From: Eggerthellaceae bacterium
GTDB lineage: Bacteria; Actinomycetota; Coriobacteriia; Coriobacteriales; Eggerthellaceae
Assembly: GCA_910575165.1 (NCBI GenBank)
Contig: CAJTDS010000005.1
Coordinates: 62,001-126,000 of the forward strand
Direction of reading: 5' to 3'
DNA length: 64,000 bases
The position numbers and the translations under genes were made by a program. Of this stretch, positions 1 through 64,000 are shown piece after piece (the stretch's first letter is position 1; each line of letters opens with the position of its first letter). The notes beneath the pieces were generated by a model that saw only the letters and a list, made by a program, of their open reading frames with translations, made no database searches and was not told where the DNA came from.

Positions 1-344
1 ACGCTTTCGTGCAGACGGTGAAGCGCTACAACGAGTTGGCGAAGAAGGGCATCGACGAGGACATGGGCAAGCCCGCCAAGTTCCTGAAGCCCATCGAGCA
101 GCCACCGTTCTACGGCATCCATCGCCACATTGGTCTGTCGACCATCATCCATGGTGTGAACGTGAACGCCGATATGCAGGTACTCGACAAGGATGGGCAG
201 CCTATCGAGGGTCTCTTCGCCATCGGCAACTGCGCCGGCAACTTCTTCGGTAGCCCTGACTATCCTATGACGATACCCGGATTGTCGCTGGGCCGCGCCC
301 ATACCCAGGGCTATGTCGTGGGCCGGGCCGTAGCCAACAAGTAG
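1..344 (+). CDS. FAD-dependent reductase, C-terminal fragment (fumarate/urocanate reductase-like)
   Basis: The reading frame is open at the left edge, so only about the last 114 residues are present. They match the C-terminal FAD-binding part of the fumarate reductase/succinate dehydrogenase flavoprotein family: a G-x-F-A-I-G-N-C-A-G stretch followed by P-G-L-S-L-G-R-A, the segment that closes over the flavin near the C-terminus. In this family the enzyme passes electrons from a cytochrome or FeS partner to an unsaturated organic acceptor. The substrate cannot be inferred from the fragment. A clear intrinsic terminator follows at 420-455, so this is the last gene of its transcript. Confidence 0.8.
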   Translation, partial: AFVQTVKRYNELAKKGIDEDMGKPAKFLKPIEQPPFYGIHRHIGLSTIIHGVNVNADMQVLDKDGQPIEGLFAIGNCAGNFFGSPDYPMTIPGLSLGRAHTQGYVVGRAVANK

Positions 345-419
345 GGCCGGCGCCTGCGGGCACTTCCCTTGCGGCGCATCCGCTGTCAGCGGGCGTATAC
401 GATGTGTTTGAGTGGTGAC

Positions 420-455
420 AGCCGTCCCCTGCAGTGTGGGGGACGGCTGCTTTTC
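420..455 (+). terminator. Intrinsic terminator after the FAD reductase
   Basis: Ten-base-pair perfect GC-rich stem (420-429 with 439-448) followed by a short T run at 451-454. It lies 75 bases past the stop of the flavoprotein and before the convergent dehydrogenase. Confidence 0.8.
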
Positions 456-480
456 GCTAGCGGCTGCTGCTGGCGAGACG

Positions 481-1533
481 TTACTTCGCCCAAGCAGCTT
501 CCAGGGCCTCGGGATTTATGCAGTGCTCGGGTGCTTTCCCTGACATCACGGCGATGGCGTTTTCGGCGGCGCGGGTGCGCAGCTCCACGGCCGATTCCTC
601 GGACCAGTAGCCGTCGTGGGGCGAGAGCACCGTGTGCGGCGCGCGGCAGATGGGATGGCCGGGTGTGAGCGGCTCCTCCTCGAACACGTCCAGGCCCGCA
701 CCCCACAGCTTGCCGGAGCAGAGCGCCTCGGCCAGGGCCTTCGTGTCCACAACAGCGCCGCGGGAGGTGTTGACCACCACGGCATCGGACTTCATGGACG
801 CGATGCGTTCGGCGCTCAGCAGATGGTGCGTTTCCGGCGTAAGCGCGGTGTGGAAGCTCACCACGTCGACGGTTTTCAGCAGGTCGTCCAGGGCCAGGTA
901 GGGGAAGTCCTCCGGCGTGCGACGCCCGGGAACCCCCTTGCGGTCCCATACCACCACGTCAAAGCCCAGCCCTCGGGCCTTGCGCGCCGCAGCCCGCCCG
1001 ATTGATCCGTAGCCCACCACGCCGAAGGTGCGCCCCTGCACCTGGCCGAGCGGACGGCGACGGCGAAAGTCCCAGGTGCCCGCGCGCAGGTCGGCGTCGG
1101 TTTCGTTGATGCGCCGCAGCACCGCAAGCGCCAGCGCGATGGCGTGGTCAGAAACCACTTCGGTGCCGTAGCCGGGCACGTTGCAGACCACGGTGCCGTT
1201 TTCGGTGGCTGCTTCCACATCTATGTTGTCCACGCCGGTGCCGGTTTTGCTCACCACTTTGAGCTGGGGCAGCGCCTTGAACACCTCGGCGGTGTAGCGG
1301 CCGTAGGAGGTGATGGCGCCTACGGCTTCGGTCCTCGCTTCATGCTTGCCTGCACCCGATGCGCTTGCGCTCGCGCTCGGCTCGCAGGCCGCCTGCAGGT
1401 GGGCGACGATCTGCTCGGGCGTTCGGCAGTCCGGGCCGTTGTAGCTGGCGAACCCAAGCCCGGCCCCTTCCACGAGCTTCCGCTCGAAGTCGGCGCCCCC
1501 GAAGTCGTTGTCGGTCATGACGATGGTGGCCAT
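481..1533 (-). CDS. D-isomer-specific 2-hydroxyacid dehydrogenase (SerA-like)
   Basis: A 350-residue NAD-dependent dehydrogenase that would interconvert a 2-keto acid and a D-2-hydroxyacid. The Rossmann motif G-x-G-x-x-G is at residues 164-169. The family catalytic triad is visible as Arg248 (in N-T-S-R-G), a Glu in the E-E-E-P-L stretch near 275-277, and His296 (in S-P-H-D-G-Y). The start at 1533 is chosen because GAAGGAG precedes it by a good distance; the frame runs open 33 codons further upstream without a ribosome site. Residues 53-66 hold a Ser-Ala-rich insertion in the substrate domain that looks non-essential. The catalytic set fits D-lactate, hydroxypyruvate or phosphoglycerate substrates, so the exact reaction is open. 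Confidence 0.85.
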   Translation of the reverse strand: MATIVMTDNDFGGADFERKLVEGAGLGFASYNGPDCRTPEQIVAHLQAACEPSASASASGAGKHEARTEAVGAITSYGRYTAEVFKALPQLKVVSKTGTGVDNIDVEAATENGTVVCNVPGYGTEVVSDHAIALALAVLRRINETDADLRAGTWDFRRRRPLGQVQGRTFGVVGYGSIGRAAARKARGLGFDVVVWDRKGVPGRRTPEDFPYLALDDLLKTVDVVSFHTALTPETHHLLSAERIASMKSDAVVVNTSRGAVVDTKALAEALCSGKLWGAGLDVFEEEPLTPGHPICRAPHTVLSPHDGYWSEESAVELRTRAAENAIAVMSGKAPEHCINPEALEAAWAK

Positions 1534-1688
1534 AGCTGCTCCTTCGGCCGGATGTGCGGTGCACAACCGGCATGTCGTGCATGCGGCAAGAAAACGCGCG
1601 ACTAGGACAAACGGTGTGTAATGCCTGGTCACGCGCTTTGTATAGAGTTGCCGGTTATGCGCTGCGCTGTATACCGTGCGCGCCTACC

Positions 1689-2000
1689 TTACCACACCTG
1701 AATCTCGTGGAAGCAGCTCTCGGGCTTATCCCAAGCGAATCCGCCGTCCTTGCCGACGAACTTGTCCGCTACGTCCTTAAACGAGCAAGGGTTGGAAGGC
1801 TCAAGTCCGCCGGTGAGCGCATGGATGACCGTGTAGCGCCCCGCGTTGAAGCAGTGCCCGTTCGAATCGCCTTGCGGCCGCGACGGCTCGCGCAAATATG
1901 GCGAAACGGTGGGAGTTCCAGGAATCTGAGTCGCGGGGGCTGAGATTTTTTGGGAATCGGTTGCGCAGGTGGCGGGCAATGCTATTATGGACCCAGTCAT
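1689..2000 (-). pseudogene. Possible remnant of an unrecognised gene
   Basis: An open frame of at most 103 codons between the dehydrogenase and groES. The downstream half (about 1689-1890) has the amino-acid composition and third-position GC preference of a real gene. The upstream half looks like non-coding sequence, there is no ribosome binding site, and the first codons run into the groESL promoter and CIRCE operator. I read it as the 3' end of a decayed gene. I do not recognise the family. A chance open frame in GC-rich DNA remains possible. Confidence 0.3.
1961..1988 (+). promoter_or_regulatory. groESL promoter (sigma-70 type)
   Basis: TTGCGC at about 1961-1966 and TATTAT at 1983-1988 with a 16-base spacer, directly upstream of the CIRCE operator. 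The distance puts the start of transcription at or just before the operator, as expected for an HrcA-repressed promoter. Confidence 0.6.
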
Positions 2001-2027
2001 TTAGCACTCAAAGTGCACGAGTGCTAG
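2001..2027 (+). promoter_or_regulatory. CIRCE operator (HrcA binding site)
   Basis: TTAGCACTC, nine bases, then GAGTGCTAG: the CIRCE inverted repeat with a single mismatch in the last base. CIRCE is the operator of the heat-shock repressor HrcA. It lies 220 bases upstream of groES, so groES-groEL should be derepressed on heat or protein-folding stress. hrcA itself is not in the window. Confidence 0.95.
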
Positions 2028-2246
2028 CAGTCGGGTTTACAAGTGGCTAACGATTTCGCATGCAAAACCCGCCATGGCTTCCAGGCGCCTAAGATTGGTC
2101 GGCGTCTGCAAGCGTAGGGCATATCGCGGAATCGCTGCGGTTTATCTTCGATGAACTGCGGAAACGCTGAAAGCCCTTCCGCTGGTCCGGCACTTGCGGT
2201 GCGAACGCGACGAACGTGCGTGATGTCGACGAAAGGAAGATCAACC

Positions 2247-2534
2247 ATGAACCTGAAACCACTCGGTGATCGCGTGATCGTCAAGCAGGACGAGGCCGAG
2301 CAGACCACTGCCGGCGGCCTTCTGCTTGCTTCCGACTCGAAGGAAAAGCCCCAGAGCGGCGTTGTCCTGGCCGTGGGCGAGGGCAAGCTGGACAAGGACG
2401 GCAAGCTGGTGCCCGTGCCCGTGAAGGTGGGCGACCGCGTGGTGTACGGCAAGTACGGCGGAACCGAGATCACCATCGACGGCGAGGACGTGCTCATCCT
2501 GCGCGCCGACGACCTCTACGGCGTCTTCGCGTAG
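2247..2534 (+). CDS. groS: Co-chaperonin GroES
   Basis: A 95-residue co-chaperonin that caps the GroEL cylinder in the cytosol. The N-terminus M-N-L-K-P-L-G-D-R-V-I-V is the family signature, and the mobile loop is near residues 17-32. The start at 2247 is set by homology and by GAAAGGAAGA just upstream; the frame continues 32 codons further up without family similarity. Regulated by the CIRCE element at 2001-2027. groEL follows after 149 bases. Confidence 0.98.
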   Translation: MNLKPLGDRVIVKQDEAEQTTAGGLLLASDSKEKPQSGVVLAVGEGKLDKDGKLVPVPVKVGDRVVYGKYGGTEITIDGEDVLILRADDLYGVFA

Positions 2535-2680
2535 TTGCCTGTTTCGCGGAAGGCGATTTCAGACGTTTGCGGTGGCTTGCGTGATGCAAAAGCCCCAACT
2601 CGGCCGCAACGCCGTAGTGCTTTTCGCATCTTAAGCTTGCTAACGAACACAGTTCGGTATTGTTGAGGAAGGAGCCATAA

Positions 2681-4315
<1,635 letters not shown>

Positions 4316-4359
4316 GCTTCCGGCGCAGCATAGCTGACGCTCGTAGCTGACGTTTCGGG

Positions 4360-4400
4360 TCCCGGCATGGCGCAAAGCCGACGCCGGGGCCTTTTCGTTT
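4360..4400 (+). terminator. Probable groESL terminator
   Basis: Nested stem (CCCGGC with GCCGGG around an inner GGC/GCC pair) followed by CCTTTTCGTTTT, 45 bases after the groEL stop. Confidence 0.6.
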
Positions 4401-4437
4401 TCGGTTTGCGTCCTCGGCTTCCGCTTCTGGCGCCTGG

Positions 4438-4596
4438 TTTTTGGCAGAGATTCGGGGTTTGGCAAATTCCGGGACGCCTTGGCCGTGGTAAAACTGGCTC
4501 GCTATGCGCACCCGGGTGCGTTTCGCCTGGAAAGCGGGCCGAGTGGGGCCGGGAAGGCTGTGGGCGATTTGCCAAACCCCGAATCTCTGCCAAAAA
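4438..4596. repeat. Perfect 30-bp inverted repeat flanking 99 bp
   Basis: Bases 4438-4467 are the exact reverse complement of 4567-4596. The 99-bp interior holds a 14-bp palindrome at 4507-4520 but no gene. The right arm runs up against the ribosome binding site (4597-4601) of the gene starting at 4608, so in a transcript from upstream the hairpin would sit directly beside the Shine-Dalgarno sequence. It could be a non-autonomous mobile element, a folded regulatory leader or an RNase III-type processing site. Nothing in the sequence decides between these. Confidence 0.9.
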
Positions 4597-4607
4597 GGAG
4601 GACGGTC

Positions 4608-5018
4608 ATGGGTGATTACGCGGACAGGGTGTTCGCGGTGGTACGGCAGGTGCCGCGCGGGAAAGTGGCCACCTACGGGCAGATAGCGCGACTCATCGGT
4701 GCGCCGCGCTCGGCTCGCTACGTAGGCTATGCCCTGCGCGGGAACCCAAGCCCCGGCCAAGACGCCGGCGACATCCCCTGCCATCGCGTGGTGTTCAAGG
4801 ACGGGCGCATGGCCAGCGGCTTCGCCTTCGGCGGCGAAGAGGTGCAGCGCTCGATGTTGCAGGAGGAAGGTGTAGCCTTCGACGACGAAGGTCGCGTGCT
4901 CATGGATCGCTTCCAATGGAGCGGCGCCCCGGCAACGGGCGAGGGCGACACCGACGGCAGCGTGCCCCTAGGGCCGCCGCCCGACTTCGACTGGAAGGCC
5001 GAGCTGGGGGAGGACTAA
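4608..5018 (+). CDS. Methylated-DNA-cysteine methyltransferase family protein (single domain)
   Basis: A 136-residue protein consisting of the DNA-binding and active-site domain of O6-alkylguanine-DNA alkyltransferases. The motif P-C-H-R-V has the reactive cysteine, which distinguishes it from alkyltransferase-like proteins that carry Trp there. The N-terminal domain of the full-length enzyme is missing, as in many short homologues, and the last 40 residues are a low-complexity Gly/Asp/Pro tail. The strong site AAAAAGGAGG decides the start. Predicted role: direct repair of O6-alkylguanine or recognition of alkylated DNA in the cytosol. Confidence 0.85.
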   Translation: MGDYADRVFAVVRQVPRGKVATYGQIARLIGAPRSARYVGYALRGNPSPGQDAGDIPCHRVVFKDGRMASGFAFGGEEVQRSMLQEEGVAFDDEGRVLMDRFQWSGAPATGEGDTDGSVPLGPPPDFDWKAELGED

Positions 5019-5068
5019 CTGCTGCATGCCGCGCCATGCCCTTGCCCTTCCTCTTCCTTCAAATGCGC

Positions 5069-6010
5069 TTAGCTTTTTGCGTCCTTCTGCGCCTGGACGC
5101 CGTCGGCCTGCTCCTCGTTGCCTGCCGCTTCGGATAAGACTTCCTCGAGGTAGTCGAGATATGCCGCTGCCAGCGGGGAGAGCTCGTGGTCCTTGCGCCA
5201 GCAGAGGGCGAGAAACGAGGTGAGCGGCGGGTCGAGCGGCCGGGTTGTCAAGGTGTCCGTTTCCCATGTTCCGGAATCCCATACCAGCGCCGACCCTACG
5301 CCCTGGTCAACCAGGACAGCCGCGCCGAAGCGAAGGTTGTAAGATCCTGCAATGCTAATCGAGCGCCCCTCGCCGAGCCATTCCCGGATAGCGTTGCCCT
5401 CGTCTATGCGATGGGAGGTCTGCTCCGAGGCGATGATGGGTTCGCTGGCGAGGTCGTCTCGCCCGATGATCCTTTTCCGGGCGAGCGGGTTATCCTTTCT
5501 GACAAGCACTGCCCATTGCTCGCGAAAGGGCAGTACTTTCTTGTTGTACTTGGATATGCTGACGGGCTCGGACAGAAGGGTGAAGTCGAACGCTCCCCGA
5601 TCGAAGCGGTTCTCTAGGTCGAAGGAGTTTCCGCAGTTGAGGTGCAGCTTCGTGTCCGGATGGTAGGTGTGCAGCTTTCGAAACGCTTCTATGAGCAGTG
5701 AAACCCTGGGCGTTTCGGCAATCCCTATGCGGAGGTCGCCTGAAACGGTGTTGCGCAGACCCGAGACTTCCTGTTGGGTGCGGCTGGCGAGCATAAGCAG
5801 CTCGTTCGCTCGGCTTTGCAGCAGCTGTCCCTGCGGCGTCAGCTGCACGCCGGATTTCGAGCGGGTGAAAAGACTGCAGCGAAGTTCCTGCTCCAGGTCC
5901 CTCAGCTGCCTTGAGAGGGCTGGCTGGGATAGATGCAGCTTGTGGGCGGCTCCGGTGACGCTTCCCTCGTCGGCAATGGCGAGGAAGTTCTGCAAAGTGG
6001 CAAGGTCCAT
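5069..6010 (-). CDS. LysR-family transcriptional regulator
   Basis: A 313-residue regulator. The N-terminal winged helix (residues 1-60) has the typical LysR pattern of G-S-V-T-G-A-A, then L-S-Q-P-A-L-S-R-Q, followed by the two-lobed effector-binding domain. GAGGAGAAAG before codon 6010 sets the start; a longer frame to 6049 lacks a site. It is divergent from the tri-heme lipoprotein gene at 6230 across a 219-bp AT-rich spacer, so that gene pair is its likely target. The ligand is unknown. Confidence 0.9.
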   Translation of the reverse strand: MDLATLQNFLAIADEGSVTGAAHKLHLSQPALSRQLRDLEQELRCSLFTRSKSGVQLTPQGQLLQSRANELLMLASRTQQEVSGLRNTVSGDLRIGIAETPRVSLLIEAFRKLHTYHPDTKLHLNCGNSFDLENRFDRGAFDFTLLSEPVSISKYNKKVLPFREQWAVLVRKDNPLARKRIIGRDDLASEPIIASEQTSHRIDEGNAIREWLGEGRSISIAGSYNLRFGAAVLVDQGVGSALVWDSGTWETDTLTTRPLDPPLTSFLALCWRKDHELSPLAAAYLDYLEEVLSEAAGNEEQADGVQAQKDAKS

Positions 6011-6229
6011 GGCTTTCTCCTCGACGACTGACTCCTGTTGCTTAACCATGCTTTTAGATTATGGAAATAGATTATATATCGGTATTTGTAATGTATATGG
6101 CCAGAACCTATATTTGTTTGGGCAAGGGGAGAGGCCGGGGGGCCAAGAGGGGGACAGCTGTAGCGCGCCCGTGCGGTTGCGATTGGTCTGCTTCGACCTT
6201 TCCCGTGGAAATCGAGGAGAAGAGGAACA

Positions 6230-7924
6230 ATGAGGAAACAGCGAATCATCCTCGGGTCCGCGGCGCTTCTGGTCGCAGGCGCGCTCGCCTTGGGCGGTTG
6301 CGCTCCTTCGGCGCAGCCTGCGGATTCGTCGACGCAGGCTGCAGCCGGGCAGGATTCTGCGGCGGTCAATGCCATGGACACGGGCCTGCGTCCGCTGGCG
6401 GATTGGCAGTTGGGGGGAGTGGAGCCCGAGGAATGGCGCGATGCCATCTACGGCTCCTACGAGGACCGCATCGAGGATTGGCCTACCAACGTCATCACCT
6501 TCGAGGACGGCGTGTCGGTGCGGCGCACCCCGTTTCCGGCCCGAGACACCACGGCCAACCTGAAGAACAACATCTCGTTCAACACCTACCGACTCAACGC
6601 CGAGGACCGCGGCTGTTGGGCTTGCCACGACGACCTGGCCGAGCTGGTGCAAACCATCGGAGATGCGCCCCACGAGTTCATCGCCTCGTCCTTGGGCATG
6701 GAGACCACGGTCAGCCAGTGCATCGATTGCCACAACTCCCATCTGGGCGGTCGCTACGAGTCGAACTTCAGCGGTATGATCCACACCATCCACGGCTCGC
6801 GGAACAAGATGTTCGACGCCCAGGGAGGGGATTGCTGGAGCTGCCACTACGGCGTGACGGCCGAGTCGGGCATCGGCAAGAGCTCGCTGGACGAGGAAGG
6901 CCTGCATTTGTGGGACGAGGTCAAGCACAATGTTTTGCGCGGCATCACCACGTTCGCTTCCGATAAGTTCGACGGCAGCTTCAGCGTCGACCAGGACTTC
7001 GTCGAAGGCCCCGACGCGCCCATGTGGACCAACTTCTACGTGAAGAACAGCGAGGACATGATCACGCCCACCAACCTGGCCTTGACCGACATGGGCCAGC
7101 AGCCTGACCCCGCCAACGACGGCGTATTCGAGTCGTGGGAGATCACGCTGAAAAACGAGGGCGGCGAGGAGCGCACCTACACGCTGCAGGAGCTGATCGA
7201 CACGGTGGGCGGCGAAGAGCTGATCATGGGCGTCTCCTGCCTGAACAACGGCGAGAACGGCCCCTATGTCTCGAACCGCGTAATCAAGGGCATCCCTCTG
7301 GTGAAGCTGGCCGAGCTGGTGGGCGCTCAGGACAAGACGCTGGTTGAGGCGCTGGGCCAGGACGGCACCAAGAAGGAGTTCGGCCTGGACTACGTGAAGG
7401 AGTATTCCGGCTACCTGGTGTACGAGATCAGCGGCCAGCCCGTCACGTACATGAACGGCTACCCCTGCCAGGTGTGGCTGGGAGGCTGGATTGCCGACGA
7501 GAACATCAAGGCCGTGACCGAGATTGAGTTCATGGACGGCCAGTGGAACCCGTCGCTGTGGCGCGAAGGCGACTTCTCCCAGAAGGAAGGCACCGCCGGC
7601 TACGCCCCCAACGTCGGCATCGCCTACATGCGCGAAGGCCAGATCTTCAACCTGGGCGACACGGTGGCGTTCCAGGGCTTTGCGAACACCTACGTCCATC
7701 AGATCTCTGACGTTGAGTTCTCTATGGACCACGGCCAGACCTGGAAGACCTTCGAGACCGCCGACCAGGATCCCACGAAATGGACCTGGTGGAACTTCGA
7801 GTGGACGCCCGAGGCGGAAGGCAGCTACTGCTTCATGGTGCGTGCCCACGACACCGGTGGCTACGAGACTCCCGAGCCGGCCGAGATCATGATCAACGTC
7901 GTTGACCCGAGCAAGGAGGGCTAG
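6230..7924 (+). CDS. Tri-heme cytochrome c / sulfite-oxidase-fold lipoprotein (cassette A)
   Basis: 564 residues. A Sec-type signal with lipobox L-G-G-C (Cys24) anchors it outside the membrane. Three CxxCH heme sites are at C129, C164 and C202. Histidines at 148, 185 and 188 are conserved in all three paralogues and could be the distal ligands. From about residue 290 follows a domain resembling the molybdopterin domain of the sulfite oxidase family, with a Cys337-x-x-N-G motif where that family has its Mo-ligand cysteine. The C-terminus resembles that family's Ig-like dimerisation domain (D-H-G-Q-T-W ... W-T-P). The gene order and fold suggest an exported reductase or dehydrogenase fed by hemes. 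The substrate is unknown. The gene for the small partner begins two bases after the stop codon. Confidence 0.8.
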   Translation: MRKQRIILGSAALLVAGALALGGCAPSAQPADSSTQAAAGQDSAAVNAMDTGLRPLADWQLGGVEPEEWRDAIYGSYEDRIEDWPTNVITFEDGVSVRRTPFPARDTTANLKNNISFNTYRLNAEDRGCWACHDDLAELVQTIGDAPHEFIASSLGMETTVSQCIDCHNSHLGGRYESNFSGMIHTIHGSRNKMFDAQGGDCWSCHYGVTAESGIGKSSLDEEGLHLWDEVKHNVLRGITTFASDKFDGSFSVDQDFVEGPDAPMWTNFYVKNSEDMITPTNLALTDMGQQPDPANDGVFESWEITLKNEGGEERTYTLQELIDTVGGEELIMGVSCLNNGENGPYVSNRVIKGIPLVKLAELVGAQDKTLVEALGQDGTKKEFGLDYVKEYSGYLVYEISGQPVTYMNGYPCQVWLGGWIADENIKAVTEIEFMDGQWNPSLWREGDFSQKEGTAGYAPNVGIAYMREGQIFNLGDTVAFQGFANTYVHQISDVEFSMDHGQTWKTFETADQDPTKWTWWNFEWTPEAEGSYCFMVRAHDTGGYETPEPAEIMINVVDPSKEG

Positions 7925-7925
7925 C

Positions 7926-8417
7926 ATGGAGAACACGAAGAAGATGGCGGGAATCGCCGGGACCATGCTGCTGGCAGCAGGCATGGGAGCTGGTGCGGCG
8001 GCGACGGTGGTGCAGCAGGCCCAGGCGGCTCCCGCAGTGTCCGCGGCTGCAGCCCATGAGGGTCAGACCGCGGCAGCCCAAGGCGATGCCGCTGCTGTTG
8101 CGGGTACGTTCTCCTACAGCCAGAACGTCGTTACGGGCAACGCCACGGTGAAGGCGGTGTTCTCCAAGGCGGCTGCGGCGATGTGCGTGGCCATGCCGCA
8201 GTACACCCAGAAGTGCGTCGACGTGACGGCCATGCAGGTCGCAGGCCCCGCCGGCAGCATGGCGGCCGCGGTGGGCGACCTGGTTGCCGGTGACGAGCAG
8301 TCCTCCCTGATGGCGTGCGCCTGCTCCACCAACGGCGTCGGCGGCGGCGCGATAGCTAACGCCGACGTGTCCGGCATCACCATGCACACCCTGGCCATCA
8401 TGATGAAGGCGCTGTAA
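7926..8417 (+). CDS. Small secreted cysteine-motif protein (cassette A partner)
   Basis: 163 residues, family not recognised. An N-terminal hydrophobic segment with an A-Q-A cleavage site points to export, and a low-complexity Ala/Gln linker follows. The core has G-x-F-x-Y-S-Q-x-x-V-T, V-F-x-K-A-A-x-x-x-C, and near the C-terminus M-A-C-A-C-S-T-N followed by G-G-G-A-I-A-N-A-D-V. The same motifs occur in the proteins at 12141 and 52572, each behind a tri-heme lipoprotein. Its ribosome site AAGGAGG lies inside the end of the upstream gene, so the two are translated together. The invariant cysteines could bind a metal, form a disulfide or carry substrate; none of this is shown by the sequence. 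Confidence 0.85.
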   Translation: MENTKKMAGIAGTMLLAAGMGAGAAATVVQQAQAAPAVSAAAAHEGQTAAAQGDAAAVAGTFSYSQNVVTGNATVKAVFSKAAAAMCVAMPQYTQKCVDVTAMQVAGPAGSMAAAVGDLVAGDEQSSLMACACSTNGVGGGAIANADVSGITMHTLAIMMKAL

Positions 8418-8465
8418 GAAACGATAAACAGCGCTTGCCGCTGCCCGAGAACCGTATTTCGAAGA

Positions 8466-8508
8466 GAGGCCGCCGCCGACCCGGGATACCCTGGTCGGCG
8501 GCGGCCTC
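8466..8508. terminator. Strong hairpin between convergent genes
   Basis: A 15-bp perfect stem (8466-8480 with 8494-8508), very GC-rich, between cassette A and the convergent LuxR gene. There is no T run on either side, so factor-assisted termination or mRNA end protection is more likely than classical intrinsic termination. Confidence 0.5.
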
Positions 8509-8519
8509 GGCCTATCACG

Positions 8520-8548
8520 CCATCAGGATGCTGCCGACGCGGAAGGCG
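8520..8548 (-). pseudogene. Remnant matching the 3' end of the DUF1648 gene
   Basis: Twenty-seven of 29 bases match 12832-12860, the 3' end of the membrane protein gene at 12824-13963. Read on the minus strand it encodes A-F-R-V-G-S-I-L-M-A and a stop, against A-F-C-I-G-S-I-L-M-V-G in the intact gene. It lies immediately after the stop of the LuxR gene. Probably a leftover of a duplicated or deleted copy. Confidence 0.5.
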
Positions 8549-8561
8549 CCGGCAGCCTTCG

Positions 8562-10205
8562 CTAAGCTTTCGGTGCGGCGTCTCTGGCCAGCGACAGCAG
8601 TTCGCTTTCGGAGTGGACGCCGGTTTTTGCGTAGATGCGCTGGATGTGGGTGCGCGTGGTGTTGATGGAGATGACCAGCTCCTCGGCGATAGTGGAGGGG
8701 CGCTGCCCTTGGAGCACGCGGAACAGGATTTCCTCCTCCCGCTTCGTCAGCTTGTGGTCGCCGGCGATCTCGCGGCATCGGCGGCGCAGGCGGTCGTCGA
8801 AATGCCCCTTGGGCGACGTCTTCTCCTCCAAGCCCCAGTAGGTTCGCATGCCGGTCATGATAGGTATTTCGAACATGGCGATCACCAGAAGCAGGAAGGC
8901 CCCTGAGGCCACTATGGTGAACGCCGTGCTGTCGAAGGGCATCGCGCCGTGCAGCAGCAGCGGGCCGAGCAGCCCCACGACCTGGCCGGCGTAGTAGACG
9001 AACAGGCAAAGTGCGCAGATGACGAAGGGCGAGAGCCCGGTATGGCGCGCTACGAGGGCGAAGGCGGCGAACAGGGACAGGGTGTAGAGCGCAAGCCCTA
9101 CCTGCGAGAGGATCTCGGGCACCGTGTAGGCGTCAGTCATGATGAGCGGCATGAGAAAGAGCCCCATCATGATTACGGGAAACGTGGCCTTCGTGGTGAA
9201 GTGCCAGATACGCACCAAGGAAGCGGTTCCCTTCGAGGGGCGAAACGCCACGGCGAACCACAGGCAGGCGATGGCCGTACCCGCCAGATGGCAGAGCGTT
9301 CGCAGCTCGGGCGTGTGCCCAGATCCGGTGGGGAAGGTGTGGATGATTCCGAACACCGCACCGAACAGGGCAACGTGCAGCAAGGGGGTCCACAGGCCGT
9401 CGCCGAGAAGCCATGCCCTGCGGCCCTCTTCGCTGCGTCGCTCCCGGTTGGCGGCAACGTTTGACGAGGCGACGTTGCGCAGCCAGAGAAAGCTCAAGGC
9501 GCAGGCGGCAACGGTGACGGCCACCGATGCTGCGAGCGCGCCAACGCCGAAGCCCGACGGAAGCGTGGCCAGGAACAGGGCGGATTTGACAGCGGCTGAG
9601 CCGAGCGTCGCGGCGGCCAAGCAGGGCAGCAGCCTTTCCCGAGCCAAGGAGAAGAGCAGCCCCAAAAGCGTTACGAGCAAGAAGGGCGCTACGACGCAGA
9701 ACAGGAACTGGAAGGCGAAGATGCCGACCATGATGCCCCGGAAGAGGCAAAGGTAGTATCCGATGCTCGTTGCGGCAAGGACCGGGACGACGGCCGTCGC
9801 GAAGGGCGCCCCTTCCGCGCGCCGCCGTGAGAATCGCCAAGCGGCCAGAAACCCGATGCAGGTTCCCGCAGTGTCGGTGATGCAGGACAGGTCGCGCATG
9901 GTGAAGCCCGCCGTAAAGCTTGCGGGGTCAGCCTGCGCAAGCAGCGGAAAAGGCGGAACCGACAGGGCGCTCACGTCGTGGAACGACGACCACCAGCCCC
10001 AGCAGAGCGCGAAGAGTCCTGCGAGCAAGGCGACGCGGCCGGTGCCGGAAGGCCCTGCGGGGGCGGCTGCGTCGGCTCTGCTCTCCACGACGGTTGCAGC
10101 CGCTCCTTCGGCGCCCTGAGTCCCGAGGCGCTTTCCCCCTTGCCGTCCGGACACGACTCGCTTCCCCCTCATGAGCCTGCAACCCCCCATCCAGCTATCG
10201 TTCAT
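8562..10205 (-). CDS. Membrane-embedded LuxR-type regulator
   Basis: Up to 547 residues: an N-terminal half of many hydrophobic helices (about 12, residues 40-440) and a C-terminal LuxR/GerE helix-turn-helix in the last 70 residues (L-T-K-R-E-E-E-I-L, then T-R-T-H-I-Q-R-I-Y-A-K). This architecture is common in Eggerthellaceae and suggests direct sensing of a small molecule at the membrane. Start choice is uncertain: codons at 10205, 10190 and 10172 are possible, and the last has the best purine run upstream. The gene is divergent from cassette B (10466), which is the likely target, and its 3' end faces cassette A. Confidence 0.85.
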   Translation of the reverse strand: MNDSWMGGCRLMRGKRVVSGRQGGKRLGTQGAEGAAATVVESRADAAAPAGPSGTGRVALLAGLFALCWGWWSSFHDVSALSVPPFPLLAQADPASFTAGFTMRDLSCITDTAGTCIGFLAAWRFSRRRAEGAPFATAVVPVLAATSIGYYLCLFRGIMVGIFAFQFLFCVVAPFLLVTLLGLLFSLARERLLPCLAAATLGSAAVKSALFLATLPSGFGVGALAASVAVTVAACALSFLWLRNVASSNVAANRERRSEEGRRAWLLGDGLWTPLLHVALFGAVFGIIHTFPTGSGHTPELRTLCHLAGTAIACLWFAVAFRPSKGTASLVRIWHFTTKATFPVIMMGLFLMPLIMTDAYTVPEILSQVGLALYTLSLFAAFALVARHTGLSPFVICALCLFVYYAGQVVGLLGPLLLHGAMPFDSTAFTIVASGAFLLLVIAMFEIPIMTGMRTYWGLEEKTSPKGHFDDRLRRRCREIAGDHKLTKREEEILFRVLQGQRPSTIAEELVISINTTRTHIQRIYAKTGVHSESELLSLARDAAPKA

Positions 10206-10465
10206 AGCGCGGACAAAGAAACACCTTATCAGCCACCGTTTCAGTCGCCGTCATTATATTTTCAGTATCTTGCTCGGTTCGGTCCCGATAACGAAATACA
10301 GAAATATTGGTGTTTGAGCGGCTTCCCCTGCGCCGTAGCTTTCTTTGCGCAAGGAACCGCGGCTGCCGGTCGCCCCGTGTGCTCGCAGGGGGCTGGCGAC
10401 AAGGCGGCGGTTTGCAAGGAAGAGGAGGGCGGCGACAAAGGCCGTCCCGGAGAGAAGGAGGAAGG

Positions 10466-12127
10466 ATGAGGCAAGGTACCACCTGCGCTTCCGCCAAAGC
10501 CTCGTGGCGCAAGGCGTTCGCAACCTTGGCGGCCGTCGCCTTGGTGGCAGGCGTGATGGGCGTTGCGGTTGTAGGCTGCGCGCCCCAGGGAGGCACCGGC
10601 AAGGCGGACGCGCCGAAGCAAAGCGCCGAGCAGCCCGCATCGGGCCAGGCGGCCAATCCTGCGACGGATGCATCGGGCGAATCGGAGACGAAGGCGGCCG
10701 TGGATACCCCCGGTTCCACCCAGGCGGTAACCATGAAGGACTACCGCAACATGAGCTCGGGGCTGTTCCCAGACACGAAGGACAACACCGAATGGCTCAA
10801 CACCGGCAACCGTGGCTGCAACGCCTGCCATGACGATCTCTACGACGTCATGATGATGCAGGAGCCCAAGCACATCGTTTCGAAGTTCGGCTTCGGCAAG
10901 AAGCTTGCCGTCAACGACTGCCTGCCCTGCCATGACAGCCACACGTCGCGCTGCGCCCCCTACTTCGGAGACATCATGCATGCCAAGCACTACGGAAGCA
11001 CCATGTTCACCGAAGGCGGCGGCAACTGCTGGAGCTGCCATGCCATGAACTCCGCCGGCGCGCTGGGCGAGTATCAGTTCATGCTGTTCGACCACCTGAT
11101 GTACATGGACGACCTGGGCGGCTTCATCGACGGCTCCACCGATCCGAACCAGTGGTGGCTGAAGAGCCGCGGTTACGAGAGCGGGTACCGCACGGGCATC
11201 ACCACGGAAGGTGCGCCCACGCTCGACGTGGCCATCGACCAGCCCGTCACCGAAGAGGACGACATGTTCATCATCGAGAACTACGGCACCACCGAGGTCG
11301 ACATCGACAAGTGGACGCTGGACTTCACCGAGGGCGTGAACAACCCCCGCAGCTTTACGCTGGACGAGCTGAAGGCCATGCCCCAGACCGAGATCACCGC
11401 TACCCAGGCGTGCTTCACCAACGGCGTGAACGGCGTTTTGGCCTGCAACATCCCCATCAAGGGTGTGAAGCTGTCCTACCTGATCGAGCAGTGCGGCGGC
11501 CTGGTGGACGGCGTGAACTCCATCCATACCGACTCCGGCGACTGGGAGCCTTGGTTCCAGGATCACTCCTGGGAGGTTATCGAAGCGGTCGACCCCATCG
11601 TCGCGCTCGAGTACTTCGGCCATCCGCTCGACGCCCATCAGGGCTACCCGGCCACGATGGTCTACCCCGGCCTGTCCGGCGGCCCTTGGCAGAAGTACCT
11701 GACCACTGTCTCCTTCAAGACCGTGGAGGTGCCCAACGAGGCCCAGCGTAACTTCCCCAAGCTGTTCGGCAATCCCGAAGGCCCCACCCGCGCCGATGGC
11801 TCCACGCTGATCTTCCCCGTGAACAGCGCCTTCTTCGACAACGACGGCATCGAGGCCAAGGTAGGCCAGGAGCTTACCCTCAGCGGCTACTCGTGGTCCT
11901 GGGCCCAGTACGCCGGTACGCTGACCACCATCGAGTTCAGTGACGACTACGGCCGTAACTGGACCGAAGTCGAGGTGCCCGCAAGCTTCGACCCCAACCA
12001 GTGGGTGCGTTGGGACCTGAAGTGGACCCCTTCCGAGCCCGGCACCCATATCCTGCACGTGAAGGGCATTTCCGACATGTACGAGCAGTCCGTGCCCTCC
12101 AGCATCATCATCGAAGTCGCGGAATAG
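10466..12127 (+). CDS. Tri-heme cytochrome c / sulfite-oxidase-fold lipoprotein (cassette B)
   Basis: 553 residues, paralogue of the genes at 6230 and 50911. Lipobox V-V-G-C (Cys38). Heme motifs begin at C118, C152 and C188, with conserved extra histidines at 136, 172 and 175. The sulfite-oxidase-like domain has Cys316-F-T-N-G, and a C-terminal Ig-like domain ends in S-I-I-I-E-V. The start is fixed by AAGGAGGAAGG. It has no twin-arginine signal, which is odd if the protein really carries a molybdopterin cofactor, because such enzymes are normally folded in the cytosol and exported by Tat. The small partner starts 13 bases downstream. A divergent LuxR gene lies upstream. Confidence 0.8.
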   Translation: MRQGTTCASAKASWRKAFATLAAVALVAGVMGVAVVGCAPQGGTGKADAPKQSAEQPASGQAANPATDASGESETKAAVDTPGSTQAVTMKDYRNMSSGLFPDTKDNTEWLNTGNRGCNACHDDLYDVMMMQEPKHIVSKFGFGKKLAVNDCLPCHDSHTSRCAPYFGDIMHAKHYGSTMFTEGGGNCWSCHAMNSAGALGEYQFMLFDHLMYMDDLGGFIDGSTDPNQWWLKSRGYESGYRTGITTEGAPTLDVAIDQPVTEEDDMFIIENYGTTEVDIDKWTLDFTEGVNNPRSFTLDELKAMPQTEITATQACFTNGVNGVLACNIPIKGVKLSYLIEQCGGLVDGVNSIHTDSGDWEPWFQDHSWEVIEAVDPIVALEYFGHPLDAHQGYPATMVYPGLSGGPWQKYLTTVSFKTVEVPNEAQRNFPKLFGNPEGPTRADGSTLIFPVNSAFFDNDGIEAKVGQELTLSGYSWSWAQYAGTLTTIEFSDDYGRNWTEVEVPASFDPNQWVRWDLKWTPSEPGTHILHVKGISDMYEQSVPSSIIIEVAE

Positions 12128-12140
12128 AGAGGACAGACCT

Positions 12141-12638
12141 GTGGAAACGAAAGTCAGCAAAGCCCAAGCCGCCGGCGCTATCCTGGGGTCCGTCGCCCTG
12201 GCCAGCTCGGGCCTGGTGATCGCGGCTCCCATGGTGGCTGCAACCGGATCGTTCGTCGCGGAGGCCGCCGCTGCGGAGGTGAGCCAGGACGCTGCGGCAG
12301 CGGGGATCGCCCAGGCGGCCCGTGCCGAGGGAAGTTTCACCTACAGCCAGGAGGCGGTAACCCCCGTCGCCGACATCAGGGGCGTGTTCTGCAAGGCCGC
12401 AAGCGCCCTGTGCGCGTCGCTGCCGGACTACGGCGTTCAGAACGCCCAGGCTATCGCGGTGAGCAACGGGGGCCAGACCATGCAGCTGGCCATTGCCGAC
12501 GGCCAGCAGGACGAGGGCTACGGCTCCTACACCATGGCCTGCTCCTGCGCCACGAACGCCCCTGGCGGCGGTGCAGTGGCCAACGCGGACGTCGCCGGCA
12601 TCAAACTGGCCTCCATCCTGGCCATGAGCATCTTCTAA
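12141..12638 (+). CDS. Small secreted cysteine-motif protein (cassette B partner)
   Basis: 165 residues with a GTG start preceded by GAGAGGACAG. An exported N-terminus is followed by an Ala-rich linker. The conserved core is G-S-F-T-Y-S-Q-E-A-V-T, V-F-C-K-A-A-S-A-L-C, L-P-D-Y, and M-A-C-S-C-A-T-N-A-P-G-G-G-A-V-A-N-A-D-V. It carries one extra cysteine (in V-F-C-K) not present in the other two copies. Function unknown; the consistent pairing with a tri-heme lipoprotein argues for a shared complex outside the membrane. Confidence 0.85.
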   Translation: METKVSKAQAAGAILGSVALASSGLVIAAPMVAATGSFVAEAAAAEVSQDAAAAGIAQAARAEGSFTYSQEAVTPVADIRGVFCKAASALCASLPDYGVQNAQAIAVSNGGQTMQLAIADGQQDEGYGSYTMACSCATNAPGGGAVANADVAGIKLASILAMSIF

Positions 12639-12671
12639 AGGGCGACCGTAAGACCGCCTGAACGATGGCGG

Positions 12672-12714
12672 GCCGGTCCGGGGGCTTAGGGCTTTCGGAC
12701 CGGCTTTCTGTTTT
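12672..12714 (+). terminator. Intrinsic terminator of cassette B
   Basis: Nine-bp perfect stem (12672-12680 with 12696-12704) followed by TTTCTGTTTT. Confidence 0.75.
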
Positions 12715-12752
12715 CGGGGGTCGACCTTGCCATGACGAAAGCCTTACGTGCA

Positions 12753-12800
12753 AAAATGATAGATACGTCTACTAAAAATGAAAGACGCATCTATCATTTT
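12753..12800 (-). repeat. AT-rich inverted repeat, probable terminator of the DUF1648 gene
   Basis: Eighteen-base arms 12753-12770 and 12783-12800 pair with one mismatch. On the minus strand the second arm runs into a five-T stretch, so it can act as a terminator just past the stop of the convergent gene. Its AT-rich character stands out against its surroundings; a protein-binding palindrome is the alternative. Confidence 0.6.
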
Positions 12801-12823
12801 CATCAGAGAACTGAGCCGCCCCC

Positions 12824-13963
12824 TTACCCCACCATCAGGATGCTGCCGATGCAGAAGGCGGCGGTGACCAGCACCAGCATGCCTACGATGACCCAGGCCC
12901 CGGGGCGCCCCCAGTTCATGGTCCAGCCGATGCCGAAGCGCTCCGGCAGGAAAAGGCTGGGGTCGTTGCGGTTCACGTAGAAGACGCCGGCCTTCCAGTG
13001 CTCGTCGTCGTCCGAGGCCAGGGGCGCATTGCGCTGGACCCGGGCGATGAGCCGCGCGCCGTTCTGCCCGTAGACCACGCCCACGGCTATGGAGGCGACC
13101 ACGGCTATGAGCGCGACGGCCATGATAGGGATGACCAGCTGCTGCAACGTGAACGTGCCGGCGAAGGAAAGCTCCATGAACGGCCCCAGCAGTCCCACCA
13201 TCACGCCCAAGGCCACCATCAGGATGCTTTGGGCTCGGGCGAACATGCCGTAGGCCCAGGCAGTGGCCACAGGGGCGGCCGGGTCGCTGGCCTTCTTCGA
13301 ATGGACGATGCCCCAATGGGACACGGCCATCACTGCACCTACGAACAGCACGAACAGCACGGGGAAGGCCGCCGTTGCCCACGATTTGTCGGCCCAGGTG
13401 CTCACCTGCCCGTTGAAGTCGTACTGCATGGGGATGCGATCGGGCATGGAGGGGTAGCAGATGACGGCTGCGACGGCGGTGATGCCGGCGATGGCCAGAA
13501 ACAGCAGATCCCACTTCATCGAAATCGCGTGGGGCATAGGCTCGTCGCCCACCAGCGCCACGTGCTCCTGCTCGGTCGCGGTCCATCCCATCTGTTGCTT
13601 GTAGGCGCGTACCTTTGCGCGGAAATACAGCATGAGCCCAAAGGACGCGACGCACAGCGCCATCAGCCCCACGGTGAAAACGGCGATGTAGCCGCCGATG
13701 CCGAAGGCCAGGTAGGTCGCCGTGGAGGCGGCCAGCGCCACAACGGCAAGGGCGACCGTCCACAGCAGGTAGCGGCGTTTGAGTCCCTTGAGGTACGGGT
13801 CGCTCGAGGCTGCATCGGGCACGGTGACGGCGAAGCACTCCCGCTTCGGCATGAGGTAGGGGGTGAGTGCCACCAGCAAGCCGGTCACCGCCGTGGCAAG
13901 GGCGAACACCCAGAAGAACGCGCCGGCGGGTTCGGAGGGGGAGAAGGTTATAGCGTCGATCAT
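12824..13963 (-). CDS. DUF1648-domain integral membrane protein
   Basis: 379 residues with about nine hydrophobic helices. The segment at residues 173-190 (M-P-D-R-I-P-M-Q-Y-D-F-N-G) is the signature of DUF1648, a domain also found in SdpI-type immunity proteins. It forms a pair with the GntR regulator at 13999-14400, 35 bases upstream in the same direction, a common arrangement in Firmicutes and Actinobacteria for membrane proteins responding to envelope-active compounds. The precise role is unknown. The last codons have a partial duplicate at 8520-8548. Confidence 0.75.
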   Translation of the reverse strand: MIDAITFSPSEPAGAFFWVFALATAVTGLLVALTPYLMPKRECFAVTVPDAASSDPYLKGLKRRYLLWTVALAVVALAASTATYLAFGIGGYIAVFTVGLMALCVASFGLMLYFRAKVRAYKQQMGWTATEQEHVALVGDEPMPHAISMKWDLLFLAIAGITAVAAVICYPSMPDRIPMQYDFNGQVSTWADKSWATAAFPVLFVLFVGAVMAVSHWGIVHSKKASDPAAPVATAWAYGMFARAQSILMVALGVMVGLLGPFMELSFAGTFTLQQLVIPIMAVALIAVVASIAVGVVYGQNGARLIARVQRNAPLASDDDEHWKAGVFYVNRNDPSLFLPERFGIGWTMNWGRPGAWVIVGMLVLVTAAFCIGSILMVG

Positions 13964-13998
13964 GGGATGCTCCTAATCTAGGATGTCCGGCGAGGCGC

Positions 13999-14400
13999 CT
14001 AGCCTCGGTCGCTTGCGGAGAATGCCTTTTCGGCCTGGGTGGCGGCGCGCTCTGCGAACGCATCTAGGCTGCCGCCGCGGGCGCGGAAGGCCAGGGCCAG
14101 GTCGAAGAGCGACTCGTCCATGCGCTCGTCTTCCAGGCGCGAGCGGGTGGAGGCTTGCTCGCCGGGGGTCGACACGACGGCACCGGAGCGTCCGCGCATA
14201 GCCACGTACCCTTCGTCGCGCAGCACCGCGTAGGCCTTGTTCACCGTGTGCAGGTTGATGCCCAGGTCTGTGGCGAGCGAGCGCACGGAGGGCAGCTTCT
14301 CGCCGGGAAGCAGTTCTCCAACGGCTATGCCTTCGACGATCTGATCGCGAAGCTGCTGGTATAATGGCTTCTCGGAGGTGCTGCTCACTCGAAGTAGCAT
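13999..14400 (-). CDS. GntR-family regulator, short (YtrA-like)
   Basis: 133 residues: winged helix-turn-helix at 1-75 (P-L-Y-Q-Q-L-R-D-Q-I, then L-P-S-V-R-S-L-A, then N-L-H-T-V-N-K-A-Y) with only a short C-terminal segment instead of a large ligand domain, as in the YtrA group. The ribosome site AAGGAGG fixes the start. It is the first gene of an operon with the DUF1648 protein. A 10-bp-arm palindrome at 14436-14462 just upstream is the obvious operator for autoregulation. Confidence 0.9.
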   Translation of the reverse strand: MLLRVSSTSEKPLYQQLRDQIVEGIAVGELLPGEKLPSVRSLATDLGINLHTVNKAYAVLRDEGYVAMRGRSGAVVSTPGEQASTRSRLEDERMDESLFDLALAFRARGGSLDAFAERAATQAEKAFSASDRG

Positions 14401-14435
14401 TAGGGAGCCTCCTTAACATCTGCAAGCAATGTTCT

Positions 14436-14462
14436 ATTTGTTATATTAAGAGTATAACAAAT
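14436..14462. promoter_or_regulatory. Palindromic operator in the GntR / LuxR divergent promoter
   Basis: Perfect 10-bp arms (14436-14445 and 14453-14462) around a 7-base loop, made of AT-rich sequence that also contains -10-like hexamers (TATATT, TATACT on the other strand). It sits between a GntR gene and a divergent LuxR gene whose start is only 18 bases away. Confidence 0.6.
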
Positions 14463-14479
14463 TAGATAGGATGTAAAGA

Positions 14480-15940
14480 GTGCTCGAGGGGAAGATCGCG
14501 GAGATACGCAAGGCGTTCGCGCCGTCGGCGGCGCTAGTGCTGGCGGTGTACAGCCTGTATCGGGTCATCAGCTTTTCCAGCTACACCACCAACTTCGCCA
14601 CATTCGCCGAGCCGCTCGGCTACGTGTCGAACGGCCAGTTTATGATAGGGGCTGGCGTCGGCAATGTGGGCGCGTGCCTGGTGGTTCTGGTGCTGTACGC
14701 AAGGCGCTGGCTCAAGCCTTTCGGTACCAACGCCACTGCTGCCTTGGCGGTTACCGCTGTCGTGTACGTGGTGAACGCCCTGTTTCCGGAGAAGCTCTTC
14801 GACGTGCTGTCCGCGGGTGGCCTGGGCGTTATCTGGGGCGTCGTTGTGACCGTGCTGAGCCTCTCCTGCGCCGAGCTGCTGGTTCCGGGGAAATCGCCGG
14901 TCGCCCCTATCGTGCAGCTTGCCGTTTCGGCGTTTCTCATGCCGTTCATCATCACGGGCTTCGACCTGTTCCCGCGGCCGTGGGGATCGCTCGTCTATGC
15001 AGGCGCATGTGTGCTCGTCGCGGTGCTGATCGCCTGGGGTCGGCGCATCCAAAAGCCCGGCCCGTGCCCGCAGCGCCCCCTCGCCACGCTGCGGAAGACC
15101 CTGCGGGAGTCGGCCATCCCCATTCTTGCAGCCTCTTCCTTCGAGCTAGTGGTGGGGCTGGTGAACACCTATGCCAGCTTGAACAGGGATTCCTTCGTCA
15201 TCGCCGACAACGCGCCGGTGTGGGGGCCTGCCATCTGCTCGGCGCTGGTCATCCTGTTCGTGTTCTTCACCAGCCGAGCGCCGCGTCAGGGCATCGTGTA
15301 CAACGTGGTGTTTCCCGGCGTCATCGCAGTGTTCCTGCTGCTGCCCTTCTTCGGCGACCGCTTGTCCGCGGCGCTTTCCACGGTGATCTACTCGGCGTAC
15401 TCCTTCACCATGATGCTCTCACTGTACTGCGTCGTCATCGCATGCCGCCGCAGCAACGACAGTTGTTACGGCATTATGGCTATCTACGGTATGAGCCGGC
15501 GGCTGTTCTTGATGGCAGGGTTGGCGCTGGGCTGGTACTTCGGCAACCTTACCGAGGGCGGTACCTTCGTGCGCGTCACCATCGTGTGCGTGGTGAGCGT
15601 CTACATCTTGGGCATGGTGGTAGGTCTGCGCAGCATCGTGGCCTCCCGGCGTCGCCAGCCGCAGCCGGAGCCCGTGGTGGTGGTCGAGCGCGTGACCGAG
15701 CGCGTGACCGAAACCTTCGAGCAGTCCATGGAGCGGCGCGTGGACGAGCTGACCGAGCGCTACCAGCTGTCTCCGCGCGAGCGCGACGTGCTGGTGGGGC
15801 TTGCCCAGGGGCACACGGCCGCAGCCATAGCCGAGAGCCTGCATCTGTCTACCTCGACAGCCCAAGGCTACATCAAAAGCCTTTACGTGAAGCTAGGGGT
15901 GAACAAGAAACAGCAGGTCATAGACTTGTTTAAAAGTTAA
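14480..15940 (+). CDS. Membrane-embedded LuxR-type regulator
   Basis: 486 residues, GTG start with a weak purine stretch upstream. The N-terminal 390 residues are about 12 hydrophobic helices. After a charged linker rich in V-T-E-R comes a LuxR/GerE helix-turn-helix (L-S-P-R-E-R-D-V-L-V-G-L-A-Q-G, then S-T-A-Q-G-Y-I-K-S-L-Y). It lies 140 bases upstream of the flavoprotein reductase at 16081 on the same strand, so it probably controls that gene. Its promoter overlaps the palindrome at 14436-14462, which may tie it to the GntR protein. Confidence 0.85.
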   Translation: MLEGKIAEIRKAFAPSAALVLAVYSLYRVISFSSYTTNFATFAEPLGYVSNGQFMIGAGVGNVGACLVVLVLYARRWLKPFGTNATAALAVTAVVYVVNALFPEKLFDVLSAGGLGVIWGVVVTVLSLSCAELLVPGKSPVAPIVQLAVSAFLMPFIITGFDLFPRPWGSLVYAGACVLVAVLIAWGRRIQKPGPCPQRPLATLRKTLRESAIPILAASSFELVVGLVNTYASLNRDSFVIADNAPVWGPAICSALVILFVFFTSRAPRQGIVYNVVFPGVIAVFLLLPFFGDRLSAALSTVIYSAYSFTMMLSLYCVVIACRRSNDSCYGIMAIYGMSRRLFLMAGLALGWYFGNLTEGGTFVRVTIVCVVSVYILGMVVGLRSIVASRRRQPQPEPVVVVERVTERVTETFEQSMERRVDELTERYQLSPRERDVLVGLAQGHTAAAIAESLHLSTSTAQGYIKSLYVKLGVNKKQQVIDLFKS

Positions 15941-16080
15941 CCATTTTTTGGGGGAGTCAAAAACCCTCCGCTTTCGTAGGATTTTCCGTGCAATTCCGCC
16001 CGGCGCCAGGACGGCGCAAACGGCCTTTGAAGGGAAGGATCGGTTCGGGCGGCACGACGTCTATGAATGGAGGGTTCATA

Positions 16081-17598
16081 ATGACGCTTTCACGTCGAGA
16101 CTTTCTGAAGATCGGTGGCGCTTCCTGCCTGGTGGCGGGTGCCGGTGCCCTGGCCGGCTGCTCCCCTGCGGGCGAGCAGAAGGCTACCGAGCCGGTCTCC
16201 GCTGGCGCCGACACCGGCGAGGGACTGGCGGGTTACGCCCCGGTCAACTTCACCGAGGAGACCGAGATCTTGATTATCGGCACCGGCTACGCCGGACTGG
16301 GCGCCGCCATGGCCCCGGCCCTGGCAGGCAAGAAGATCGTCATGGTGGACAAGCAGGTGCAGCCCGGCGGCGACTCCGCCACTTCCTGCTGCTTCATGTT
16401 CGCCAACGGCACCGAGCTGCAGAAGGCAGCCGGCAACACCACCACCATCGAGGATGCGTGGGAGGCTGCCAAGGAGCGCCAGCTGAAGGGCCACGAGGGC
16501 GTTGAGTGGTACGAGGAATGGGCCAAGGGCAAGTACTTCGCCATGACCAAGTTCGTGGACTCCGCCATTAACGACTTCGGCGCCAAGTACCAGGCTCCCT
16601 GCACCGCCGAGGAGCTGCCGCGCCTGTCCGCCACCGTCATCCTGCCCGAGGGCGGCATCGGCACCGGCGGCCCGAACCTGATCGTGCCCATCAGCGCCAA
16701 GCTCAAGGAGCTGGGCGTGGAGACGAAGCTCTCCCTGCGCGCCACCAACCTCATCAAGAACACCGAGGGCGCCGTCATCGGCTGCCGCTTCCAGGACGAG
16801 AATAGCGGCAAGATCACCGACATCAAGGCCGACGCGGTGGTTCTGGCCACGGGCGGTTTCGCCGACAACGGCGAGATGGTGGCCCAGTACCTGCCCGCCT
16901 GGGCCAACATCGGCCAGATGGTGCACGGTTGCGTGGGCGAGGGCCACAAGATGGCTGTGGCCGCCGGCGCCAAGCTGGACGGTATGGACACGTCGTTCAC
17001 CTACTGCAACCTGATGGGCGATATCCCCAACTGCACCACCTGGGGCTACTGGACCCCCGTCCTGCTGGTGCTGCCCAACGGCAAGCGCTTCATCGAGGAG
17101 GCCCAGTCTCACGACGCCGCCCAGGCCGCGCTGGACAACGGCTACACCCAGTGGTGGTCCATCTTCGACCAGCGCGCCTTCGACGCTCGCGCTATCGGCA
17201 CCTCCGTTGAGGGCAACATCAAGACCCACGAGGACGTGTACGTGAAGGCCGACACGGTGGAAGAGCTGGCCGCTGGCATGGACGTGCCGGTGGACAACCT
17301 GGTGGCCACCTTCGACCGCTACGCCGAGCTGGTTGCCGGCGGCGAGGACACCGACTTCGGCAAGAAGGCGTGGCTGGACACCCTGCAGCCTCCCTACCAC
17401 GCGCTGAAGCTGAACGTGTGCCGCTACAAGACCTCCGGCGGCCTGGTGGTGGGCCCCAACAACCTGGTGCTCGACACCCAGGACCAGGAGATCCCCGGCC
17501 TGTACGCCTGCGGCGCGCTGACCACCGAGTCCCGTGCGAGCGTTTCCACCTGCATGGCCACGGGCTACTTCGTGGGCGAGAGCCTGGCGGCCCTGTAG
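16081..17598 (+). CDS. Tat-exported FAD-dependent reductase (fumarate reductase flavoprotein family)
   Basis: 505 residues. The N-terminus has a textbook Tat motif (S-R-R-D-F-L-K) and a lipobox-like L-A-G-C (Cys27). The dinucleotide-binding motif I-I-G-T-G-Y-A-G is at 65-72. No heme or FeS motif is present, so electrons must come from a separate partner. The C-terminal flavin segment (I-P-G-L-Y-A-C-G-A-L) is followed by T-T-E-S-R-A-S-V-S instead of the Gly-rich stretch of fumarate reductases, which suggests a different acceptor. GGAGGG upstream sets the start. Related proteins reduce urocanate, cinnamates or steroid-like compounds; no substrate is assigned here. Confidence 0.85.
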   Translation: MTLSRRDFLKIGGASCLVAGAGALAGCSPAGEQKATEPVSAGADTGEGLAGYAPVNFTEETEILIIGTGYAGLGAAMAPALAGKKIVMVDKQVQPGGDSATSCCFMFANGTELQKAAGNTTTIEDAWEAAKERQLKGHEGVEWYEEWAKGKYFAMTKFVDSAINDFGAKYQAPCTAEELPRLSATVILPEGGIGTGGPNLIVPISAKLKELGVETKLSLRATNLIKNTEGAVIGCRFQDENSGKITDIKADAVVLATGGFADNGEMVAQYLPAWANIGQMVHGCVGEGHKMAVAAGAKLDGMDTSFTYCNLMGDIPNCTTWGYWTPVLLVLPNGKRFIEEAQSHDAAQAALDNGYTQWWSIFDQRAFDARAIGTSVEGNIKTHEDVYVKADTVEELAAGMDVPVDNLVATFDRYAELVAGGEDTDFGKKAWLDTLQPPYHALKLNVCRYKTSGGLVVGPNNLVLDTQDQEIPGLYACGALTTESRASVSTCMATGYFVGESLAAL

Positions 17599-17705
17599 GG
17601 ACGTGCTTTTCGCGGGCGCGGCGCCGCGTTCGGCAGCCTGCGCCATGGATGGTCCAACGGCCGCATGCGGCCTGAGGATACGGGGCTATCCCTAGGCCCC
17701 GGGGA

Positions 17706-17730
17706 GGGACGGCTTCGGCCGTCCCTTTTC
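17706..17730 (+). terminator. Intrinsic terminator of the flavoprotein
   Basis: Eight-bp perfect stem with a stable TTCG tetraloop (17706-17713, 17718-17725) followed by TTTTC. Confidence 0.85.
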
Positions 17731-17832
17731 TTCGGTGTTCGCAGAGTTGGGGTTTGAATGAAGATAGCGGCCCTGCGGTTCGCGTCCACTAGAATGGCGC
17801 GCCATATACAGGACCAAGGAGTGAAAACCCCT

Positions 17833-19182
17833 ATGCTGCAGGATATGAACCGCCACTTCACCATGGGCGGCCTTATCAAGTTCACGCTGCCCACCATCGC
17901 CATGATGATCTTCACCTCGCTCTACAACGTGGTGGACGGCATCTTCGTTTCCAACTTCGTGGGGAAGACGGCGCTGGCCGCCGTGAACCTCATCTGGCCG
18001 CTCATCATGATCTTCGCCAGCGTGGGGCTCATGATGGGCGCCGGCGGCAGCGCCCTTATCGCCAAGACGCGCGGCGAGGGGGACGATGCGCGGGCGAACC
18101 GTTACTTCTCGCTCGTCGTGGTGTTCACGGTGCTGCTGGGGCTGGTGCTGCTGGTGGTGGGCCAGGTGGTGATGGTGGACGCCATGGCGCTCATGGGCGC
18201 CGGCGGCCAGCTGCTAGACGAGACCGTGGTCTACGGGCGCATCGTCATGGCGGCGCTGCCCTTCTTCGCGCTGCAGTTCGCCTTCCAGACGCTGTTCTCC
18301 ACGGCGGGCAAACCCACCTACGGCTTCTACGTCATCGTGGCGGCGGGACTTACCAACGCCGTGCTCGACGCTCTGTTCATTTGCGGTTTCGGCTGGGGCC
18401 TGCCCGGTGCCGCCATCGCCACGGCCTTGGGCCAGGTGGTGGGCGGTGCGGTGCCGATCGTGTACTTCTGCCGCCGCAACTCAAGCTTCTTGCGGCTGAC
18501 GAAGCCGAGGTGGGAATGGCGCCCCATCGGGAAGGCCTGCGTCAACGGCGTTTCCGAGCTGGTGTCTAACGTCGCCATGAGCGTGGTGGCCATGCTCTAC
18601 AACTTCCAGCTGCTGTCCTACATCGGCGAGGACGGCGTGGCGGCCTACAGCGTCATCGGATACACCGCCATGATCTTCAGCGCCATCTTCATGGGTTACG
18701 CCACCGGCGCATCTCCGCTGATGAGCTACCAGTACGGGGCGAAGAACCATGCCGAGATGCGCAGCATTCTGCTGAAGAGCCTGGCGTTCGTGGGTTCGCT
18801 GTCCGTGGTCATGTTCGTGGCGGCGGAATGCCTGGCGCCGGCGCTTTCGGCCATCTTCGTCGGCTACGATCCCGAGCTCCTGGAGTTCACGGCCAACGCC
18901 TACCGCATCTACGCCGTGGCGTTTTTGCTCATGGGCATCCCCATCTACGGCTCGGCGTTCTTCACCGCGCTCAACAACGGCCTGGTCTCGGCGCTCATCG
19001 CGTTTCTGCGCACCATGCTCTTCGAGTGCGGCGCCGTGCTGCTGCTGCCGTTGGTGCTGGGGCCCGATGGCATCTGGTGCTCGGTGTTCGTGGCCGAGGC
19101 TGCGGCGGCCGTCATCACGGTGCTGTTCATAGTGGGCCTGCGAAACGTCTACGGCTACGGGCGAAAGGCGGCCCGCAAGTAG
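17833..19182 (+). CDS. MATE-family multidrug/organic cation efflux transporter
   Basis: 449 residues with 12 hydrophobic helices in two repeats, each opening with the MATE pattern (L-P-T-I-A-M-M-I-F-T-S-L-Y-N-V-V-D-G-I-F-V in the first). The family exports drugs or metabolites using a Na+ or H+ gradient. The start is uncertain: AAGGAG at 17815-17820 could serve the ATG at 17833 or a GTG directly behind it, and the frame is open from 17758. Convergent with the lhr gene, with a gap of only 22 bases. Confidence 0.9.
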   Translation: MLQDMNRHFTMGGLIKFTLPTIAMMIFTSLYNVVDGIFVSNFVGKTALAAVNLIWPLIMIFASVGLMMGAGGSALIAKTRGEGDDARANRYFSLVVVFTVLLGLVLLVVGQVVMVDAMALMGAGGQLLDETVVYGRIVMAALPFFALQFAFQTLFSTAGKPTYGFYVIVAAGLTNAVLDALFICGFGWGLPGAAIATALGQVVGGAVPIVYFCRRNSSFLRLTKPRWEWRPIGKACVNGVSELVSNVAMSVVAMLYNFQLLSYIGEDGVAAYSVIGYTAMIFSAIFMGYATGASPLMSYQYGAKNHAEMRSILLKSLAFVGSLSVVMFVAAECLAPALSAIFVGYDPELLEFTANAYRIYAVAFLLMGIPIYGSAFFTALNNGLVSALIAFLRTMLFECGAVLLLPLVLGPDGIWCSVFVAEAAAAVITVLFIVGLRNVYGYGRKAARK

Positions 19183-19204
19183 GCGAGGCCTCAGGGCGGC
19201 GCCC

Positions 19205-22200
19205 TTAGAACGGGTCGACGTAGAGGCGCATGCCGTTGGGCAGGCGCACGAAGCCGGCCTGCTGCAGCAGTGCCACGGTGGGGGTGGCAAGGACCGGGCG
19301 GGCGTTCACGGTCTCCACCACCAGCTTCGTCCGCGCCCCGGCCGATCCGCGCCGTTTCGCCGCCGCCTTCTCGCGGGCGACGAGGGCGCGCAGGCTTCGC
19401 AGGATCAGCGCGTCGTCGTCTGCGAACAAAAGCAGGCTCTTCAGGCCGGGAGCCGCCCAGAGCACGGGCGCGCCGTCGGCGATGGCCACCGCGGCTCCCT
19501 CGCGCCGGTTGGGCTTGGCGGCTGGCAGCGCCGAGTCGATGGGCGCCGTGTCGCCGACGGCCGTTTCGCTGACGGCGGGCCAGGGGATGCCGGCGCCGAA
19601 GAGGTTCGCCGGGTCCTCGGCGTCTAGCACGACCGCTTTCCGGGCGCTTTCGGTTGCCGTCGGCCCGCCGGCCGGATTTCGGCTGGCATCGTCGCAGCTC
19701 AGCGCCGACTGGATATCGCGCAGGTGCTCGACGACCTCCCGCGTGGCGAACTGGGCGGGCCCCAGCCCGTCCACGAACATGCCGCGCGCCACCTCTCCGG
19801 CCGCCTCCATCTGCCGCAGCACGGGCATGAGGCTGTCCAGGCCGCCTGGAACCCCTGCGGCCAGAGCGATGTCGCGGCTGACCACGCCGTAGCGGTCGAG
19901 CAGCGATTCCGCAGTTCCCAGGGCCTGCAGGGTGCTCGAGGCCTCGCAGGGGACGAGCAGGCTCCATCGACCTGCGAAGGCCTCCTGGAACGCTGAGCGG
20001 GCATAGGCGCGCGTCGCCGCTGCGGTGCGGGCTTCGGCCTTCGCCTCGCGGTAGCGCAGGCTCGTCCGGCGGCTTGCGGCGCGACGGGGCGCTGCAGCCT
20101 CGCGACCGCCCCCGGCGCTCTCTCCCGGGGCCGGCAGCTCCAGAGCGCGGGAGAGCCGCTGCTCGTCGGCGCGGGGCAGGGAAAGCCCGTCGTTCGTAGC
20201 TTGGCCGGCCCATGCGAGCCCCATCAGGGTTCTTGCGACACGCGCCTGGTCGGCGGCGTTTTCCGGAGTCTGTCGGGCCAGCGCTTCGACAAGCTCGGAG
20301 AAGGTCAGCGGCCCGAAGGCCGCCAGCGCATGGCGAATCGCGTGGCCCAGGGTTTGCTGCGGCGGACTGTCGGGAGCCTGCGATTCGGGCATGGAGGCGG
20401 CATCGGGCGCGTCGAAGGCGTTGCAGGGAAGCGGCGCCAGCGGCGAGTCGGTGGGGAAAAAGGCTATCTGCTGGCGCTCGTTTCCAACCCAGAGCACCTC
20501 GCCTGCGGCAACGAGCTCGTCCAGGAAGGCGGGGCGGTAGCGGGCCACCCGGGCGGGAAGCACCACCTCGTCCCAGGTTCGCATGGGCAGAAACACGCCT
20601 TCGAACTGGGAAATCACCTGAGCAGTGCTCTCTGCGCCTTCCAGGGCTCCCTCTACGGTGCCGCCGTCTGCGCCCTGGCGCTCCAGCAGCTGCGCGACGA
20701 AGGCCGCCGAAGACACCGGTTTCACCTTCTCGCGGGCGGCGGCCAGGCTTGCGGTGCGTAGGCGCCCCAGCACGTCGAAGTCTGCCCAGCATCCGTCTCC
20801 CACCTCCACGATGCGGCGTTCGGCGGCAAGGCGCGCTACGGCCTCTGCGATCGGTTCGCTGCCAAGCCCCAGATGCGAGGCGGCGTCGGCGGGCTTCCAG
20901 AGGGCATGGGTGCGCGCGAACCGGGCAAGCAGGTCGTCCAGCGTCTTCGTCTCTGCGCCCTGGGGCGCGTTGTCGTCGGCGCTCCCCAGCCACGGAGGGG
21001 TTTCCAGGGCCACCACCCGGGCAAGGCGACGCCCGTCGTCGGCCGCGATCCAGCACGATCGCATCCCCAGGTTCGCCCTGAAGGCGCGCCGCTGCGATTC
21101 CAGCGACGCCACGGCGTCAGCCGCCTCCTCTTTTCCGCCCCGCAGCCGCTGTCCCAGCTCGTCTTCGGTTAAGGGCCCCAGCTCGTGCAGCAGGTCGAAG
21201 GCCCCTTCGGCGCCCCGCGCTCGCCGCAGCTCGCTTACGTGCTGCAGGTCGGCTTCCATGCGCCCGATCGCATCCGCATCCAGCAGGTCCTTCGCGGGGA
21301 TTGCGCCTTCCCCCAGCAGCTCGGCTAGCAGGCGGGGGTCGACGGTCAGCAGCGAGGCCTTCCGCTCGGCGTGGGGCATGTCGCCGTCGTAGAGGTGGTC
21401 TGCCACGTAGCCGAAGACGAGCGCGGCGGCCAGCGGGGAGGGGACGGAGGTTTCGGAGCAGGTCATGGCGATGCGCCGCTGCTGCAGGTCGGCCATGATG
21501 CGGTGCAGCGCTTCCATGTCGAAGACGTCCGACAAGCACTCCCGCAGCGCCTCGGCCAGAAGCGGGAAGCCTTCCTGTCGCCGCGCCGCCTCCAGCAGCT
21601 GGCCGCCCTGCAGTCGCTGCTGCCACAGGGGCGTTCTCTTGCCCGGGGCCCCGCTCGAGGTGAGCAGCGCCCGGGCTGCGCACTCACGGAACCGCGCAGC
21701 GAACAGCGACGTGGAGCCTGCCAGGTGCCGAACGGAAAGGTCCAGCTCGTCGGGGTCGAAGAGGAACAGCTCCGGCCCGGGCAGCGTGTCGGCGGTAAGG
21801 GGGATGCGCACCACGATGCCGTCGTCGCTGGCAGCTGCGTGAGCGTCGAAGCCCCAGATGCTTTGTGCCCGTTCGGAAACGGCCAGGGCCCAGGGCTCGT
21901 GTACCTTGCGTCCGAAGGGGGAGTGCAGGATGACGCGCCAGTCCCCCGTTTCGTCCTGGCAGCGCTCCACCACCAACGTCTTGTCGGTGGGCAGCGCTTT
22001 CGTGGCGCCGATCTGCGCGTACAGCAGCCAGGCCAGGTTGTTGCGGGCGTTTCTGTCAAGCCCGAGCGCCTGCAGCTGCTCGTCGAAGGCCGGCTCGAAG
22101 CCTTCCCGCCGCCCGTCGGCCTCGTCGTCGGCCTGACGAAGCGCCGCCGCGCACCGGCGCAGGAAGGCACCGCGGGTGTAGCCGGTTTCCGCAGGCCGGG

Positions 22201-24211
22201 CCGGGGCTTCCCCGTGCCAGAAGGGCAAGCGCGCGCTTCGGCCCGGCGCCGGCTGCACCACCACCCGGTCGGCCCCGATCTCGGCGATCCGCCAGGTGCT
22301 CGTTCCCAGGGCGATGATGTCGCCCACGCGCGATTCGTGGACCATCTCCTCGTCGAGCTCTCCTACGCGCTTGCGCCCCGATGCTCCTTCGCCTTCGGGA
22401 AGCACCACGGTGTAGGTGCCGCGGTCGGGGATGGTGCCGGCGTTGCTCACGGCAAGCCGCTGGGACAGGGGTCGCGCGGTAATCCGTCCGGTTTCGCGGT
22501 CCCACAGGATGCGGGGCGAGAACGCGGCAAGGTCGCCGGACTCGTAGCGGCCCGCCAGCATGGCCAGAACGCTTTCGAAGGAGTTTTTGCCCAGATGATC
22601 GTAGCAGGCGCTTCGCCGGACCGTCGCATACCACTCGTCGGCCAGCAGCCCGTCCTCGGCGGATGCCGCAGCGGCCACGGTCTGCTGCGCCAGCACGTCG
22701 AGGGCGTTCTCCACCAGGTGCGTGGCCTCGATGGCGCCGACTTCCATGCCCTCGGCCATCACGGCGGCGTCGATGAGCTCGGTGCGGATGCGCGGGTACA
22801 CGATGCCGGCGGAGCGGCCGCCCACCTGGTGGTTCGCCCGGCCTACCCGCTGCAGCCCCGAAGCTACGGAAAGCGGCGGGGCGATCTGGATCACCAGGTC
22901 CACCTCGCCCATGTCGATGCCCAGCTCCAAGCTTGAGGTGGCCACGACGCAGGGCAGCTCCCCGGCCTTCAGCTGGCGTTCTATCTCCTGGCGCCGCGCT
23001 TTCGCCACCGACCCGTGGTGAGCTTTGGCAATCACGGCGTCGGAACCGCGGGCCAGCTCGGTGGAAGACCCCATGGACGAGCGGTAGGTTTGCCCGCCCG
23101 TGCCGTCCGCGGCGTTGCCCGCCTCGCTCCACCATCCGGCGCTTTCGCTGCGAGCTGCCGGAAGGCCCTGGCGTTCGGCGAATAGCTCGTTGAGGCGTGC
23201 GGTGAAGCGCTCGCAGAGGCCGCGCGAGTTTACGAAGACGATGGTTGAGCGGTGGGAGAGAACCTGGTCGAGCACTTCCGACTCTATGTAAGGCCAGATG
23301 GAGACCGATCCTGTGCGGGTGTCGGGCGAGGTGCTGCCGTCGGTTCGGCCGGCGCGCGCCTTCAGCGGGTCGCCCTTGCCCCGGTAGGCTTTGGCTTTCA
23401 TCGGGTCGCCTCGCCCGTTGAACCCGCCGAACCCGCCCTGCCCTCCGAAAGCGGGAACCGCGGCCATGTCGGCAACGGGGACGCGGACGGTGAGGTCCAG
23501 GGCCACAGCCGCGTCTTCGGCGACGATGACCACCGGGCGCGCGCCACCCAGGAATCGGGCGATGCTCTCGCGGGGTCGAACGGTGGCTGAGAGCCCTATG
23601 CGCTGGGCCGGGCGCTCGAGCAGGTCATCCAGGCGTTCCAGGGAAAGGGACAGGTGCGCGCCCCGTTTGCTGCCGGCGATACTGTGCACCTCGTCCACGA
23701 TGACGGTTTCCACGGTTCTCAGCACCTCGCGCGATTGGGAGGTGAGCATGAGGTACAGCGACTCGGGCGTGGTGATGAGTATGTCGGGCGGCCGCTGCTG
23801 GATGCGCCGGCGTTCCTGCGCGGTGGTGTCCCCGGTGCGCACGGCGGTGGTGACCGCGACGCCCGATGCCAGCTCCATAGCCGCCAAGGGCCGCTCCAGG
23901 TTGCGCTGCACGTCGGCACCGAGCGCTTTCAGGGGCGAGATGTAGAGGATGCGCACGCCGGCGCGCCTCGGCGCCGGTTCGGGCTGCGACTTCTCCTGGA
24001 CGATGCGGTGGATGGCGAAGAGGAAGGCGGCCAGGGTCTTTCCCGAGCCGGTGGGCGCGATGACCAGCGCGTTCTTTTCGGTACTGATGGTTTCCCAGGC
24101 CAGCTCCTGAATGGCGGTGGGGCCGGGGAAGGACGATTCGAACCAGCGGCGCACAGGCTCGCAGAAGCCGCACGGCCAAAGGGCGTTCGGATTGCCGGCC
24201 GCCTCGTTCAT
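19205..24211 (-). CDS. lhr: Large ATP-dependent helicase Lhr
   Basis: 1668 residues, the longest gene in the window. The N-terminal third is a superfamily 2 helicase core: Walker A A-P-T-G-S-G-K-T at 52-59, a D-E-V-H box (V-D-E-V-H-S-I-A-G-S-K-R-G), S-A-T in motif III and a second RecA lobe ending in Q-R-V-G-R-A-N-H. The rest matches the long C-terminal region of bacterial full-length Lhr. Known Lhr proteins are DNA-dependent ATPases that unwind DNA:RNA hybrids and have been linked to DNA repair. No good ribosome site is seen before the chosen ATG. A Gly/Arg-rich insertion near residue 265-295 interrupts the second lobe region. Confidence 0.92.
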   Translation of the reverse strand: MNEAAGNPNALWPCGFCEPVRRWFESSFPGPTAIQELAWETISTEKNALVIAPTGSGKTLAAFLFAIHRIVQEKSQPEPAPRRAGVRILYISPLKALGADVQRNLERPLAAMELASGVAVTTAVRTGDTTAQERRRIQQRPPDILITTPESLYLMLTSQSREVLRTVETVIVDEVHSIAGSKRGAHLSLSLERLDDLLERPAQRIGLSATVRPRESIARFLGGARPVVIVAEDAAVALDLTVRVPVADMAAVPAFGGQGGFGGFNGRGDPMKAKAYRGKGDPLKARAGRTDGSTSPDTRTGSVSIWPYIESEVLDQVLSHRSTIVFVNSRGLCERFTARLNELFAERQGLPAARSESAGWWSEAGNAADGTGGQTYRSSMGSSTELARGSDAVIAKAHHGSVAKARRQEIERQLKAGELPCVVATSSLELGIDMGEVDLVIQIAPPLSVASGLQRVGRANHQVGGRSAGIVYPRIRTELIDAAVMAEGMEVGAIEATHLVENALDVLAQQTVAAAASAEDGLLADEWYATVRRSACYDHLGKNSFESVLAMLAGRYESGDLAAFSPRILWDRETGRITARPLSQRLAVSNAGTIPDRGTYTVVLPEGEGASGRKRVGELDEEMVHESRVGDIIALGTSTWRIAEIGADRVVVQPAPGRSARLPFWHGEAPARPAETGYTRGAFLRRCAAALRQADDEADGRREGFEPAFDEQLQALGLDRNARNNLAWLLYAQIGATKALPTDKTLVVERCQDETGDWRVILHSPFGRKVHEPWALAVSERAQSIWGFDAHAAASDDGIVVRIPLTADTLPGPELFLFDPDELDLSVRHLAGSTSLFAARFRECAARALLTSSGAPGKRTPLWQQRLQGGQLLEAARRQEGFPLLAEALRECLSDVFDMEALHRIMADLQQRRIAMTCSETSVPSPLAAALVFGYVADHLYDGDMPHAERKASLLTVDPRLLAELLGEGAIPAKDLLDADAIGRMEADLQHVSELRRARGAEGAFDLLHELGPLTEDELGQRLRGGKEEAADAVASLESQRRAFRANLGMRSCWIAADDGRRLARVVALETPPWLGSADDNAPQGAETKTLDDLLARFARTHALWKPADAASHLGLGSEPIAEAVARLAAERRIVEVGDGCWADFDVLGRLRTASLAAAREKVKPVSSAAFVAQLLERQGADGGTVEGALEGAESTAQVISQFEGVFLPMRTWDEVVLPARVARYRPAFLDELVAAGEVLWVGNERQQIAFFPTDSPLAPLPCNAFDAPDAASMPESQAPDSPPQQTLGHAIRHALAAFGPLTFSELVEALARQTPENAADQARVARTLMGLAWAGQATNDGLSLPRADEQRLSRALELPAPGESAGGGREAAAPRRAASRRTSLRYREAKAEARTAAATRAYARSAFQEAFAGRWSLLVPCEASSTLQALGTAESLLDRYGVVSRDIALAAGVPGGLDSLMPVLRQMEAAGEVARGMFVDGLGPAQFATREVVEHLRDIQSALSCDDASRNPAGGPTATESARKAVVLDAEDPANLFGAGIPWPAVSETAVGDTAPIDSALPAAKPNRREGAAVAIADGAPVLWAAPGLKSLLLFADDDALILRSLRALVAREKAAAKRRGSAGARTKLVVETVNARPVLATPTVALLQQAGFVRLPNGMRLYVDPF

Positions 24212-24220
24212 GGTGGGGCG

Positions 24221-24589
24221 CTACCTGCCCAGCAGGTGGCGGAATGCCGCCACGGGGTGCTTCGTGATCATGCGGGGGCCGGCGTAGCGCATGACGGCGC
24301 GGATCTGTTCGCGCTCGTTGGGGCGATAACAATGGTAAGGGCACTGGTCGCAGCTGGTTTTCGCGGCCATCTGACGGCAGCGCTCGGTGCGCGTCACGCT
24401 ATAGTCGTCAACGGCCTTGCAGGCGGGGCAGACCGGCTCGCCGCAGAAGGCGGTTTCGGTGCGCTCTTCGGCCGGGTGGTTTCCTGCGCAGTACAGGGCG
24501 ACCATCTGGGAGATGGTGCGCTTCTCGCGGCTGCGACGTTTCGCGATGGGGGCAGAGTCGCGGGCGGTGTTCTGTTCGTTCTCGGTCAT
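24221..24589 (-). CDS. YgbA-type (nitrous-oxide-stimulated promoter) family protein
   Basis: 122 residues. It has the family pattern: C-x-x-C in V-C-P-A-C, then C-D-Q-C-P-Y-H-C-Y, then R-E-Q-I-R-A-V-M-R-Y-A-G-P-R-M with H-P-V-A-A-F-R-H at the C-terminus. The five-plus cysteines suggest metal or FeS binding. In enterobacteria the homologue YgbA is linked to the nitric oxide response; a similar role here is inference. The GGAGG site is 17 bases from the ATG, and a TATACT hexamer lies between, so the message may be nearly leaderless. Nine bases upstream of lhr on the same strand, so probably co-transcribed. Confidence 0.85.
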   Translation of the reverse strand: MTENEQNTARDSAPIAKRRSREKRTISQMVALYCAGNHPAEERTETAFCGEPVCPACKAVDDYSVTRTERCRQMAAKTSCDQCPYHCYRPNEREQIRAVMRYAGPRMITKHPVAAFRHLLGR

Positions 24590-25109
24590 GGCGCGAGTAT
24601 AGCCAACCTCCTTCAGGCGCCCGAAGCGCATGTCGGCGTGTTCACAGAATAGCCGTAGCCGATAGTGCAGCGCTTCGGCTTCGCTTCCTGCTTCGTGTCG
24701 GAGCTCCGGCCTTATGGGAGAGTGTCTGTCACGCACCTGCAAGCAGGCTGGATGCTGTGGTACGACACCCCCTGCCGGTCGATGGGGCCGGTCGACGGGG
24801 AGGCGCCTGTCCCGCGTCGCGCGAAAGCCTGCCCGTCTCTTTCCTTCTGCGCGTGCAAGGTTTCTGCGAGAACGGGACGCTGCCGATGCAAGGGCCGATG
24901 TCGCCGGCCGTTCGATTTCTGCATGAGCTACCGCTGCGGCGAAAGAGGATCCGGCACGAACCGCTTCGCCTGCGTCGCACTGCGGCGTTGTTTCGGAAGG
25001 GGTGGCGCGCGTGGCCCCCTGTCATGGGCCTGCCAGCTGTTGTTTGTAGCATGGGGACAAGCGGCCGGACTGGCCGGTCCGGTTCGGGGCGATGGGAGAG
25101 GCGGGGCGT
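24590..25109. other. 520-bp intergenic region, no gene recognised
   Basis: Divergent spacer between the YgbA gene and the signal peptidase gene. Open frames exist on both strands but have no ribosome sites, no family similarity and the wrong codon bias. It should contain the promoter of the signal peptidase operon. I looked for a c-di-GMP riboswitch core and for tRNA-like folds and saw neither. Confidence 0.5.
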
Positions 25110-25751
25110 ATGGACGAGACGAGAGCGGGGCGATTGCCAGACGACGGGCCCGTGGGGGATTGCCGCGGAAACGGGAGGGGCCACCCGGTGGGGCGAATCG
25201 CAAGCTTCCTGCTTACCGGGATGCTGGTGGTCTTGGCGGCCATCGCTCTGCTGTGCTGGGGGCCGCGCTTGTTCGGTTGGACCACGTTCGGCGTGGTGTC
25301 CAACTCCATGGCACCGGCGCTCTGGGCGTGCGATCTGGCCTTCGTCGACCAGACGGTGCAGCCCGAGGCCATGGGGATCGGGGATGTGGCGGTGTTTCAC
25401 CTGGCCGATGGCAAGGTGTGCGGGCATCGCATCGTGGAGGTCGACCGGCAGGCGCGTACGTTCACGACCAAAGGCGACGCCGTTGCCATCCAGGACAGCG
25501 CGCCCGTGTCCTTCGACCGGGTGATCGGGCAGGTGAAAGGTTCGATGGCCTTCGCCGGTGCGCCTCTTGTGGCCTACCAGAACCACAAGTGGCTTTGCGT
25601 CGGCGTTCTGAGCGCCGTGGTGGCGCTGCTCTTCGCGGTTGCCACGGCGCTCGGGCCCCCACGTTCGGCGAAGCGTCCATCCGGCGAGCCGGGCGAGCGA
25701 GGGTGGCGACTGGGTTCGGTTCGAGAGAGCGGTTGCGAGAGAGGGGTATGA
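25110..25751 (+). CDS. Signal peptidase I, SipW/ER type
   Basis: 213 residues. One transmembrane helix at about 30-50 is followed by the catalytic Ser66 in S-N-S-M-A-P. The general base is His106 (C-G-H-R-I-V-E) in place of Lys, with Asp123 in T-K-G-D-A. The Ser-His-Asp arrangement marks the SipW/archaeal/ER subgroup rather than the housekeeping peptidase. A second membrane helix lies near 168-188, and the tail is Arg/Gly-rich. Start chosen for GGGAGAGG upstream of the ATG; an ATG 18 bases earlier is possible. The stop overlaps the start of the next gene by four bases (ATGA). Its likely substrates are the two proteins encoded downstream. Confidence 0.88.
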   Translation: MDETRAGRLPDDGPVGDCRGNGRGHPVGRIASFLLTGMLVVLAAIALLCWGPRLFGWTTFGVVSNSMAPALWACDLAFVDQTVQPEAMGIGDVAVFHLADGKVCGHRIVEVDRQARTFTTKGDAVAIQDSAPVSFDRVIGQVKGSMAFAGAPLVAYQNHKWLCVGVLSAVVALLFAVATALGPPRSAKRPSGEPGERGWRLGSVRESGCERGV

Positions 25752-26578
25752 CCATGCGGCACGTCAGCAAGGAGAAGGACCTGTTCAAAAAGACGGAAAA
25801 CCAGGAGGCCCCGGCATCGGCCGAGGGGTACGGCGCGCGGATAGGAGGCGAAGCGTCGCCGGCAAGCCTGCAGCGTCGCCGCCGGATGCCCCGTTTGCAC
25901 CTGCGGGCGTTCGTCCGGCCGGTTGCAGCGGTCTCCCTGGCGGCGGCCATAGGAGTCGGCGGCATGTTCTCGTACTTCACCGACGAGGACAGCGTGGACA
26001 ACGTGCTGAGCGTGGCTTCGGACAACCTGAGCATCCAGGTGGTGGAGCAGCAGTGGGGCCAGCTGCCCGACGAGGACGGAGACGGCATACCCGACGCCGC
26101 CCAGAACATGCTGCCGACGCAGTGGGTGGTGAAGGACCCGAAGGTGGTCAACGGCGGCGCCGACGGCGTGGGAGCCTACGTCATGGCCCGGGTGTCGGTG
26201 CCCGTGGCCGACGTGTCCTACCGGGACGACGAGGGCAAGACGGTGCAGGGTAAGGACGTGGAGCTATTCTCCTACCAGGTTTCATCCGACAAATGGTCGG
26301 AAGCGGGCGCTCCGGTGGTCGAGGACGGCTACGCGGTGCACAGCTATCGGTACGCCGACATGCTCGCCCCGGGCCAGGAGACGCCGGTGCTGTTCGATCG
26401 CATCTCCCTCATCAACCTGGTGGGCGGCCAGGGCCAGGCGGGCGAGAAGGTGGTCAACGTGACCGCCGTGGCCATTCAGGAGGAAGGGTTCGCCACGGCA
26501 GACGAGGCGTGGGATGCCTACGAGGCGCAGAAGCGCGCGCTGGACGCGGCCGATGCGCAACCGGGCGAGAAGGCGTAG
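25748..26578 (+). CDS. SipW-dependent exported protein (TasA/camelysin-like)
   Basis: 276 residues. After a basic N-terminal region comes a hydrophobic stretch (55-72) and then G-M-F-S-Y-F-T-D-E-D-x-x-x-N-x-L-S-V with L-S-I-Q-V at 94-98. This matches the signal type cut by SipW (A-Y-F-S-D ... N-x-F ... G-x-L-D-I). In Bacillus such proteins (TasA, camelysin) are fibre-forming or surface proteases. The mature part is acidic, with no catalytic motif seen. Translationally coupled to the peptidase gene. Predicted to be released or assembled on the cell surface. Confidence 0.75.
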   Translation: MTMRHVSKEKDLFKKTENQEAPASAEGYGARIGGEASPASLQRRRRMPRLHLRAFVRPVAAVSLAAAIGVGGMFSYFTDEDSVDNVLSVASDNLSIQVVEQQWGQLPDEDGDGIPDAAQNMLPTQWVVKDPKVVNGGADGVGAYVMARVSVPVADVSYRDDEGKTVQGKDVELFSYQVSSDKWSEAGAPVVEDGYAVHSYRYADMLAPGQETPVLFDRISLINLVGGQGQAGEKVVNVTAVAIQEEGFATADEAWDAYEAQKRALDAADAQPGEKA

Positions 26579-26587
26579 GTGGGGGCC

Positions 26588-28942
26588 ATGGTTGCGGTAT
26601 CGCGTCCTCGTATGCGGGGCCTCCTTCGGCGTTCGGACCCTTCCGGCTATCTGACAAGGCGCCAGTTCGGCAAGGCAGGCCTGGCCGTGGCAGCGGCAGC
26701 GGCCATAGGGACGCCGGGCATGTTCAGCTACTTCTCCGACGAGGATACGGCGCAAAACCGCCTGTCCGTAAGCCCCGATTTGGACATACAGGTGGTGGAG
26801 CCGTCATGGGTGGAGGAGGACGCGCGCCACATGAAGCCGGGCCAGACGGTGCCGAAGGACCCCGCCGTGCTCAACCGGTCCGCCGCGGCAGCGGGCTGGG
26901 TGTTTCTGGACATCTTGGTGCCCATGGCCGAAGTGGTGGTGTTCGACGATGAGTCGGGCGAGGTCAGCGATGATGCGGCCAAGGAACTGTTCTCGTTTCA
27001 GCTGCGCGAGTCGCCCTGGGTGCCCATGAAGCAGTTCCAGACCATGACCGACGGCGGCCTGGTCAAGGTGTACCGTTACGCGTGGCCCGAGCCGCTGGCG
27101 CCCGGCGAGCAGACGCCGCCAGTGTTCGCCCGGATCACCCTTGCGAACTTGGTGAACGACCAGGGCCAGGCGGGGCGGCACGCGGTTGGCGCCGTGGGCC
27201 GCGGCATCCAGGCCTTCGGTTTCTCCACGCCCGAGGAGGCCTGGACGGCGCTCGGGATCGTGGACGAGGAGTACGTGGAAGAGCCGCCCCACGAGCAGAT
27301 CGACGTCGCGACCGTTCGGCTCTCGAATGCCCCCGGGGGCTCCTACGCAGCGAACAGCGCGCTAAAGTTCTACAAGCATAGCGAGGCTCCGTCTGTCGGC
27401 CAGACCGTCGTCGTCAACGCCACCGCCGGAAGCGGCCGAGTCCTCTCCGTCGTCGAGGACGTCGAGCCGATGAAGGCTGGCGACGGGGCCTCTCCGCTCA
27501 CCGACACCCCGGTCGCCATTTCGTGCATCGATATGTCCGAGAAGGTCATCCCCGAAGACATGTCGTACTGGTTCTCGGGCATGCCCGAGCTCTACGAGGT
27601 GGATCTCACCGGCCTTGACACGCGGAGGATGGCCGAGATGGACGGAACGTTCAGCGGCAGCGACATCAAGCCGCTTCTGTCGAGCGCTGGCGTAGACGTG
27701 TGCGAGGCGACGGCGAGCACGATCGCCCCGGACATCTTCAGGCAGAGTCGGCCCTTCGTCGTGTACATCGAGAAGGATGGGCGGGTCGAGATGAGATTTA
27801 CCCTTTCGACCGACGTAGAGCTCTTGGGTGGCGAGTACCAGGGCTTCAGCATTCTCGAAACGTACGGAGGCGAATGGACTGCTTGGGACTTGCGGCAGGA
27901 CAGCGAGCTGTGGGTATGGAGCTGGCCTTACGAAATAGGGTCCGGCTATTGCATGGACATCTGGCCGAGTTACGATGCGGCAGTAGCTGCAGGCCGGCTC
28001 ATCCCCGATGCTTCTTCTCTCAAGGGGTTCAACGCCGACGGCAGGTTTGATGCCCTGAACGAATCGGTAAAGAGGGTCTCGTTCGACCGCCCCATGAAAT
28101 TCGTCGAGATGGGGCGGTGGTTCGCTCATGTCGGCGATTGCGCCTTCGATTGGGCGAACTTGGACACGAGCTATTTGCAGATAGTCAATATGACATGGGC
28201 TTGCGCCACTGGAGCAGAACTTGACCTGTCGGGACTGGACCTATCTTCCTGTAAGATCGCCACCAGTGCATTTAGCCACTGCAACCTATCCAGCCTTATC
28301 CTGCCCGAAGGCCTGAACTCTTCCTTGCGGGTCGCCTCGAGCATGTTCGAGAGCGCCGACGTCGCCAAGGTCGACTTGGGCGGTTTCTCCGCGGCCAACG
28401 TCGTGGACATGGCCTACGCCTTTGCTGGCAGCGACCTTGCGGGCTTTAACTTCGGTGCCCTGCGTCCGGCAAGCCTCGTTTACGCGAACAGCATGTTCTC
28501 CCAGTGCGCGGGCCTTGCGGGAAGCGACCTGTCCGCCTACGACATGTCCCACGTGCAGACCTGCGAGAAGATGTTCTATGGCCGCCAGTTCCTGGGTGAG
28601 GCGAGCGCCCCCTCGCGGATCGTCGGCTGGAACCTCTCCAGCTGCAAGGACCTGTCCCAGATGTTCTTCGGAGCCTGCCTGCCCCAGGATGCCGACTACT
28701 CGTCCTGGAGCTTCTGCCAGGCAATCGACACGGCCGACAAGATGCTGTCGCAGGCCGGGATAGTGGCTGACTGGGGATACTCGAAGAAACTGTCGCCCGG
28801 CGTGGCCGGCTGGGGCTGGGAGACGCTTGCGACGGCGTCTATTGCGGACTACAACCCTGCCGCGACCTTGCAGCCCCTTGCCGAGTACTTGGGAGATAGC
28901 TTCGGAGTGTGGAACTGCCCCGCCGGTTGGAAGGTTGCCTAG
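26588..28942 (+). CDS. Large surface protein with SipW-type signal and BspA-like (DUF285) repeats
   Basis: 784 residues. The N-terminus has T-R-R-Q-F-G-K, a twin-arginine-like motif, then a hydrophobic stretch and the SipW-type box G-M-F-S-Y-F-S-D-E-D-x-x-x-N-x-L-S-V. Residues 60-220 are homologous to the neighbouring 276-residue protein. From about 285 and again from 510 to 700 there are leucine-rich DUF285/BspA-like repeats (M-S-Y-W-F-S-G-M, L-D-L-S-S-C, M-F-S-Q-C). Such repeats occur in adhesins. GTG at 26579 is an alternative start; the ATG at 26588 has AGGTGGGGG before it. Base composition in the repeat region is more AT-rich than in the flanks, hinting at module exchange. Confidence 0.75.
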   Translation: MVAVSRPRMRGLLRRSDPSGYLTRRQFGKAGLAVAAAAAIGTPGMFSYFSDEDTAQNRLSVSPDLDIQVVEPSWVEEDARHMKPGQTVPKDPAVLNRSAAAAGWVFLDILVPMAEVVVFDDESGEVSDDAAKELFSFQLRESPWVPMKQFQTMTDGGLVKVYRYAWPEPLAPGEQTPPVFARITLANLVNDQGQAGRHAVGAVGRGIQAFGFSTPEEAWTALGIVDEEYVEEPPHEQIDVATVRLSNAPGGSYAANSALKFYKHSEAPSVGQTVVVNATAGSGRVLSVVEDVEPMKAGDGASPLTDTPVAISCIDMSEKVIPEDMSYWFSGMPELYEVDLTGLDTRRMAEMDGTFSGSDIKPLLSSAGVDVCEATASTIAPDIFRQSRPFVVYIEKDGRVEMRFTLSTDVELLGGEYQGFSILETYGGEWTAWDLRQDSELWVWSWPYEIGSGYCMDIWPSYDAAVAAGRLIPDASSLKGFNADGRFDALNESVKRVSFDRPMKFVEMGRWFAHVGDCAFDWANLDTSYLQIVNMTWACATGAELDLSGLDLSSCKIATSAFSHCNLSSLILPEGLNSSLRVASSMFESADVAKVDLGGFSAANVVDMAYAFAGSDLAGFNFGALRPASLVYANSMFSQCAGLAGSDLSAYDMSHVQTCEKMFYGRQFLGEASAPSRIVGWNLSSCKDLSQMFFGACLPQDADYSSWSFCQAIDTADKMLSQAGIVADWGYSKKLSPGVAGWGWETLATASIADYNPAATLQPLAEYLGDSFGVWNCPAGWKVA

Positions 28943-29164
28943 AGGGGCGCATGGCCGGTTCGGCTCGGGGGCGTTCGAGCGCAGGATGACGCAACCTAGG
29001 AGGAGAGGGGGTGAACAATGGAGATGCTGAGGGAATGGGGAGAGGTCGGCGAATGGCCTGTTGAGCTGTGGAGAAATGATGAAGCGACGCACTCGGCGCA
29101 ACAAAAGAGCCGCCGTCGTACTCTTATGCACGAGACGTCTTTTCAGGAAGCAAAGGTGGGTGCC

Positions 29165-29644
29165 ATGGACGCAAACGCGTTCGCGGAACGCTACGGCGCG
29201 ATCTACCGCGACCTCTACCGTTACGCGCTCTGCGTAATGGGAAACGTCGCGGATGCCGAGGACGCGGTGGGCGAATCGGTGCTGGCGGCCTACAAGGCCA
29301 GGGACAACCTTAAGAGCGAGCAATCGTTCCGCTCGTGGGTGTTCCAGATAACGGCCAACGAGTGCCGTCGCCGGCTGAGGGCCCGCACGGAGGTGGTGGC
29401 CATCGTGCCCGACGAGCCGGACAGAAGCGACGGTGACCTCGACCGGGCCGACGCTATCTGCGTCCGCGAGGCGCTAGCGGCGCTGCCCGAGGAGGACCGT
29501 ACTGTGGTGGCGTTGGCGGTGGTGGGCGGTTACAGCAGTACCGAGATAGGCATCATGCTCACCATGAGCCCTAGCGCCGTGCGCTCGCGCAAGAAGCGCT
29601 CCTTGGCCAAGCTCTCCGTTATGTTGAAGGATGTGACGGCATGA
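29165..29644 (+). CDS. ECF-type RNA polymerase sigma factor
   Basis: 159 residues with sigma region 2 (D-L-Y-R-Y-A-L-C-V-M-G-N-V-A-D-A-E-D-A-V) and region 4 (L-P-E-E-D-R-T-V-V-A-L, then S-S-T-E-I-G-I-M-L, then A-V-R-S-R-K-K-R). Start taken at 29165 because region 2 begins there and AAAGGTGGG precedes it. An in-frame ATG at 29018 has an even stronger site (AGGAGGAGAGGGGG) but would add 49 residues with atypical codons. The stop overlaps the start of the beta-propeller gene by four bases, so that protein is its probable anti-sigma factor. Likely targets are the upstream surface-protein operon or its own promoter. Confidence 0.9.
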   Translation: MDANAFAERYGAIYRDLYRYALCVMGNVADAEDAVGESVLAAYKARDNLKSEQSFRSWVFQITANECRRRLRARTEVVAIVPDEPDRSDGDLDRADAICVREALAALPEEDRTVVALAVVGGYSSTEIGIMLTMSPSAVRSRKKRSLAKLSVMLKDVTA

Positions 29645-31920
29645 CCAGCGAAGAAGACCAGGCAGTCATAGACGCCATGCTCGACCAGCTCGAGGATGTC
29701 GCGGTACCCGAAAGCCTGCATCCCGATGCAGTGCGAAAGCGCTTGCTGGCTTTGGAGCAGGCAGAGAGCCCTGCGCCTGCGCATGTCCCCGGTGCGGGCG
29801 AGTCTGTGCGGGTGGTCCGTGGCGCGCGGGCTCAGGGTCGTGCGACCCCTGAGCCTCGCCGCCGCCAGGGGCTTCCCCGTCGCCTTCTAGTCGCCGCCAG
29901 CGTTGTGCTTGCGCTGGGGGTGGGAGTGTGGGGGCTTACGGCGATTGCCGGCGCGGGTGGCACCGGGCTCGGGATGGCCGGGTCGCAAGACGGCGAGCCG
30001 GGCTTTGCAGCCGTCAAAGATATCCTTACCCAGGAAGTGCGCGACGACCTGCTCGCTGTGGAGGAGGCTGCGCGCCAGCCGGGGTTGGCTGCCGCATCGT
30101 CCTACGGCGAGATCCGCGCGAGCCTGCTGGCCTATGAGGCGCAGCAGGCCGTCCGATATGGCGGCGTCATTGGGTCGCGGACAGAGGTTACGGACGTGCA
30201 GAGCGACGGAGCTAAGGCCGTTACCGAAAGCGCCGTCGACGATGCGGCCCCCATGGAGGCCGGCGCCGTCGCCGACTATTCCGACACCAACGTGCGTACG
30301 GAAGGGGTGGGGGAGGCCGACGTCGTGAAGACCGACGGGCGCTACCTCTACGTGTTGCAGGACGACAGCCAGCGCGTGGCCGTCGTGGATGTCCAGAACG
30401 GAAATATGGAGCCGCTCGGCTGCGCCCAAGTGGACAGCGCGCAGATCAGCGAGTTCTACGTGGAGGGGCAGAGCCTCTACGTGCTTTCGACGGAGTATCC
30501 GTCGACCGATGACAGCGACGGCGCGCTGTCCGATACCTGGTATACGTCCGCATCGCCGATCACCCGGCTCGACACCTTCGACCTGTCCGACCCTGCGCAG
30601 CCCCGTCTTGCGGCCAGCGCCACCCAGTCGGGGTCCTACTCAAGTTCTCGCTTCGCCGACGGGTTCATCTACGTGTTCAGCAACTACCTGGTGTCCGACG
30701 TGGCCGGAAGCGAGGACCCTGCAACGTACGTGCCATGCATAGGCGGCAAGGCCATAGCATGCTCGGACGTTTACCTGCCTCCGAACGTGACGGCGAACCA
30801 GTACCTTGTGGTGTCGGCTTTCGCTGCTGACAACCCGGGCGAGAGCGTGTCCCAGAAGGCCGTTCTGTCCGATTTCGGGCAGCTGTACGTGAGCGCAAGC
30901 AACATCTACGTCTACGAGACCATCTACAACGGAGAGTACGACATCATGCCTCTGGCCCGTACGATCGAAGACGAGGCCGGGCAGGTCGATCCGGCGGCCG
31001 AGGGGCAAGAGGGCGGAAGCCTTGGCGAGAGCGCCGAGGGTGAATCCGGCGACGGGGCTTTCGCCGGCTCCGACGGGGCTTTCGCCGAGGACGGTGAATG
31101 GGACAACTCGGTGCGGCGGACCTCCATCCGCAAGCTCTCCTTCAGCGGAGGTGAAATCGAAGGGGCGGCCCAGACCAAGGTCGACGGCGTCCTGGACAGC
31201 AGCTGGTCCATCGACGAGTACGACGGCTACCTGCGATTGGTCACCACGCTCTACGACGACGAGTTCAATTCGGTGAACGCCGTCTACGTGCTGAACGGCC
31301 AGCTGGAGCTGGTGGGGTCGATCGAGGGGCTGGCCGAGGACGAGCGCGTGTACTCGGCGCGCCTTATGGGCGACACCGGCTACTTCGTGACCTTCCGCGA
31401 AACCGACCCGCTCTTCTCCGTCGACTTCTCCGACCCGGAAACCCCCCGTATCATCGGCGAGCTCAAGATTCCCGGGTTCAGCGAGTACCTGCATCCCTAC
31501 GGGGACGGGCTGCTGCTGGGCATCGGCATGGAAGCGGACGAGGAGACGGGCGTTACCGACGGCGTGAAGTTGTCCATGTTCGACGTGTCCGATCCCGCGG
31601 CGGTCTCCGAGGTGGCGAAGACCACCATCGAGGGCTGCTACCATACCGACGTGTTCTACGATTACCGCGCGGTGCTCGTGGACCAGCCCTACAACATCAT
31701 AGGGTTCTCGGGGTACGGCAACCAAGGGGAGACCTACTTCGTGTACAGCTACAATCCCGGCACCGGTTTCACACGGGATATGGCTGAGGACGTTAACGGC
31801 GGCTCGTGGATGTCCCCCCGCGGCGTGCGTATCGGGGATGTGCTCTACGTGGTGAAGGGCAACGCCGTGGAAAGCTACTCGCTGAAGACCTTCAAGAAGA
31901 TCGACGATTTGCTGATCTGA
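29641..31920 (+). CDS. Membrane-anchored beta-propeller protein, probable anti-sigma partner
   Basis: 759 residues. A cytosolic N-terminus of about 80 residues contains A-V-R-K-R-L-L-A-L-E helical segments. One membrane helix lies at 82-104, and then a long extracellular part whose core (about 215-750) matches the secreted C-terminal beta-propeller family (repeated Y-V-L-S, L-Y-V-L-Q and D-V-S-D-P-x-x-P blades). An acidic Gly/Ser insertion at about 440-480 interrupts one blade. Overlap with the ECF sigma gene and the topology fit a transmembrane anti-sigma factor that senses something outside through the propeller. That role is inference; the family itself has no established activity. Confidence 0.8.
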   Translation: MTSEEDQAVIDAMLDQLEDVAVPESLHPDAVRKRLLALEQAESPAPAHVPGAGESVRVVRGARAQGRATPEPRRRQGLPRRLLVAASVVLALGVGVWGLTAIAGAGGTGLGMAGSQDGEPGFAAVKDILTQEVRDDLLAVEEAARQPGLAAASSYGEIRASLLAYEAQQAVRYGGVIGSRTEVTDVQSDGAKAVTESAVDDAAPMEAGAVADYSDTNVRTEGVGEADVVKTDGRYLYVLQDDSQRVAVVDVQNGNMEPLGCAQVDSAQISEFYVEGQSLYVLSTEYPSTDDSDGALSDTWYTSASPITRLDTFDLSDPAQPRLAASATQSGSYSSSRFADGFIYVFSNYLVSDVAGSEDPATYVPCIGGKAIACSDVYLPPNVTANQYLVVSAFAADNPGESVSQKAVLSDFGQLYVSASNIYVYETIYNGEYDIMPLARTIEDEAGQVDPAAEGQEGGSLGESAEGESGDGAFAGSDGAFAEDGEWDNSVRRTSIRKLSFSGGEIEGAAQTKVDGVLDSSWSIDEYDGYLRLVTTLYDDEFNSVNAVYVLNGQLELVGSIEGLAEDERVYSARLMGDTGYFVTFRETDPLFSVDFSDPETPRIIGELKIPGFSEYLHPYGDGLLLGIGMEADEETGVTDGVKLSMFDVSDPAAVSEVAKTTIEGCYHTDVFYDYRAVLVDQPYNIIGFSGYGNQGETYFVYSYNPGTGFTRDMAEDVNGGSWMSPRGVRIGDVLYVVKGNAVESYSLKTFKKIDDLLI

Positions 31921-32035
31921 CGTAGCCTTGCGCCGGCGGGCCGCCGAGCTTCGCAGCCCGCCGGCCCGCCGGAGCGCAGCAGCCTATGGTTGGGCGGTTT
32001 CGGTCAAGGCAGGGGCGGAGGCGCGACGGTCTCGA

Positions 32036-32079
32036 TCGCATGCCCGGGCGGCAGCGATCGCTGCCGCCCGGGCATGCGA
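32036..32079. repeat. 44-bp perfect palindrome
   Basis: Every base from 32036 to 32057 pairs with its partner in 32058-32079, with no spacer. It lies between the beta-propeller gene and the infA promoter, 24 bases upstream of the -35 element. There is no T run on either side. It could form a cruciform, bind a dimeric protein or stop transcription from both directions. Confidence 0.9.
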
Positions 32080-32103
32080 ATATGAATTTCGCCGCGGGTG
32101 CCC

Positions 32104-32131
32104 TTGACTGGCCGCACCGCTTCGCTAAAAT
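32104..32131 (+). promoter_or_regulatory. Promoter of the infA-rplQ operon
   Basis: TTGACT at 32104-32109 and TAAAAT at 32126-32131 with a 16-base spacer, the best sigma-70-type match in the window. It is oriented towards the translation operon. Confidence 0.7.
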
Positions 32132-32459
32132 GAATGCACTTTCAAGCCGACAAGGCGGCTGTGCCGGGGCCTGTCCCTGGGGCACGAATACCTGGCGGTT
32201 CGCTCGGGCGGTAAGGGCTCGGTTTCGCGGACTGCGCGGCATTGCGACCGCAGGCCTGGCATGCAGGCAGTTTGAGCCGACACGGTACGTGGGTTTGTGC
32301 GCTCATTATGGTTTTTTACCCTTTCACCCCAAAACTGACCTATCATTTCCGATTGCTGTCTCGCAATACGTATGCGTGACGGCGGTACTCGCACGCAGGG
32401 CGGCCTCGGCTTGCGCCGGATGGGCCCTCGGGCGGATTCGTGAAGACGAAGGAGCGGTT

Positions 32460-32684
32460 TTGGCCAAGCAGAACGACAACGTCATCGAGCTGGAAGGCAC
32501 GGTGCTCGAGGCGCTGCCCAACGCAATGTTTCGGGTAGAGCTGGAAAACGGGCACAAGATCCTCGCCCATATCTCAGGCAAGATGCGCATGCACTACATC
32601 AAGATCTTGCCGGGCGACAAGGTGACCGTGGAGCTGTCCGTCTACGACCTGAACCGCGGGCGCATCACCTACCGTTTCAAGTAA
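32460..32684 (+). CDS. infA: Translation initiation factor IF-1
   Basis: 74 residues forming a single OB-fold that binds the 30S A site during initiation. The sequence starts (M)[14 protein letters not shown] and contains L-P-N-A-M-F-R-V and [10 protein letters not shown], all typical. The start is a TTG, fixed by homology and by AAGGAG five bases upstream. It is the first gene of the operon, consistent with actinobacterial order. Confidence 0.97.
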
Positions 32685-32789
32685 GGTAGCAGCACTATCC
32701 GGCTGGCAGCAGCCGGCACAGCCTAGAAAACTATCACCAGCGGCTGGGTGTGAACGATAGAGAAGACGCATAACCGAAAGGAAAGCAAT

Positions 32790-32903
32790 ATGAAGGTACG
32801 TCCTTCGGTCAAGAAAATGTGCGACAAGTGCAAGATCATCCGACGCCATGGCAAGGTGCTCGTCATCTGCGAGAACCCTCGTCATAAGCAGCGTCAGGGC
32901 TAG
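32790..32903 (+). CDS. rpmJ: 50S ribosomal protein L36
   Basis: 37 residues, [14 protein letters not shown] then C[10 protein letters not shown]. The C-x-x-C ... C-x4-H zinc ribbon is intact, so this is the zinc-binding form. A clear AAAGGAAAG site lies upstream, and it sits between infA and rpsM. Confidence 0.97.
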
Positions 32904-32922
32904 GAAGAAGGGGTTGTAAGCT

Positions 32923-33291
32923 ATGGCACGTCTTGTTGGTGTCGATCTTCCTCGCGATAAGCGCATCGAGATCGCCTTGACCTACATCTACGGCATTGGC
33001 CTGACCACGTCCAAGAAAATCCTTGCCGAGACCGGCGTGAACCCCGACGTTCGCGTTCGCGATCTCACCGAGGACGACCTCACGAAGCTGCGCGACTACA
33101 TCCAGGGCAACCTGAAGGTGGAGGGCGACCTGCATCGTGAGGTTAACCAGAACGTGAAGCGCCTGATGGAGATTGGCTGCTACCGTGGTCTTCGCCATCG
33201 TCGCGGCCTTCCCGTTCGCGGCCAGCGTACGCATACGAATGCTCGCACCCGCAAGGGACCGCGCAAGCAAATCGGCGGCAAGAAGAAGTAA
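32923..33291 (+). CDS. rpsM: 30S ribosomal protein S13
   Basis: 122 residues of normal length. It begins [10 protein letters not shown] and has Y-I-Y-G-I-G and the basic C-terminal [14 protein letters not shown] segment that contacts tRNA in the P site. It starts 19 bases after rpmJ with AAGAAGGGG upstream. Confidence 0.98.
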
Positions 33292-33302
33292 GGGAGCGAT
33301 AA

Positions 33303-33701
33303 GTGGCAGCTAAGAAAAACGTGCGCGCACGCATCAAGCGTTCCGAGCGTAAGAACATCGCCGTTGGCGCCGCGCATATCAAGTCTACGTTCAACAACAC
33401 CATCGTCAGCATCACCGATCCTCAGGGCAACGTGATTTCCTGGCAGTCCGCTGGCACCGTGGGCTTCAAGGGCTCGCGCAAGTCCACGCCGTTCGCCGCG
33501 CAGATGGCCGCCGAGGCCGCTGCCAAGACGGCTATGGAGCACGGCCTGCGCAAGGTCGCTGTGTACGTGAAGGGCCCCGGCTCGGGCCGCGAGACGGCTA
33601 TCCGCTCGCTGCAGGCCGCCGGTCTGGAGATCGCCAGCATCCAGGATTGCACACCCATTCCGCACAACGGTTGCCGTCCGAGCAAGCGTCGTCGCGTGTA
33701 A
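33303..33701 (+). CDS. rpsK: 30S ribosomal protein S11
   Basis: 132 residues, GTG start with AAGGGAG upstream. It contains the family segments [15 protein letters not shown] and [12 protein letters not shown], and ends in [11 protein letters not shown]. Confidence 0.98.
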
Positions 33702-33720
33702 TTGAAAGGACCACAGAATT

Positions 33721-34347
33721 ATGGCTCGTTATACTGGTGCTGACTGCCGTCTGTGCCGCCGCGAGGGCTCGAAGCTCTTCCTGAAGGGCGACCGCTGCTA
33801 CACCGAGAAGTGCGCCATGGAGCGCCGCAGCTACGCCCCCGGCGAGGCCGGCAAGAAGCGTGTGAAGGACACCGAGTACCGCATGCAGCTTCGCGAGAAG
33901 CAGAAGACCAAGCGCATCTACGGCGTTCTTGAGAAGCAGTTCCATCATTACTACGAGATGGCCAACCGCCAGACCGGCGTTACCGGCGAGAACCTGCTCC
34001 GCATCCTGGAGAGCCGCCTGGACAACGTCGTGTACCGTCTGGGCTTCGCCAAGTCTCGCGCCGAGGCTCGCCAGCAGGTGCGCCACGGCCACATCACGGT
34101 GAACGGCCGCCGCGTGGACATCCCCTCGTTCCGCGTGCGCCCCGGCGACTTGGTGGCCGTTGCCCCCAAGGCGAAGGACATGCTGGTCATCAAGAGCGCG
34201 CTCATCTCCAACGAGCGCGTGCAGGTGCCCGCTTGGCTGGAAGTTGACATCGAGAAACTTCAGGGTAGCGTTCTTGCCCTTCCGCAGCGCGACCAGATCG
34301 ATCTGGATATTCGCGAGCAGCTCATCGTCGAACTTTACTCGAAATAA
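33721..34347 (+). CDS. rpsD: 30S ribosomal protein S4
   Basis: 208 residues. The N-terminal segment carries four cysteines (C-R-L-C, then C-Y-T-E-K-C), the zinc-binding version of S4. The S4 RNA-binding fold is in the middle ([12 protein letters not shown]). Positioned between rpsK and rpoA as in other actinobacteria. In many bacteria S4 represses this operon; no S4 binding fold was identified here. Confidence 0.98.
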
Positions 34348-34376
34348 ACGCTGCAGAGTTAGGAGGCTTACCCAAC

Positions 34377-35327
34377 ATGACAGAGTTCATGAGGCCTACG
34401 GTTATCACCGAAGAAGTCAGCGACACCGTCGCTCGCTACGTCGTCGAGCCCCTGGAGCGCGGCTACGGCCCGACGCTTGGCAACACCATGCGTCGCGTTC
34501 TGCTCTCCTCTCTCGACGGGGCGAAGGCCACGGCCATCCAGATCCAGGGCGTGCAGCACGAGTTCACTACGGCGGAAGGCGTTATCGAGGACATCACCGA
34601 CATCGTTCTGAACGTGAAGGGCTTGGTCTTTTCGGCCCTTACTGACGACGTTGAGGAAGCGGTCGCGCACCTGTCCGTCGAGGGCCCTTGCGTCGTTACC
34701 GGCGCCGATCTGCAGGTTCCCACCGAGTTCAGCTTGGTAAACCCCGATCACGTCATCGCTACGGTTGCAGATGGCGGCCAGCTGGACATGTCCATCCGTA
34801 TCGGAGTCGGCCGCGGCTACGTTAGCGCCGAGCGCAACAAGCGCTCCGAGGATTCCATCGGGGTCATCCATGTGGACTCCCTGTTCTCGCCGGTACGTCG
34901 CTGCACCATGAACGTGGAGGATACCCGCGTGGGCCAGCGCACCGACTACGACAAGCTGGTGCTCGAGGTGGAGACCGATGGATCCATCGACCCCACCGAG
35001 GCGGTTTGCCGTGCGGCGAATATCGTCAACCAGTACATGGGCGCTTTCCTGGGCCTGTCCGCCAGCGCGGACGACGAAGAGGCCGAGGTTGCTTCCATCT
35101 TCGCTCCCGAAGGCCAGGAGACGAATGCCGAGCTTGACAAGCAGATCGAGGATCTGGACCTGTCCGTGCGTTCCTACAACTGTCTGAAGCGTGCCGGCAT
35201 CCATTCCGTGCGTCAGCTGGTCGAGTTCTCCGAGAACGACCTGCTGAACATCCGCAACTTTGGCGCGAAGTCCATCGAGGAAGTGAAGGACAAGCTCATT
35301 TCCATGGACCTCAACTTGAAAATGTAG
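34377..35327 (+). CDS. rpoA: RNA polymerase alpha subunit
   Basis: 316 residues of normal length: N-terminal dimerisation and assembly domain (G-P-T-L-G-N-T-M-R-R-V-L-L-S-S), an acidic linker at about 225-250, and the C-terminal domain that binds UP elements and activators (R-S-Y-N-C-L-K-R-A-G-I-H-S-V-R-Q-L). TTAGGAGG-type site upstream. rplQ follows after 12 bases. Confidence 0.99.
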   Translation: MTEFMRPTVITEEVSDTVARYVVEPLERGYGPTLGNTMRRVLLSSLDGAKATAIQIQGVQHEFTTAEGVIEDITDIVLNVKGLVFSALTDDVEEAVAHLSVEGPCVVTGADLQVPTEFSLVNPDHVIATVADGGQLDMSIRIGVGRGYVSAERNKRSEDSIGVIHVDSLFSPVRRCTMNVEDTRVGQRTDYDKLVLEVETDGSIDPTEAVCRAANIVNQYMGAFLGLSASADDEEAEVASIFAPEGQETNAELDKQIEDLDLSVRSYNCLKRAGIHSVRQLVEFSENDLLNIRNFGAKSIEEVKDKLISMDLNLKM

Positions 35328-35339
35328 AAGAGGGTAGAT

Positions 35340-35981
35340 ATGCGACACAATTACAAGGGCCGCAAGCTTGGCACCGACTTCAGCCACACCAAGGCTATGA
35401 AGAAGAGCCTGGTTCAGGCCTTGTTCACCAACGACCGCATCAAGACGATCGAGTCTCGCGCCAAGGAGATTCGTCCCGACGTAGACAAGATCATCACCTG
35501 GGCGAAGAAGGGCGATTTGCACTCCCGCCGTCTGGCCATTGCGGCCCTGGGCGACAAGGAGCTGGTGCGCGAGGTCTTCGAGAAGGTCTCCCAGGGCATG
35601 TTCGCCGATCGCCAGGGCGGCTACACCCGCATCATGAAGCTGGGCAACCGCAAGGGCGACAACGCTCCCATGGTCATCATGGAGCTGGTGACCGAGCCTG
35701 TGAAGGCCAAGGCTGAGGAGAAGCCTGCGCCTAAGAAGGCTGCCAAGAAGACCACCCCGAAGAAGGTCGCCAAGGCCGAGACCGCCGAAGAGGAGAAGGC
35801 GGAAGAGGCTGTGGAGGCCAAGGAGGCCGAGGGCCAGGAGAAGGCCGCCGAAGAGGCTGCCGTCGAGGGCGAGAAGGCCGAAGCCGCCGAGGAGGTCAAG
35901 GCCGAGGAAGCCGCTGCCGAGGAGGCTGCTGCCGCTGACGCTGAGGCTGCCAAGAACGAGGAGAAGGACAAGGCCGAGTAG
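35340..35981 (+). CDS. rplQ: 50S ribosomal protein L17 with long Ala/Glu/Lys tail
   Basis: The first 118 or so residues are a normal L17 (R-H-N-Y-K-G-R-K-L-G, then F-T-N-D-R-I-K-T-I, then G-D-N-A-P-M-V-I-M-E-L). They are followed by an extension of about 95 residues, first Lys/Pro-rich (K-P-A-P-K-K-A-A-K-K) and then almost only Ala, Glu and Lys. Some actinobacterial L17 proteins have shorter tails of this kind. The tail is probably disordered; its function is unknown. Last gene of the operon, followed by a strong terminator. Confidence 0.97.
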   Translation: MRHNYKGRKLGTDFSHTKAMKKSLVQALFTNDRIKTIESRAKEIRPDVDKIITWAKKGDLHSRRLAIAALGDKELVREVFEKVSQGMFADRQGGYTRIMKLGNRKGDNAPMVIMELVTEPVKAKAEEKPAPKKAAKKTTPKKVAKAETAEEEKAEEAVEAKEAEGQEKAAEEAAVEGEKAEAAEEVKAEEAAAEEAAAADAEAAKNEEKDKAE

Positions 35982-36009
35982 CCAAGCTCTCTCCTGCAAG
36001 ACACGCGAT

Positions 36010-36047
36010 AAGCGGGCCGTCCGATCGGACGGCCCGCTTTCTTTTTC
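36010..36047 (+). terminator. Terminator of the infA-rplQ operon
   Basis: Perfect 30-base palindrome at 36010-36039 followed by TTTCTTTTT, 29 bases after the rplQ stop. Confidence 0.93.
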
Positions 36048-36370
36048 CGGCACTGAGCCTTGCTGAGTGGACCTTCTCCCCGGTCTTAGGGCGTACTGAC
36101 AGCGGTGGCCTTCGCCGGCGCCGCATTCTGCCGTGCGGTTTGCTTATTGAGTCTCCTTAAGGGAGGGGGTGCTGGGGTCTTGCAATGTGACCCTTCCGGC
36201 GTCACGCAAGCGTTGCCCTTCCGTTTCGCCTTGGTGGTCGCCTGGGCGGGGCGCGCGGGCCTACAATGGAGCCGTTCGGTAATCGTTGGGCCACGTGCGC
36301 TTATATGGTACATGGCCTCGGGAAAGACGCGACGCGCAACGAAGGTCGCGCCGCCTGGAAGGAGCTCATC
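36048..36370. other. 323-bp intergenic region, no gene recognised
   Basis: The stretch between the operon terminator and the small acidic protein gene. No reading frame has both a ribosome site and family similarity. A possible -10 (CTACAAT, about 36260) could serve the downstream gene, but no convincing -35 element accompanies it. Confidence 0.4.
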
Positions 36371-36592
36371 ATGGCTGACAGCAAGGAAGTGCGTTTGGAC
36401 GCCTACGCCGAGGACGATCTGCGTCGCATCGAGGACGAGGTTCGGCAGGAGGCCATCGCATCGGTAGAGGACTTCGACGCTATGGGCGATGCTCAGGCCG
36501 CAGCCGAGGCCGCCGAAACCGCCTTCGCGTTCGAGACTGCCGAGGGTGCGAGCGACAAGATCGAGGCCGAGGTCGAGAAGCGTCTGAGCTAA
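36371..36592 (+). CDS. Small acidic protein of unknown function
   Basis: 73 residues, strongly acidic and Ala-rich, predicted all-helical (E-D-D-L-R-R-I-E-D-E-V-R-Q-E-A). No signal, membrane helix or catalytic motif. The start is supported by GAAGGAG six bases before the ATG; the frame is open further upstream but without a site. Codon use resembles that of neighbouring genes. Not recognised as a named family. It ends just before a 40-bp palindrome that separates it from the convergent kinase gene. Confidence 0.6.
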   Translation: MADSKEVRLDAYAEDDLRRIEDEVRQEAIASVEDFDAMGDAQAAAEAAETAFAFETAEGASDKIEAEVEKRLS

Positions 36593-36644
36593 ATCCCCCA
36601 AGACGCAACGAGAGGCGGTTTAAGCCTGCTTTTCACCTTGAAAC

Positions 36645-36684
36645 GAGAATCCCCCCCGGTTCGCGCGAACCGGGGGGGATTCTC
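36645..36684. terminator. 40-bp palindrome between convergent genes
   Basis: Perfect palindrome with seven-C and seven-G runs in the stem, placed between the small acidic gene and the convergent pknB operon. Only weak T-rich sequence on either side, so a bidirectional terminator is likely but not certain. Confidence 0.65.
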
Positions 36685-36756
36685 TTGCTCTCAGAGGCCG
36701 GTAGCGCCGACCCGAATCACTTGCCTTAGGTGCGGGCTGGCGTGCAGCCCGGCTTT

Positions 36757-38898
36757 CTAGGCGGCCTCGTTCTGCGCGCCGGCCCCGCCTTGCGCATCAC
36801 CGTTGCCGCCGCCTTCGTTGCCGCCCGGCTGCTGAGTGCCCGGATCCGTCGTGCCCGGGTTGGTGGTACCGGGGTTTTCGGGTTCGGGAGCGCTCGGCTG
36901 CGACTGCTGGAAGTCCACGTAGATGGTGACATCGCCGGTGGGGCGGATAGTGTAGGTGCCGCCCGACGAGCTGACGCCGTCGATGCCCGAGGTGGAAGCA
37001 ACCACGAACCCGTCGTAGGGGGTGATGGTGACGGTGACCTGGCCGCCCTCTTCCACCTGGGAGGCGCTGGCGGACACGGTGCCTCCGCCGTTGCTGTTCA
37101 CGGACACGTAGTAGGTGCTCTTCTGGGGTCCGCTGGAAAGCGTGAGCGTGACTACCGTGGACTTGTCCTCCTTCGAACCGCCGGAGGGCAGCTGGCTGAT
37201 CACGGTGTCCTTCGGCTGGTCGGAGCTTACGTAGGTGAGGTTGTTCATATCCACCTCGAACCCGGCCCCGTTGAGGGTGGCGATGGCATCGGTGAGCGAC
37301 TTGCCCACGACGGAGGGCACATCCGAGCCCTCCTTGCCCAGGGACACGTAGTAGGTGACCGTGGAGTTCTTCGACACCTCGGTGCCGGCGTCGGGGCTGG
37401 TGCGGATGACCTTGTCCTTGTCGACGCTGTCGCTGTACTCGGCCGCACCGGCCTCGGCCTTAAGCCCCGCCTCTTGGATGAGCTTGCGTGCCTCGTCGGC
37501 GGTGCGTCCCCTTACGTCGGGGACGGGCACCTGCTCGGTGCCTTTGGACACCTTGAGCTTCACCAGGGTACCTGGATCCATCTTCTTGCCGCTGGTGGGG
37601 TCTTGGCTGATGACGATGCCCGGCTCCACCGTGTCGTTGTTCACTTCCTCGACGTCCACGGTAAAGCCCAGATCCACCAGCTTCTTGCGGGCGTCGTCGA
37701 CGTTGTCGTCCACGACGCTGGGCACCACGATGGCGTCGGGCTTGTCGGATTCGGGAGACCCCAGGGCATTCATGACGAAGAAGGCGATGGCCGCGATGGC
37801 CGCGATGGCGAGCACCAGGCCTAGGACGGCTTTGATGGCCTTGGGGCCGCTTCCGCTGCCGGAGCGGTTGTCGGGCTCGGGGCGGTAGCTGGCGGAGCGC
37901 CCCTGGCCGGGCGCGTTGTACCCGGCGTCGAAGTCGCGATGCTGGCCGTTGCCGACGGCGGTCATGACGGCGGTGCCGGCGATACCGGCTCCGGCCATCC
38001 CGGCGCCTGCGGCCCCCATAGCGCCCATGACCGAGGTCTCGGCGCTGTTGAAGTTACCCAGTTGCACGGGGCGCCCGGCCAGGTAGTCCATGAGCGCCGC
38101 GCGCATGTCCTTGGCCGTGGCGAAGCGCATGTCGGGGTTCTTCTCCATGGCCTTCAGGATGATGGCCTCAAGCGCCGGATCCAGATCGGGGTTCACGTCG
38201 CAGGGGGGAACGGGCAGGTCGTTTACCTGCTGCATGGCCACGGACACGGCGTCGGGACCGTCGAAGGGCAGCTGGCCGGTGCAGGCTTCGTACATGACCA
38301 CGCCCAGCGAGTAGATGTCGCTGGCGGCCGTGAGCTCGCGTCCCTGGGCCTGTTCGGGCGAGATGTAGTGGGCGGTGCCCAGCACAGACGAGGTCTTGGT
38401 CATCACCGAGTTCTTCGCCCGGGCAATGCCGAAGTCCATGACCTTCACGTTGCCGTCGGGCTGCACCATGATGTTCTGCGGCTTGATGTCGCGGTGGATG
38501 ATGTCAAGGCCGTGGGCGGTGGTGAGCGCCTGGCATACCTGGGCGCCGATCTCGGCTACCTTGCGCTGGTTGATGGCGCCGCGCTCGTTGATGGCGGTCT
38601 TCAGGTCGGAGCCGCGGATGTACTCCATGACGATGTAGTAGGTGCCGTCGTCCTGGCCCCAGTCGTAGACGTTGACTATGTAGGGGTTGGACAGGTTGGC
38701 TGCAGCGGCAGCCTCCTGCTTGAAGCGCTTGGTGAAGACGGGGTCGGCCGCGTACTGCGGCAGCATCACCTTCACGGCCACCAAGCGCCCGAGGACCTCG
38801 TCCTGCGCCTGGTAGACCTCGGCCATGCCGCCGATGCCGATGCGCTCCGTGATGCGGTAGCGGTTGTTGAACACCCTGCCAATCATGTTCCCGGTCAC
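36757..38898 (-). CDS. pknB: Membrane Ser/Thr protein kinase with PASTA domains (PknB/Stk type)
   Basis: 713 residues, GTG start with AAAGGAG. Kinase domain at 10-275: glycine loop G-I-G-G-M-A-E-V-Y, Lys43, catalytic H-R-D-I-K-P with Asp137, D-F-G at 155-157. One membrane helix at 354-377 is followed by three extracellular PASTA repeats (about 391-452, 456-525, 527-596), which bind peptidoglycan fragments. The C-terminal 115 residues add a beta-rich module (Y-Y-V-S-V-N-S-N-G-G-G) and a Pro/Gly/Thr tail not usual in this kinase. Last gene of the fhaA operon, after a 123-bp gap that may hold its own promoter. Controls cell-wall growth and division by phosphorylation. Confidence 0.96.
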   Translation of the reverse strand: MTGNMIGRVFNNRYRITERIGIGGMAEVYQAQDEVLGRLVAVKVMLPQYAADPVFTKRFKQEAAAAANLSNPYIVNVYDWGQDDGTYYIVMEYIRGSDLKTAINERGAINQRKVAEIGAQVCQALTTAHGLDIIHRDIKPQNIMVQPDGNVKVMDFGIARAKNSVMTKTSSVLGTAHYISPEQAQGRELTAASDIYSLGVVMYEACTGQLPFDGPDAVSVAMQQVNDLPVPPCDVNPDLDPALEAIILKAMEKNPDMRFATAKDMRAALMDYLAGRPVQLGNFNSAETSVMGAMGAAGAGMAGAGIAGTAVMTAVGNGQHRDFDAGYNAPGQGRSASYRPEPDNRSGSGSGPKAIKAVLGLVLAIAAIAAIAFFVMNALGSPESDKPDAIVVPSVVDDNVDDARKKLVDLGFTVDVEEVNNDTVEPGIVISQDPTSGKKMDPGTLVKLKVSKGTEQVPVPDVRGRTADEARKLIQEAGLKAEAGAAEYSDSVDKDKVIRTSPDAGTEVSKNSTVTYYVSLGKEGSDVPSVVGKSLTDAIATLNGAGFEVDMNNLTYVSSDQPKDTVISQLPSGGSKEDKSTVVTLTLSSGPQKSTYYVSVNSNGGGTVSASASQVEEGGQVTVTITPYDGFVVASTSGIDGVSSSGGTYTIRPTGDVTIYVDFQQSQPSAPEPENPGTTNPGTTDPGTQQPGGNEGGGNGDAQGGAGAQNEAA

Positions 38899-39021
38899 GT
38901 TTTAACTCCTTTTGGCCCATGCTGGTTCGTGCGCGTTATTCAGTATGGAGCAGCGAGCGTTCCCCGAAGCGGTGTTACGGAACGAGCGCGCAATTACCTG
39001 TAGCATATCAGGATACCTCAT

Positions 39022-41826
39022 CTACAAAACTCCTTGCACCTGCAAAGCCGTATTCAACACGTTTTGCGCTTTAGCGGCGCCGGAGTTCTCGCGGCCCTGG
39101 CCGTTCGCCTCGAACTTCTCGATGACGATGGCCACCACCACCTGCGGGTTGTCCGCCGGCGCGAAGCCGACGAACCAGCTGTCGTCGCCGGTGTCCTTCT
39201 CGGCGGTGCCGGTCTTGCCCGCTACCTCCACGCCGCTTACGGCGGCCAGGGTGCCGGTGCCGCTGGTGACGACGCCCTTCAGGATGTCGGTCACGGCGGC
39301 GGCGGTGTCGGGCGAGATGGCGTCGAGGAGTTTGGAGGGGCTGGCTGTGAAGCTGCGGGCGCCGTTGGCCCCGTAGATGCCGTCAACCAGGTAGGGCTTC
39401 ATGATAGTTCCCTCGTTGGCGATGCCGGCGCCCACCAGGGCCATCTCCAGCACCGTGGCCTGGGGCCCGGCGGGGCTGGGATGGTTGTCGGTCTCGTTCT
39501 CGCCCACAGGTTCGCCGGCCGCCGCCCAAGCTGTCTCCCAGGTGGTCATGTCGGCGGGGTCGGGCATGAGCGAGGTGTAGAGCGGCAGCTGGAAGTCGAG
39601 GGGGTCGTTGAACCCGAAGGCCTCCGCCCCCTTCACCAGGCGCTCGGCGCCCATCTCCACGCCAAGCTGGCCGAAGACGGTGTTGGACGAGAGCTCGGTG
39701 GCGCGGCGCAGGGTGATCTGGCCGTAGTCGATGCTGTCGAAATTGGTGACCGGGGCGTTGCCGATGTCCATGGTGCCCGGGGAGTTGTAGACGGAATCGG
39801 CCGTGGCCACCCCGTCCTGCAAGGCGGTGGCCAACGACACCATCTTGAAGGTGGAGCCCGGGGCGTACAGCGCCAGGGTGGCGCGGTTGAGCATGGCGCT
39901 GTCGTCGTCGACGTTGCCTTCGGCGGCGGCCTGCAGCAGCTCGGCGAACTGGGAGGCGTCGTAGGTGGGGGAGGAGGCCATGGCCAGCACGGCGCCGGTC
40001 TTCGGGTCCAGCACCACGCAGGCGCCCACGTTGCCTACCAGGGCGTCCTGGGCGGCCTGCTGGATGGTGGAGTTGATGGTGAGGGTGACGTCGTTGCCGT
40101 CCACGCCCGAGCCGGCAAGGCTCTTCAAAACGTCGGTCCAGGTGGCGAAGTTGCGGTCGCCCTTCAAGGTGTCATTGAAGCTCTGCTCGATGCCGGAGGT
40201 GCCGTACTGGTCCGAAGCGTAGCCCACGATATGGGCCGCCAGGTCGCCGGCAGGGTAGACGCGCTCGTAGGTGCCTTCGTCGGTGAGGACGCTTTCCGCC
40301 AGCACCACTCCGTCGTAGGTGGCGATGGTGCCGCGGTGGTTGCGGGCCTCCTTCATCATGGTGTGGTTGTTGCCGGCCATGTTCTGGTACTCGCCCGCCT
40401 GCACCACCATGATAAGGGTGAGGTTGGCCACGAGCGCCGCGAACATGAGCGCGATGACGATGAGGGTGCCGGTGAGCCGGCGGCCCAGGGATATACGGCC
40501 GAGCACGCCGGTGCCGCCGTGGGCCGACGAGATGGAGGTGGTGGTCATCTCGGTTTCCACGCCGGTGCCCTCGTCCCCGGCCCGCAGCAGCAGCGCCACG
40601 GCGATGAAGCTGGCCAGAAGCGACGAGCCGCCCTGGCTGATGAAGGGCAGCGTCAGGCCCGTGAGGGGGATGAGCCGCGTGACGCCGCCCACGATGATGA
40701 ACGCCTGCAGCACGATGAGCGCGGTGGCGCCCACGGCCACGAAGGAGCTGACGTCGCTTTTGGCCCGGGCGGCGGTGACGAAGCCGCGGATGGCCAGGCA
40801 CAGGTACAGAAGCAGGATCCCGGCCGCTCCCAGAAGGCCTATCTCCTCGGCGATGGCGGCGAAGATGAAGTCGCTCTCCACCACGGGGATGGGGATGGCC
40901 CCCGCCAGGCCGCGGCCCACGCCCACGCCGAACAGGTCGCCGTCGGCGATGGAGTAGAGGGCCTGGGTGAGCTGGTAGCCGGTGTTCTGCGCGTCGGCGA
41001 AGGGGTTAAGCCAGGTAGCCACGCGCACCTGCACGTGGTCGAAGGCGCCGTAGGCGAAGACGCCGCCTATGGCGATGAGCCCCAGGGCGGTGATCACGTA
41101 GAGCTTCTTGCCCGTGGCCACGTAGAGCATGGTCAGGAACACCAGGAAGAAGACGAGCGCGCTTCCCAGGTCCTTCTCGAACACTACGATGACGAGGGCC
41201 ATGCCCCACATGAGCAGCAGGGGCAGCAGCGTGCGGAAGTCCGGCAGGCGCAGCGGCCCTACGCGCAGGGTGAACACGGAGAGCATCTCGCGGTTCTGGG
41301 CCAAGTAGCCGGCCAGGAACAGCACGATGAGGATCTTCGCCAGCTCGCCGGGCTGGAAGGAGTAGCTGCCAAGGTGAATCCAGATGCGGCTTCCGTAGAT
41401 CTCCTGGCCAAGGCCCGGGATCAGCGGCGAAAGCAGCAGCAGGAAGCCCAGCAGCATGAGTGTGTACTTGTAGTTGACGATCTTGTGCAGGTGCTTGCTT
41501 GCAGCCAGCACCACGATCATGCAGCCGATGCCCATGAACAGAAACATCAGCTGGTTGACGGCCAGGTTGGGCGTCAGGCGCGTGACGAAGGCGATGCCGA
41601 TGCCCGACAGCGCGAAGGCGATGGGCAGGATGGCGGAGTCGGCGTCGGGCGCCAGCTTGCGGATGGACAGATGCGCGACGAAGAACGCGGCGAAAATGCC
41701 CAGCGGCACTCCCAGCGTGTTCATGTTGAGCGGCTGGTCCTGGTTAAGCGCAATCATGGCGAACAGCGCGATGACCAGGGGAGCTGCCAGGAACAGCAGG
41801 ATGAGTTCCAGGTTCCTGCGCGTCAT
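39022..41826 (-). CDS. Natural fusion of a SEDS glycosyltransferase (RodA/FtsW) and a class B penicillin-binding protein
   Basis: 934 residues in one unbroken frame. Residues 1-415 are a SEDS protein with about 12 membrane helices, including E-K-D-L-G-S-A with the conserved catalytic-site Asp219 and F-I-S-Q-G-G. A linker of about 35 residues leads to a membrane helix (452-474) and a class B PBP: active-site Ser658 in S-T-F-K, then S-S-N in E-L-S-S-N-T-V and K-T-G near 870. SEDS proteins polymerise glycan strands and class B PBPs crosslink them; they normally act as a complex of two proteins. The ATG overlaps the phosphatase stop by four bases. In most actinobacteria rodA and pbpA are separate genes at this position. 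Confidence 0.96.
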   Translation of the reverse strand: MTRRNLELILLFLAAPLVIALFAMIALNQDQPLNMNTLGVPLGIFAAFFVAHLSIRKLAPDADSAILPIAFALSGIGIAFVTRLTPNLAVNQLMFLFMGIGCMIVVLAASKHLHKIVNYKYTLMLLGFLLLLSPLIPGLGQEIYGSRIWIHLGSYSFQPGELAKILIVLFLAGYLAQNREMLSVFTLRVGPLRLPDFRTLLPLLLMWGMALVIVVFEKDLGSALVFFLVFLTMLYVATGKKLYVITALGLIAIGGVFAYGAFDHVQVRVATWLNPFADAQNTGYQLTQALYSIADGDLFGVGVGRGLAGAIPIPVVESDFIFAAIAEEIGLLGAAGILLLYLCLAIRGFVTAARAKSDVSSFVAVGATALIVLQAFIIVGGVTRLIPLTGLTLPFISQGGSSLLASFIAVALLLRAGDEGTGVETEMTTTSISSAHGGTGVLGRISLGRRLTGTLIVIALMFAALVANLTLIMVVQAGEYQNMAGNNHTMMKEARNHRGTIATYDGVVLAESVLTDEGTYERVYPAGDLAAHIVGYASDQYGTSGIEQSFNDTLKGDRNFATWTDVLKSLAGSGVDGNDVTLTINSTIQQAAQDALVGNVGACVVLDPKTGAVLAMASSPTYDASQFAELLQAAAEGNVDDDSAMLNRATLALYAPGSTFKMVSLATALQDGVATADSVYNSPGTMDIGNAPVTNFDSIDYGQITLRRATELSSNTVFGQLGVEMGAERLVKGAEAFGFNDPLDFQLPLYTSLMPDPADMTTWETAWAAAGEPVGENETDNHPSPAGPQATVLEMALVGAGIANEGTIMKPYLVDGIYGANGARSFTASPSKLLDAISPDTAAAVTDILKGVVTSGTGTLAAVSGVEVAGKTGTAEKDTGDDSWFVGFAPADNPQVVVAIVIEKFEANGQGRENSGAAKAQNVLNTALQVQGVL

Positions 41827-43010
41827 TGCGCCGCGCTTTCGCCGCCGGGGCCTTCCGCCTGCTCGCCGTTGGCGCTCTTGCCGTCGGCGTCCTCGTCAGA
41901 CTCTGCGGTCTTGCCCGTGCGGGTCTGCGCCTCCTGCTTGTAGGTTTCCACCAGCGCTTCGGCGGCGGCCAGGTTGTCCACGGGGATGCCGCTGTTCAGG
42001 CGGTTGATGGTGCCGGGCTGCAGATCGCCTGCGGACACGTCGGTCTGGCGTTCGAGCTGCGAGAAGCTCTGCCCCAGCACCTCGCCGGGCACGCCGCGGA
42101 AGATGGCCACCTTGCCCTGGTGTATGCCCAGGTAGGCCGAGTTCTCCACGTAGGCCTTGCCGGCGAAGACGGCGCCTGCCGCCACGGCTACGAGCAGCAG
42201 GATGCACAGCAGCACGGAGAGCTTCGTCTTCACGGCCGCCTTCTTGCGGTGCTTCTCCTTGAAGCCGTCGATGTCCACTACGATGACGGTGATGTTGTCG
42301 TAGCCGCCCGCTTCGATGGCCTCGTTGACCAGCTGCGACGCGCATCGCTGCGCGTCTCCTATGCGTCCGAGGGTGTCGGCGATGCGGTCGTCGGTGAGCA
42401 TGGTGGACAGGCCGTCGGAGCACAGAAGCAGCCGGTCGCCGGCTTCCACGTTGAGCTCGTAGATGTCCGGCTGCATGAGCGGGTCGCTGCCGAGGGCCCG
42501 GGTGATCACCGAGCGCTTCGGGTGCACGCGCGCCTCTTCCGGCGTGATGTCTCCGGCTTCGATGAGCTCGGCCATGAGGCTGTGGTCGCGGGTGACCTGC
42601 TGCAGCTCTCCTTTGTGCATAAGGTAGGCGCGGGAATCTCCCACCTGGGCGATGACCAGGCGCTCGCCTTCCAGCAGGGCGGCGGTGACCGTGCAGCCCA
42701 TGCCCTCGCGGCCCCGTTCGTCGTGGCTGGCCTCGATCACCTCGCGGTTCGCCTCCACCACGGCGTCCGCCAGCCCTTGGGCGTCGGCGTGGGCCGGTGC
42801 GGCGGCCACGATGGTGTTCACGGCGATTTCGGAAGCTACCTCCCCCGCGGCATGGCCGCCCATGCCGTCGGCCACCACGTACAGAGGTGGGCTCACCGCC
42901 AGGCTGTCCTCGTTGTGGTCGCGCAGGCAGCCCACGTCGGTGCGGCTGCCGAAGGGGGTCAGGTGGCCCTTGCGCGTATGCTGGGTGGAGGTGTAGGACT
43001 TCTTGGCCAT
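41823..43010 (-). CDS. pstP: PP2C-type Ser/Thr phosphatase
   Basis: 395 residues. The catalytic domain at 15-250 has the metal-binding motifs of PP2C phosphatases (H-N-E-D-S, A-D-G-M-G-G-H, D-N-I-T-V-I-V). A membrane helix lies at about 262-284, then an extracellular segment and an acidic tail. It reverses phosphorylation by the PknB kinase and acts on FHA and cell-wall proteins. Overlaps the upstream FHA gene by one base and the downstream fusion gene by four, so translation is coupled throughout. Confidence 0.95.
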   Translation of the reverse strand: MAKKSYTSTQHTRKGHLTPFGSRTDVGCLRDHNEDSLAVSPPLYVVADGMGGHAAGEVASEIAVNTIVAAAPAHADAQGLADAVVEANREVIEASHDERGREGMGCTVTAALLEGERLVIAQVGDSRAYLMHKGELQQVTRDHSLMAELIEAGDITPEEARVHPKRSVITRALGSDPLMQPDIYELNVEAGDRLLLCSDGLSTMLTDDRIADTLGRIGDAQRCASQLVNEAIEAGGYDNITVIVVDIDGFKEKHRKKAAVKTKLSVLLCILLLVAVAAGAVFAGKAYVENSAYLGIHQGKVAIFRGVPGEVLGQSFSQLERQTDVSAGDLQPGTINRLNSGIPVDNLAAAEALVETYKQEAQTRTGKTAESDEDADGKSANGEQAEGPGGESAAQ

Positions 43011-43423
43011 CAGTTGTACCGCACCCTCATTGATACGTCGCCCACCGTGATGACATCGCCGTCTCGCAGGGCGACCGGGTCGGCGATGAAGCTACCGTTT
43101 ACACTGGTACCGTTCGTGGATCCCAGGTCCTCGACGAACAGGTTCTGCCCCATGGGCTGGAAGCGCGCATGGCGCCCCGACACGTAGCCGGCGCCCACCA
43201 CGATGTCGGCCCCCGGGGCGCGCCCCACGATGACCGGGCCGCGCACCACCATGGACACGCCACGCAGCTCCTTGGGCCCGCGCTCCACCGACAGCTTCCA
43301 CGTGCGCTCCTTCTTCCGCTGGCCGCGCACAAGCCCGATGCCCGTCTTCATGATGGCGAAGAGGAACACGTACAGGATGGCGACGAAGAGCAGCCGGACG
43401 ATGAGCAAAACGATGTCGATCAT
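43010..43423 (-). CDS. fhaB: Membrane-anchored FHA-domain protein (FhaB type)
   Basis: 137 residues. N-terminal membrane helix at 5-25, then a forkhead-associated domain from about 55 (I-V-G-R-A, S-G-R-H-A-R-F, L-G-S-T-N-G-T). FHA domains bind phosphothreonine, and in mycobacteria FhaB (FipA) links the kinases to the division machinery. Same position as in other actinobacteria, between fhaA and pstP. Confidence 0.93.
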   Translation of the reverse strand: MIDIVLLIVRLLFVAILYVFLFAIMKTGIGLVRGQRKKERTWKLSVERGPKELRGVSMVVRGPVIVGRAPGADIVVGAGYVSGRHARFQPMGQNLFVEDLGSTNGTSVNGSFIADPVALRDGDVITVGDVSMRVRYN

Positions 43424-43450
43424 GGAAGCTTCGTTTCTCTGGCCTGCGGT

Positions 43451-44941
43451 CTAGGGCTGGAGCATGAGCTCGGTGGTTCCCAGGGTGATGCGGTCTCCGT
43501 ACTTCAGGGGCATGGTGGCCACTTCCTGGCCGTTGACCAGGGTGCCGTTGGTGGACCCCAGGTCGGTGACCACCCAGACGCCCTGGGGCTGCAGCACCAG
43601 TTCGGCGTGGTGGCGCGAGGCGTTGATGTCGCGCACCTGCACGGTGTTGTCCGCTTCGCGTCCCAGGCTCACCTTCGATTGCGTGAGGGGGTAGGACACG
43701 CCGGTGGCGGCGTCCACCAGGGTGGCGATCGGGGATGCCGCGCGGTTGCCTGAGCCCACGGGGACGGTGCTGGCCGCGCGGATGGGCACGCTGGGCAGCG
43801 CCTCGAAAGGATGCGACGCCGCTTGGCCGCGGGCTGCGCCGGCCAGCGCCGCTGCCCCCGCAACGCCGGCGGCTGCGGCAGCCGAGTGGCCGTTGGGGAA
43901 GGGCTGCGAGAGCGCATGGGCCTGGTTGGCCGGCAGCGAGGCGATCTGCTCCTGGCTCAACGGCAGTGACGGCGCCTGGGCGCTATGGACAGCATGGGCG
44001 GCGCGAGGCTCTCCGCCGGCAGCGAAGGGGCGGGAGGGAGCCTGGGCTTGCTGCTGGCCGAAGGGCTGGGAGACTGCCTGGGCCTGGGGCTGCGCGCCCA
44101 GGGGGCGCGACGGCGCCTGCTGCTGGGCGAAGGGCTGGGAGGCGACGGCTTCGCGGGTCTGGCCGAACGGGGCCGACGGAGCCTGGGCCTGCTGGGGCGC
44201 TGCGTAGCGACCCTGTCCCAGAGGCTGCGAGCTGGCGGCCACGGCCTGGTCGTTTGCCTGGTCGCTGGCGAAGTCGCGGCTGTTGAAGGTGTACTCGCCG
44301 TAGTCGATGGAGTAGTCGATCTCGTCTTGCGGCACGTAGGGTAGGGGCTGGTCGTGCAGGTTCTCCGGTTCGTAGGCCTCGTAGGGGCTGGGCGCCGGGC
44401 GGTAGGTCTGCTGCGGCGGACGCTGGGTGTAGCGTCCTGCGGCGTAGCCCTGGGCCTGGGGCGCAGGCGCTGCAGCGGGGGCGTAGCCGTTCGGGCCGCC
44501 GTGGAAGCCGTTGGAGTGGCCCACCAGCCCGTAGCGCTGCATCTCCTCGGCCCGCAGCTGCGAGACGATGGGCGCGGCCACCGGTTCGGCGATGACGTCG
44601 AACTTGCCCCGCTTCAGCCCGTCGTCCACGATGAAGCGCACCAGGGGCTGTCCGTCCATGACCAGGCCCTGCTCGGCGGCCTTGGCGGCAAGGAACGTCT
44701 CGGTCTCGCCGGCCAGCGTGGGGTAGTAGCCGAACAGGCGACGGTCGTCCTCTTCGTTGACCAGCACAGTGAACAGGGTGGGGGCGAACTGCTTGCCTGC
44801 GCCGACCATCTTCTCGCGGCGCATCTGCTTCTCGGCTTTCTTGGCGATCTGGACGGGGGAGATGGGGGCATCGAACATCTTGTCGGCAGCGCCCTCGAAC
44901 GTGTCCTCCATCTTTCCTTCGACCCTCGAGAAAAAGCCCAT
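43451..44941 (-). CDS. fhaA: FHA-domain protein with DUF3662 (FhaA type)
   Basis: 496 residues. N-terminal DUF3662 domain (1-125, starting M-G-F-F-S-R-V-E-G-K-M-E-D), a long Gln/Ala/Pro-rich disordered middle, and a C-terminal FHA domain (last 95 residues: S-L-G-R-E-A-D-N, S-R-H-H-A-E-L, L-G-S-T-N-G-T). The start at 44941 is set by the DUF3662 N-terminus and AAGGAG. In mycobacteria FhaA binds the phosphorylated pseudokinase MviN and regulates peptidoglycan precursor export. First gene of this operon. Confidence 0.94.
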   Translation of the reverse strand: MGFFSRVEGKMEDTFEGAADKMFDAPISPVQIAKKAEKQMRREKMVGAGKQFAPTLFTVLVNEEDDRRLFGYYPTLAGETETFLAAKAAEQGLVMDGQPLVRFIVDDGLKRGKFDVIAEPVAAPIVSQLRAEEMQRYGLVGHSNGFHGGPNGYAPAAAPAPQAQGYAAGRYTQRPPQQTYRPAPSPYEAYEPENLHDQPLPYVPQDEIDYSIDYGEYTFNSRDFASDQANDQAVAASSQPLGQGRYAAPQQAQAPSAPFGQTREAVASQPFAQQQAPSRPLGAQPQAQAVSQPFGQQQAQAPSRPFAAGGEPRAAHAVHSAQAPSLPLSQEQIASLPANQAHALSQPFPNGHSAAAAAGVAGAAALAGAARGQAASHPFEALPSVPIRAASTVPVGSGNRAASPIATLVDAATGVSYPLTQSKVSLGREADNTVQVRDINASRHHAELVLQPQGVWVVTDLGSTNGTLVNGQEVATMPLKYGDRITLGTTELMLQP

Positions 44942-45434
44942 TGACTCTCCTTGCTTCGTTTGCGGTGCGGTTTCGGCGTATCCGGGTATCGCGGCGCTTG
45001 GCACCTGATGCGCCCGATGCCGCAAGGGCAAGGCGCCGGTGTGCCAAACTGTTGCGATAACCTGCATTTTCGTAAGCTCATATCATGCCATAGATTGCCG
45101 TTTGCCGCCCTCTATTCTACGCAATTGCCACGAAACCCTAAGGTTGGTCCATTTGGGTGCAAAGTCGCGGGGAGGAGGCGGCTTAGGGCGGCTGCGCGTG
45201 CGGCTCGTGTGTGCTCGGTTGTGGAAAACCCGTAGGGCACGTGTGCGTTTGGTGCCTGTTTCATGTCCATTGCCTGGGCGCCCATCCCCACTATGTAGTG
45301 ACTTTTTCGCCCGTGATACAATACCTATGGTATATGAGCGTGGGGACGGAGCTTGCTCCGTTGCGAAGAGAAGGAAGCGGACGGGTGCGCGTGCGCCGAA
45401 GCTGGCGGCCCTGTCCGGTTAAGGAGACGGGTTT
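44942..45434. other. 493-bp divergent intergenic region
   Basis: Separates fhaA (minus) from the LCP gene (plus) and must hold both promoters. On the plus strand TACAAT near 45316-45321 is a plausible -10 for the LCP gene, without a convincing -35. The stretch 45060-45130 is less GC-rich and probably holds the fhaA promoter. No gene or RNA family recognised. Confidence 0.45.
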
Positions 45435-47072
45435 ATGACGCCAAGCAACCCTCGGCCGCCTTACGGGCGGTCATCTCATGTCCCTCCCTCGGTGCGTGCC
45501 GTCCGGGTGTCGAAGGCGGCCCAAACGGGAAGGCAGCCGGCGTTTGTTCCCGACCAGACCCGCGTCCACCAGGCTGCTTCGGGCGATTACGGTGCTTCTC
45601 GCGCCGCTGCCCCCGCCGGCGCTTGGCGCCCTGCCTTCAACCCCGCAAACCAGCATTCGGCGGCGAGCAAGGCTTATGCAAACCAGACGGCTACGGGGCA
45701 GTACTCCCGCTACAACGAGCATTACTCCAACAACAAGGCCAAGAAGTCGCGGCGCTTCGTGATAGCTGCCATCGTGCTGGTGCTCGTGTGCGCCATGGGT
45801 GCCGGCACCGCCTTCGCCATGTACGTTGACTCCATCAACGAGAAGCTCAACAAGGGCAACATGACCCAGAAGGAAATCGACGGAATCAGCGACGCCTTGA
45901 AGCCCGCTTCCGGCGTGCCTGTGGGCACCACCTTCGACGAGCCGTTCTACATGCTGCTCATCGGGTCGGACCGCCGTTCCGACGGTTCGGTGGAGGGCGC
46001 TCGTTCCGATACCAACATCGTGGCGCGCGTGGATCCGCAGCGCAACCAGGTGACCATGGTCTCCATTCCGCGCGACACCAAGATAGAGCTGGAGAACTAC
46101 GGCACGAACAAGTTCAACGCCGCCTTGAACTTCGGCGGCGCAGGCCTGGTGATTACGGAGGCCGAGAAGCTTCTGGGCGTCGACATCTCCCATTACGCCG
46201 AGGTGAACTTCGACGACTTGGTGGAGCTGGTGGACGCCGTGGGCGGCGTGGACGTGGAGGTGTCGGAGACCATCGACGACGCAGATGCGGACCGTACCCG
46301 GTCGGACTACTATACCGCCGACATCGTCATCGAGGAGGGCCTGCAGCACCTCGATGGCGAGCAGGCGCTGGTGTTCGCCCGCAGCCGCGCTTACGCCGAC
46401 GGCGACTTCACCCGTACGGCCAACCAACGACAGCTCATCGAAGCCATTGTCGATAAGGTGCTCAAGATGAACGTCGCCGACCTGCCCAAGGTGATCGAGG
46501 CGGCGTCGAAGTGCGTGACCACCGACCTGTCCGTGCAGGATATCCTGGGTCTTGCTCAGCAGTTCAAGGGCAAGGGCAAGCTCACCGTCTATTCGGCGCT
46601 GGTGCCCTCCTACACGCGCACAATCGGTGAGATTTCCTACGTTATCAACGATAAGGACATGACCGCCGAGATGATGAAGGTGGTGGAAGCCGGCGACGAC
46701 CCGTCAGAGATCGTCTCCAACGGGCCTTCCGGCGAGGACGACGCGAGCGCGGGCTCGCAGAACGATTCGTCCGGCAGCTCGTGGCAGCCCGCGCCCCAGT
46801 ACACCTACACCGAACCCACTCCCGAACCGACGCCGGAGCCCGAGCCCGACCCGAGCTACAGTGACCCCGTCGTTCCCGAGCCGGAGCCCGAGCCCACCCC
46901 CGAGCCCGATCCCGTGGTGCCCGATCCCACCCCCGATCCGGTAGTGCCCGAGCCCGCGCCCGAGCCGACGGTGCCCGACCCGACGCCGGAAGCGGGTGGC
47001 AATGGCGCAGGAGCCGCGGGCGATGCGGGACAGCCCGCCACCGCGGCCGGGGCGCTGGGCCAAGCGGCTTAA
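45435..47072 (+). CDS. LytR-CpsA-Psr (LCP) family cell-wall polymer ligase
   Basis: 545 residues. Cytosolic N-terminus of 105 residues rich in Ser/Ala/Gln, a membrane helix at about 107-129, then the extracellular LCP domain (150-350) with the family's S-D-x-R, R-S-D-T, S-I-P-R-D-T and F-A-R-S-R segments that hold pyrophosphate and polyprenyl lipid. LCP enzymes transfer undecaprenyl-linked glycopolymers onto peptidoglycan. The C-terminal 110 residues are a Pro/Glu/Asp/Val repeat tail, probably a wall-spanning spacer. Good site AAGGAG upstream. Confidence 0.93.
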   Translation: MTPSNPRPPYGRSSHVPPSVRAVRVSKAAQTGRQPAFVPDQTRVHQAASGDYGASRAAAPAGAWRPAFNPANQHSAASKAYANQTATGQYSRYNEHYSNNKAKKSRRFVIAAIVLVLVCAMGAGTAFAMYVDSINEKLNKGNMTQKEIDGISDALKPASGVPVGTTFDEPFYMLLIGSDRRSDGSVEGARSDTNIVARVDPQRNQVTMVSIPRDTKIELENYGTNKFNAALNFGGAGLVITEAEKLLGVDISHYAEVNFDDLVELVDAVGGVDVEVSETIDDADADRTRSDYYTADIVIEEGLQHLDGEQALVFARSRAYADGDFTRTANQRQLIEAIVDKVLKMNVADLPKVIEAASKCVTTDLSVQDILGLAQQFKGKGKLTVYSALVPSYTRTIGEISYVINDKDMTAEMMKVVEAGDDPSEIVSNGPSGEDDASAGSQNDSSGSSWQPAPQYTYTEPTPEPTPEPEPDPSYSDPVVPEPEPEPTPEPDPVVPDPTPDPVVPEPAPEPTVPDPTPEAGGNGAGAAGDAGQPATAAGALGQAA

Positions 47073-47074
47073 GA

Positions 47075-47171
47075 GCCCCAAGCCCTGGGGGCGCCCGCAC
47101 CCCCGTTTGCCAACTCCGTCAATTTCTGGAGCCTTGCGCCTCCGGGGCCCCAAGCCTTGGGGGGCGCCCGC
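47075..47171. repeat. Pair of 24-bp direct repeats, each with internal dyad
   Basis: Bases 47075-47098 recur at 47147-47171 with one substitution and one extra G. Each copy contains a CCCCAAG/CTTGGGG-like dyad followed by GCGCCCGC. They start immediately after the LCP gene. The first copy may act as its terminator although no T run follows. Confidence 0.7.
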
Positions 47172-47313
47172 CCGGCATTTCCAGGGCTCTCTTTCGCGCC
47201 TGGGTGCTTCCATGTCCAAGCGCCTTTCTGCCCGAGAAGCCTCCCGCGCGGGCAGCCCACGCTCGATCTTCCCTCTAGAGGCCCTCCCACGCGACATCCT
47301 TCTGTTCGACTTC

Positions 47314-47447
47314 GGTGGGAAAGCGTTGAAAATCGGATTATTTGGGCAGCGCTCTGACCTGGTGATTTACTAAAAGTACCAGGTCAGACAGTATGAATTC
47401 CTGTATTTGCCGCTGCCAGAAAATCTGATTTTCAACGCTTTCCCGCC
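47314..47447. repeat. 134-bp nested inverted repeat
   Basis: Outer arms of about 37 bases (47314-47351 and 47411-47447) pair with only a few mismatches. Inside them is a second, perfect 11-bp inverted repeat (47353-47363 with 47378-47388) around a 14-base loop. The element is AT-richer than its surroundings and lies just past the stop of galE, between the convergent LCP and galE genes. Fits a compact non-autonomous element or a large mRNA-end structure. Confidence 0.85.
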
Positions 47448-47476
47448 GAAGAGGTCGGCGCGGTCGGTATGGTCCG

Positions 47477-48691
47477 CTAGTTGCAGCCGTAGCCGTCCGG
47501 GTTGGTGGACTGCCAGCGCCAGCCGTCCTGGCACATGCGCTCCATGTCGTACTCGGCCACCCAGCCCAGCTCGTCGTGGGCCTTCGAGGCGTCGGCGTAG
47601 CAGGCGGCGATGTCTCCGGCGCGGCGCGGCAGCACCTGGTAGGGAATCTCGTGGCCGCAGGCCTTCTCGAAGGCGTGGATGACGTCGAGGACGCTCGACC
47701 CGGTGCCGGTGCCCAGGTTGAAGATTTCCACGCCGCGGCGGGTGCCGTCCTCAGCGGGAGTTCCGGTTATGGAGCCGATTCCGATGGCCTCGCCGGTGCC
47801 CACCTTGCCGCCCATCCAGTCGAGGGCCGCCACGTGGCCTCGTGCCAGGTCGACCACGTGGATGTAGTCGCGCACGCCGGTGCCGTCGGGGGTGGGGTAG
47901 TCGTCGCCGAAGACGCCCACCCGCTCCAGCTTGCCTACGGCCACCTGGGCAACGTAGGGCAGCAGGTTGTTCGGGATGCCTTTCGGGTCCTCGCCGATAA
48001 GGCCGCTTTCGTGGGCGCCGATGGGGTTGAAATAGCGCAGCAGCACCACGTTCCATTCGTTATCGCCAATATAGAAGTCGGTGAGCACCTGCTCCAGCAT
48101 GGACTTCGTCTGGCCGTAGGGGTTGGTGGGGGTGTGCTTGGGGCAGCTTTCCGTGATGGGCACGAATTCCGGCTCGCCGTAGACCGTGGCGCTGGAGGAG
48201 AACACGATGTTCTTCACGCCGTGGTTGCGGGCTACGTCGCACAGCACGAGGGTGCCGGCGATGTTGTTCCAGTAGTACTCGAGCGGCTTCTCCACGCTCT
48301 CGCCCACGGCTTTGAACCCGGCGAAGTGGATGATGGCGTCTACGGGATGCAGCGCGAAGATGGTCTCCAGTGCGGGGCGGTCCAGGATGGAGGCTTCGTA
48401 GAAGACGAGCTCGGGACCGGGGGTGGCATCGATTACCTGTGCGCCGGCCAGCGCGGCAGCGGCTTCGGCGAGCTCCTGGGAGGCCAGGTCGGGAAACATC
48501 GGCTCCACGCCGGAGATGGTGCCCACGCGGCAGACGGCCTCGCGGCTGGAGTTGCTCAGGTCGTCCACGATGACCACGCGGTAGCCCTTCGCCAGGAGTT
48601 CCACCACGGTGTGGCTGCCGATGAAACCGGCGCCTCCGGTTACCAGGATGGTGGTCTGCTCGGGGGCTTTCGAGAGGCTCTTGTTCGCCAT
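47477..48691 (-). CDS. galE: UDP-glucose 4-epimerase
   Basis: 404 residues. NAD-binding motif T-G-G-A-G-F-I-G-S-H near the N-terminus, and catalytic Y-G-Q-T-K with Ser in S-S-A-T-V-Y. It is about 60 residues longer than typical GalE because of an insertion after the second strand (about residues 60-100). It interconverts UDP-glucose and UDP-galactose for galactose use and surface polysaccharide supply, in keeping with the neighbouring LCP ligase and phosphohexomutase. Start at 48691 set by AAAGGAA; the frame is open 8 codons further. Confidence 0.93.
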   Translation of the reverse strand: MANKSLSKAPEQTTILVTGGAGFIGSHTVVELLAKGYRVVIVDDLSNSSREAVCRVGTISGVEPMFPDLASQELAEAAAALAGAQVIDATPGPELVFYEASILDRPALETIFALHPVDAIIHFAGFKAVGESVEKPLEYYWNNIAGTLVLCDVARNHGVKNIVFSSSATVYGEPEFVPITESCPKHTPTNPYGQTKSMLEQVLTDFYIGDNEWNVVLLRYFNPIGAHESGLIGEDPKGIPNNLLPYVAQVAVGKLERVGVFGDDYPTPDGTGVRDYIHVVDLARGHVAALDWMGGKVGTGEAIGIGSITGTPAEDGTRRGVEIFNLGTGTGSSVLDVIHAFEKACGHEIPYQVLPRRAGDIAACYADASKAHDELGWVAEYDMERMCQDGWRWQSTNPDGYGCN

Positions 48692-48796
48692 GGCGGTTCC
48701 TTTCGCTCGACGCAATGCTTCGCCATGGTAGCAGTTCGCAGCCGGCCCGACGGCTGCTTGCGACGGTTTCCACGGGAAGAGGGGAGGGCGTCAGCC

Positions 48797-50629
48797 TCAG
48801 TCGGCCTTCGCAGATGCGTCGCGACGCTGCTTTACCAAGTCGGCGAGGTCGCCTCGGGAATGGAGGTTCATCTTCGCGTAGATGCTGGTGGTGTGAGAAT
48901 GGACGGTGGCAGGGGAGATTACGAGCCTGTCCTGGATCTCCTTGTTGCGGTAGCCCCTGGCCAGCAGTGCGAAGATTTCTTGCTCGCGGCTGGTCAGGCC
49001 GAATTCCAGCGAAAGCTTTCCTATGACCGAGTCTAAAGCGGGGCGCTGCACCTCGGCATGCGGCTCCGGGCTGCCCGGAGCGATACTCGCCGCTTCGGTG
49101 CTGATGGCGAACAGCGAGTGCACCTCGGCTCGCCCGTGGGCACCGAGCTTCTTGTAGACGCTCTGGACATGGGTTTTGACGGTGTTCTCCGAAAGCGCCA
49201 TGCTGTTTGCCATAGAGCGGGTAGTCGTGTCGCTGAGGACGAGGTCCAGCACTTCGCGCTCCCGGGAGGTGAGCCCGGCGGCGGAGACCAGCTCGTCATA
49301 GTGCTTCCTGCGGGCCGCCTCGGCCCTGCGCTCCTGCTCCGTCCAGATGCGTCTGCCCGAGGCGGCGCCGGTCGACGGGTCGAGGTATCGCTGGCCCATA
49401 GACACCGTTGCGAACAGGCCGAAGACGACGGCGTACCCAACGGCGGTCATGATCGCCGACTGAACGCCCGAGGAAAGTTCCATGGCGTCGAACAGGGCGC
49501 CCAGGCCCATGCCCAAGTCGGTGACGCCTGTGAGGAACACCATTCCGAAACAGAGCGGCCCGAGAGGGTTGACGCGCCGGGCGTCGGCGACTTCGGAGAA
49601 AACGGCGATCTCGAAGATTGCCACAAGAGCGAAGCAGGCCATGTTGACGTAGTTGCACACGAGCGGCGAAATGCCGGCGACCTCGAAGAAAGGCATGAGG
49701 GCGAACGCGGCCGACATGAGCATGGTCCCCACCCAGAAGAAACGGCGGGGGGATACCTGGAAAAGGCCGATAGCGATAAAGCATGCCAGCGCACCCAAAC
49801 CGCGCGCGATGAGGAACGTGAACCCCATGATCGCATCCGGCGAAGCGGATAGCGAGAACGAGAACCGGTAGTTCATGAAGTTGAATCCGATTTCGGCGAT
49901 GACGATTCCGACGAGCAGGGGGAGGCCGAGGCCGAAGAACTCGTCTTTCAGCCCGCAGCCCATGGTCGACGCTTTGATGGCGGGGCGCCTGCCCATTTCC
50001 CGGACGTCGACGTGCGCGCCAACGGCGAAACGCATGATCAACAGCGATGCCAGGGGCAGGATGCAGGAGAGGGCCGCTGCAGCGCAAGGCTTCATCGCCG
50101 CCAGCATAACGGCGTCGATCGCCACTCCTCCAGCGATTCCGAGGGACATGTCGATGATGCTCGACGAGGCTCCCCTCTCGCTGGCTACGGGAAACCACAA
50201 GGCAATGAGGATGGCTATCGACAAGCCATTTGCAGACGAGCCGATGGCGGCCAGGCCAGGCAGCCCTTCGGCGGCTGACAGGATGCAGAGAGCGGAGCCG
50301 GCAACGGGGGCGAGGGCGCAGAGCGCTGCAGATTGCGGCTTGGCCGCCAGCTTTCCGAATGCGCCAGGGTTGCGTGCGATCAGGACCAGCGCGATTCCGC
50401 TTACGGCCATGCCCACAAGAAACGAGGGGAGCGAGAGTGCCGTCGAGTCGTTCCATGCATAGAAGGTTCCGAGGTAGAACGACTGATCCCACCACGCCCA
50501 GAACAGGGACAGCCCGATGACGATTGCCGGGGCCGTCGATCCGTGGAGGAGCTTTTTGTGCTGTGGCGCCACGAGGTGTCTCGCTTTCGGGTAGAAGGCG
50601 GGAGGAGGGGTGCTCTTCCCGCAGGTCAT
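48797..50629 (-). CDS. Membrane LuxR-type regulator with two tandem DNA-binding domains
   Basis: 610 residues. About 12 hydrophobic helices (35-430), then two complete LuxR/GerE helix-turn-helix domains: the first at about 452-508 (L-T-S-R-E-R-E-V-L, T-V-K-T-H-V-Q-S-V-Y-K-K-L), the second at about 544-603 (L-T-S-R-E-Q-E-I-F, T-V-H-S-H-T-T-S-I-Y-A-K-M). The other membrane LuxR proteins in the window have one such domain. Divergent from cassette C (50911), its likely target, with 281 bp between. The ribosome site is weak. Confidence 0.88.
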   Translation of the reverse strand: MTCGKSTPPPAFYPKARHLVAPQHKKLLHGSTAPAIVIGLSLFWAWWDQSFYLGTFYAWNDSTALSLPSFLVGMAVSGIALVLIARNPGAFGKLAAKPQSAALCALAPVAGSALCILSAAEGLPGLAAIGSSANGLSIAILIALWFPVASERGASSSIIDMSLGIAGGVAIDAVMLAAMKPCAAAALSCILPLASLLIMRFAVGAHVDVREMGRRPAIKASTMGCGLKDEFFGLGLPLLVGIVIAEIGFNFMNYRFSFSLSASPDAIMGFTFLIARGLGALACFIAIGLFQVSPRRFFWVGTMLMSAAFALMPFFEVAGISPLVCNYVNMACFALVAIFEIAVFSEVADARRVNPLGPLCFGMVFLTGVTDLGMGLGALFDAMELSSGVQSAIMTAVGYAVVFGLFATVSMGQRYLDPSTGAASGRRIWTEQERRAEAARRKHYDELVSAAGLTSREREVLDLVLSDTTTRSMANSMALSENTVKTHVQSVYKKLGAHGRAEVHSLFAISTEAASIAPGSPEPHAEVQRPALDSVIGKLSLEFGLTSREQEIFALLARGYRNKEIQDRLVISPATVHSHTTSIYAKMNLHSRGDLADLVKQRRDASAKAD

Positions 50630-50910
50630 CTTCGCCCATGATGGAACAACCCAGTTGAAAAGCCATCATCATTTACAGTCTAACCTATGACTAGACGAGA
50701 GATGATGAGGGCGGGTGAGGCGGGGACGAAGCGATTTCGGTCCTCATGCGCGAACCATCAGAAAGAGGCGATGAATCCGGGAGGGCAAGCGCCTAGGGTG
50801 GGGCTGCTGCCCGAGCGTCGCAGCGAATCCCGCGAGATGCCGCTTGGCATCGGACCGGAAGACCGCGGCGTCCGGGTGGCAATCGGAAGCCCCGAGACAG
50901 GAGGAGAAAG

Positions 50911-52551
50911 ATGAGGAAAGAGGAGAGGAAGGTTGCGCTGTGGCGCAGGGTCGTCCTGGCGGCTGGTTGCGTGGCGCTTGCTGCCGCCTTGGCATCGGCG
51001 GCCGCATGCTCGCCCGCATCGCCGACGAAGGCTGATGCAGGCGACGAACCCAAGGCTGCGGCAGAAGGGTCGACGGCCGACGAACCGAAGACGCAGGACC
51101 CGACGAGCGAGGAGGCCGTTCTCGCCAACATAGGCATCATCGCGAACGACTATCAGAGCAGAGACGCCGGTCCGTTCATGGACGATTACAATATCTCGGC
51201 CAAGCTAAATGCCGGCAGCCGCGGCTGCGATGCGTGCCATGAGGACCTGCAGGCTACGATCAAAGACATCTCTCCGGTGGTGCACATTATGACCACGGGC
51301 GCCATTTTCGGGAAGACGGTGGACTGGAACGACTGCGAATCGTGCCATTCCATGCAGGGCACCCGCGGGGGCGTGTACTTGGGCGAGTTCATGCACAACA
51401 CCCACTACTCGAGCCCGACGTTTACCGATACTCAGAACGGCACGTGCTGGAGCTGTCACGCCATGGCGAAGAACGGCGAGATGGTTATGTGGGACGAGTA
51501 CGTGTACGATGAGCAACTGAGCGGCTATAGCGCCAACGTGGAAGTCGGCAAGTTCGAGTCCTCCGTCGAGTTCTTCGAGCGCCGCGGCTATAACGCCGAC
51601 AACTCTACAGGGATGTCTATTATGGCCGCCGACGATGTGGATGTGGAAGTACGGCTCGACCAGGCTATGACTACGGAAGCCGATCGCTACGAGGCGGTGA
51701 ACTACAACATTCCCGAATGGACCGAGGCGGACTTCGAGCGGTGGACTATCGACATCAAGGGCGTGAAGAACCCGCGCTCCTTCACGTTGGCGGAGTTGGC
51801 CGAGCTGTTCGATAAAGGCACCTACCAAGTTACCCAGGAGTGCTTGGTCAACGGCGTGAACTCTTCGCTCGAGGACAGCTTCGAAGCGTCGGGTTATCTG
51901 CTTGCCGATATCATCGAATACTGCGGGGGCTTAGAAGACGGCTGCACCACGGTGAAGGCGTTCGCCGATTCCGAAGAAGGCTGGGATTTCTGCGTCGAGC
52001 TGGATGACGCGCTGAAGAACGGCTCGTTCATAGCCGTAGAGTACTACGGCCACGAGATGACGCCTTACGAGGGAGCGCCGGCCGTGCTAGTGAACCCGGG
52101 CTTCCCGGGCGGCACCTGGGTCAAGTACCTGACGAGCGTAGAGTTCGGGACGAACGAGGTGACGGCTCCCGTCCGTATTGTGGGCGGCGACGAATTTTAC
52201 GCAGGTAAAGAGGATCCCCATCTGTACCCCTGTAATTCCGCATGGTTCAACCCGGCGCGCGACGGACAGGTGTTCAAGGTGGGGCAGCCAGTGACGTTGG
52301 AGGGATTCGCCTGGGTGTGGAACCTGGACGGCCACAGCACTGGCGCCGTTCGTTTCAGCTGGGATTACGGTCATACGTGGGTAACCCAGGAGGTGGCCGT
52401 AGACGCCGATCCCAACAATTGGCAGCGCTTCTACGCCACTTGGACCCCCACGGAGCCCGGTACCTACTGCCTGAAGGTGGAGGCGGTGGATGCTGCGGAT
52501 GGATGGCATCAGAAGAAACCGGCGAGCGTAATCGTTACGGTGGAGGAATAG
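50911..52551 (+). CDS. Tri-heme cytochrome c / sulfite-oxidase-fold lipoprotein (cassette C)
   Basis: 546 residues, paralogue of the genes at 6230 and 10466 and closest to the second. Lipobox-like A-A-A-C (Cys33) behind a hydrophobic signal. Hemes start at C106, C142 and C179; conserved extra histidines at 125, 162 and 165 could be distal ligands. The sulfite-oxidase-like domain has Cys311-L-V-N-G, and the Ig-like C-terminal domain has W-D-Y-G-H-T-W and W-T-P-T-E-P. The start is fixed by CAGGAGGAG. Codon use is less biased than in its paralogues (more A/T at third positions), pointing to a different age or origin. Confidence 0.8.
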   Translation: MRKEERKVALWRRVVLAAGCVALAAALASAAACSPASPTKADAGDEPKAAAEGSTADEPKTQDPTSEEAVLANIGIIANDYQSRDAGPFMDDYNISAKLNAGSRGCDACHEDLQATIKDISPVVHIMTTGAIFGKTVDWNDCESCHSMQGTRGGVYLGEFMHNTHYSSPTFTDTQNGTCWSCHAMAKNGEMVMWDEYVYDEQLSGYSANVEVGKFESSVEFFERRGYNADNSTGMSIMAADDVDVEVRLDQAMTTEADRYEAVNYNIPEWTEADFERWTIDIKGVKNPRSFTLAELAELFDKGTYQVTQECLVNGVNSSLEDSFEASGYLLADIIEYCGGLEDGCTTVKAFADSEEGWDFCVELDDALKNGSFIAVEYYGHEMTPYEGAPAVLVNPGFPGGTWVKYLTSVEFGTNEVTAPVRIVGGDEFYAGKEDPHLYPCNSAWFNPARDGQVFKVGQPVTLEGFAWVWNLDGHSTGAVRFSWDYGHTWVTQEVAVDADPNNWQRFYATWTPTEPGTYCLKVEAVDAADGWHQKKPASVIVTVEE

Positions 52552-52571
52552 GGACCGAAAGGGGAGAGCCC

Positions 52572-53066
52572 ATGAAAGAAGCAACGACGAAGATAGTGGC
52601 GCCTGCGATGTCCCTGCTTATGGTGGCTGGCGCCGGGGCGGGGGTTGCGGGTGCGGTTGTCGCGCCTGACACCGCCCAGGCGGCCGCGGTGCAGCGGGAG
52701 GCCAACCAGGTTGCGAGCGGCCAGGCTCGAGCCTGTGCGGTGCAGATTGCGGGGGAGTTCGCGTTCAGCCAGGCGGCGGTCACGCCGAACGCCACCATCT
52801 CCGAGGTGTTTGCGAAAGCGGCCGCAACGCTCTGTGCGTCCATGCCCGCCTACAGCGATGCGTGCGCATGCCAAGCTCTTCTGGTGAGCGCTCCGGGTGC
52901 TTTCTCGGAGGCGACCGTCGGGCAGCTGTCGGCAGGCGCGGAATCGTCCAGCTATACGCTCGCCTGCGCTTGCGCGACGAACGCTCCTGGCGGTGGCGCC
53001 GTGGCCAACGCGGATGTGTCCGGTTTGAGCTTGGCTGGTTTGGCTAGAGCGATGGGCGTTCGCTAG
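52572..53066 (+). CDS. Small secreted cysteine-motif protein (cassette C partner)
   Basis: 164 residues. Exported N-terminus with an A-Q-A-A site. The core has G-E-F-A-F-S-Q-A-A-V-T, V-F-A-K-A-A-A-T-L-C, M-P-A-Y, then L-A-C-A-C-A-T-N-A-P-G-G-G-A-V-A-N-A-D-V. It has additional cysteines (one in the linker and a C-A-C pair at about residue 97-99) absent from the other two copies. Starts 20 bases after the cassette C lipoprotein with GGGGAGAG upstream, and is followed by a strong terminator that ends the two-gene operon. Function unknown. Confidence 0.85.
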   Translation: MKEATTKIVAPAMSLLMVAGAGAGVAGAVVAPDTAQAAAVQREANQVASGQARACAVQIAGEFAFSQAAVTPNATISEVFAKAAATLCASMPAYSDACACQALLVSAPGAFSEATVGQLSAGAESSSYTLACACATNAPGGGAVANADVSGLSLAGLARAMGVR

Positions 53067-53096
53067 GAGTGCGTTTCGCCGGACAGTCCGAATAAG

Positions 53097-53145
53097 AAAA
53101 AGCAGCGGAAGCGCGGTGCAGTCGGTCGCGCTTCCGCTGCTTTTT
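53097..53145 (+). terminator. Terminator of cassette C
   Basis: Nineteen-bp perfect stem (53097-53115 with 53127-53145) whose ends are an A run and a T run, so it works in either direction. Confidence 0.92.
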
Positions 53146-53338
53146 CGGCTAAGCGCGCCGGTTGCGCCTCTGGTTCGGGAAGCCGTTTTCGTGGGCTTGG
53201 GTCGGGCGGCTTGCCGATTGGCTATACTGATGGAAACATCGGGCAACGGCCGCGCGGCGTGGGTGCCGGTTTGGCCGGGCAACGAAGCGATCGAGGTGCC
53301 GGCGCCAGCACGGCTGCGAGAAAGGGAGTGCGAGGGCT

Positions 53339-54781
53339 ATGGCGGACAAGGCGAGCGACATTCATTTCGGGACCGACGGCTGGCGGGCCATCATCGGCGA
53401 AGGGTTCACCGAGGAGAACCTGGTGCGCGTGGTGGACGCAGCGGCGCGGGTGTTCAAGGAGGACGCCGTGGCAGCGGGGCGCAGCTTGGACGAGCCCGGC
53501 GCGCTGATCGTGGGCCATGACTGCCGGCTGAACGCCCATGCCTACGCCCAGCTGGCGGCCGAGGTGGCGGCTACCCACGGCTTCCGCGTGAAGCTGACCC
53601 AGGACTATTGCCCCACCCCCACGCTGTGCTGGTCGGTGGCGCGCGATGCGGACGCGGTGGGGGGTATCATCCTCACCAGCAGCCATAACCCTGCGGAATA
53701 CCTGGGCGTGAAGCTGCGCTTGGCCGACGGCGGTGCGGCCGGCCCCGAGCTTACGGACCGGGTTGAGGCCATCCTGGCTGCCGACGAGGGGGTTCCCACC
53801 GGCGAGCGCGGCTGCTACGAGGTGGTGGACCTCATGACCCCCTATCTGGAGGAGCTGCGCGGAATGGTGGATGTGCAGGCCATCCGCGAGGCGGGGCTGC
53901 GCGTGGTGGTGGACCCGCTCTACGGCGCCGGTCGCGGCTACCTTGCCGGGCTGCTGCGCGATCTGGGCGTCGAGGTGGTCGAGATCAACAACGACGCCGA
54001 CCCCACGTTCGACGGGCTGCACCCCGAGCCTATTCGCCCCTGGGTTGACCGCTGCATCGCCAAGGTGCCTGAGCTGGGCTTTGACGCCGGGTTCATCAAC
54101 GATGGCGACGCCGACCGCATAGGGGCCGTGGACGAGCACGGCAACTTCGTGAATCCGCACCGTATCATGACACTGGTGGCATGGCATCTGGCCGAGGACA
54201 AGGGCATGACCGGGCGCGTGGTGTCCACGGTGACGGCGTCGGCCATGCTCAAGCGCCTGTGCGACCAGCTGGGCCTGGAGTTCGTGAGCACGCCGGTGGG
54301 CTTCAAGTGGATCTACGCCGAAATGCAGAAGGGCGGCGTGATGCTGGGCGGCGAGGAGTCCGGCGGCATCGGCATCCCGGGCCACGTGATGGAGCGCGAC
54401 GGGCTGCTGATGGCGCTGCTGCTGTGCGAGACCATGGCCGAGCGCGGCCGTACCTTGGGCCAGCTGGTGGACGACCTGTTCGCCAAGGTGGGCCGCATGG
54501 AGTTCACCCGCGAGGGGCTGTCGCTGACCGACGAGGGGATGGCTGCTTTCCGCGAGCGCGTGCTGCCGGCGGGCACCTACGAGCCTGCGGAGTTTGCGGG
54601 AGCGGCGGTGGAGTCCATCGACCGGCGCGACGGCGTGAAGCTTTCGCTGGCCGGCGACGCCTGGGTGATGATGCGCCCGAGCGGCACCGAGCCTTTGGTG
54701 CGCATCTACGCCGAAGCCCCCACGACCGACGAGGTGGCGACCTTGATCGCCGAGGCGAAGCGCGTGGTGGAACGGGCGTAA
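53339..54781 (+). CDS. Phosphohexomutase (phosphoglucomutase/phosphomannomutase family)
   Basis: 480 residues. Phosphoserine loop T-S-S-H-N-P with Ser115, metal loop D-G-D-A-D-R at about 258-263, sugar loop G-G-E-E-S-G-G-I-G, and phosphate-binding R-P-S-G-T-E-P near the C-terminus: all four active-site regions are intact. It interconverts hexose 1- and 6-phosphates for glycan and cell-wall precursor synthesis. Which hexose cannot be told from the sequence. Weak ribosome site (GCGAGGG). Followed by a strong terminator. Confidence 0.93.
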   Translation: MADKASDIHFGTDGWRAIIGEGFTEENLVRVVDAAARVFKEDAVAAGRSLDEPGALIVGHDCRLNAHAYAQLAAEVAATHGFRVKLTQDYCPTPTLCWSVARDADAVGGIILTSSHNPAEYLGVKLRLADGGAAGPELTDRVEAILAADEGVPTGERGCYEVVDLMTPYLEELRGMVDVQAIREAGLRVVVDPLYGAGRGYLAGLLRDLGVEVVEINNDADPTFDGLHPEPIRPWVDRCIAKVPELGFDAGFINDGDADRIGAVDEHGNFVNPHRIMTLVAWHLAEDKGMTGRVVSTVTASAMLKRLCDQLGLEFVSTPVGFKWIYAEMQKGGVMLGGEESGGIGIPGHVMERDGLLMALLLCETMAERGRTLGQLVDDLFAKVGRMEFTREGLSLTDEGMAAFRERVLPAGTYEPAEFAGAAVESIDRRDGVKLSLAGDAWVMMRPSGTEPLVRIYAEAPTTDEVATLIAEAKRVVERA

Positions 54782-54804
54782 CGGCTGCACTGCTTTCCTG
54801 TCGC

Positions 54805-54852
54805 GAATGACGTTTCTGCCGCTGGTTTGTTGGCAGAAACGTCATTCTTTTT
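54805..54852 (+). terminator. Terminator of the phosphohexomutase gene
   Basis: Sixteen-bp perfect stem (54805-54820 with 54832-54847) followed by five T. Confidence 0.93.
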
Positions 54853-54906
54853 AAGCCGACCTGGGGAAACGATTTCTGAGACGACGATTCTACCAAAAGC
54901 GGCGAC

Positions 54907-54952
54907 GCGAGCGACGTTTCTGCCTTCTGCGGTTGGTAGAAACGTCGCTCGC
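54907..54952. repeat. Second hairpin sharing the core of the preceding terminator
   Basis: Eighteen-base arms 54907-54924 and 54935-54952 pair with one G-U exchange. Twelve bases of the stem (GACGTTTCTGCC) are the same as in the terminator 90 bases upstream, and two degenerate copies of the ACG-TTTCT core lie between them. It is placed just past the stop of the convergent LuxR gene but has no T run. Confidence 0.8.
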
Positions 54953-54971
54953 GGTATGGGATACTGGGTCT

Positions 54972-56633
54972 CTACTGGTCGCTGGGGTTGAACCCCTCCA
55001 CCAGCTCGATGAGCTCCTGTCGCTTGTGGATGCCGAGCTTCGTGTAGATGCGCTTGGAATGGGTGCGCACGGTGTTCTCGGACACGACGAGCATCTCGGC
55101 GATGCGCGCCACGGAGTTGCCGCGGGCGATGAGCTCGGCCACCTCGGTCTCGCGGGCCGACAGGCCGAAATGCTCGCGGACGCGGGCCATCTGCTTCGAG
55201 AAGCGGTCGCGGTAGGTGGCGGCGTCGTCGCGCTCGGGCACGGCGGCGCGCCCGAGGGAGGCGCCGCCTGCGGGGGTCGTGCCCTCGGCCTGCGGTTCGG
55301 CTTCCGCGCTCGCCTGCTTCGCCTCCGCCCTGCGCGCGGCTGCGCCCTCCTGCATGGCGCCCGAAGCCTCGCCCGGCTCGACGGCGACAGGGCGCTTCGC
55401 CGCACGCGGTCGCGAGGAGAGCAGCTCGATCTGGCTCATCGACCCTTCGGCGATGGCGGAACGGAAGCCGCCTTCGCCCACGAAGTACATGATGCCGAGG
55501 AAGTAGACGGCCACGATGGCCACGAGCGCCAGCGACGGGATGTGGAACATCGACAGCTGCTCGACGAACGACCCGCCCATGAACCCCACGTCGTGCAGGG
55601 CGTAGACGATGCCCCCGAACACTCCGTAGATGAACACCGGGTTGATGCCCCCGTCGCGCGACACCTGGGCGCATTGGATCATCATGAGCATGATGACCAC
55701 AGACCACAGGGCGTACAGCACCGCGGCCAGCACCTGGACGTAGGTGGAACCCAGAAGCGGCAGCAGCACGAAGGCCGAGGTGACCAGCGGGAAGAAGACC
55801 CGGTAGGACACGGCCACGTTCAGATGGACGTTCTTCGCGCTCAGCACGCCGAGCAGGATGAGCGCGGCGATGAGCGACGCCAGCATCGAAAGTACGTTCA
55901 CCAAGGCTCCCACCTGCGGTTCCGCCGTCGCGAGCGAGCGCATGATGCCGGTGCAGAATCCGAGCGCCCCCATGGCCAGCGCCGTGCGCCACACGCAGGC
56001 GATCACGTGCTTGTAGGTGCGCGGATGTTCCTTGGGCACGTCTTCGAACATGGGCTGGTCGAGGTCGATGGTGCGGCTCATGAGCACGATGGCCAGGCCG
56101 AACAGCGGCAGGAAGACGAGCGGGATGAGATAGGCCGTCACGGCCACGGGGATGAGGTGCAGCGCGAAGTAGAAGATCGACCCCCAGGCGGTGCCGCTGA
56201 TGAGCGTGTGGTTCCCTTCGTGGGCGTCCATGCTGGCGAACAGGCGCTGCCAGAGCATGTAGAAGCCCGCCGATCCGATGCCGAGCAGCACGCCGCCCGC
56301 GGTGACGAGCGCCAGGGCGGCCTCGTCCAGGTAGATGGCGCCGATGAGCGAGGACCAACCGATGATGTAGGGAGCGGCCACGGCTTTCACCATGAAACGG
56401 CGCGCGCCGTCGGGGAAGAGGTAGGTGCCCGCAGCACTGGCGAAGAACGTCACGGCGAAGGCGAGGGACTGGGCGGCGAAGAAGTGCAGCAGGATGTCGG
56501 GCGTCTGGAAGCCCATGGGCAGGAAGGGGAACACGCCGCCCCAGACGCTGGCGGCGTTGATGGCGAGGAAGAGCCCGTAGCCGAGCGAGGGCAAATCGGG
56601 CCTTACGGCCTGTATGGCGGCGGGCAGTTCCAC
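54972..56633 (-). CDS. Membrane-embedded LuxR-type regulator
   Basis: 553 residues: about 12 hydrophobic helices in the first 400, an Ala/Glu/Gly-rich linker, and a single LuxR/GerE helix-turn-helix in the last 65 (L-S-A-R-E-T-E-V-A-E-L, T-V-R-T-H-S-K-R-I-Y-T-K). Divergent from the DMSO-reductase-family operon starting at 56976, its probable target. No clear ribosome site at the first ATG, so a slightly different start is possible. Confidence 0.87.
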   Translation of the reverse strand: MELPAAIQAVRPDLPSLGYGLFLAINAASVWGGVFPFLPMGFQTPDILLHFFAAQSLAFAVTFFASAAGTYLFPDGARRFMVKAVAAPYIIGWSSLIGAIYLDEAALALVTAGGVLLGIGSAGFYMLWQRLFASMDAHEGNHTLISGTAWGSIFYFALHLIPVAVTAYLIPLVFLPLFGLAIVLMSRTIDLDQPMFEDVPKEHPRTYKHVIACVWRTALAMGALGFCTGIMRSLATAEPQVGALVNVLSMLASLIAALILLGVLSAKNVHLNVAVSYRVFFPLVTSAFVLLPLLGSTYVQVLAAVLYALWSVVIMLMMIQCAQVSRDGGINPVFIYGVFGGIVYALHDVGFMGGSFVEQLSMFHIPSLALVAIVAVYFLGIMYFVGEGGFRSAIAEGSMSQIELLSSRPRAAKRPVAVEPGEASGAMQEGAAARRAEAKQASAEAEPQAEGTTPAGGASLGRAAVPERDDAATYRDRFSKQMARVREHFGLSARETEVAELIARGNSVARIAEMLVVSENTVRTHSKRIYTKLGIHKRQELIELVEGFNPSDQ

Positions 56634-56975
56634 GGTTCTCCCAAGCTGCGGCGGACGCTTCCGTTCCGCGCGCCTCGCAATCCGGCCGGGGCGCGACGGG
56701 GGTCGGTTCGTCGCGCCTGCGCCGGCGGACGGCCGTTCCCCTTCGAGCAGTATAACGGTACGCGGGAGGCTAACCTATGAGGGACTTCATAATACTTTCG
56801 ATTAAGAAATATATCTGAGCAGGGAAAATGCAAAATTCACATGGGTTATGTGACAAACTCGCCCGCGTCGGTGCCCTACAATCGGCGCTGTCGGGGCGGC
56901 TGGGCCGTCCGGACGCGGGCCCGTGACGGGTCCGGAAGAGGGAACGAAGAGGGAACGAGAAGAGAGGGAGGCACC
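56634..56975. promoter_or_regulatory. Divergent regulatory region of the LuxR gene and reductase operon
   Basis: 342 bases without a gene. The segment 56780-56860 is strikingly AT-rich for this genome and contains small dyads such as CACAT/ATGTG (56839-56853), so it probably holds the promoter(s) and the operator for the LuxR protein. No exact promoter hexamers are assigned. Confidence 0.5.
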
Positions 56976-59453
56976 ATGACCGATCATGGGAAGACCGCGG
57001 TATCCCGACGGACGTTCGTGAAGGGCTCGGCGCTGGCCGGCCTGGGGGCTGCAACCTTCGGTGCAGCTTCCATGTTCGGCTGCTCGTCGCCGGCTCCCGA
57101 GAAGCCGGAAGAGAAGCCCGAGCAGCCGAAGACCCCCGAAGCCGAACCCGAACGGGTGCCCACGAAGGCTTCCGCGGCGCCGATGGACGACACCGTCGTC
57201 TGGACGCACTGCGCCGTCAACTGCGGCAGCTGCTGTGCCTTGCAGTGTCATGTGAAGGACGGCGAGATCGCCTACGTCGAATCCGACAACACCGGCTCCG
57301 CCGAGCTGGGCGAGCCCCAGCTGCGCGCCTGCCTGCGCGGCCGTTCCATCCGCCGCTGGCTGCAGAGCCCCGACCGCCTGAACAAGCCGCTCAAGCGCGT
57401 GGGCAAGCGCGGCGAGGGCAAGTTCGAGGAGATCGAGTGGGACGAGGCGCTCGACACCATCGCCGCCGAGATGAAGCGCATCCGCGAGACCTACGGCGAC
57501 GAGGCCATGACGTGCCACTACTCCTCCGGCGTGTGCCAGGGCCAGGTGCAGGCGAACCCCGTCAAGCGCCTGCTGAACCTCACCGGCGGCCAGCTGAACT
57601 ACTACGGGTCGTACAGCTCGGCCCACATCTCCGCAGCTGGCACCTACACTTACGGCGGCGGCTCCTACGGCAGCTCGTTTCTGACCATCCAGCCGGGCCA
57701 GCTGGTCGTGATGTTCGGCGACAGCCCGGCCGACACCCGCATGGGCGGCGGCGCGCACACCCATGACTTCGCCTACGTCCGCGAGACCACCGGCTGCCGC
57801 GTGATCAACATCGACCCGCGCATGACTGACACCACCTGCGGCCAGGGCGGCGAGTGGATTCCCATCCGTCCCGGCACCGACGGCGCCCTGTGCGCGGCGC
57901 TGGCCTACGAGATCATCAACAACGGCTGGGCCGACGAGGAGTTCCTGCACACCTACTGCGTGGGCTACGACGAGGAGACCCTGCCCGAGTCCGCCAAGGG
58001 CAAGAACGCCTCCTACAAGGACTACATCCTGGGCAACGGCCCCGACGGCACGCCCAAGACGCCGGCCTGGGCCGCGGCCATCACGCTCATCCCCGAGAAG
58101 CGCATCGTCGATCTGGCCCGCGAGATGCACGAGTCCGATCCCTGCTACATCTGCCAGGGCTACGGCCCGCAGCGTCGCGCCAACGGCGAGATCACGGCCC
58201 GCGCCATCATGGTGCTGCCGCAGCTGCTCGGCCAGATCGGCAAGCCCGGCACCTCCGACGGCCGTCGCGAGGGATCCATGTCTGTGGGCCTGGGCATGAT
58301 CCCCACGGGCGAGAACCCGGTCAAGACGAACATCCCCACCTTCGAATGGCCCAACGCCATCCTGCACGGCGAGGAGCTGACCGCGCTCAACGCCGGCGTG
58401 CAGGGCGCCGACAAGATGTCCGCCTCCATCAAGCTCATCTGGAACTACGCCGGCAACTGCCTGACCAACCAGCACTCGGACATCAACTACACCCACGACA
58501 TCCTGGCCGACGAGAGCCTGGTGGAGTTCATCGTCACGTCCGAGATCTTTATGACCGACTCCGCGAAGTACTCCGATATCATCATTCCCGACCTCACCTC
58601 CCAGGAGCAGCTGTCCATCTCTTCCGACGGCTATTCGGACAACATGATCGCCGTCATCTTCGGCGCCCCGGTCTACGAGTCGAAGTTCGAGCGCCGCGGC
58701 ATCTACGAGGTGTGCGCCGACCTGGCCGACCGTCTGGGCGTGGGCGAGGCGTTCACCGAGGGCAAGACCCGCGAGGACTGGCTGCGCCAGATCTACGACG
58801 AGTGCCGCGAGAAGCACGCCGACTGGAACATGCCCACCTGGGAAGAGGGCTACAAGATGGGCGTGTGGAAGCGCAAGCCCGAAGTGAACCTGTCGCTCAA
58901 GGCCTTCGTCGAGGATCCGGTTGCCAACCCGCTGAAGACGCCCTCCGGCAAGATCGAGATCTACTCCGAGAAGCTGGCCGGCTTCGAGGAGACCTGGGAG
59001 TTGGCCGAGGACGAGGTTGTCACGGCGCTTCCCATCTACGACCCCGGTTTCCTGGGCTACGAGGCCTGCACCGAGGAGTACCCGCTGCAGATCACGGGCT
59101 TCCACTACAAGGCGCACACCCATTCCAGCTACGCCAACAACGAGGTCATCCAGACGGCCGCCCATCATGTGGCCTGGGTCAACCCCATCGACGCGGAAGC
59201 TCGCGGCATCAAGGACGGCGACACGATCCGCGTGTTCAACGACTGCGGCGAGATCCGCATCGAGGCCAAGGTCACCCCGCGCGTCATCCCGGGCAACGTG
59301 AGCATCCCGCAGGGCATGTGGCACGACGCCGACATGGCGGGCGACAAGGTGGACCACGGCGGATGCATCAACACGCTGACGAAGTACCGTCCGTCGCCGT
59401 TGGCCAAGGCCAACCCGCAGCACAGCAACATCGGCCAGATCGCGAAGGCGTAA
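56976..59453 (+). CDS. DMSO-reductase-family molybdopterin oxidoreductase, catalytic subunit (DmsA-like)
   Basis: 825 residues. Tat signal S-R-R-T-F-V-K with a lipobox-like F-G-C behind it, so it is folded with cofactor before export. The N-terminal [4Fe-4S] motif has cysteines at 79, 83, 87 and 119 (V-N-C-G-S-C-C, R-A-C-L-R-G-R-S). Bis-MGD cofactor segments follow (R-I-N-I-D-P-like N-I-D-P-R, Q-G-Y-G-P-Q-R, N-Y-A-G-N-C). The closest described type is DmsA. Eggerthellaceae carry many paralogues, so DMSO, TMAO, a sulfoxide or another oxide are all possible acceptors. The start is fixed by GAGAGGGAGG. First gene of the operon. Confidence 0.92.
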   Translation: MTDHGKTAVSRRTFVKGSALAGLGAATFGAASMFGCSSPAPEKPEEKPEQPKTPEAEPERVPTKASAAPMDDTVVWTHCAVNCGSCCALQCHVKDGEIAYVESDNTGSAELGEPQLRACLRGRSIRRWLQSPDRLNKPLKRVGKRGEGKFEEIEWDEALDTIAAEMKRIRETYGDEAMTCHYSSGVCQGQVQANPVKRLLNLTGGQLNYYGSYSSAHISAAGTYTYGGGSYGSSFLTIQPGQLVVMFGDSPADTRMGGGAHTHDFAYVRETTGCRVINIDPRMTDTTCGQGGEWIPIRPGTDGALCAALAYEIINNGWADEEFLHTYCVGYDEETLPESAKGKNASYKDYILGNGPDGTPKTPAWAAAITLIPEKRIVDLAREMHESDPCYICQGYGPQRRANGEITARAIMVLPQLLGQIGKPGTSDGRREGSMSVGLGMIPTGENPVKTNIPTFEWPNAILHGEELTALNAGVQGADKMSASIKLIWNYAGNCLTNQHSDINYTHDILADESLVEFIVTSEIFMTDSAKYSDIIIPDLTSQEQLSISSDGYSDNMIAVIFGAPVYESKFERRGIYEVCADLADRLGVGEAFTEGKTREDWLRQIYDECREKHADWNMPTWEEGYKMGVWKRKPEVNLSLKAFVEDPVANPLKTPSGKIEIYSEKLAGFEETWELAEDEVVTALPIYDPGFLGYEACTEEYPLQITGFHYKAHTHSSYANNEVIQTAAHHVAWVNPIDAEARGIKDGDTIRVFNDCGEIRIEAKVTPRVIPGNVSIPQGMWHDADMAGDKVDHGGCINTLTKYRPSPLAKANPQHSNIGQIAKA

Positions 59454-59468
59454 GAGGGGGAGACAACC

Positions 59469-60092
59469 ATGGCCCAGTACGGTTTTCATTTCGACGGGAC
59501 GCGATGCACCGGCTGCAAGACCTGCGTGCTCGCCTGCAAGGATAAGAACGACCTGCCCAACGACATCAACTTCCGCAATGTGCACGAGTTCGGCGGCGGC
59601 TCGTGGAAGCAGGACGCCAGCGGCTGCTGGACGACCGACGCCTTCACCTACCACGTGTCCGTGGCCTGCAATCACTGCGATGCGCCCGCCTGCATGGAGA
59701 TGTGCCCGCAGGGGGCCATCGGCAAGGACGAGGCCACCGGCGAGGTGTTCTCGGATCCCGAGATGTGCATCGGTTGCGGGACCTGCGCGAACTCCTGCCC
59801 CTACGGCGCCCCGAAGGTGGACGCCACCAAGAAGAAGTCGGTCAAATGCGACATGTGCGCCGACCGCGTGGCCGCGGGCAAGCAGCCCGTCTGCGTCGAG
59901 GCGTGCCCGCTGCGTGCCCTGGACTTCGGCAAGATTGATGATTTGCGCGCCAAGTACGGCACCGACGCTGAGGTGGCCCCGCTGCCGGCGGCCAGCGAGA
60001 CGAAGCCGAACCTGGTGATCACGCTTCCCGTGAACGCCAAGAAGGTCGGCGATACGAGCGGCGACGAGCAGAATCCGCGCGAAATCAAGTAG
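59469..60092 (+). CDS. Four-cluster ferredoxin subunit (DmsB-like), first copy
   Basis: 207 residues with four cysteine groups for [4Fe-4S] clusters: C-T-G-C-K-T-C-V-L-A-C, C-N-H-C-D-A-P-A-C-M-E-M-C, C-I-G-C-G-T-C-A-N-S-C, and C-D-M-C ... C-V-E-A-C. It passes electrons from the membrane anchor to the catalytic subunit. Starts 15 bases after the catalytic gene with AGAGGGGGAG. Followed by a terminator-like hairpin before the next FeS gene. Confidence 0.95.
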   Translation: MAQYGFHFDGTRCTGCKTCVLACKDKNDLPNDINFRNVHEFGGGSWKQDASGCWTTDAFTYHVSVACNHCDAPACMEMCPQGAIGKDEATGEVFSDPEMCIGCGTCANSCPYGAPKVDATKKKSVKCDMCADRVAAGKQPVCVEACPLRALDFGKIDDLRAKYGTDAEVAPLPAASETKPNLVITLPVNAKKVGDTSGDEQNPREIK

Positions 60093-60129
60093 AGGGATGC
60101 GGTAGAGTGAGGCTCGAGGGCTGAGCGCG

Positions 60130-60172
60130 CTGGCGACCTGGGCTATGATGCTTAAGGTCGCCAGTGTCTTTT
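60130..60172 (+). terminator. Hairpin with T run between the two ferredoxin genes
   Basis: Ten-bp perfect stem (60130-60139 with 60155-60164) followed by TGTCTTTT. It would end or attenuate the transcript after the first two subunits. Confidence 0.65.
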
Positions 60173-60201
60173 GAGGGGATGCGCCGGAGGGAGGAGGCAA
60201 G

Positions 60202-60828
60202 GTGCAGCACGGGTTTCACTTCAACGGGCTTCGCTGCACCGGGTGCAAGACCTGCATGCTCGCATGCAAGGACTACCACGACCTTTCGCCGTCGATTTCA
60301 TTCCGGCAGGTCTACGAGTACGTCGGGGGCGGTTGGAGCGTCGGCGCCGACGGTCTGCCGGCGCAGGACGTCTTCGCCTACTACGTGTCCTCGGCCTGCA
60401 ACCACTGCGCGCACCCCATCTGCACCCAGGTATGCCCCACCGGGGCCATGGGCAAGGACGAGGACGGCATCGTGACCGTCGACGAGCGGCGTTGCATCGG
60501 GTGCGGGTACTGCGCCCTGTCGTGCCCCTACCGGGCGCCGAAGGTGGACCGGGAGGCGGGCCACAGCGTGAAGTGCGACGGATGCGTGAAGCGCGTGCGG
60601 GAGGGCAAGCGGCCCGTCTGCGTGGAGGCGTGCCCGCTGCGCGCCCTGGACTTCGGGCCTGTCGACGAGCTGCGCCGACGCTACGGGGAGGAGAGCGACC
60701 TTCTGCCGCTTCCCGACTCCTCGGCCACTTCTCCGAGTCTGGTGGTCACGAAGCCGGCCTGCGTCCGCGCCGATGCCGAACGGGTTGCGCGCGAAGGCGC
60801 CGTGGCGAACGTCCGAGAAATCGTCTAG
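60202..60828 (+). CDS. Four-cluster ferredoxin subunit (DmsB-like), second copy
   Basis: 208 residues with the same four cysteine groups as the copy at 59469 (C-T-G-C-K-T-C-M-L-A-C, C-N-H-C-A-H-P-I-C, C-I-G-C-G-Y-C, C-D-G-C) and clear overall similarity, so it arose by duplication. GTG start with GGAGGAGG upstream. It is followed directly by the chaperone and anchor genes, so this copy may be the one that docks to the membrane anchor. Confidence 0.93.
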   Translation: MQHGFHFNGLRCTGCKTCMLACKDYHDLSPSISFRQVYEYVGGGWSVGADGLPAQDVFAYYVSSACNHCAHPICTQVCPTGAMGKDEDGIVTVDERRCIGCGYCALSCPYRAPKVDREAGHSVKCDGCVKRVREGKRPVCVEACPLRALDFGPVDELRRRYGEESDLLPLPDSSATSPSLVVTKPACVRADAERVAREGAVANVREIV

Positions 60829-60840
60829 AAGGGATATGCG

Positions 60841-61473
60841 ATGACCGAGGAAATGGAAGCCATCGAGTTCGCCGGGTCCACGCTGGCGCCGTTCTTCCTG
60901 AGCGATCCGCGAAAGGGCGACGCCGGCGAGGCGTTCGCCGCTCTGGGACAGTTGGACGTCGACGCCGCCGCGAAGGAGTGGCCCTTCGTCGACGAGGCGC
61001 AGGCGGCTGCGGCGTTCGATCTGATGAAGGCGGGGCTCGCCGACGGCCCCGACGCCGACGAGCTGGTATGGGAGTACCGCCGGCTGTTCGTGGGACCGGG
61101 GCATCTGCCGGTTCCCCCGTGGGGGTCGGTCTACACCGACGTGGAGTCGGTGGTGTTCGGCGAGAGCACCCTGGCCCTGCGCGCGTTCATGCGCAAGGAG
61201 GGCGTGGAGCGCACCGCCGACGAGCGCACGCCCGAGGACCACATCGGGCTCATGTTGGCGCTCATGGCCTACCTCGCTCGCGAGAAGCCGGAGAGCCTGG
61301 ACGAGTTTCTTTCCGAGCACCTGCTCACCTGGGCTCCCCATTACCTCGACGAGCTGGGGGAGGAGTCGGCGCATTCGTTCTACGAAGGGCTGGCCCAGCT
61401 GACCCGCGCGACGCTGGAGGGCATCGGGCGGACTCGGGGTCTGCAGGTGACCCTGCCGCGCTTCTACCGGTAG
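60841..61473 (+). CDS. TorD/DmsD-family molybdoenzyme chaperone
   Basis: 210 residues, mostly helical. Family pattern Y-R-R-L-F-V-G-P-G-H-L-P-V-P-P-W-G-S-V-Y and, further on, P-E-D-H-I-G-L-M-L-A-L-M. These proteins bind the Tat signal of the molybdoenzyme and hold it for cofactor insertion, which fits the Tat signal on the catalytic subunit at 56976. GAAGGGA site, 12 bases after the second ferredoxin gene. Confidence 0.92.
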   Translation: MTEEMEAIEFAGSTLAPFFLSDPRKGDAGEAFAALGQLDVDAAAKEWPFVDEAQAAAAFDLMKAGLADGPDADELVWEYRRLFVGPGHLPVPPWGSVYTDVESVVFGESTLALRAFMRKEGVERTADERTPEDHIGLMLALMAYLAREKPESLDEFLSEHLLTWAPHYLDELGEESAHSFYEGLAQLTRATLEGIGRTRGLQVTLPRFYR

Positions 61474-61485
61474 GCGCATGCGCCC

Positions 61486-62358
61486 ATGACCGGTTTCCCC
61501 ACCGCCTTCAGCGAGATCACCCTGGTTCTGTTCACGACGCTGGCGCCTTCCGGGGCGCTCGCCTACGTGCTGGCGAACCTGCCGATCGCCTTCGGCCGCG
61601 CCACCGACGAGGAGCGCGAGCACCTCGACAGGTCGTCGTGGCTGTTGCTGGCCGTCACCATGGTGGGGCTCGTCGCGTCGGCGACGCACCTGGGCAACCC
61701 TTCGAACGCCCTGTACGTGTTCACGGCCGTGGGCAAAAGCCCCCTTTCCACCGAGGTCTTCTGCGCCGTGGTGTTTTTGGCCCTCGCCGGCGTGTACTGG
61801 CTGTACTCCTTCGCCGAGCGGCCCCGCCGGCGGCTGCAGCGGGCGGCCGTCATCGCTACCAACGCGGCGGCGCTCGCGTTCGTCGCGGCGACGGCCTTCG
61901 CCTACAACGTGGGCACCGTCCCCACGTGGAGCCATCCCCTGGTGCCGATCTCGCTGTTCGCGAACGCCCTGATGGGCGGTCCGGTGTTGGCGTGCCTGGG
62001 CTTTGCGGCGGCGCGCTTCGAGCCGGGGCGCGCGCCATGGGGAGGCAGGCTTCTGGGGCTCTCGGCGGCGGCCCTTGCGGCGAACCTGGCCGTGTACGCC
62101 GTCATGGCTGTACAGCTGGCGCCGGTCTCCAACGAGCTAGCGAGCGTGCCCGAGCTGGTGCCGAACTACGCGGCGTTCATCGCGGCGTTCGCGGTGCTGG
62201 CCGCGGCTGGGCTTTTCGTGGGGTTCCGCGGTCTGCGGGCCCGGGGGAGGAGCCTTGTCGTCAGGATGGCCTGCGCGAGCGCTCTCGTGCTGGCGGGGCT
62301 GTTCGTCATGCGCTTCACGTTCTACATGTCGCACCTGACCATCGGGCTGGGAATCTGA
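61486..62358 (+). CDS. DmsC-type membrane anchor subunit
   Basis: 290 residues with eight hydrophobic helices, starting T-G-F-P-T-A-F-S-E-I-T-L-V-L-F-T-T-L. It would oxidise menaquinol and hand electrons to the ferredoxin subunit on the outer face. The pattern H-L-G-N-P in the third helix region is shared with DmsC. Starts 12 bases after the chaperone. Last gene of the operon. Confidence 0.9.
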   Translation: MTGFPTAFSEITLVLFTTLAPSGALAYVLANLPIAFGRATDEEREHLDRSSWLLLAVTMVGLVASATHLGNPSNALYVFTAVGKSPLSTEVFCAVVFLALAGVYWLYSFAERPRRRLQRAAVIATNAAALAFVAATAFAYNVGTVPTWSHPLVPISLFANALMGGPVLACLGFAAARFEPGRAPWGGRLLGLSAAALAANLAVYAVMAVQLAPVSNELASVPELVPNYAAFIAAFAVLAAAGLFVGFRGLRARGRSLVVRMACASALVLAGLFVMRFTFYMSHLTIGLGI

Positions 62359-62431
62359 GGGCGCGTTTCCGGCGGGCGCACTTCTTCGGGAAGGCGTGCC
62401 CGTTCGCGGCGCTGGCGTCCCCGGTCGTCCC

Positions 62432-63010
62432 TTAGCGTTCGCCGAACTTCGGCAGGGTGCGCAGGAGCGCCCAGGCCCGCCGTTTCCCCGTTTCCTCCTT
62501 CAGGAGCGCCTCGAAGTCGTCGAAGGCGACGAAAGGGCGCCCGAACAGGTTTGATCGGCTTTCGAGCGCGAGCGGCGTTCGGTAGGCGGCCGAAAGCGCC
62601 TCGGCGGCGTCGCGGTCGGCGCACACGATGCACAGAGGGTCGGCGCCCTCGGCGAGGAGGAACAGCGACTGCGCGTCGAGCCGCGCGCCCCCGTCGAGCG
62701 CGTCGGCGGCTTCGGGCATCCCGGGTGCGGTTGCGGGGGCCGGGACGGCTGTCTCGGCTGCGGCTTCGAGCGCATCGGCTGCGGCCGCGTCCGAGCCCGT
62801 GCCGGCGGCCTCCAGGAAGGCGAACACGGTACCCCCCGGCCCGTAGCCGAGCGCTTCGGCGGTCTTGCGGCAGGCCGCCCGGCCCGCGGTTCCGAGCGGG
62901 GCGGCGCTGACGACGAGGAACGTGCCCATCCTGTCGCCGGCCAGATGGTCGGCGAACGAGTCCCATACCTGGTCGAGGGCTGCTTCGTACATCGTGCTGC
63001 TCGGGGTCAC
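62432..63010 (-). CDS. Uncharacterised protein next to the reductase operon
   Basis: 192 residues, not recognised. Alternating hydrophobic strands and helices (F-L-V-V-S-A-A-P-L-G-T-A-G-R-A near 30, then C-I-V-C-A-D-R-D-A-A near 127), a Pro/Ala/Glu-rich loop in the middle, and a basic C-terminus. No signal or membrane helix, so cytosolic. Probably GTG start at 63010; an ATG six codons later is possible. Convergent with the anchor gene. A link to molybdoenzyme maturation is possible but rests on position only. Confidence 0.65.
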   Translation of the reverse strand: MTPSSTMYEAALDQVWDSFADHLAGDRMGTFLVVSAAPLGTAGRAACRKTAEALGYGPGGTVFAFLEAAGTGSDAAAADALEAAAETAVPAPATAPGMPEAADALDGGARLDAQSLFLLAEGADPLCIVCADRDAAEALSAAYRTPLALESRSNLFGRPFVAFDDFEALLKEETGKRRAWALLRTLPKFGER

Positions 63011-63069
63011 GGTGGGCGCCTTTCAAGAGAGGCCGCGCGCAGCGCTTGCCTGCGGGTTCTTTGGTCGGC

Positions 63070-64000
63070 CTATTGTACCAGGTTGCCGTCGGGCTTTTCG
63101 GGCTGCGAACCTTCCGTCCGGTTCGCTTCCTGCTTCCGCGGTGCCGGGTTTTCTTCGGCGCCTTGGGGCTGCGGGACGTTGACGATGTTCGGGCGTTCGC
63201 AGTGGCCGCCGGGGCAGCGGCTGTCCAAATCGTAGGGGCTCCAGTTGCGCATCTTATCCTTGAGCTGGGCGTGCACCCGCCGCTCGAGGCGGTGGTGCTC
63301 GGCGATGACATGCAGCGCCTCCCTCGGGTTCGCGCGGATTTCGCGGATGGCCTGCCCGGCGTCGGCGTTCATGGTGCGCTCGGCGACCAGCGCCAGCAGC
63401 GGCATGAGGAACACCGACACGCCGCCCGCGGCCACCAGCACCGACGCGGTGTCCTGCGTCATGGCGCCGGCGGTCACGGCCACCGAGGTCACCGCCACGA
63501 TGATGGGAAGGGCCGTGGCGCAGTAGAACGACACCGTCAGCCGCTCGCGCACGTCCATGGCGCGCGAGCTCTTCCCCAGCGTCAGCGACACGAAGATGGG
63601 CAGCGCGCGCACGAACAGCAGCAGCACGATGAACAGGGCCAGCAGCTCGGGCGCCTCCCCGATGGCCCGCAGGTCGACCTTGGCGCCCGATACCACGAAG
63701 AACAGCGGGACCAGAAAGCCGTAGGCGATGGCGTTGTGCTTCATCTCCATGGTTTGGTTGCCCTCGGGGATGATGAAGCGCAGGATGAACCCGGCGGCGA
63801 AGGCGCCCAGCACGATGTCCAGGTCGAACACCGCCGAGATAGCCGTCAGCCCTATGAGCAGCAGGTTCACCGTGCGGATGATCATCTGGGAGTTCGTGTC
63901 GGCGTTGTCGCGGATGAAGGTGGACACCCTGCCGCCCACGGATTTGCCCACTTTCGGCACGATGGCGAACAGCACGGCGATGGCCAGGAAGGCGGCAAGC
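63070..64000 (-). CDS. Cation/proton antiporter (CPA2/Kef type), C-terminal part
   Basis: The frame is open at the right edge, so only the last 310 residues are seen. About seven hydrophobic helices are followed by a soluble tail of roughly 95 residues with many basic residues and two nearby cysteines (R-C-P-G-G-H-C). A membrane segment with F-D-L-D-I-V-L-G-A-F-A-A-G carries the Asp pattern of the CPA antiporters. It would exchange Na+ or K+ for H+. No TrkA/RCK domain is present in the visible tail. Confidence 0.85.
   Translation of the reverse strand, partial: LAAFLAIAVLFAIVPKVGKSVGGRVSTFIRDNADTNSQMIIRTVNLLLIGLTAISAVFDLDIVLGAFAAGFILRFIIPEGNQTMEMKHNAIAYGFLVPLFFVVSGAKVDLRAIGEAPELLALFIVLLLFVRALPIFVSLTLGKSSRAMDVRERLTVSFYCATALPIIVAVTSVAVTAGAMTQDTASVLVAAGGVSVFLMPLLALVAERTMNADAGQAIREIRANPREALHVIAEHHRLERRVHAQLKDKMRNWSPYDLDSRCPGGHCERPNIVNVPQPQGAEENPAPRKQEANRTEGSQPEKPDGNLVQ

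What the first reader, a model, noticed from the sequence alone, without database searches (positions are those of the whole stretch)
6230..12638. Cassettes A and B: tri-heme/sulfite-oxidase-fold lipoprotein always followed by a small CxC protein
Two neighbouring two-gene cassettes (6230-8417 and 10466-12638), and a third copy at 50911-53066, share the same order and domain plan: a lipoprotein with three CxxCH hemes, three conserved extra histidines and a sulfite-oxidase-like module, then a 163-165 residue secreted protein with the motif A-C-x-C-x-T-N and G-G-G-A-x-A-N-A-D-V. Seen directly: the motifs, the tight spacing (1, 13 and 20 bases) and the paralogy. Inference: the pair forms one exported redox complex, and each copy serves a different substrate. 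I know of no described system with this composition. SoxCD (Mo subunit plus cytochrome c) acting on the SoxYZ carrier is only a loose analogy.
Basis: partly seen in the sequence, partly recalled or inferred. Interest (0 to 1): 0.82.

Follow-up and report, generated by a model that had tools for sequence, protein, structure and literature searches.

The report
Split second subunit beside tri-heme enzymes
A gut bacterium carries eleven related two-gene cassettes for cell-surface redox enzymes, and the small partner gene in each turns out to be only the front half of a second enzyme subunit whose back half is encoded once, elsewhere in the genome, so one shared half may serve eleven different partners.

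Summary
All three cassettes are real at the stated coordinates. The genome, an Eggerthellaceae member by its relatives, holds 11 such cassettes: 11 tri-heme sulfite-oxidase-fold (SUOX) lipoproteins, each beside one ~165-aa protein. The order is reversed in one.

The small protein is not a new CxC family. It is homologous to its partner's SUOX domain, covering only the N-terminal half, with the second Cys of CxC at the Mo-ligand position. The missing half (SUOX C-part plus Ig domain) is one stand-alone gene of 191 codons on contig C2. In Eggerthella lenta both halves are one 359-aa protein; in Slackia and Eggerthella sinensis they are neighbouring genes. Separate C-halves occur in 15 of the 18 genomes with short N-halves and in none of the other 20 genomes with the family (p = 5e-8).

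Best reading: quinol-fed extracytoplasmic reductases, each pairing with a second SUOX subunit assembled from a private N-half and a shared C-half. Most sit beside membrane LuxR regulators, suggesting different substrates.

Unsolved: the C-half has no export signal, the lipoprotein has no Tat motif despite its Mo-type fold, and small proteins do not co-evolve with their lipoproteins. Substrate and cofactor are unknown.

The parts
6230..7924 (+). Cassette A lipoprotein, 564 aa: lipobox, tri-heme module (CxxCH at 6614, 6719, 6833), SUOX domain, C-terminal Ig-like domain
   Evidence: PF00174 E 4e-13 at residues 300-438; alignments; motif positions
7238..7240 (+). Mo-ligand-type Cys (C337) of cassette A lipoprotein
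   Evidence: Invariant in 11/11 paralogues
7926..8417 (+). Cassette A small protein, 163 aa: N-terminal half of a second SUOX subunit, with export signal
   Evidence: Profile-profile E 2.7e-6 between the small family and the partner's SUOX N-half
8316..8333 (+). CxCxTN motif of small protein A; second Cys at the Mo-ligand position of the SUOX fold
10466..12127 (+). Cassette B lipoprotein, 553 aa, tri-heme (10817, 10919, 11027) + SUOX + Ig
   Evidence: PF00174 E 4.5e-21; AlphaFold2 pTM 0.73; Foldseek to sulfite dehydrogenase SorA E 4e-22
11411..11413 (+). Mo-ligand-type Cys (C316) of cassette B lipoprotein
   Evidence: Invariant in 11/11 and in the 18-sequence alignment; aligned with the family Cys of 6y0k
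12141..12638 (+). Cassette B small protein, 165 aa: N-half of the second SUOX subunit
   Evidence: AlphaFold2 alone gives pLDDT 54.7, which does not contradict an incomplete fold
12540..12557 (+). CxCxTN motif of small protein B
50911..52551 (+). Cassette C lipoprotein, 546 aa, tri-heme (51226, 51334, 51445) + SUOX + Ig
   Evidence: PF00174 E 3e-18; 75% identical to an E. sinensis lipoprotein over the aligned part (L074)
51841..51843 (+). Mo-ligand-type Cys (C311) of cassette C lipoprotein
52572..53066 (+). Cassette C small protein, 164 aa: N-half of the second SUOX subunit
8562..10205 (-). Membrane LuxR-type regulator between cassettes A and B, divergent from B
   Evidence: GerE E 2e-11; about 9 predicted membrane helices by a simple hydropathy count
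48797..50629 (-). Membrane LuxR-type regulator divergent from cassette C
   Evidence: GerE E 4e-33, two stretches; about 10 predicted helices
5069..6049 (-). LysR-type regulator divergent from cassette A
   Evidence: PF00126 and PF03466

Best explanation
Each cassette encodes a lipid-anchored, extracytoplasmic SUOX-class oxidoreductase with a built-in tri-heme electron inlet, plus the N-terminal half of a second, heme-free SUOX subunit. The second subunit is completed by one shared C-terminal half (SUOX C-part + Ig domain) encoded once elsewhere in the genome, and the reassembled subunit takes the place of the second protomer in a SUOX-type dimer with each lipoprotein. Electrons most likely run from menaquinol through an NrfH-like membrane cytochrome to the three His-ligated hemes and on to the SUOX active site, which reduces a small-molecule acceptor. 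Most cassettes have their own regulator, so the paralogues probably serve different acceptors. Shown: the homology, the split, the single C-half, the strict linkage to the lipoprotein, the co-occurrence. Inferred: physical reassembly, the heterodimer, a molybdenum cofactor, the electron direction, the substrates.
For: Small protein vs partner: hhalign E 2.7e-6 over residues 54-167 against lipoprotein columns 232-334; its HMM hits inside a lipoprotein at E 1.5e-9. Unsplit relatives of 360 and 267 aa hit PF00174 at 1e-15 and 3e-14 over nearly the whole profile. Own-genome C-half: one strong match (E 9.5e-106) at C2:290957-291511, 191 codons; the next own matches listed are lipoproteins. Co-occurrence 15/18 vs 0/20, p 5e-8. 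Lipoprotein, N-half, membrane cytochrome and C-half in tandem in Slackia faecicanis. The own orthologue of that cytochrome, 53% identical, heads what looks like a cytochrome c maturation cluster. Extra invariant His beside three CxxCH. 10-12-TM LuxR proteins are substrate-specific activators in E. lenta (PMC9734109). In the C-part tree the second-subunit forms branch apart from the lipoproteins.
Against: The C-half has no export signal while the N-half has one. Neither subunit has a conserved twin-Arg motif, although exported Mo enzymes normally receive Moco in the cytoplasm and leave by Tat (PMC10609526). Lipoprotein and small-protein distances do not correlate (r 0.18, p 0.18 among the own 11). 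One genome of 99% completeness (G012, a MAG) has a short N-half without a detectable C-half. No complex was modelled.
Confidence: 0.45

Rival explanations
1. The second SUOX protein (N-half + C-half) is a maturation factor: it binds the molybdenum cofactor or another pterin and delivers it to the exported apo-lipoprotein, rather than being a permanent subunit.
For: One generic C-half for 11 N-halves and no co-evolution of small protein with lipoprotein fit a generic helper made beside each client. The lipoprotein looks Sec-exported, so it would need Moco after export. No enzyme-specific chaperone is known for SUOX-family enzymes (PMC10609526). Exported SUOX-fold pterin binders exist: PruR (PMC13259868; fold match E 2e-6).
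Against: The unsplit form keeps the Ig dimerisation-type domain, which a carrier would not obviously need. The C-half lacks an export signal, which hurts this reading equally.
Confidence: 0.27
2. The cassettes are sulfite or sulfane dehydrogenases (SorAB/SoxCD-like) that feed electrons into the hemes.
For: Nearest folds and sequences are SorA, SorT and SoxC.
Against: By alignment the sulfite-binding Arg positions of SorA (R55 and the Arg after the Mo-Cys) are not Arg in any of the 11 lipoproteins; 11 divergent paralogues for one substrate in an anaerobic lineage are unlikely.
Confidence: 0.12
3. One reading: the small protein is an independent exported redox or carrier protein with a CxC active site, like the SoxYZ carrier for SoxCD.
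For: Three invariant Cys (C91, C134, C136 in B numbering), export signal, strict linkage.
Against: It is homologous to half of a SUOX domain; the CxC is internal, with no SoxY-type C-terminal GGCGG; AlphaFold2 gives no confident stand-alone fold (shallow alignment).
Confidence: 0.08
4. The short proteins are decaying truncations of a lost subunit without function.
For: Their C-half is missing beside all 11 own copies.
Against: All 11 reading frames are intact with 13 invariant columns and end at the same point; the C-half is kept once and is 51-78% identical between genomes; 15/18 vs 0/20 co-occurrence.
Confidence: 0.06

Closest known systems
SUOX family: SorA/SorAB, SorT, SoxCD, vertebrate sulfite oxidase
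   Same: SUOX fold, Mo-ligand-type Cys, C-terminal Ig-like domain, heme partner
   Different: Three hemes fused on the same lipid-anchored chain; sulfite-binding Arg absent; second heme-free SUOX subunit, here split in two genes; no conserved Tat motif
MsrP/YedY (SUOX group-1 reductase)
   Same: SUOX fold; proposed quinol-fed reductase role (PMC7759655)
   Different: MsrP takes electrons from the membrane cytochrome MsrQ and has no fused heme module; here c-type hemes are fused and a second SUOX subunit is present
PruR (SUOX-fold pterin-binding signalling protein, about 170 aa)
   Same: Small exported SUOX-related protein (PMC13259868)
   Different: PruR is a whole SUOX-type fold with Trp in place of the Mo-Cys; here half a domain that keeps the Cys and adds two more; the partner is a tri-heme lipoprotein
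Eggerthellaceae respiratory reductase expansions (catechol dehydroxylases, flavin reductases)
   Same: Many paralogues per genome, adjacent 10-12-TM LuxR regulators (PMC9734109, PMC11574389)
   Different: Those are bis-MGD molybdoenzymes or flavoenzymes; this is SUOX-fold and, in the papers searched here, undescribed
SoxYZ carrier
   Same: Small exported partner with conserved Cys
   Different: No carrier-arm motif; the small protein is half a SUOX domain

Membership tests
SUOX family (lipoprotein) | SUOX-fold Oxidored_molyb domain | tested here: met
   PF00174 above cut-off in 11/11; Foldseek SorA E 4e-22
SUOX family (lipoprotein) | Mo-ligand Cys | tested here: met
   Invariant in 11/11 and 18/18; aligned with the Cys of 6y0k
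SUOX family (lipoprotein) | Bound Mo-pyranopterin | not testable with these tools
   Needs protein; the Lys of the cofactor segment is kept in the own 11 but the Arg seen in 6y0k is lost
SUOX family (lipoprotein) | Folded export by Tat after cofactor insertion (usual for exported molybdoenzymes) | tested here: not met
   No conserved twin-Arg motif in 11 lipoproteins or 27 N-half/unsplit proteins, by simple inspection of N-termini
Sulfite dehydrogenase (SorA/SorT) | Sulfite-binding Arg residues | tested here: not met
   SorA R55 position and the Arg after the Mo-Cys are not Arg in 11/11
SoxCD | Separate heme subunit and SoxYZ partner | tested here: not met
   Hemes are on the same chain; neighbours read beside the cassettes are regulators, no carrier
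MsrPQ | SUOX protein without dimerisation domain, fed by membrane cytochrome MsrQ | tested here: not met
   Ig domain and tri-heme module present
PruR | Complete small SUOX-type fold with the Mo-Cys replaced by Trp | tested here: not met
   Half domain with Cys kept (PMC13259868)
SUOX second subunit (small protein as N-half) | Homology to the SUOX N-half, with an unsplit homologue joining it to the C-half | tested here: met
   E. lenta 359 aa
SUOX second subunit (small protein as N-half) | Physical reassembly with the C-half | not testable with these tools
   No complex prediction available; gene co-occurrence only
SoxYZ carrier | C-terminal GGCGG arm | tested here: not met
   Absent from all 11 small proteins

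The most novel reading that the evidence does not exclude
One C-terminal half-domain, encoded once, is shared in trans by eleven paralogous N-terminal half-domains, so that eleven different SUOX second subunits are assembled combinatorially with the active-site region lying across the seam, and each pairs with its own tri-heme reductase. The C-half, lacking an export signal, would cross the membrane by riding on an N-half or by an unknown route.
Probability: 0.4. Interest if true: 0.87.

Novelty: new variant of a known kind. Interest (0 to 1): 0.72.

Why it matters
If true, this is a large undescribed class of extracytoplasmic respiratory enzymes in gut Eggerthellaceae (E. lenta type strain included), next to regulators of the kind that mark substrate-specific drug, catechol and lignan metabolism. 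It would also be a natural split enzyme in which one half serves many partners. It raises two directly testable questions: how a c-type-heme, Sec-type lipoprotein gets a molybdenum cofactor, and how a signal-less half reaches an exported partner. E. lenta has genetic tools and carries the unsplit form; species with the split form allow the comparison.

Tried and rejected
Small protein as a novel CxC domain: dropped after the homology result. Sequencing error or frameshift as the cause of truncation: dropped; all 11 copies end alike and no C-half lies downstream of any own copy. Mirror-tree support for dedicated pairs: tested, failed. N-half vs C-half mirror-tree: nine rows, r 0.24, p 0.20, not informative. 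AlphaFold2 of the small protein: low confidence (pLDDT 54.7), so no fold search was run on it. PDB profile search with the small family: no hit. Twin-Arg export of the N-half: no motif. Tri-heme + SUOX outside the family: at phylum level only the SUOX part matches; the small family also occurs in two other families of the order. Single versus multiple origin of the split: C-halves group on one side of a branch but support is weak (51/93). Literature for a described system: none found in the held library; one paper on respiratory reductases of gut bacteria that I wanted to read is not held.

Full report
1. The three cassettes are exactly where stated, with 1, 13 and 20 bases between the genes. 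Each lipoprotein has a lipobox, three CxxCH, three extra invariant His, an Oxidored_molyb (SUOX) domain and a weakly matching Mo-co dimerisation/Ig domain. The small proteins share ACxCxTN and GGGAxANADV.

2. It is much larger than the window. The whole genome (2.72 Mb, 99.7% complete) has 11 small proteins and exactly 11 proteins with PF00174, all of the tri-heme lipoprotein kind. Every one is directly beside a small gene; in cassette J the order is reversed. Named relatives are Eggerthellaceae: Adlercreutzia, Eggerthella sinensis, Slackia, Gordonibacter. Distribution is patchy: of four genomes of the genus, two have none; 38 of 138 family genomes have the small family and 39 of 138 the lipoprotein, nearly the same genomes. 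At phylum level only the SUOX part matches outside the family; within the order, two more families carry the small family.

3. The pairing is strict. Of 133 listed second-subunit matches in other genomes, 129 have the lipoprotein directly upstream on the same strand. Of the other four, one is paired, two are at contig ends, and one is a hit inside a lipoprotein.

4. What the small protein is. Profile-profile comparison aligns its residues 54-167 with columns 232-334 of its own partner family, E 2.7e-6, probability 88.6; its HMM hits inside lipoprotein I at E 1.5e-9. The aligned part is the N-terminal half of the SUOX domain with the Mo-ligand loop, and the second Cys of CxC falls on the Mo-ligand position. 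Relatives 267 and 360 aa long continue through the rest of the domain and hit PF00174 at 3e-14 and 1e-15. The 165-aa protein is therefore the N-half of a second, heme-free SUOX subunit.

5. Where the other half is. In many relatives a gene of about 190 codons follows or lies near the small gene and encodes the SUOX C-part plus the Ig domain. The own genome has one strong match, 191 codons, on contig C2 (L079:4943-5518); the other own matches listed are lipoprotein segments. Three gene layouts exist: I, one gene of about 360 codons (E. lenta type strain, identified by its genome length 3,632,260 bp, PMC3035228); II, about 270 codons plus a separate Ig gene of about 95; III, about 165 codons plus a separate C-half, in tandem (for example three pairs in one Slackia MAG) or in trans with fewer C-halves than N-halves (11:1 here, 5:1 in A. 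hattorii). Separate C-halves occur in 15 of 18 genomes with short N-halves and 0 of 20 other genomes with the family (Fisher p 5e-8; short versus long was judged by me from open-frame lengths and the loci read). Of the three exceptions, two have the small gene close to a contig end (G010, G082); the third (G012) is a real exception. In the tree of the C-part, all second-subunit forms group apart from the lipoproteins.

6. Mechanism. The fold of lipoprotein B is modelled with pTM 0.73, with SUOX and Ig domains largely at pLDDT 90 or more; the best structural neighbours are SorA, SorT, chicken sulfite oxidase and SoxC, with MsrP and PruR further off. The sulfite-binding arginines are not kept, so another substrate is likely. 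Reduction is favoured: probably bis-His hemes, an anaerobic gut lineage (from the named relatives), and a cytochrome with a membrane anchor in tandem with lipoprotein, N-half and C-half in Slackia faecicanis, whose own-genome orthologue (53%) heads what reads as a cytochrome c maturation cluster (gene names there are from my reading, not a family search). Eight LuxR-type proteins stand beside own cassettes, with about 8-12 predicted membrane helices; in E. lenta such proteins are substrate-specific activators (PMC9734109).

7. What does not fit. The C-halves lack an export signal while the N-halves have one. Lipoproteins show no conserved twin-Arg motif although exported molybdoenzymes are normally loaded in the cytoplasm and exported folded (PMC10609526). 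Lipoprotein and small-protein distances do not correlate (r 0.18, p 0.18; the cassette C lipoprotein is 75% identical to its E. sinensis counterpart but the small proteins only 44%). The last point weakens the idea that each small protein is tailored to its substrate and keeps a maturation-factor reading alive.

8. Verdict. Observation confirmed; interpretation partly supported and corrected. The lipoprotein belongs to the SUOX family by fold and Cys; cofactor, dimer and reaction are untested. The split second subunit with one shared half is, to my knowledge and in the papers searched, undescribed.

Noticed in passing
G000:C2:306539-306766 (L080): A stand-alone Ig-type domain of the second-subunit kind, apparently a leftover or still-used layout-II piece, about 15 kb from the single C-half.
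   Followed up: partly
L114:4637-11248 (G000:C5:38136-44747): Membrane multiheme cytochrome directly followed by genes that read like CcmE, CcmF, CcmA, CcmB, CcmC; likely the shared quinol-side electron donor.
   Followed up: partly
L116:5263-7679 (Adlercreutzia hattorii): The C-half overlaps the end of a membrane LuxR gene, suggesting translational coupling of regulator and C-half.
   Followed up: no
L019:5306-6886 (cassette I): This lipoprotein has a CX4CH first heme motif, is the closest of those tested to the second subunits in the C-part tree, and carries the small protein's G-x-F-x-x-x-Q-D motif.
   Followed up: partly
G002 and G003 versus G000 (same genus): Two genus members have no cassette at all while this genome has 11: strong gain or loss, possibly horizontal transfer.
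   Followed up: no
window 54972-56633 (-) and 14480-15940 (+): Further LuxR-like genes near cassettes C and B without an obvious target enzyme.
   Followed up: no
L018:1467-2288 (-) and the gene beyond it: Five-CxxCH multiheme protein beside a flavin-reductase-like gene with a RRDFLK start, about 3 kb from cassette H; the canonical Tat motif there contrasts with its absence in the cassettes.
   Followed up: no
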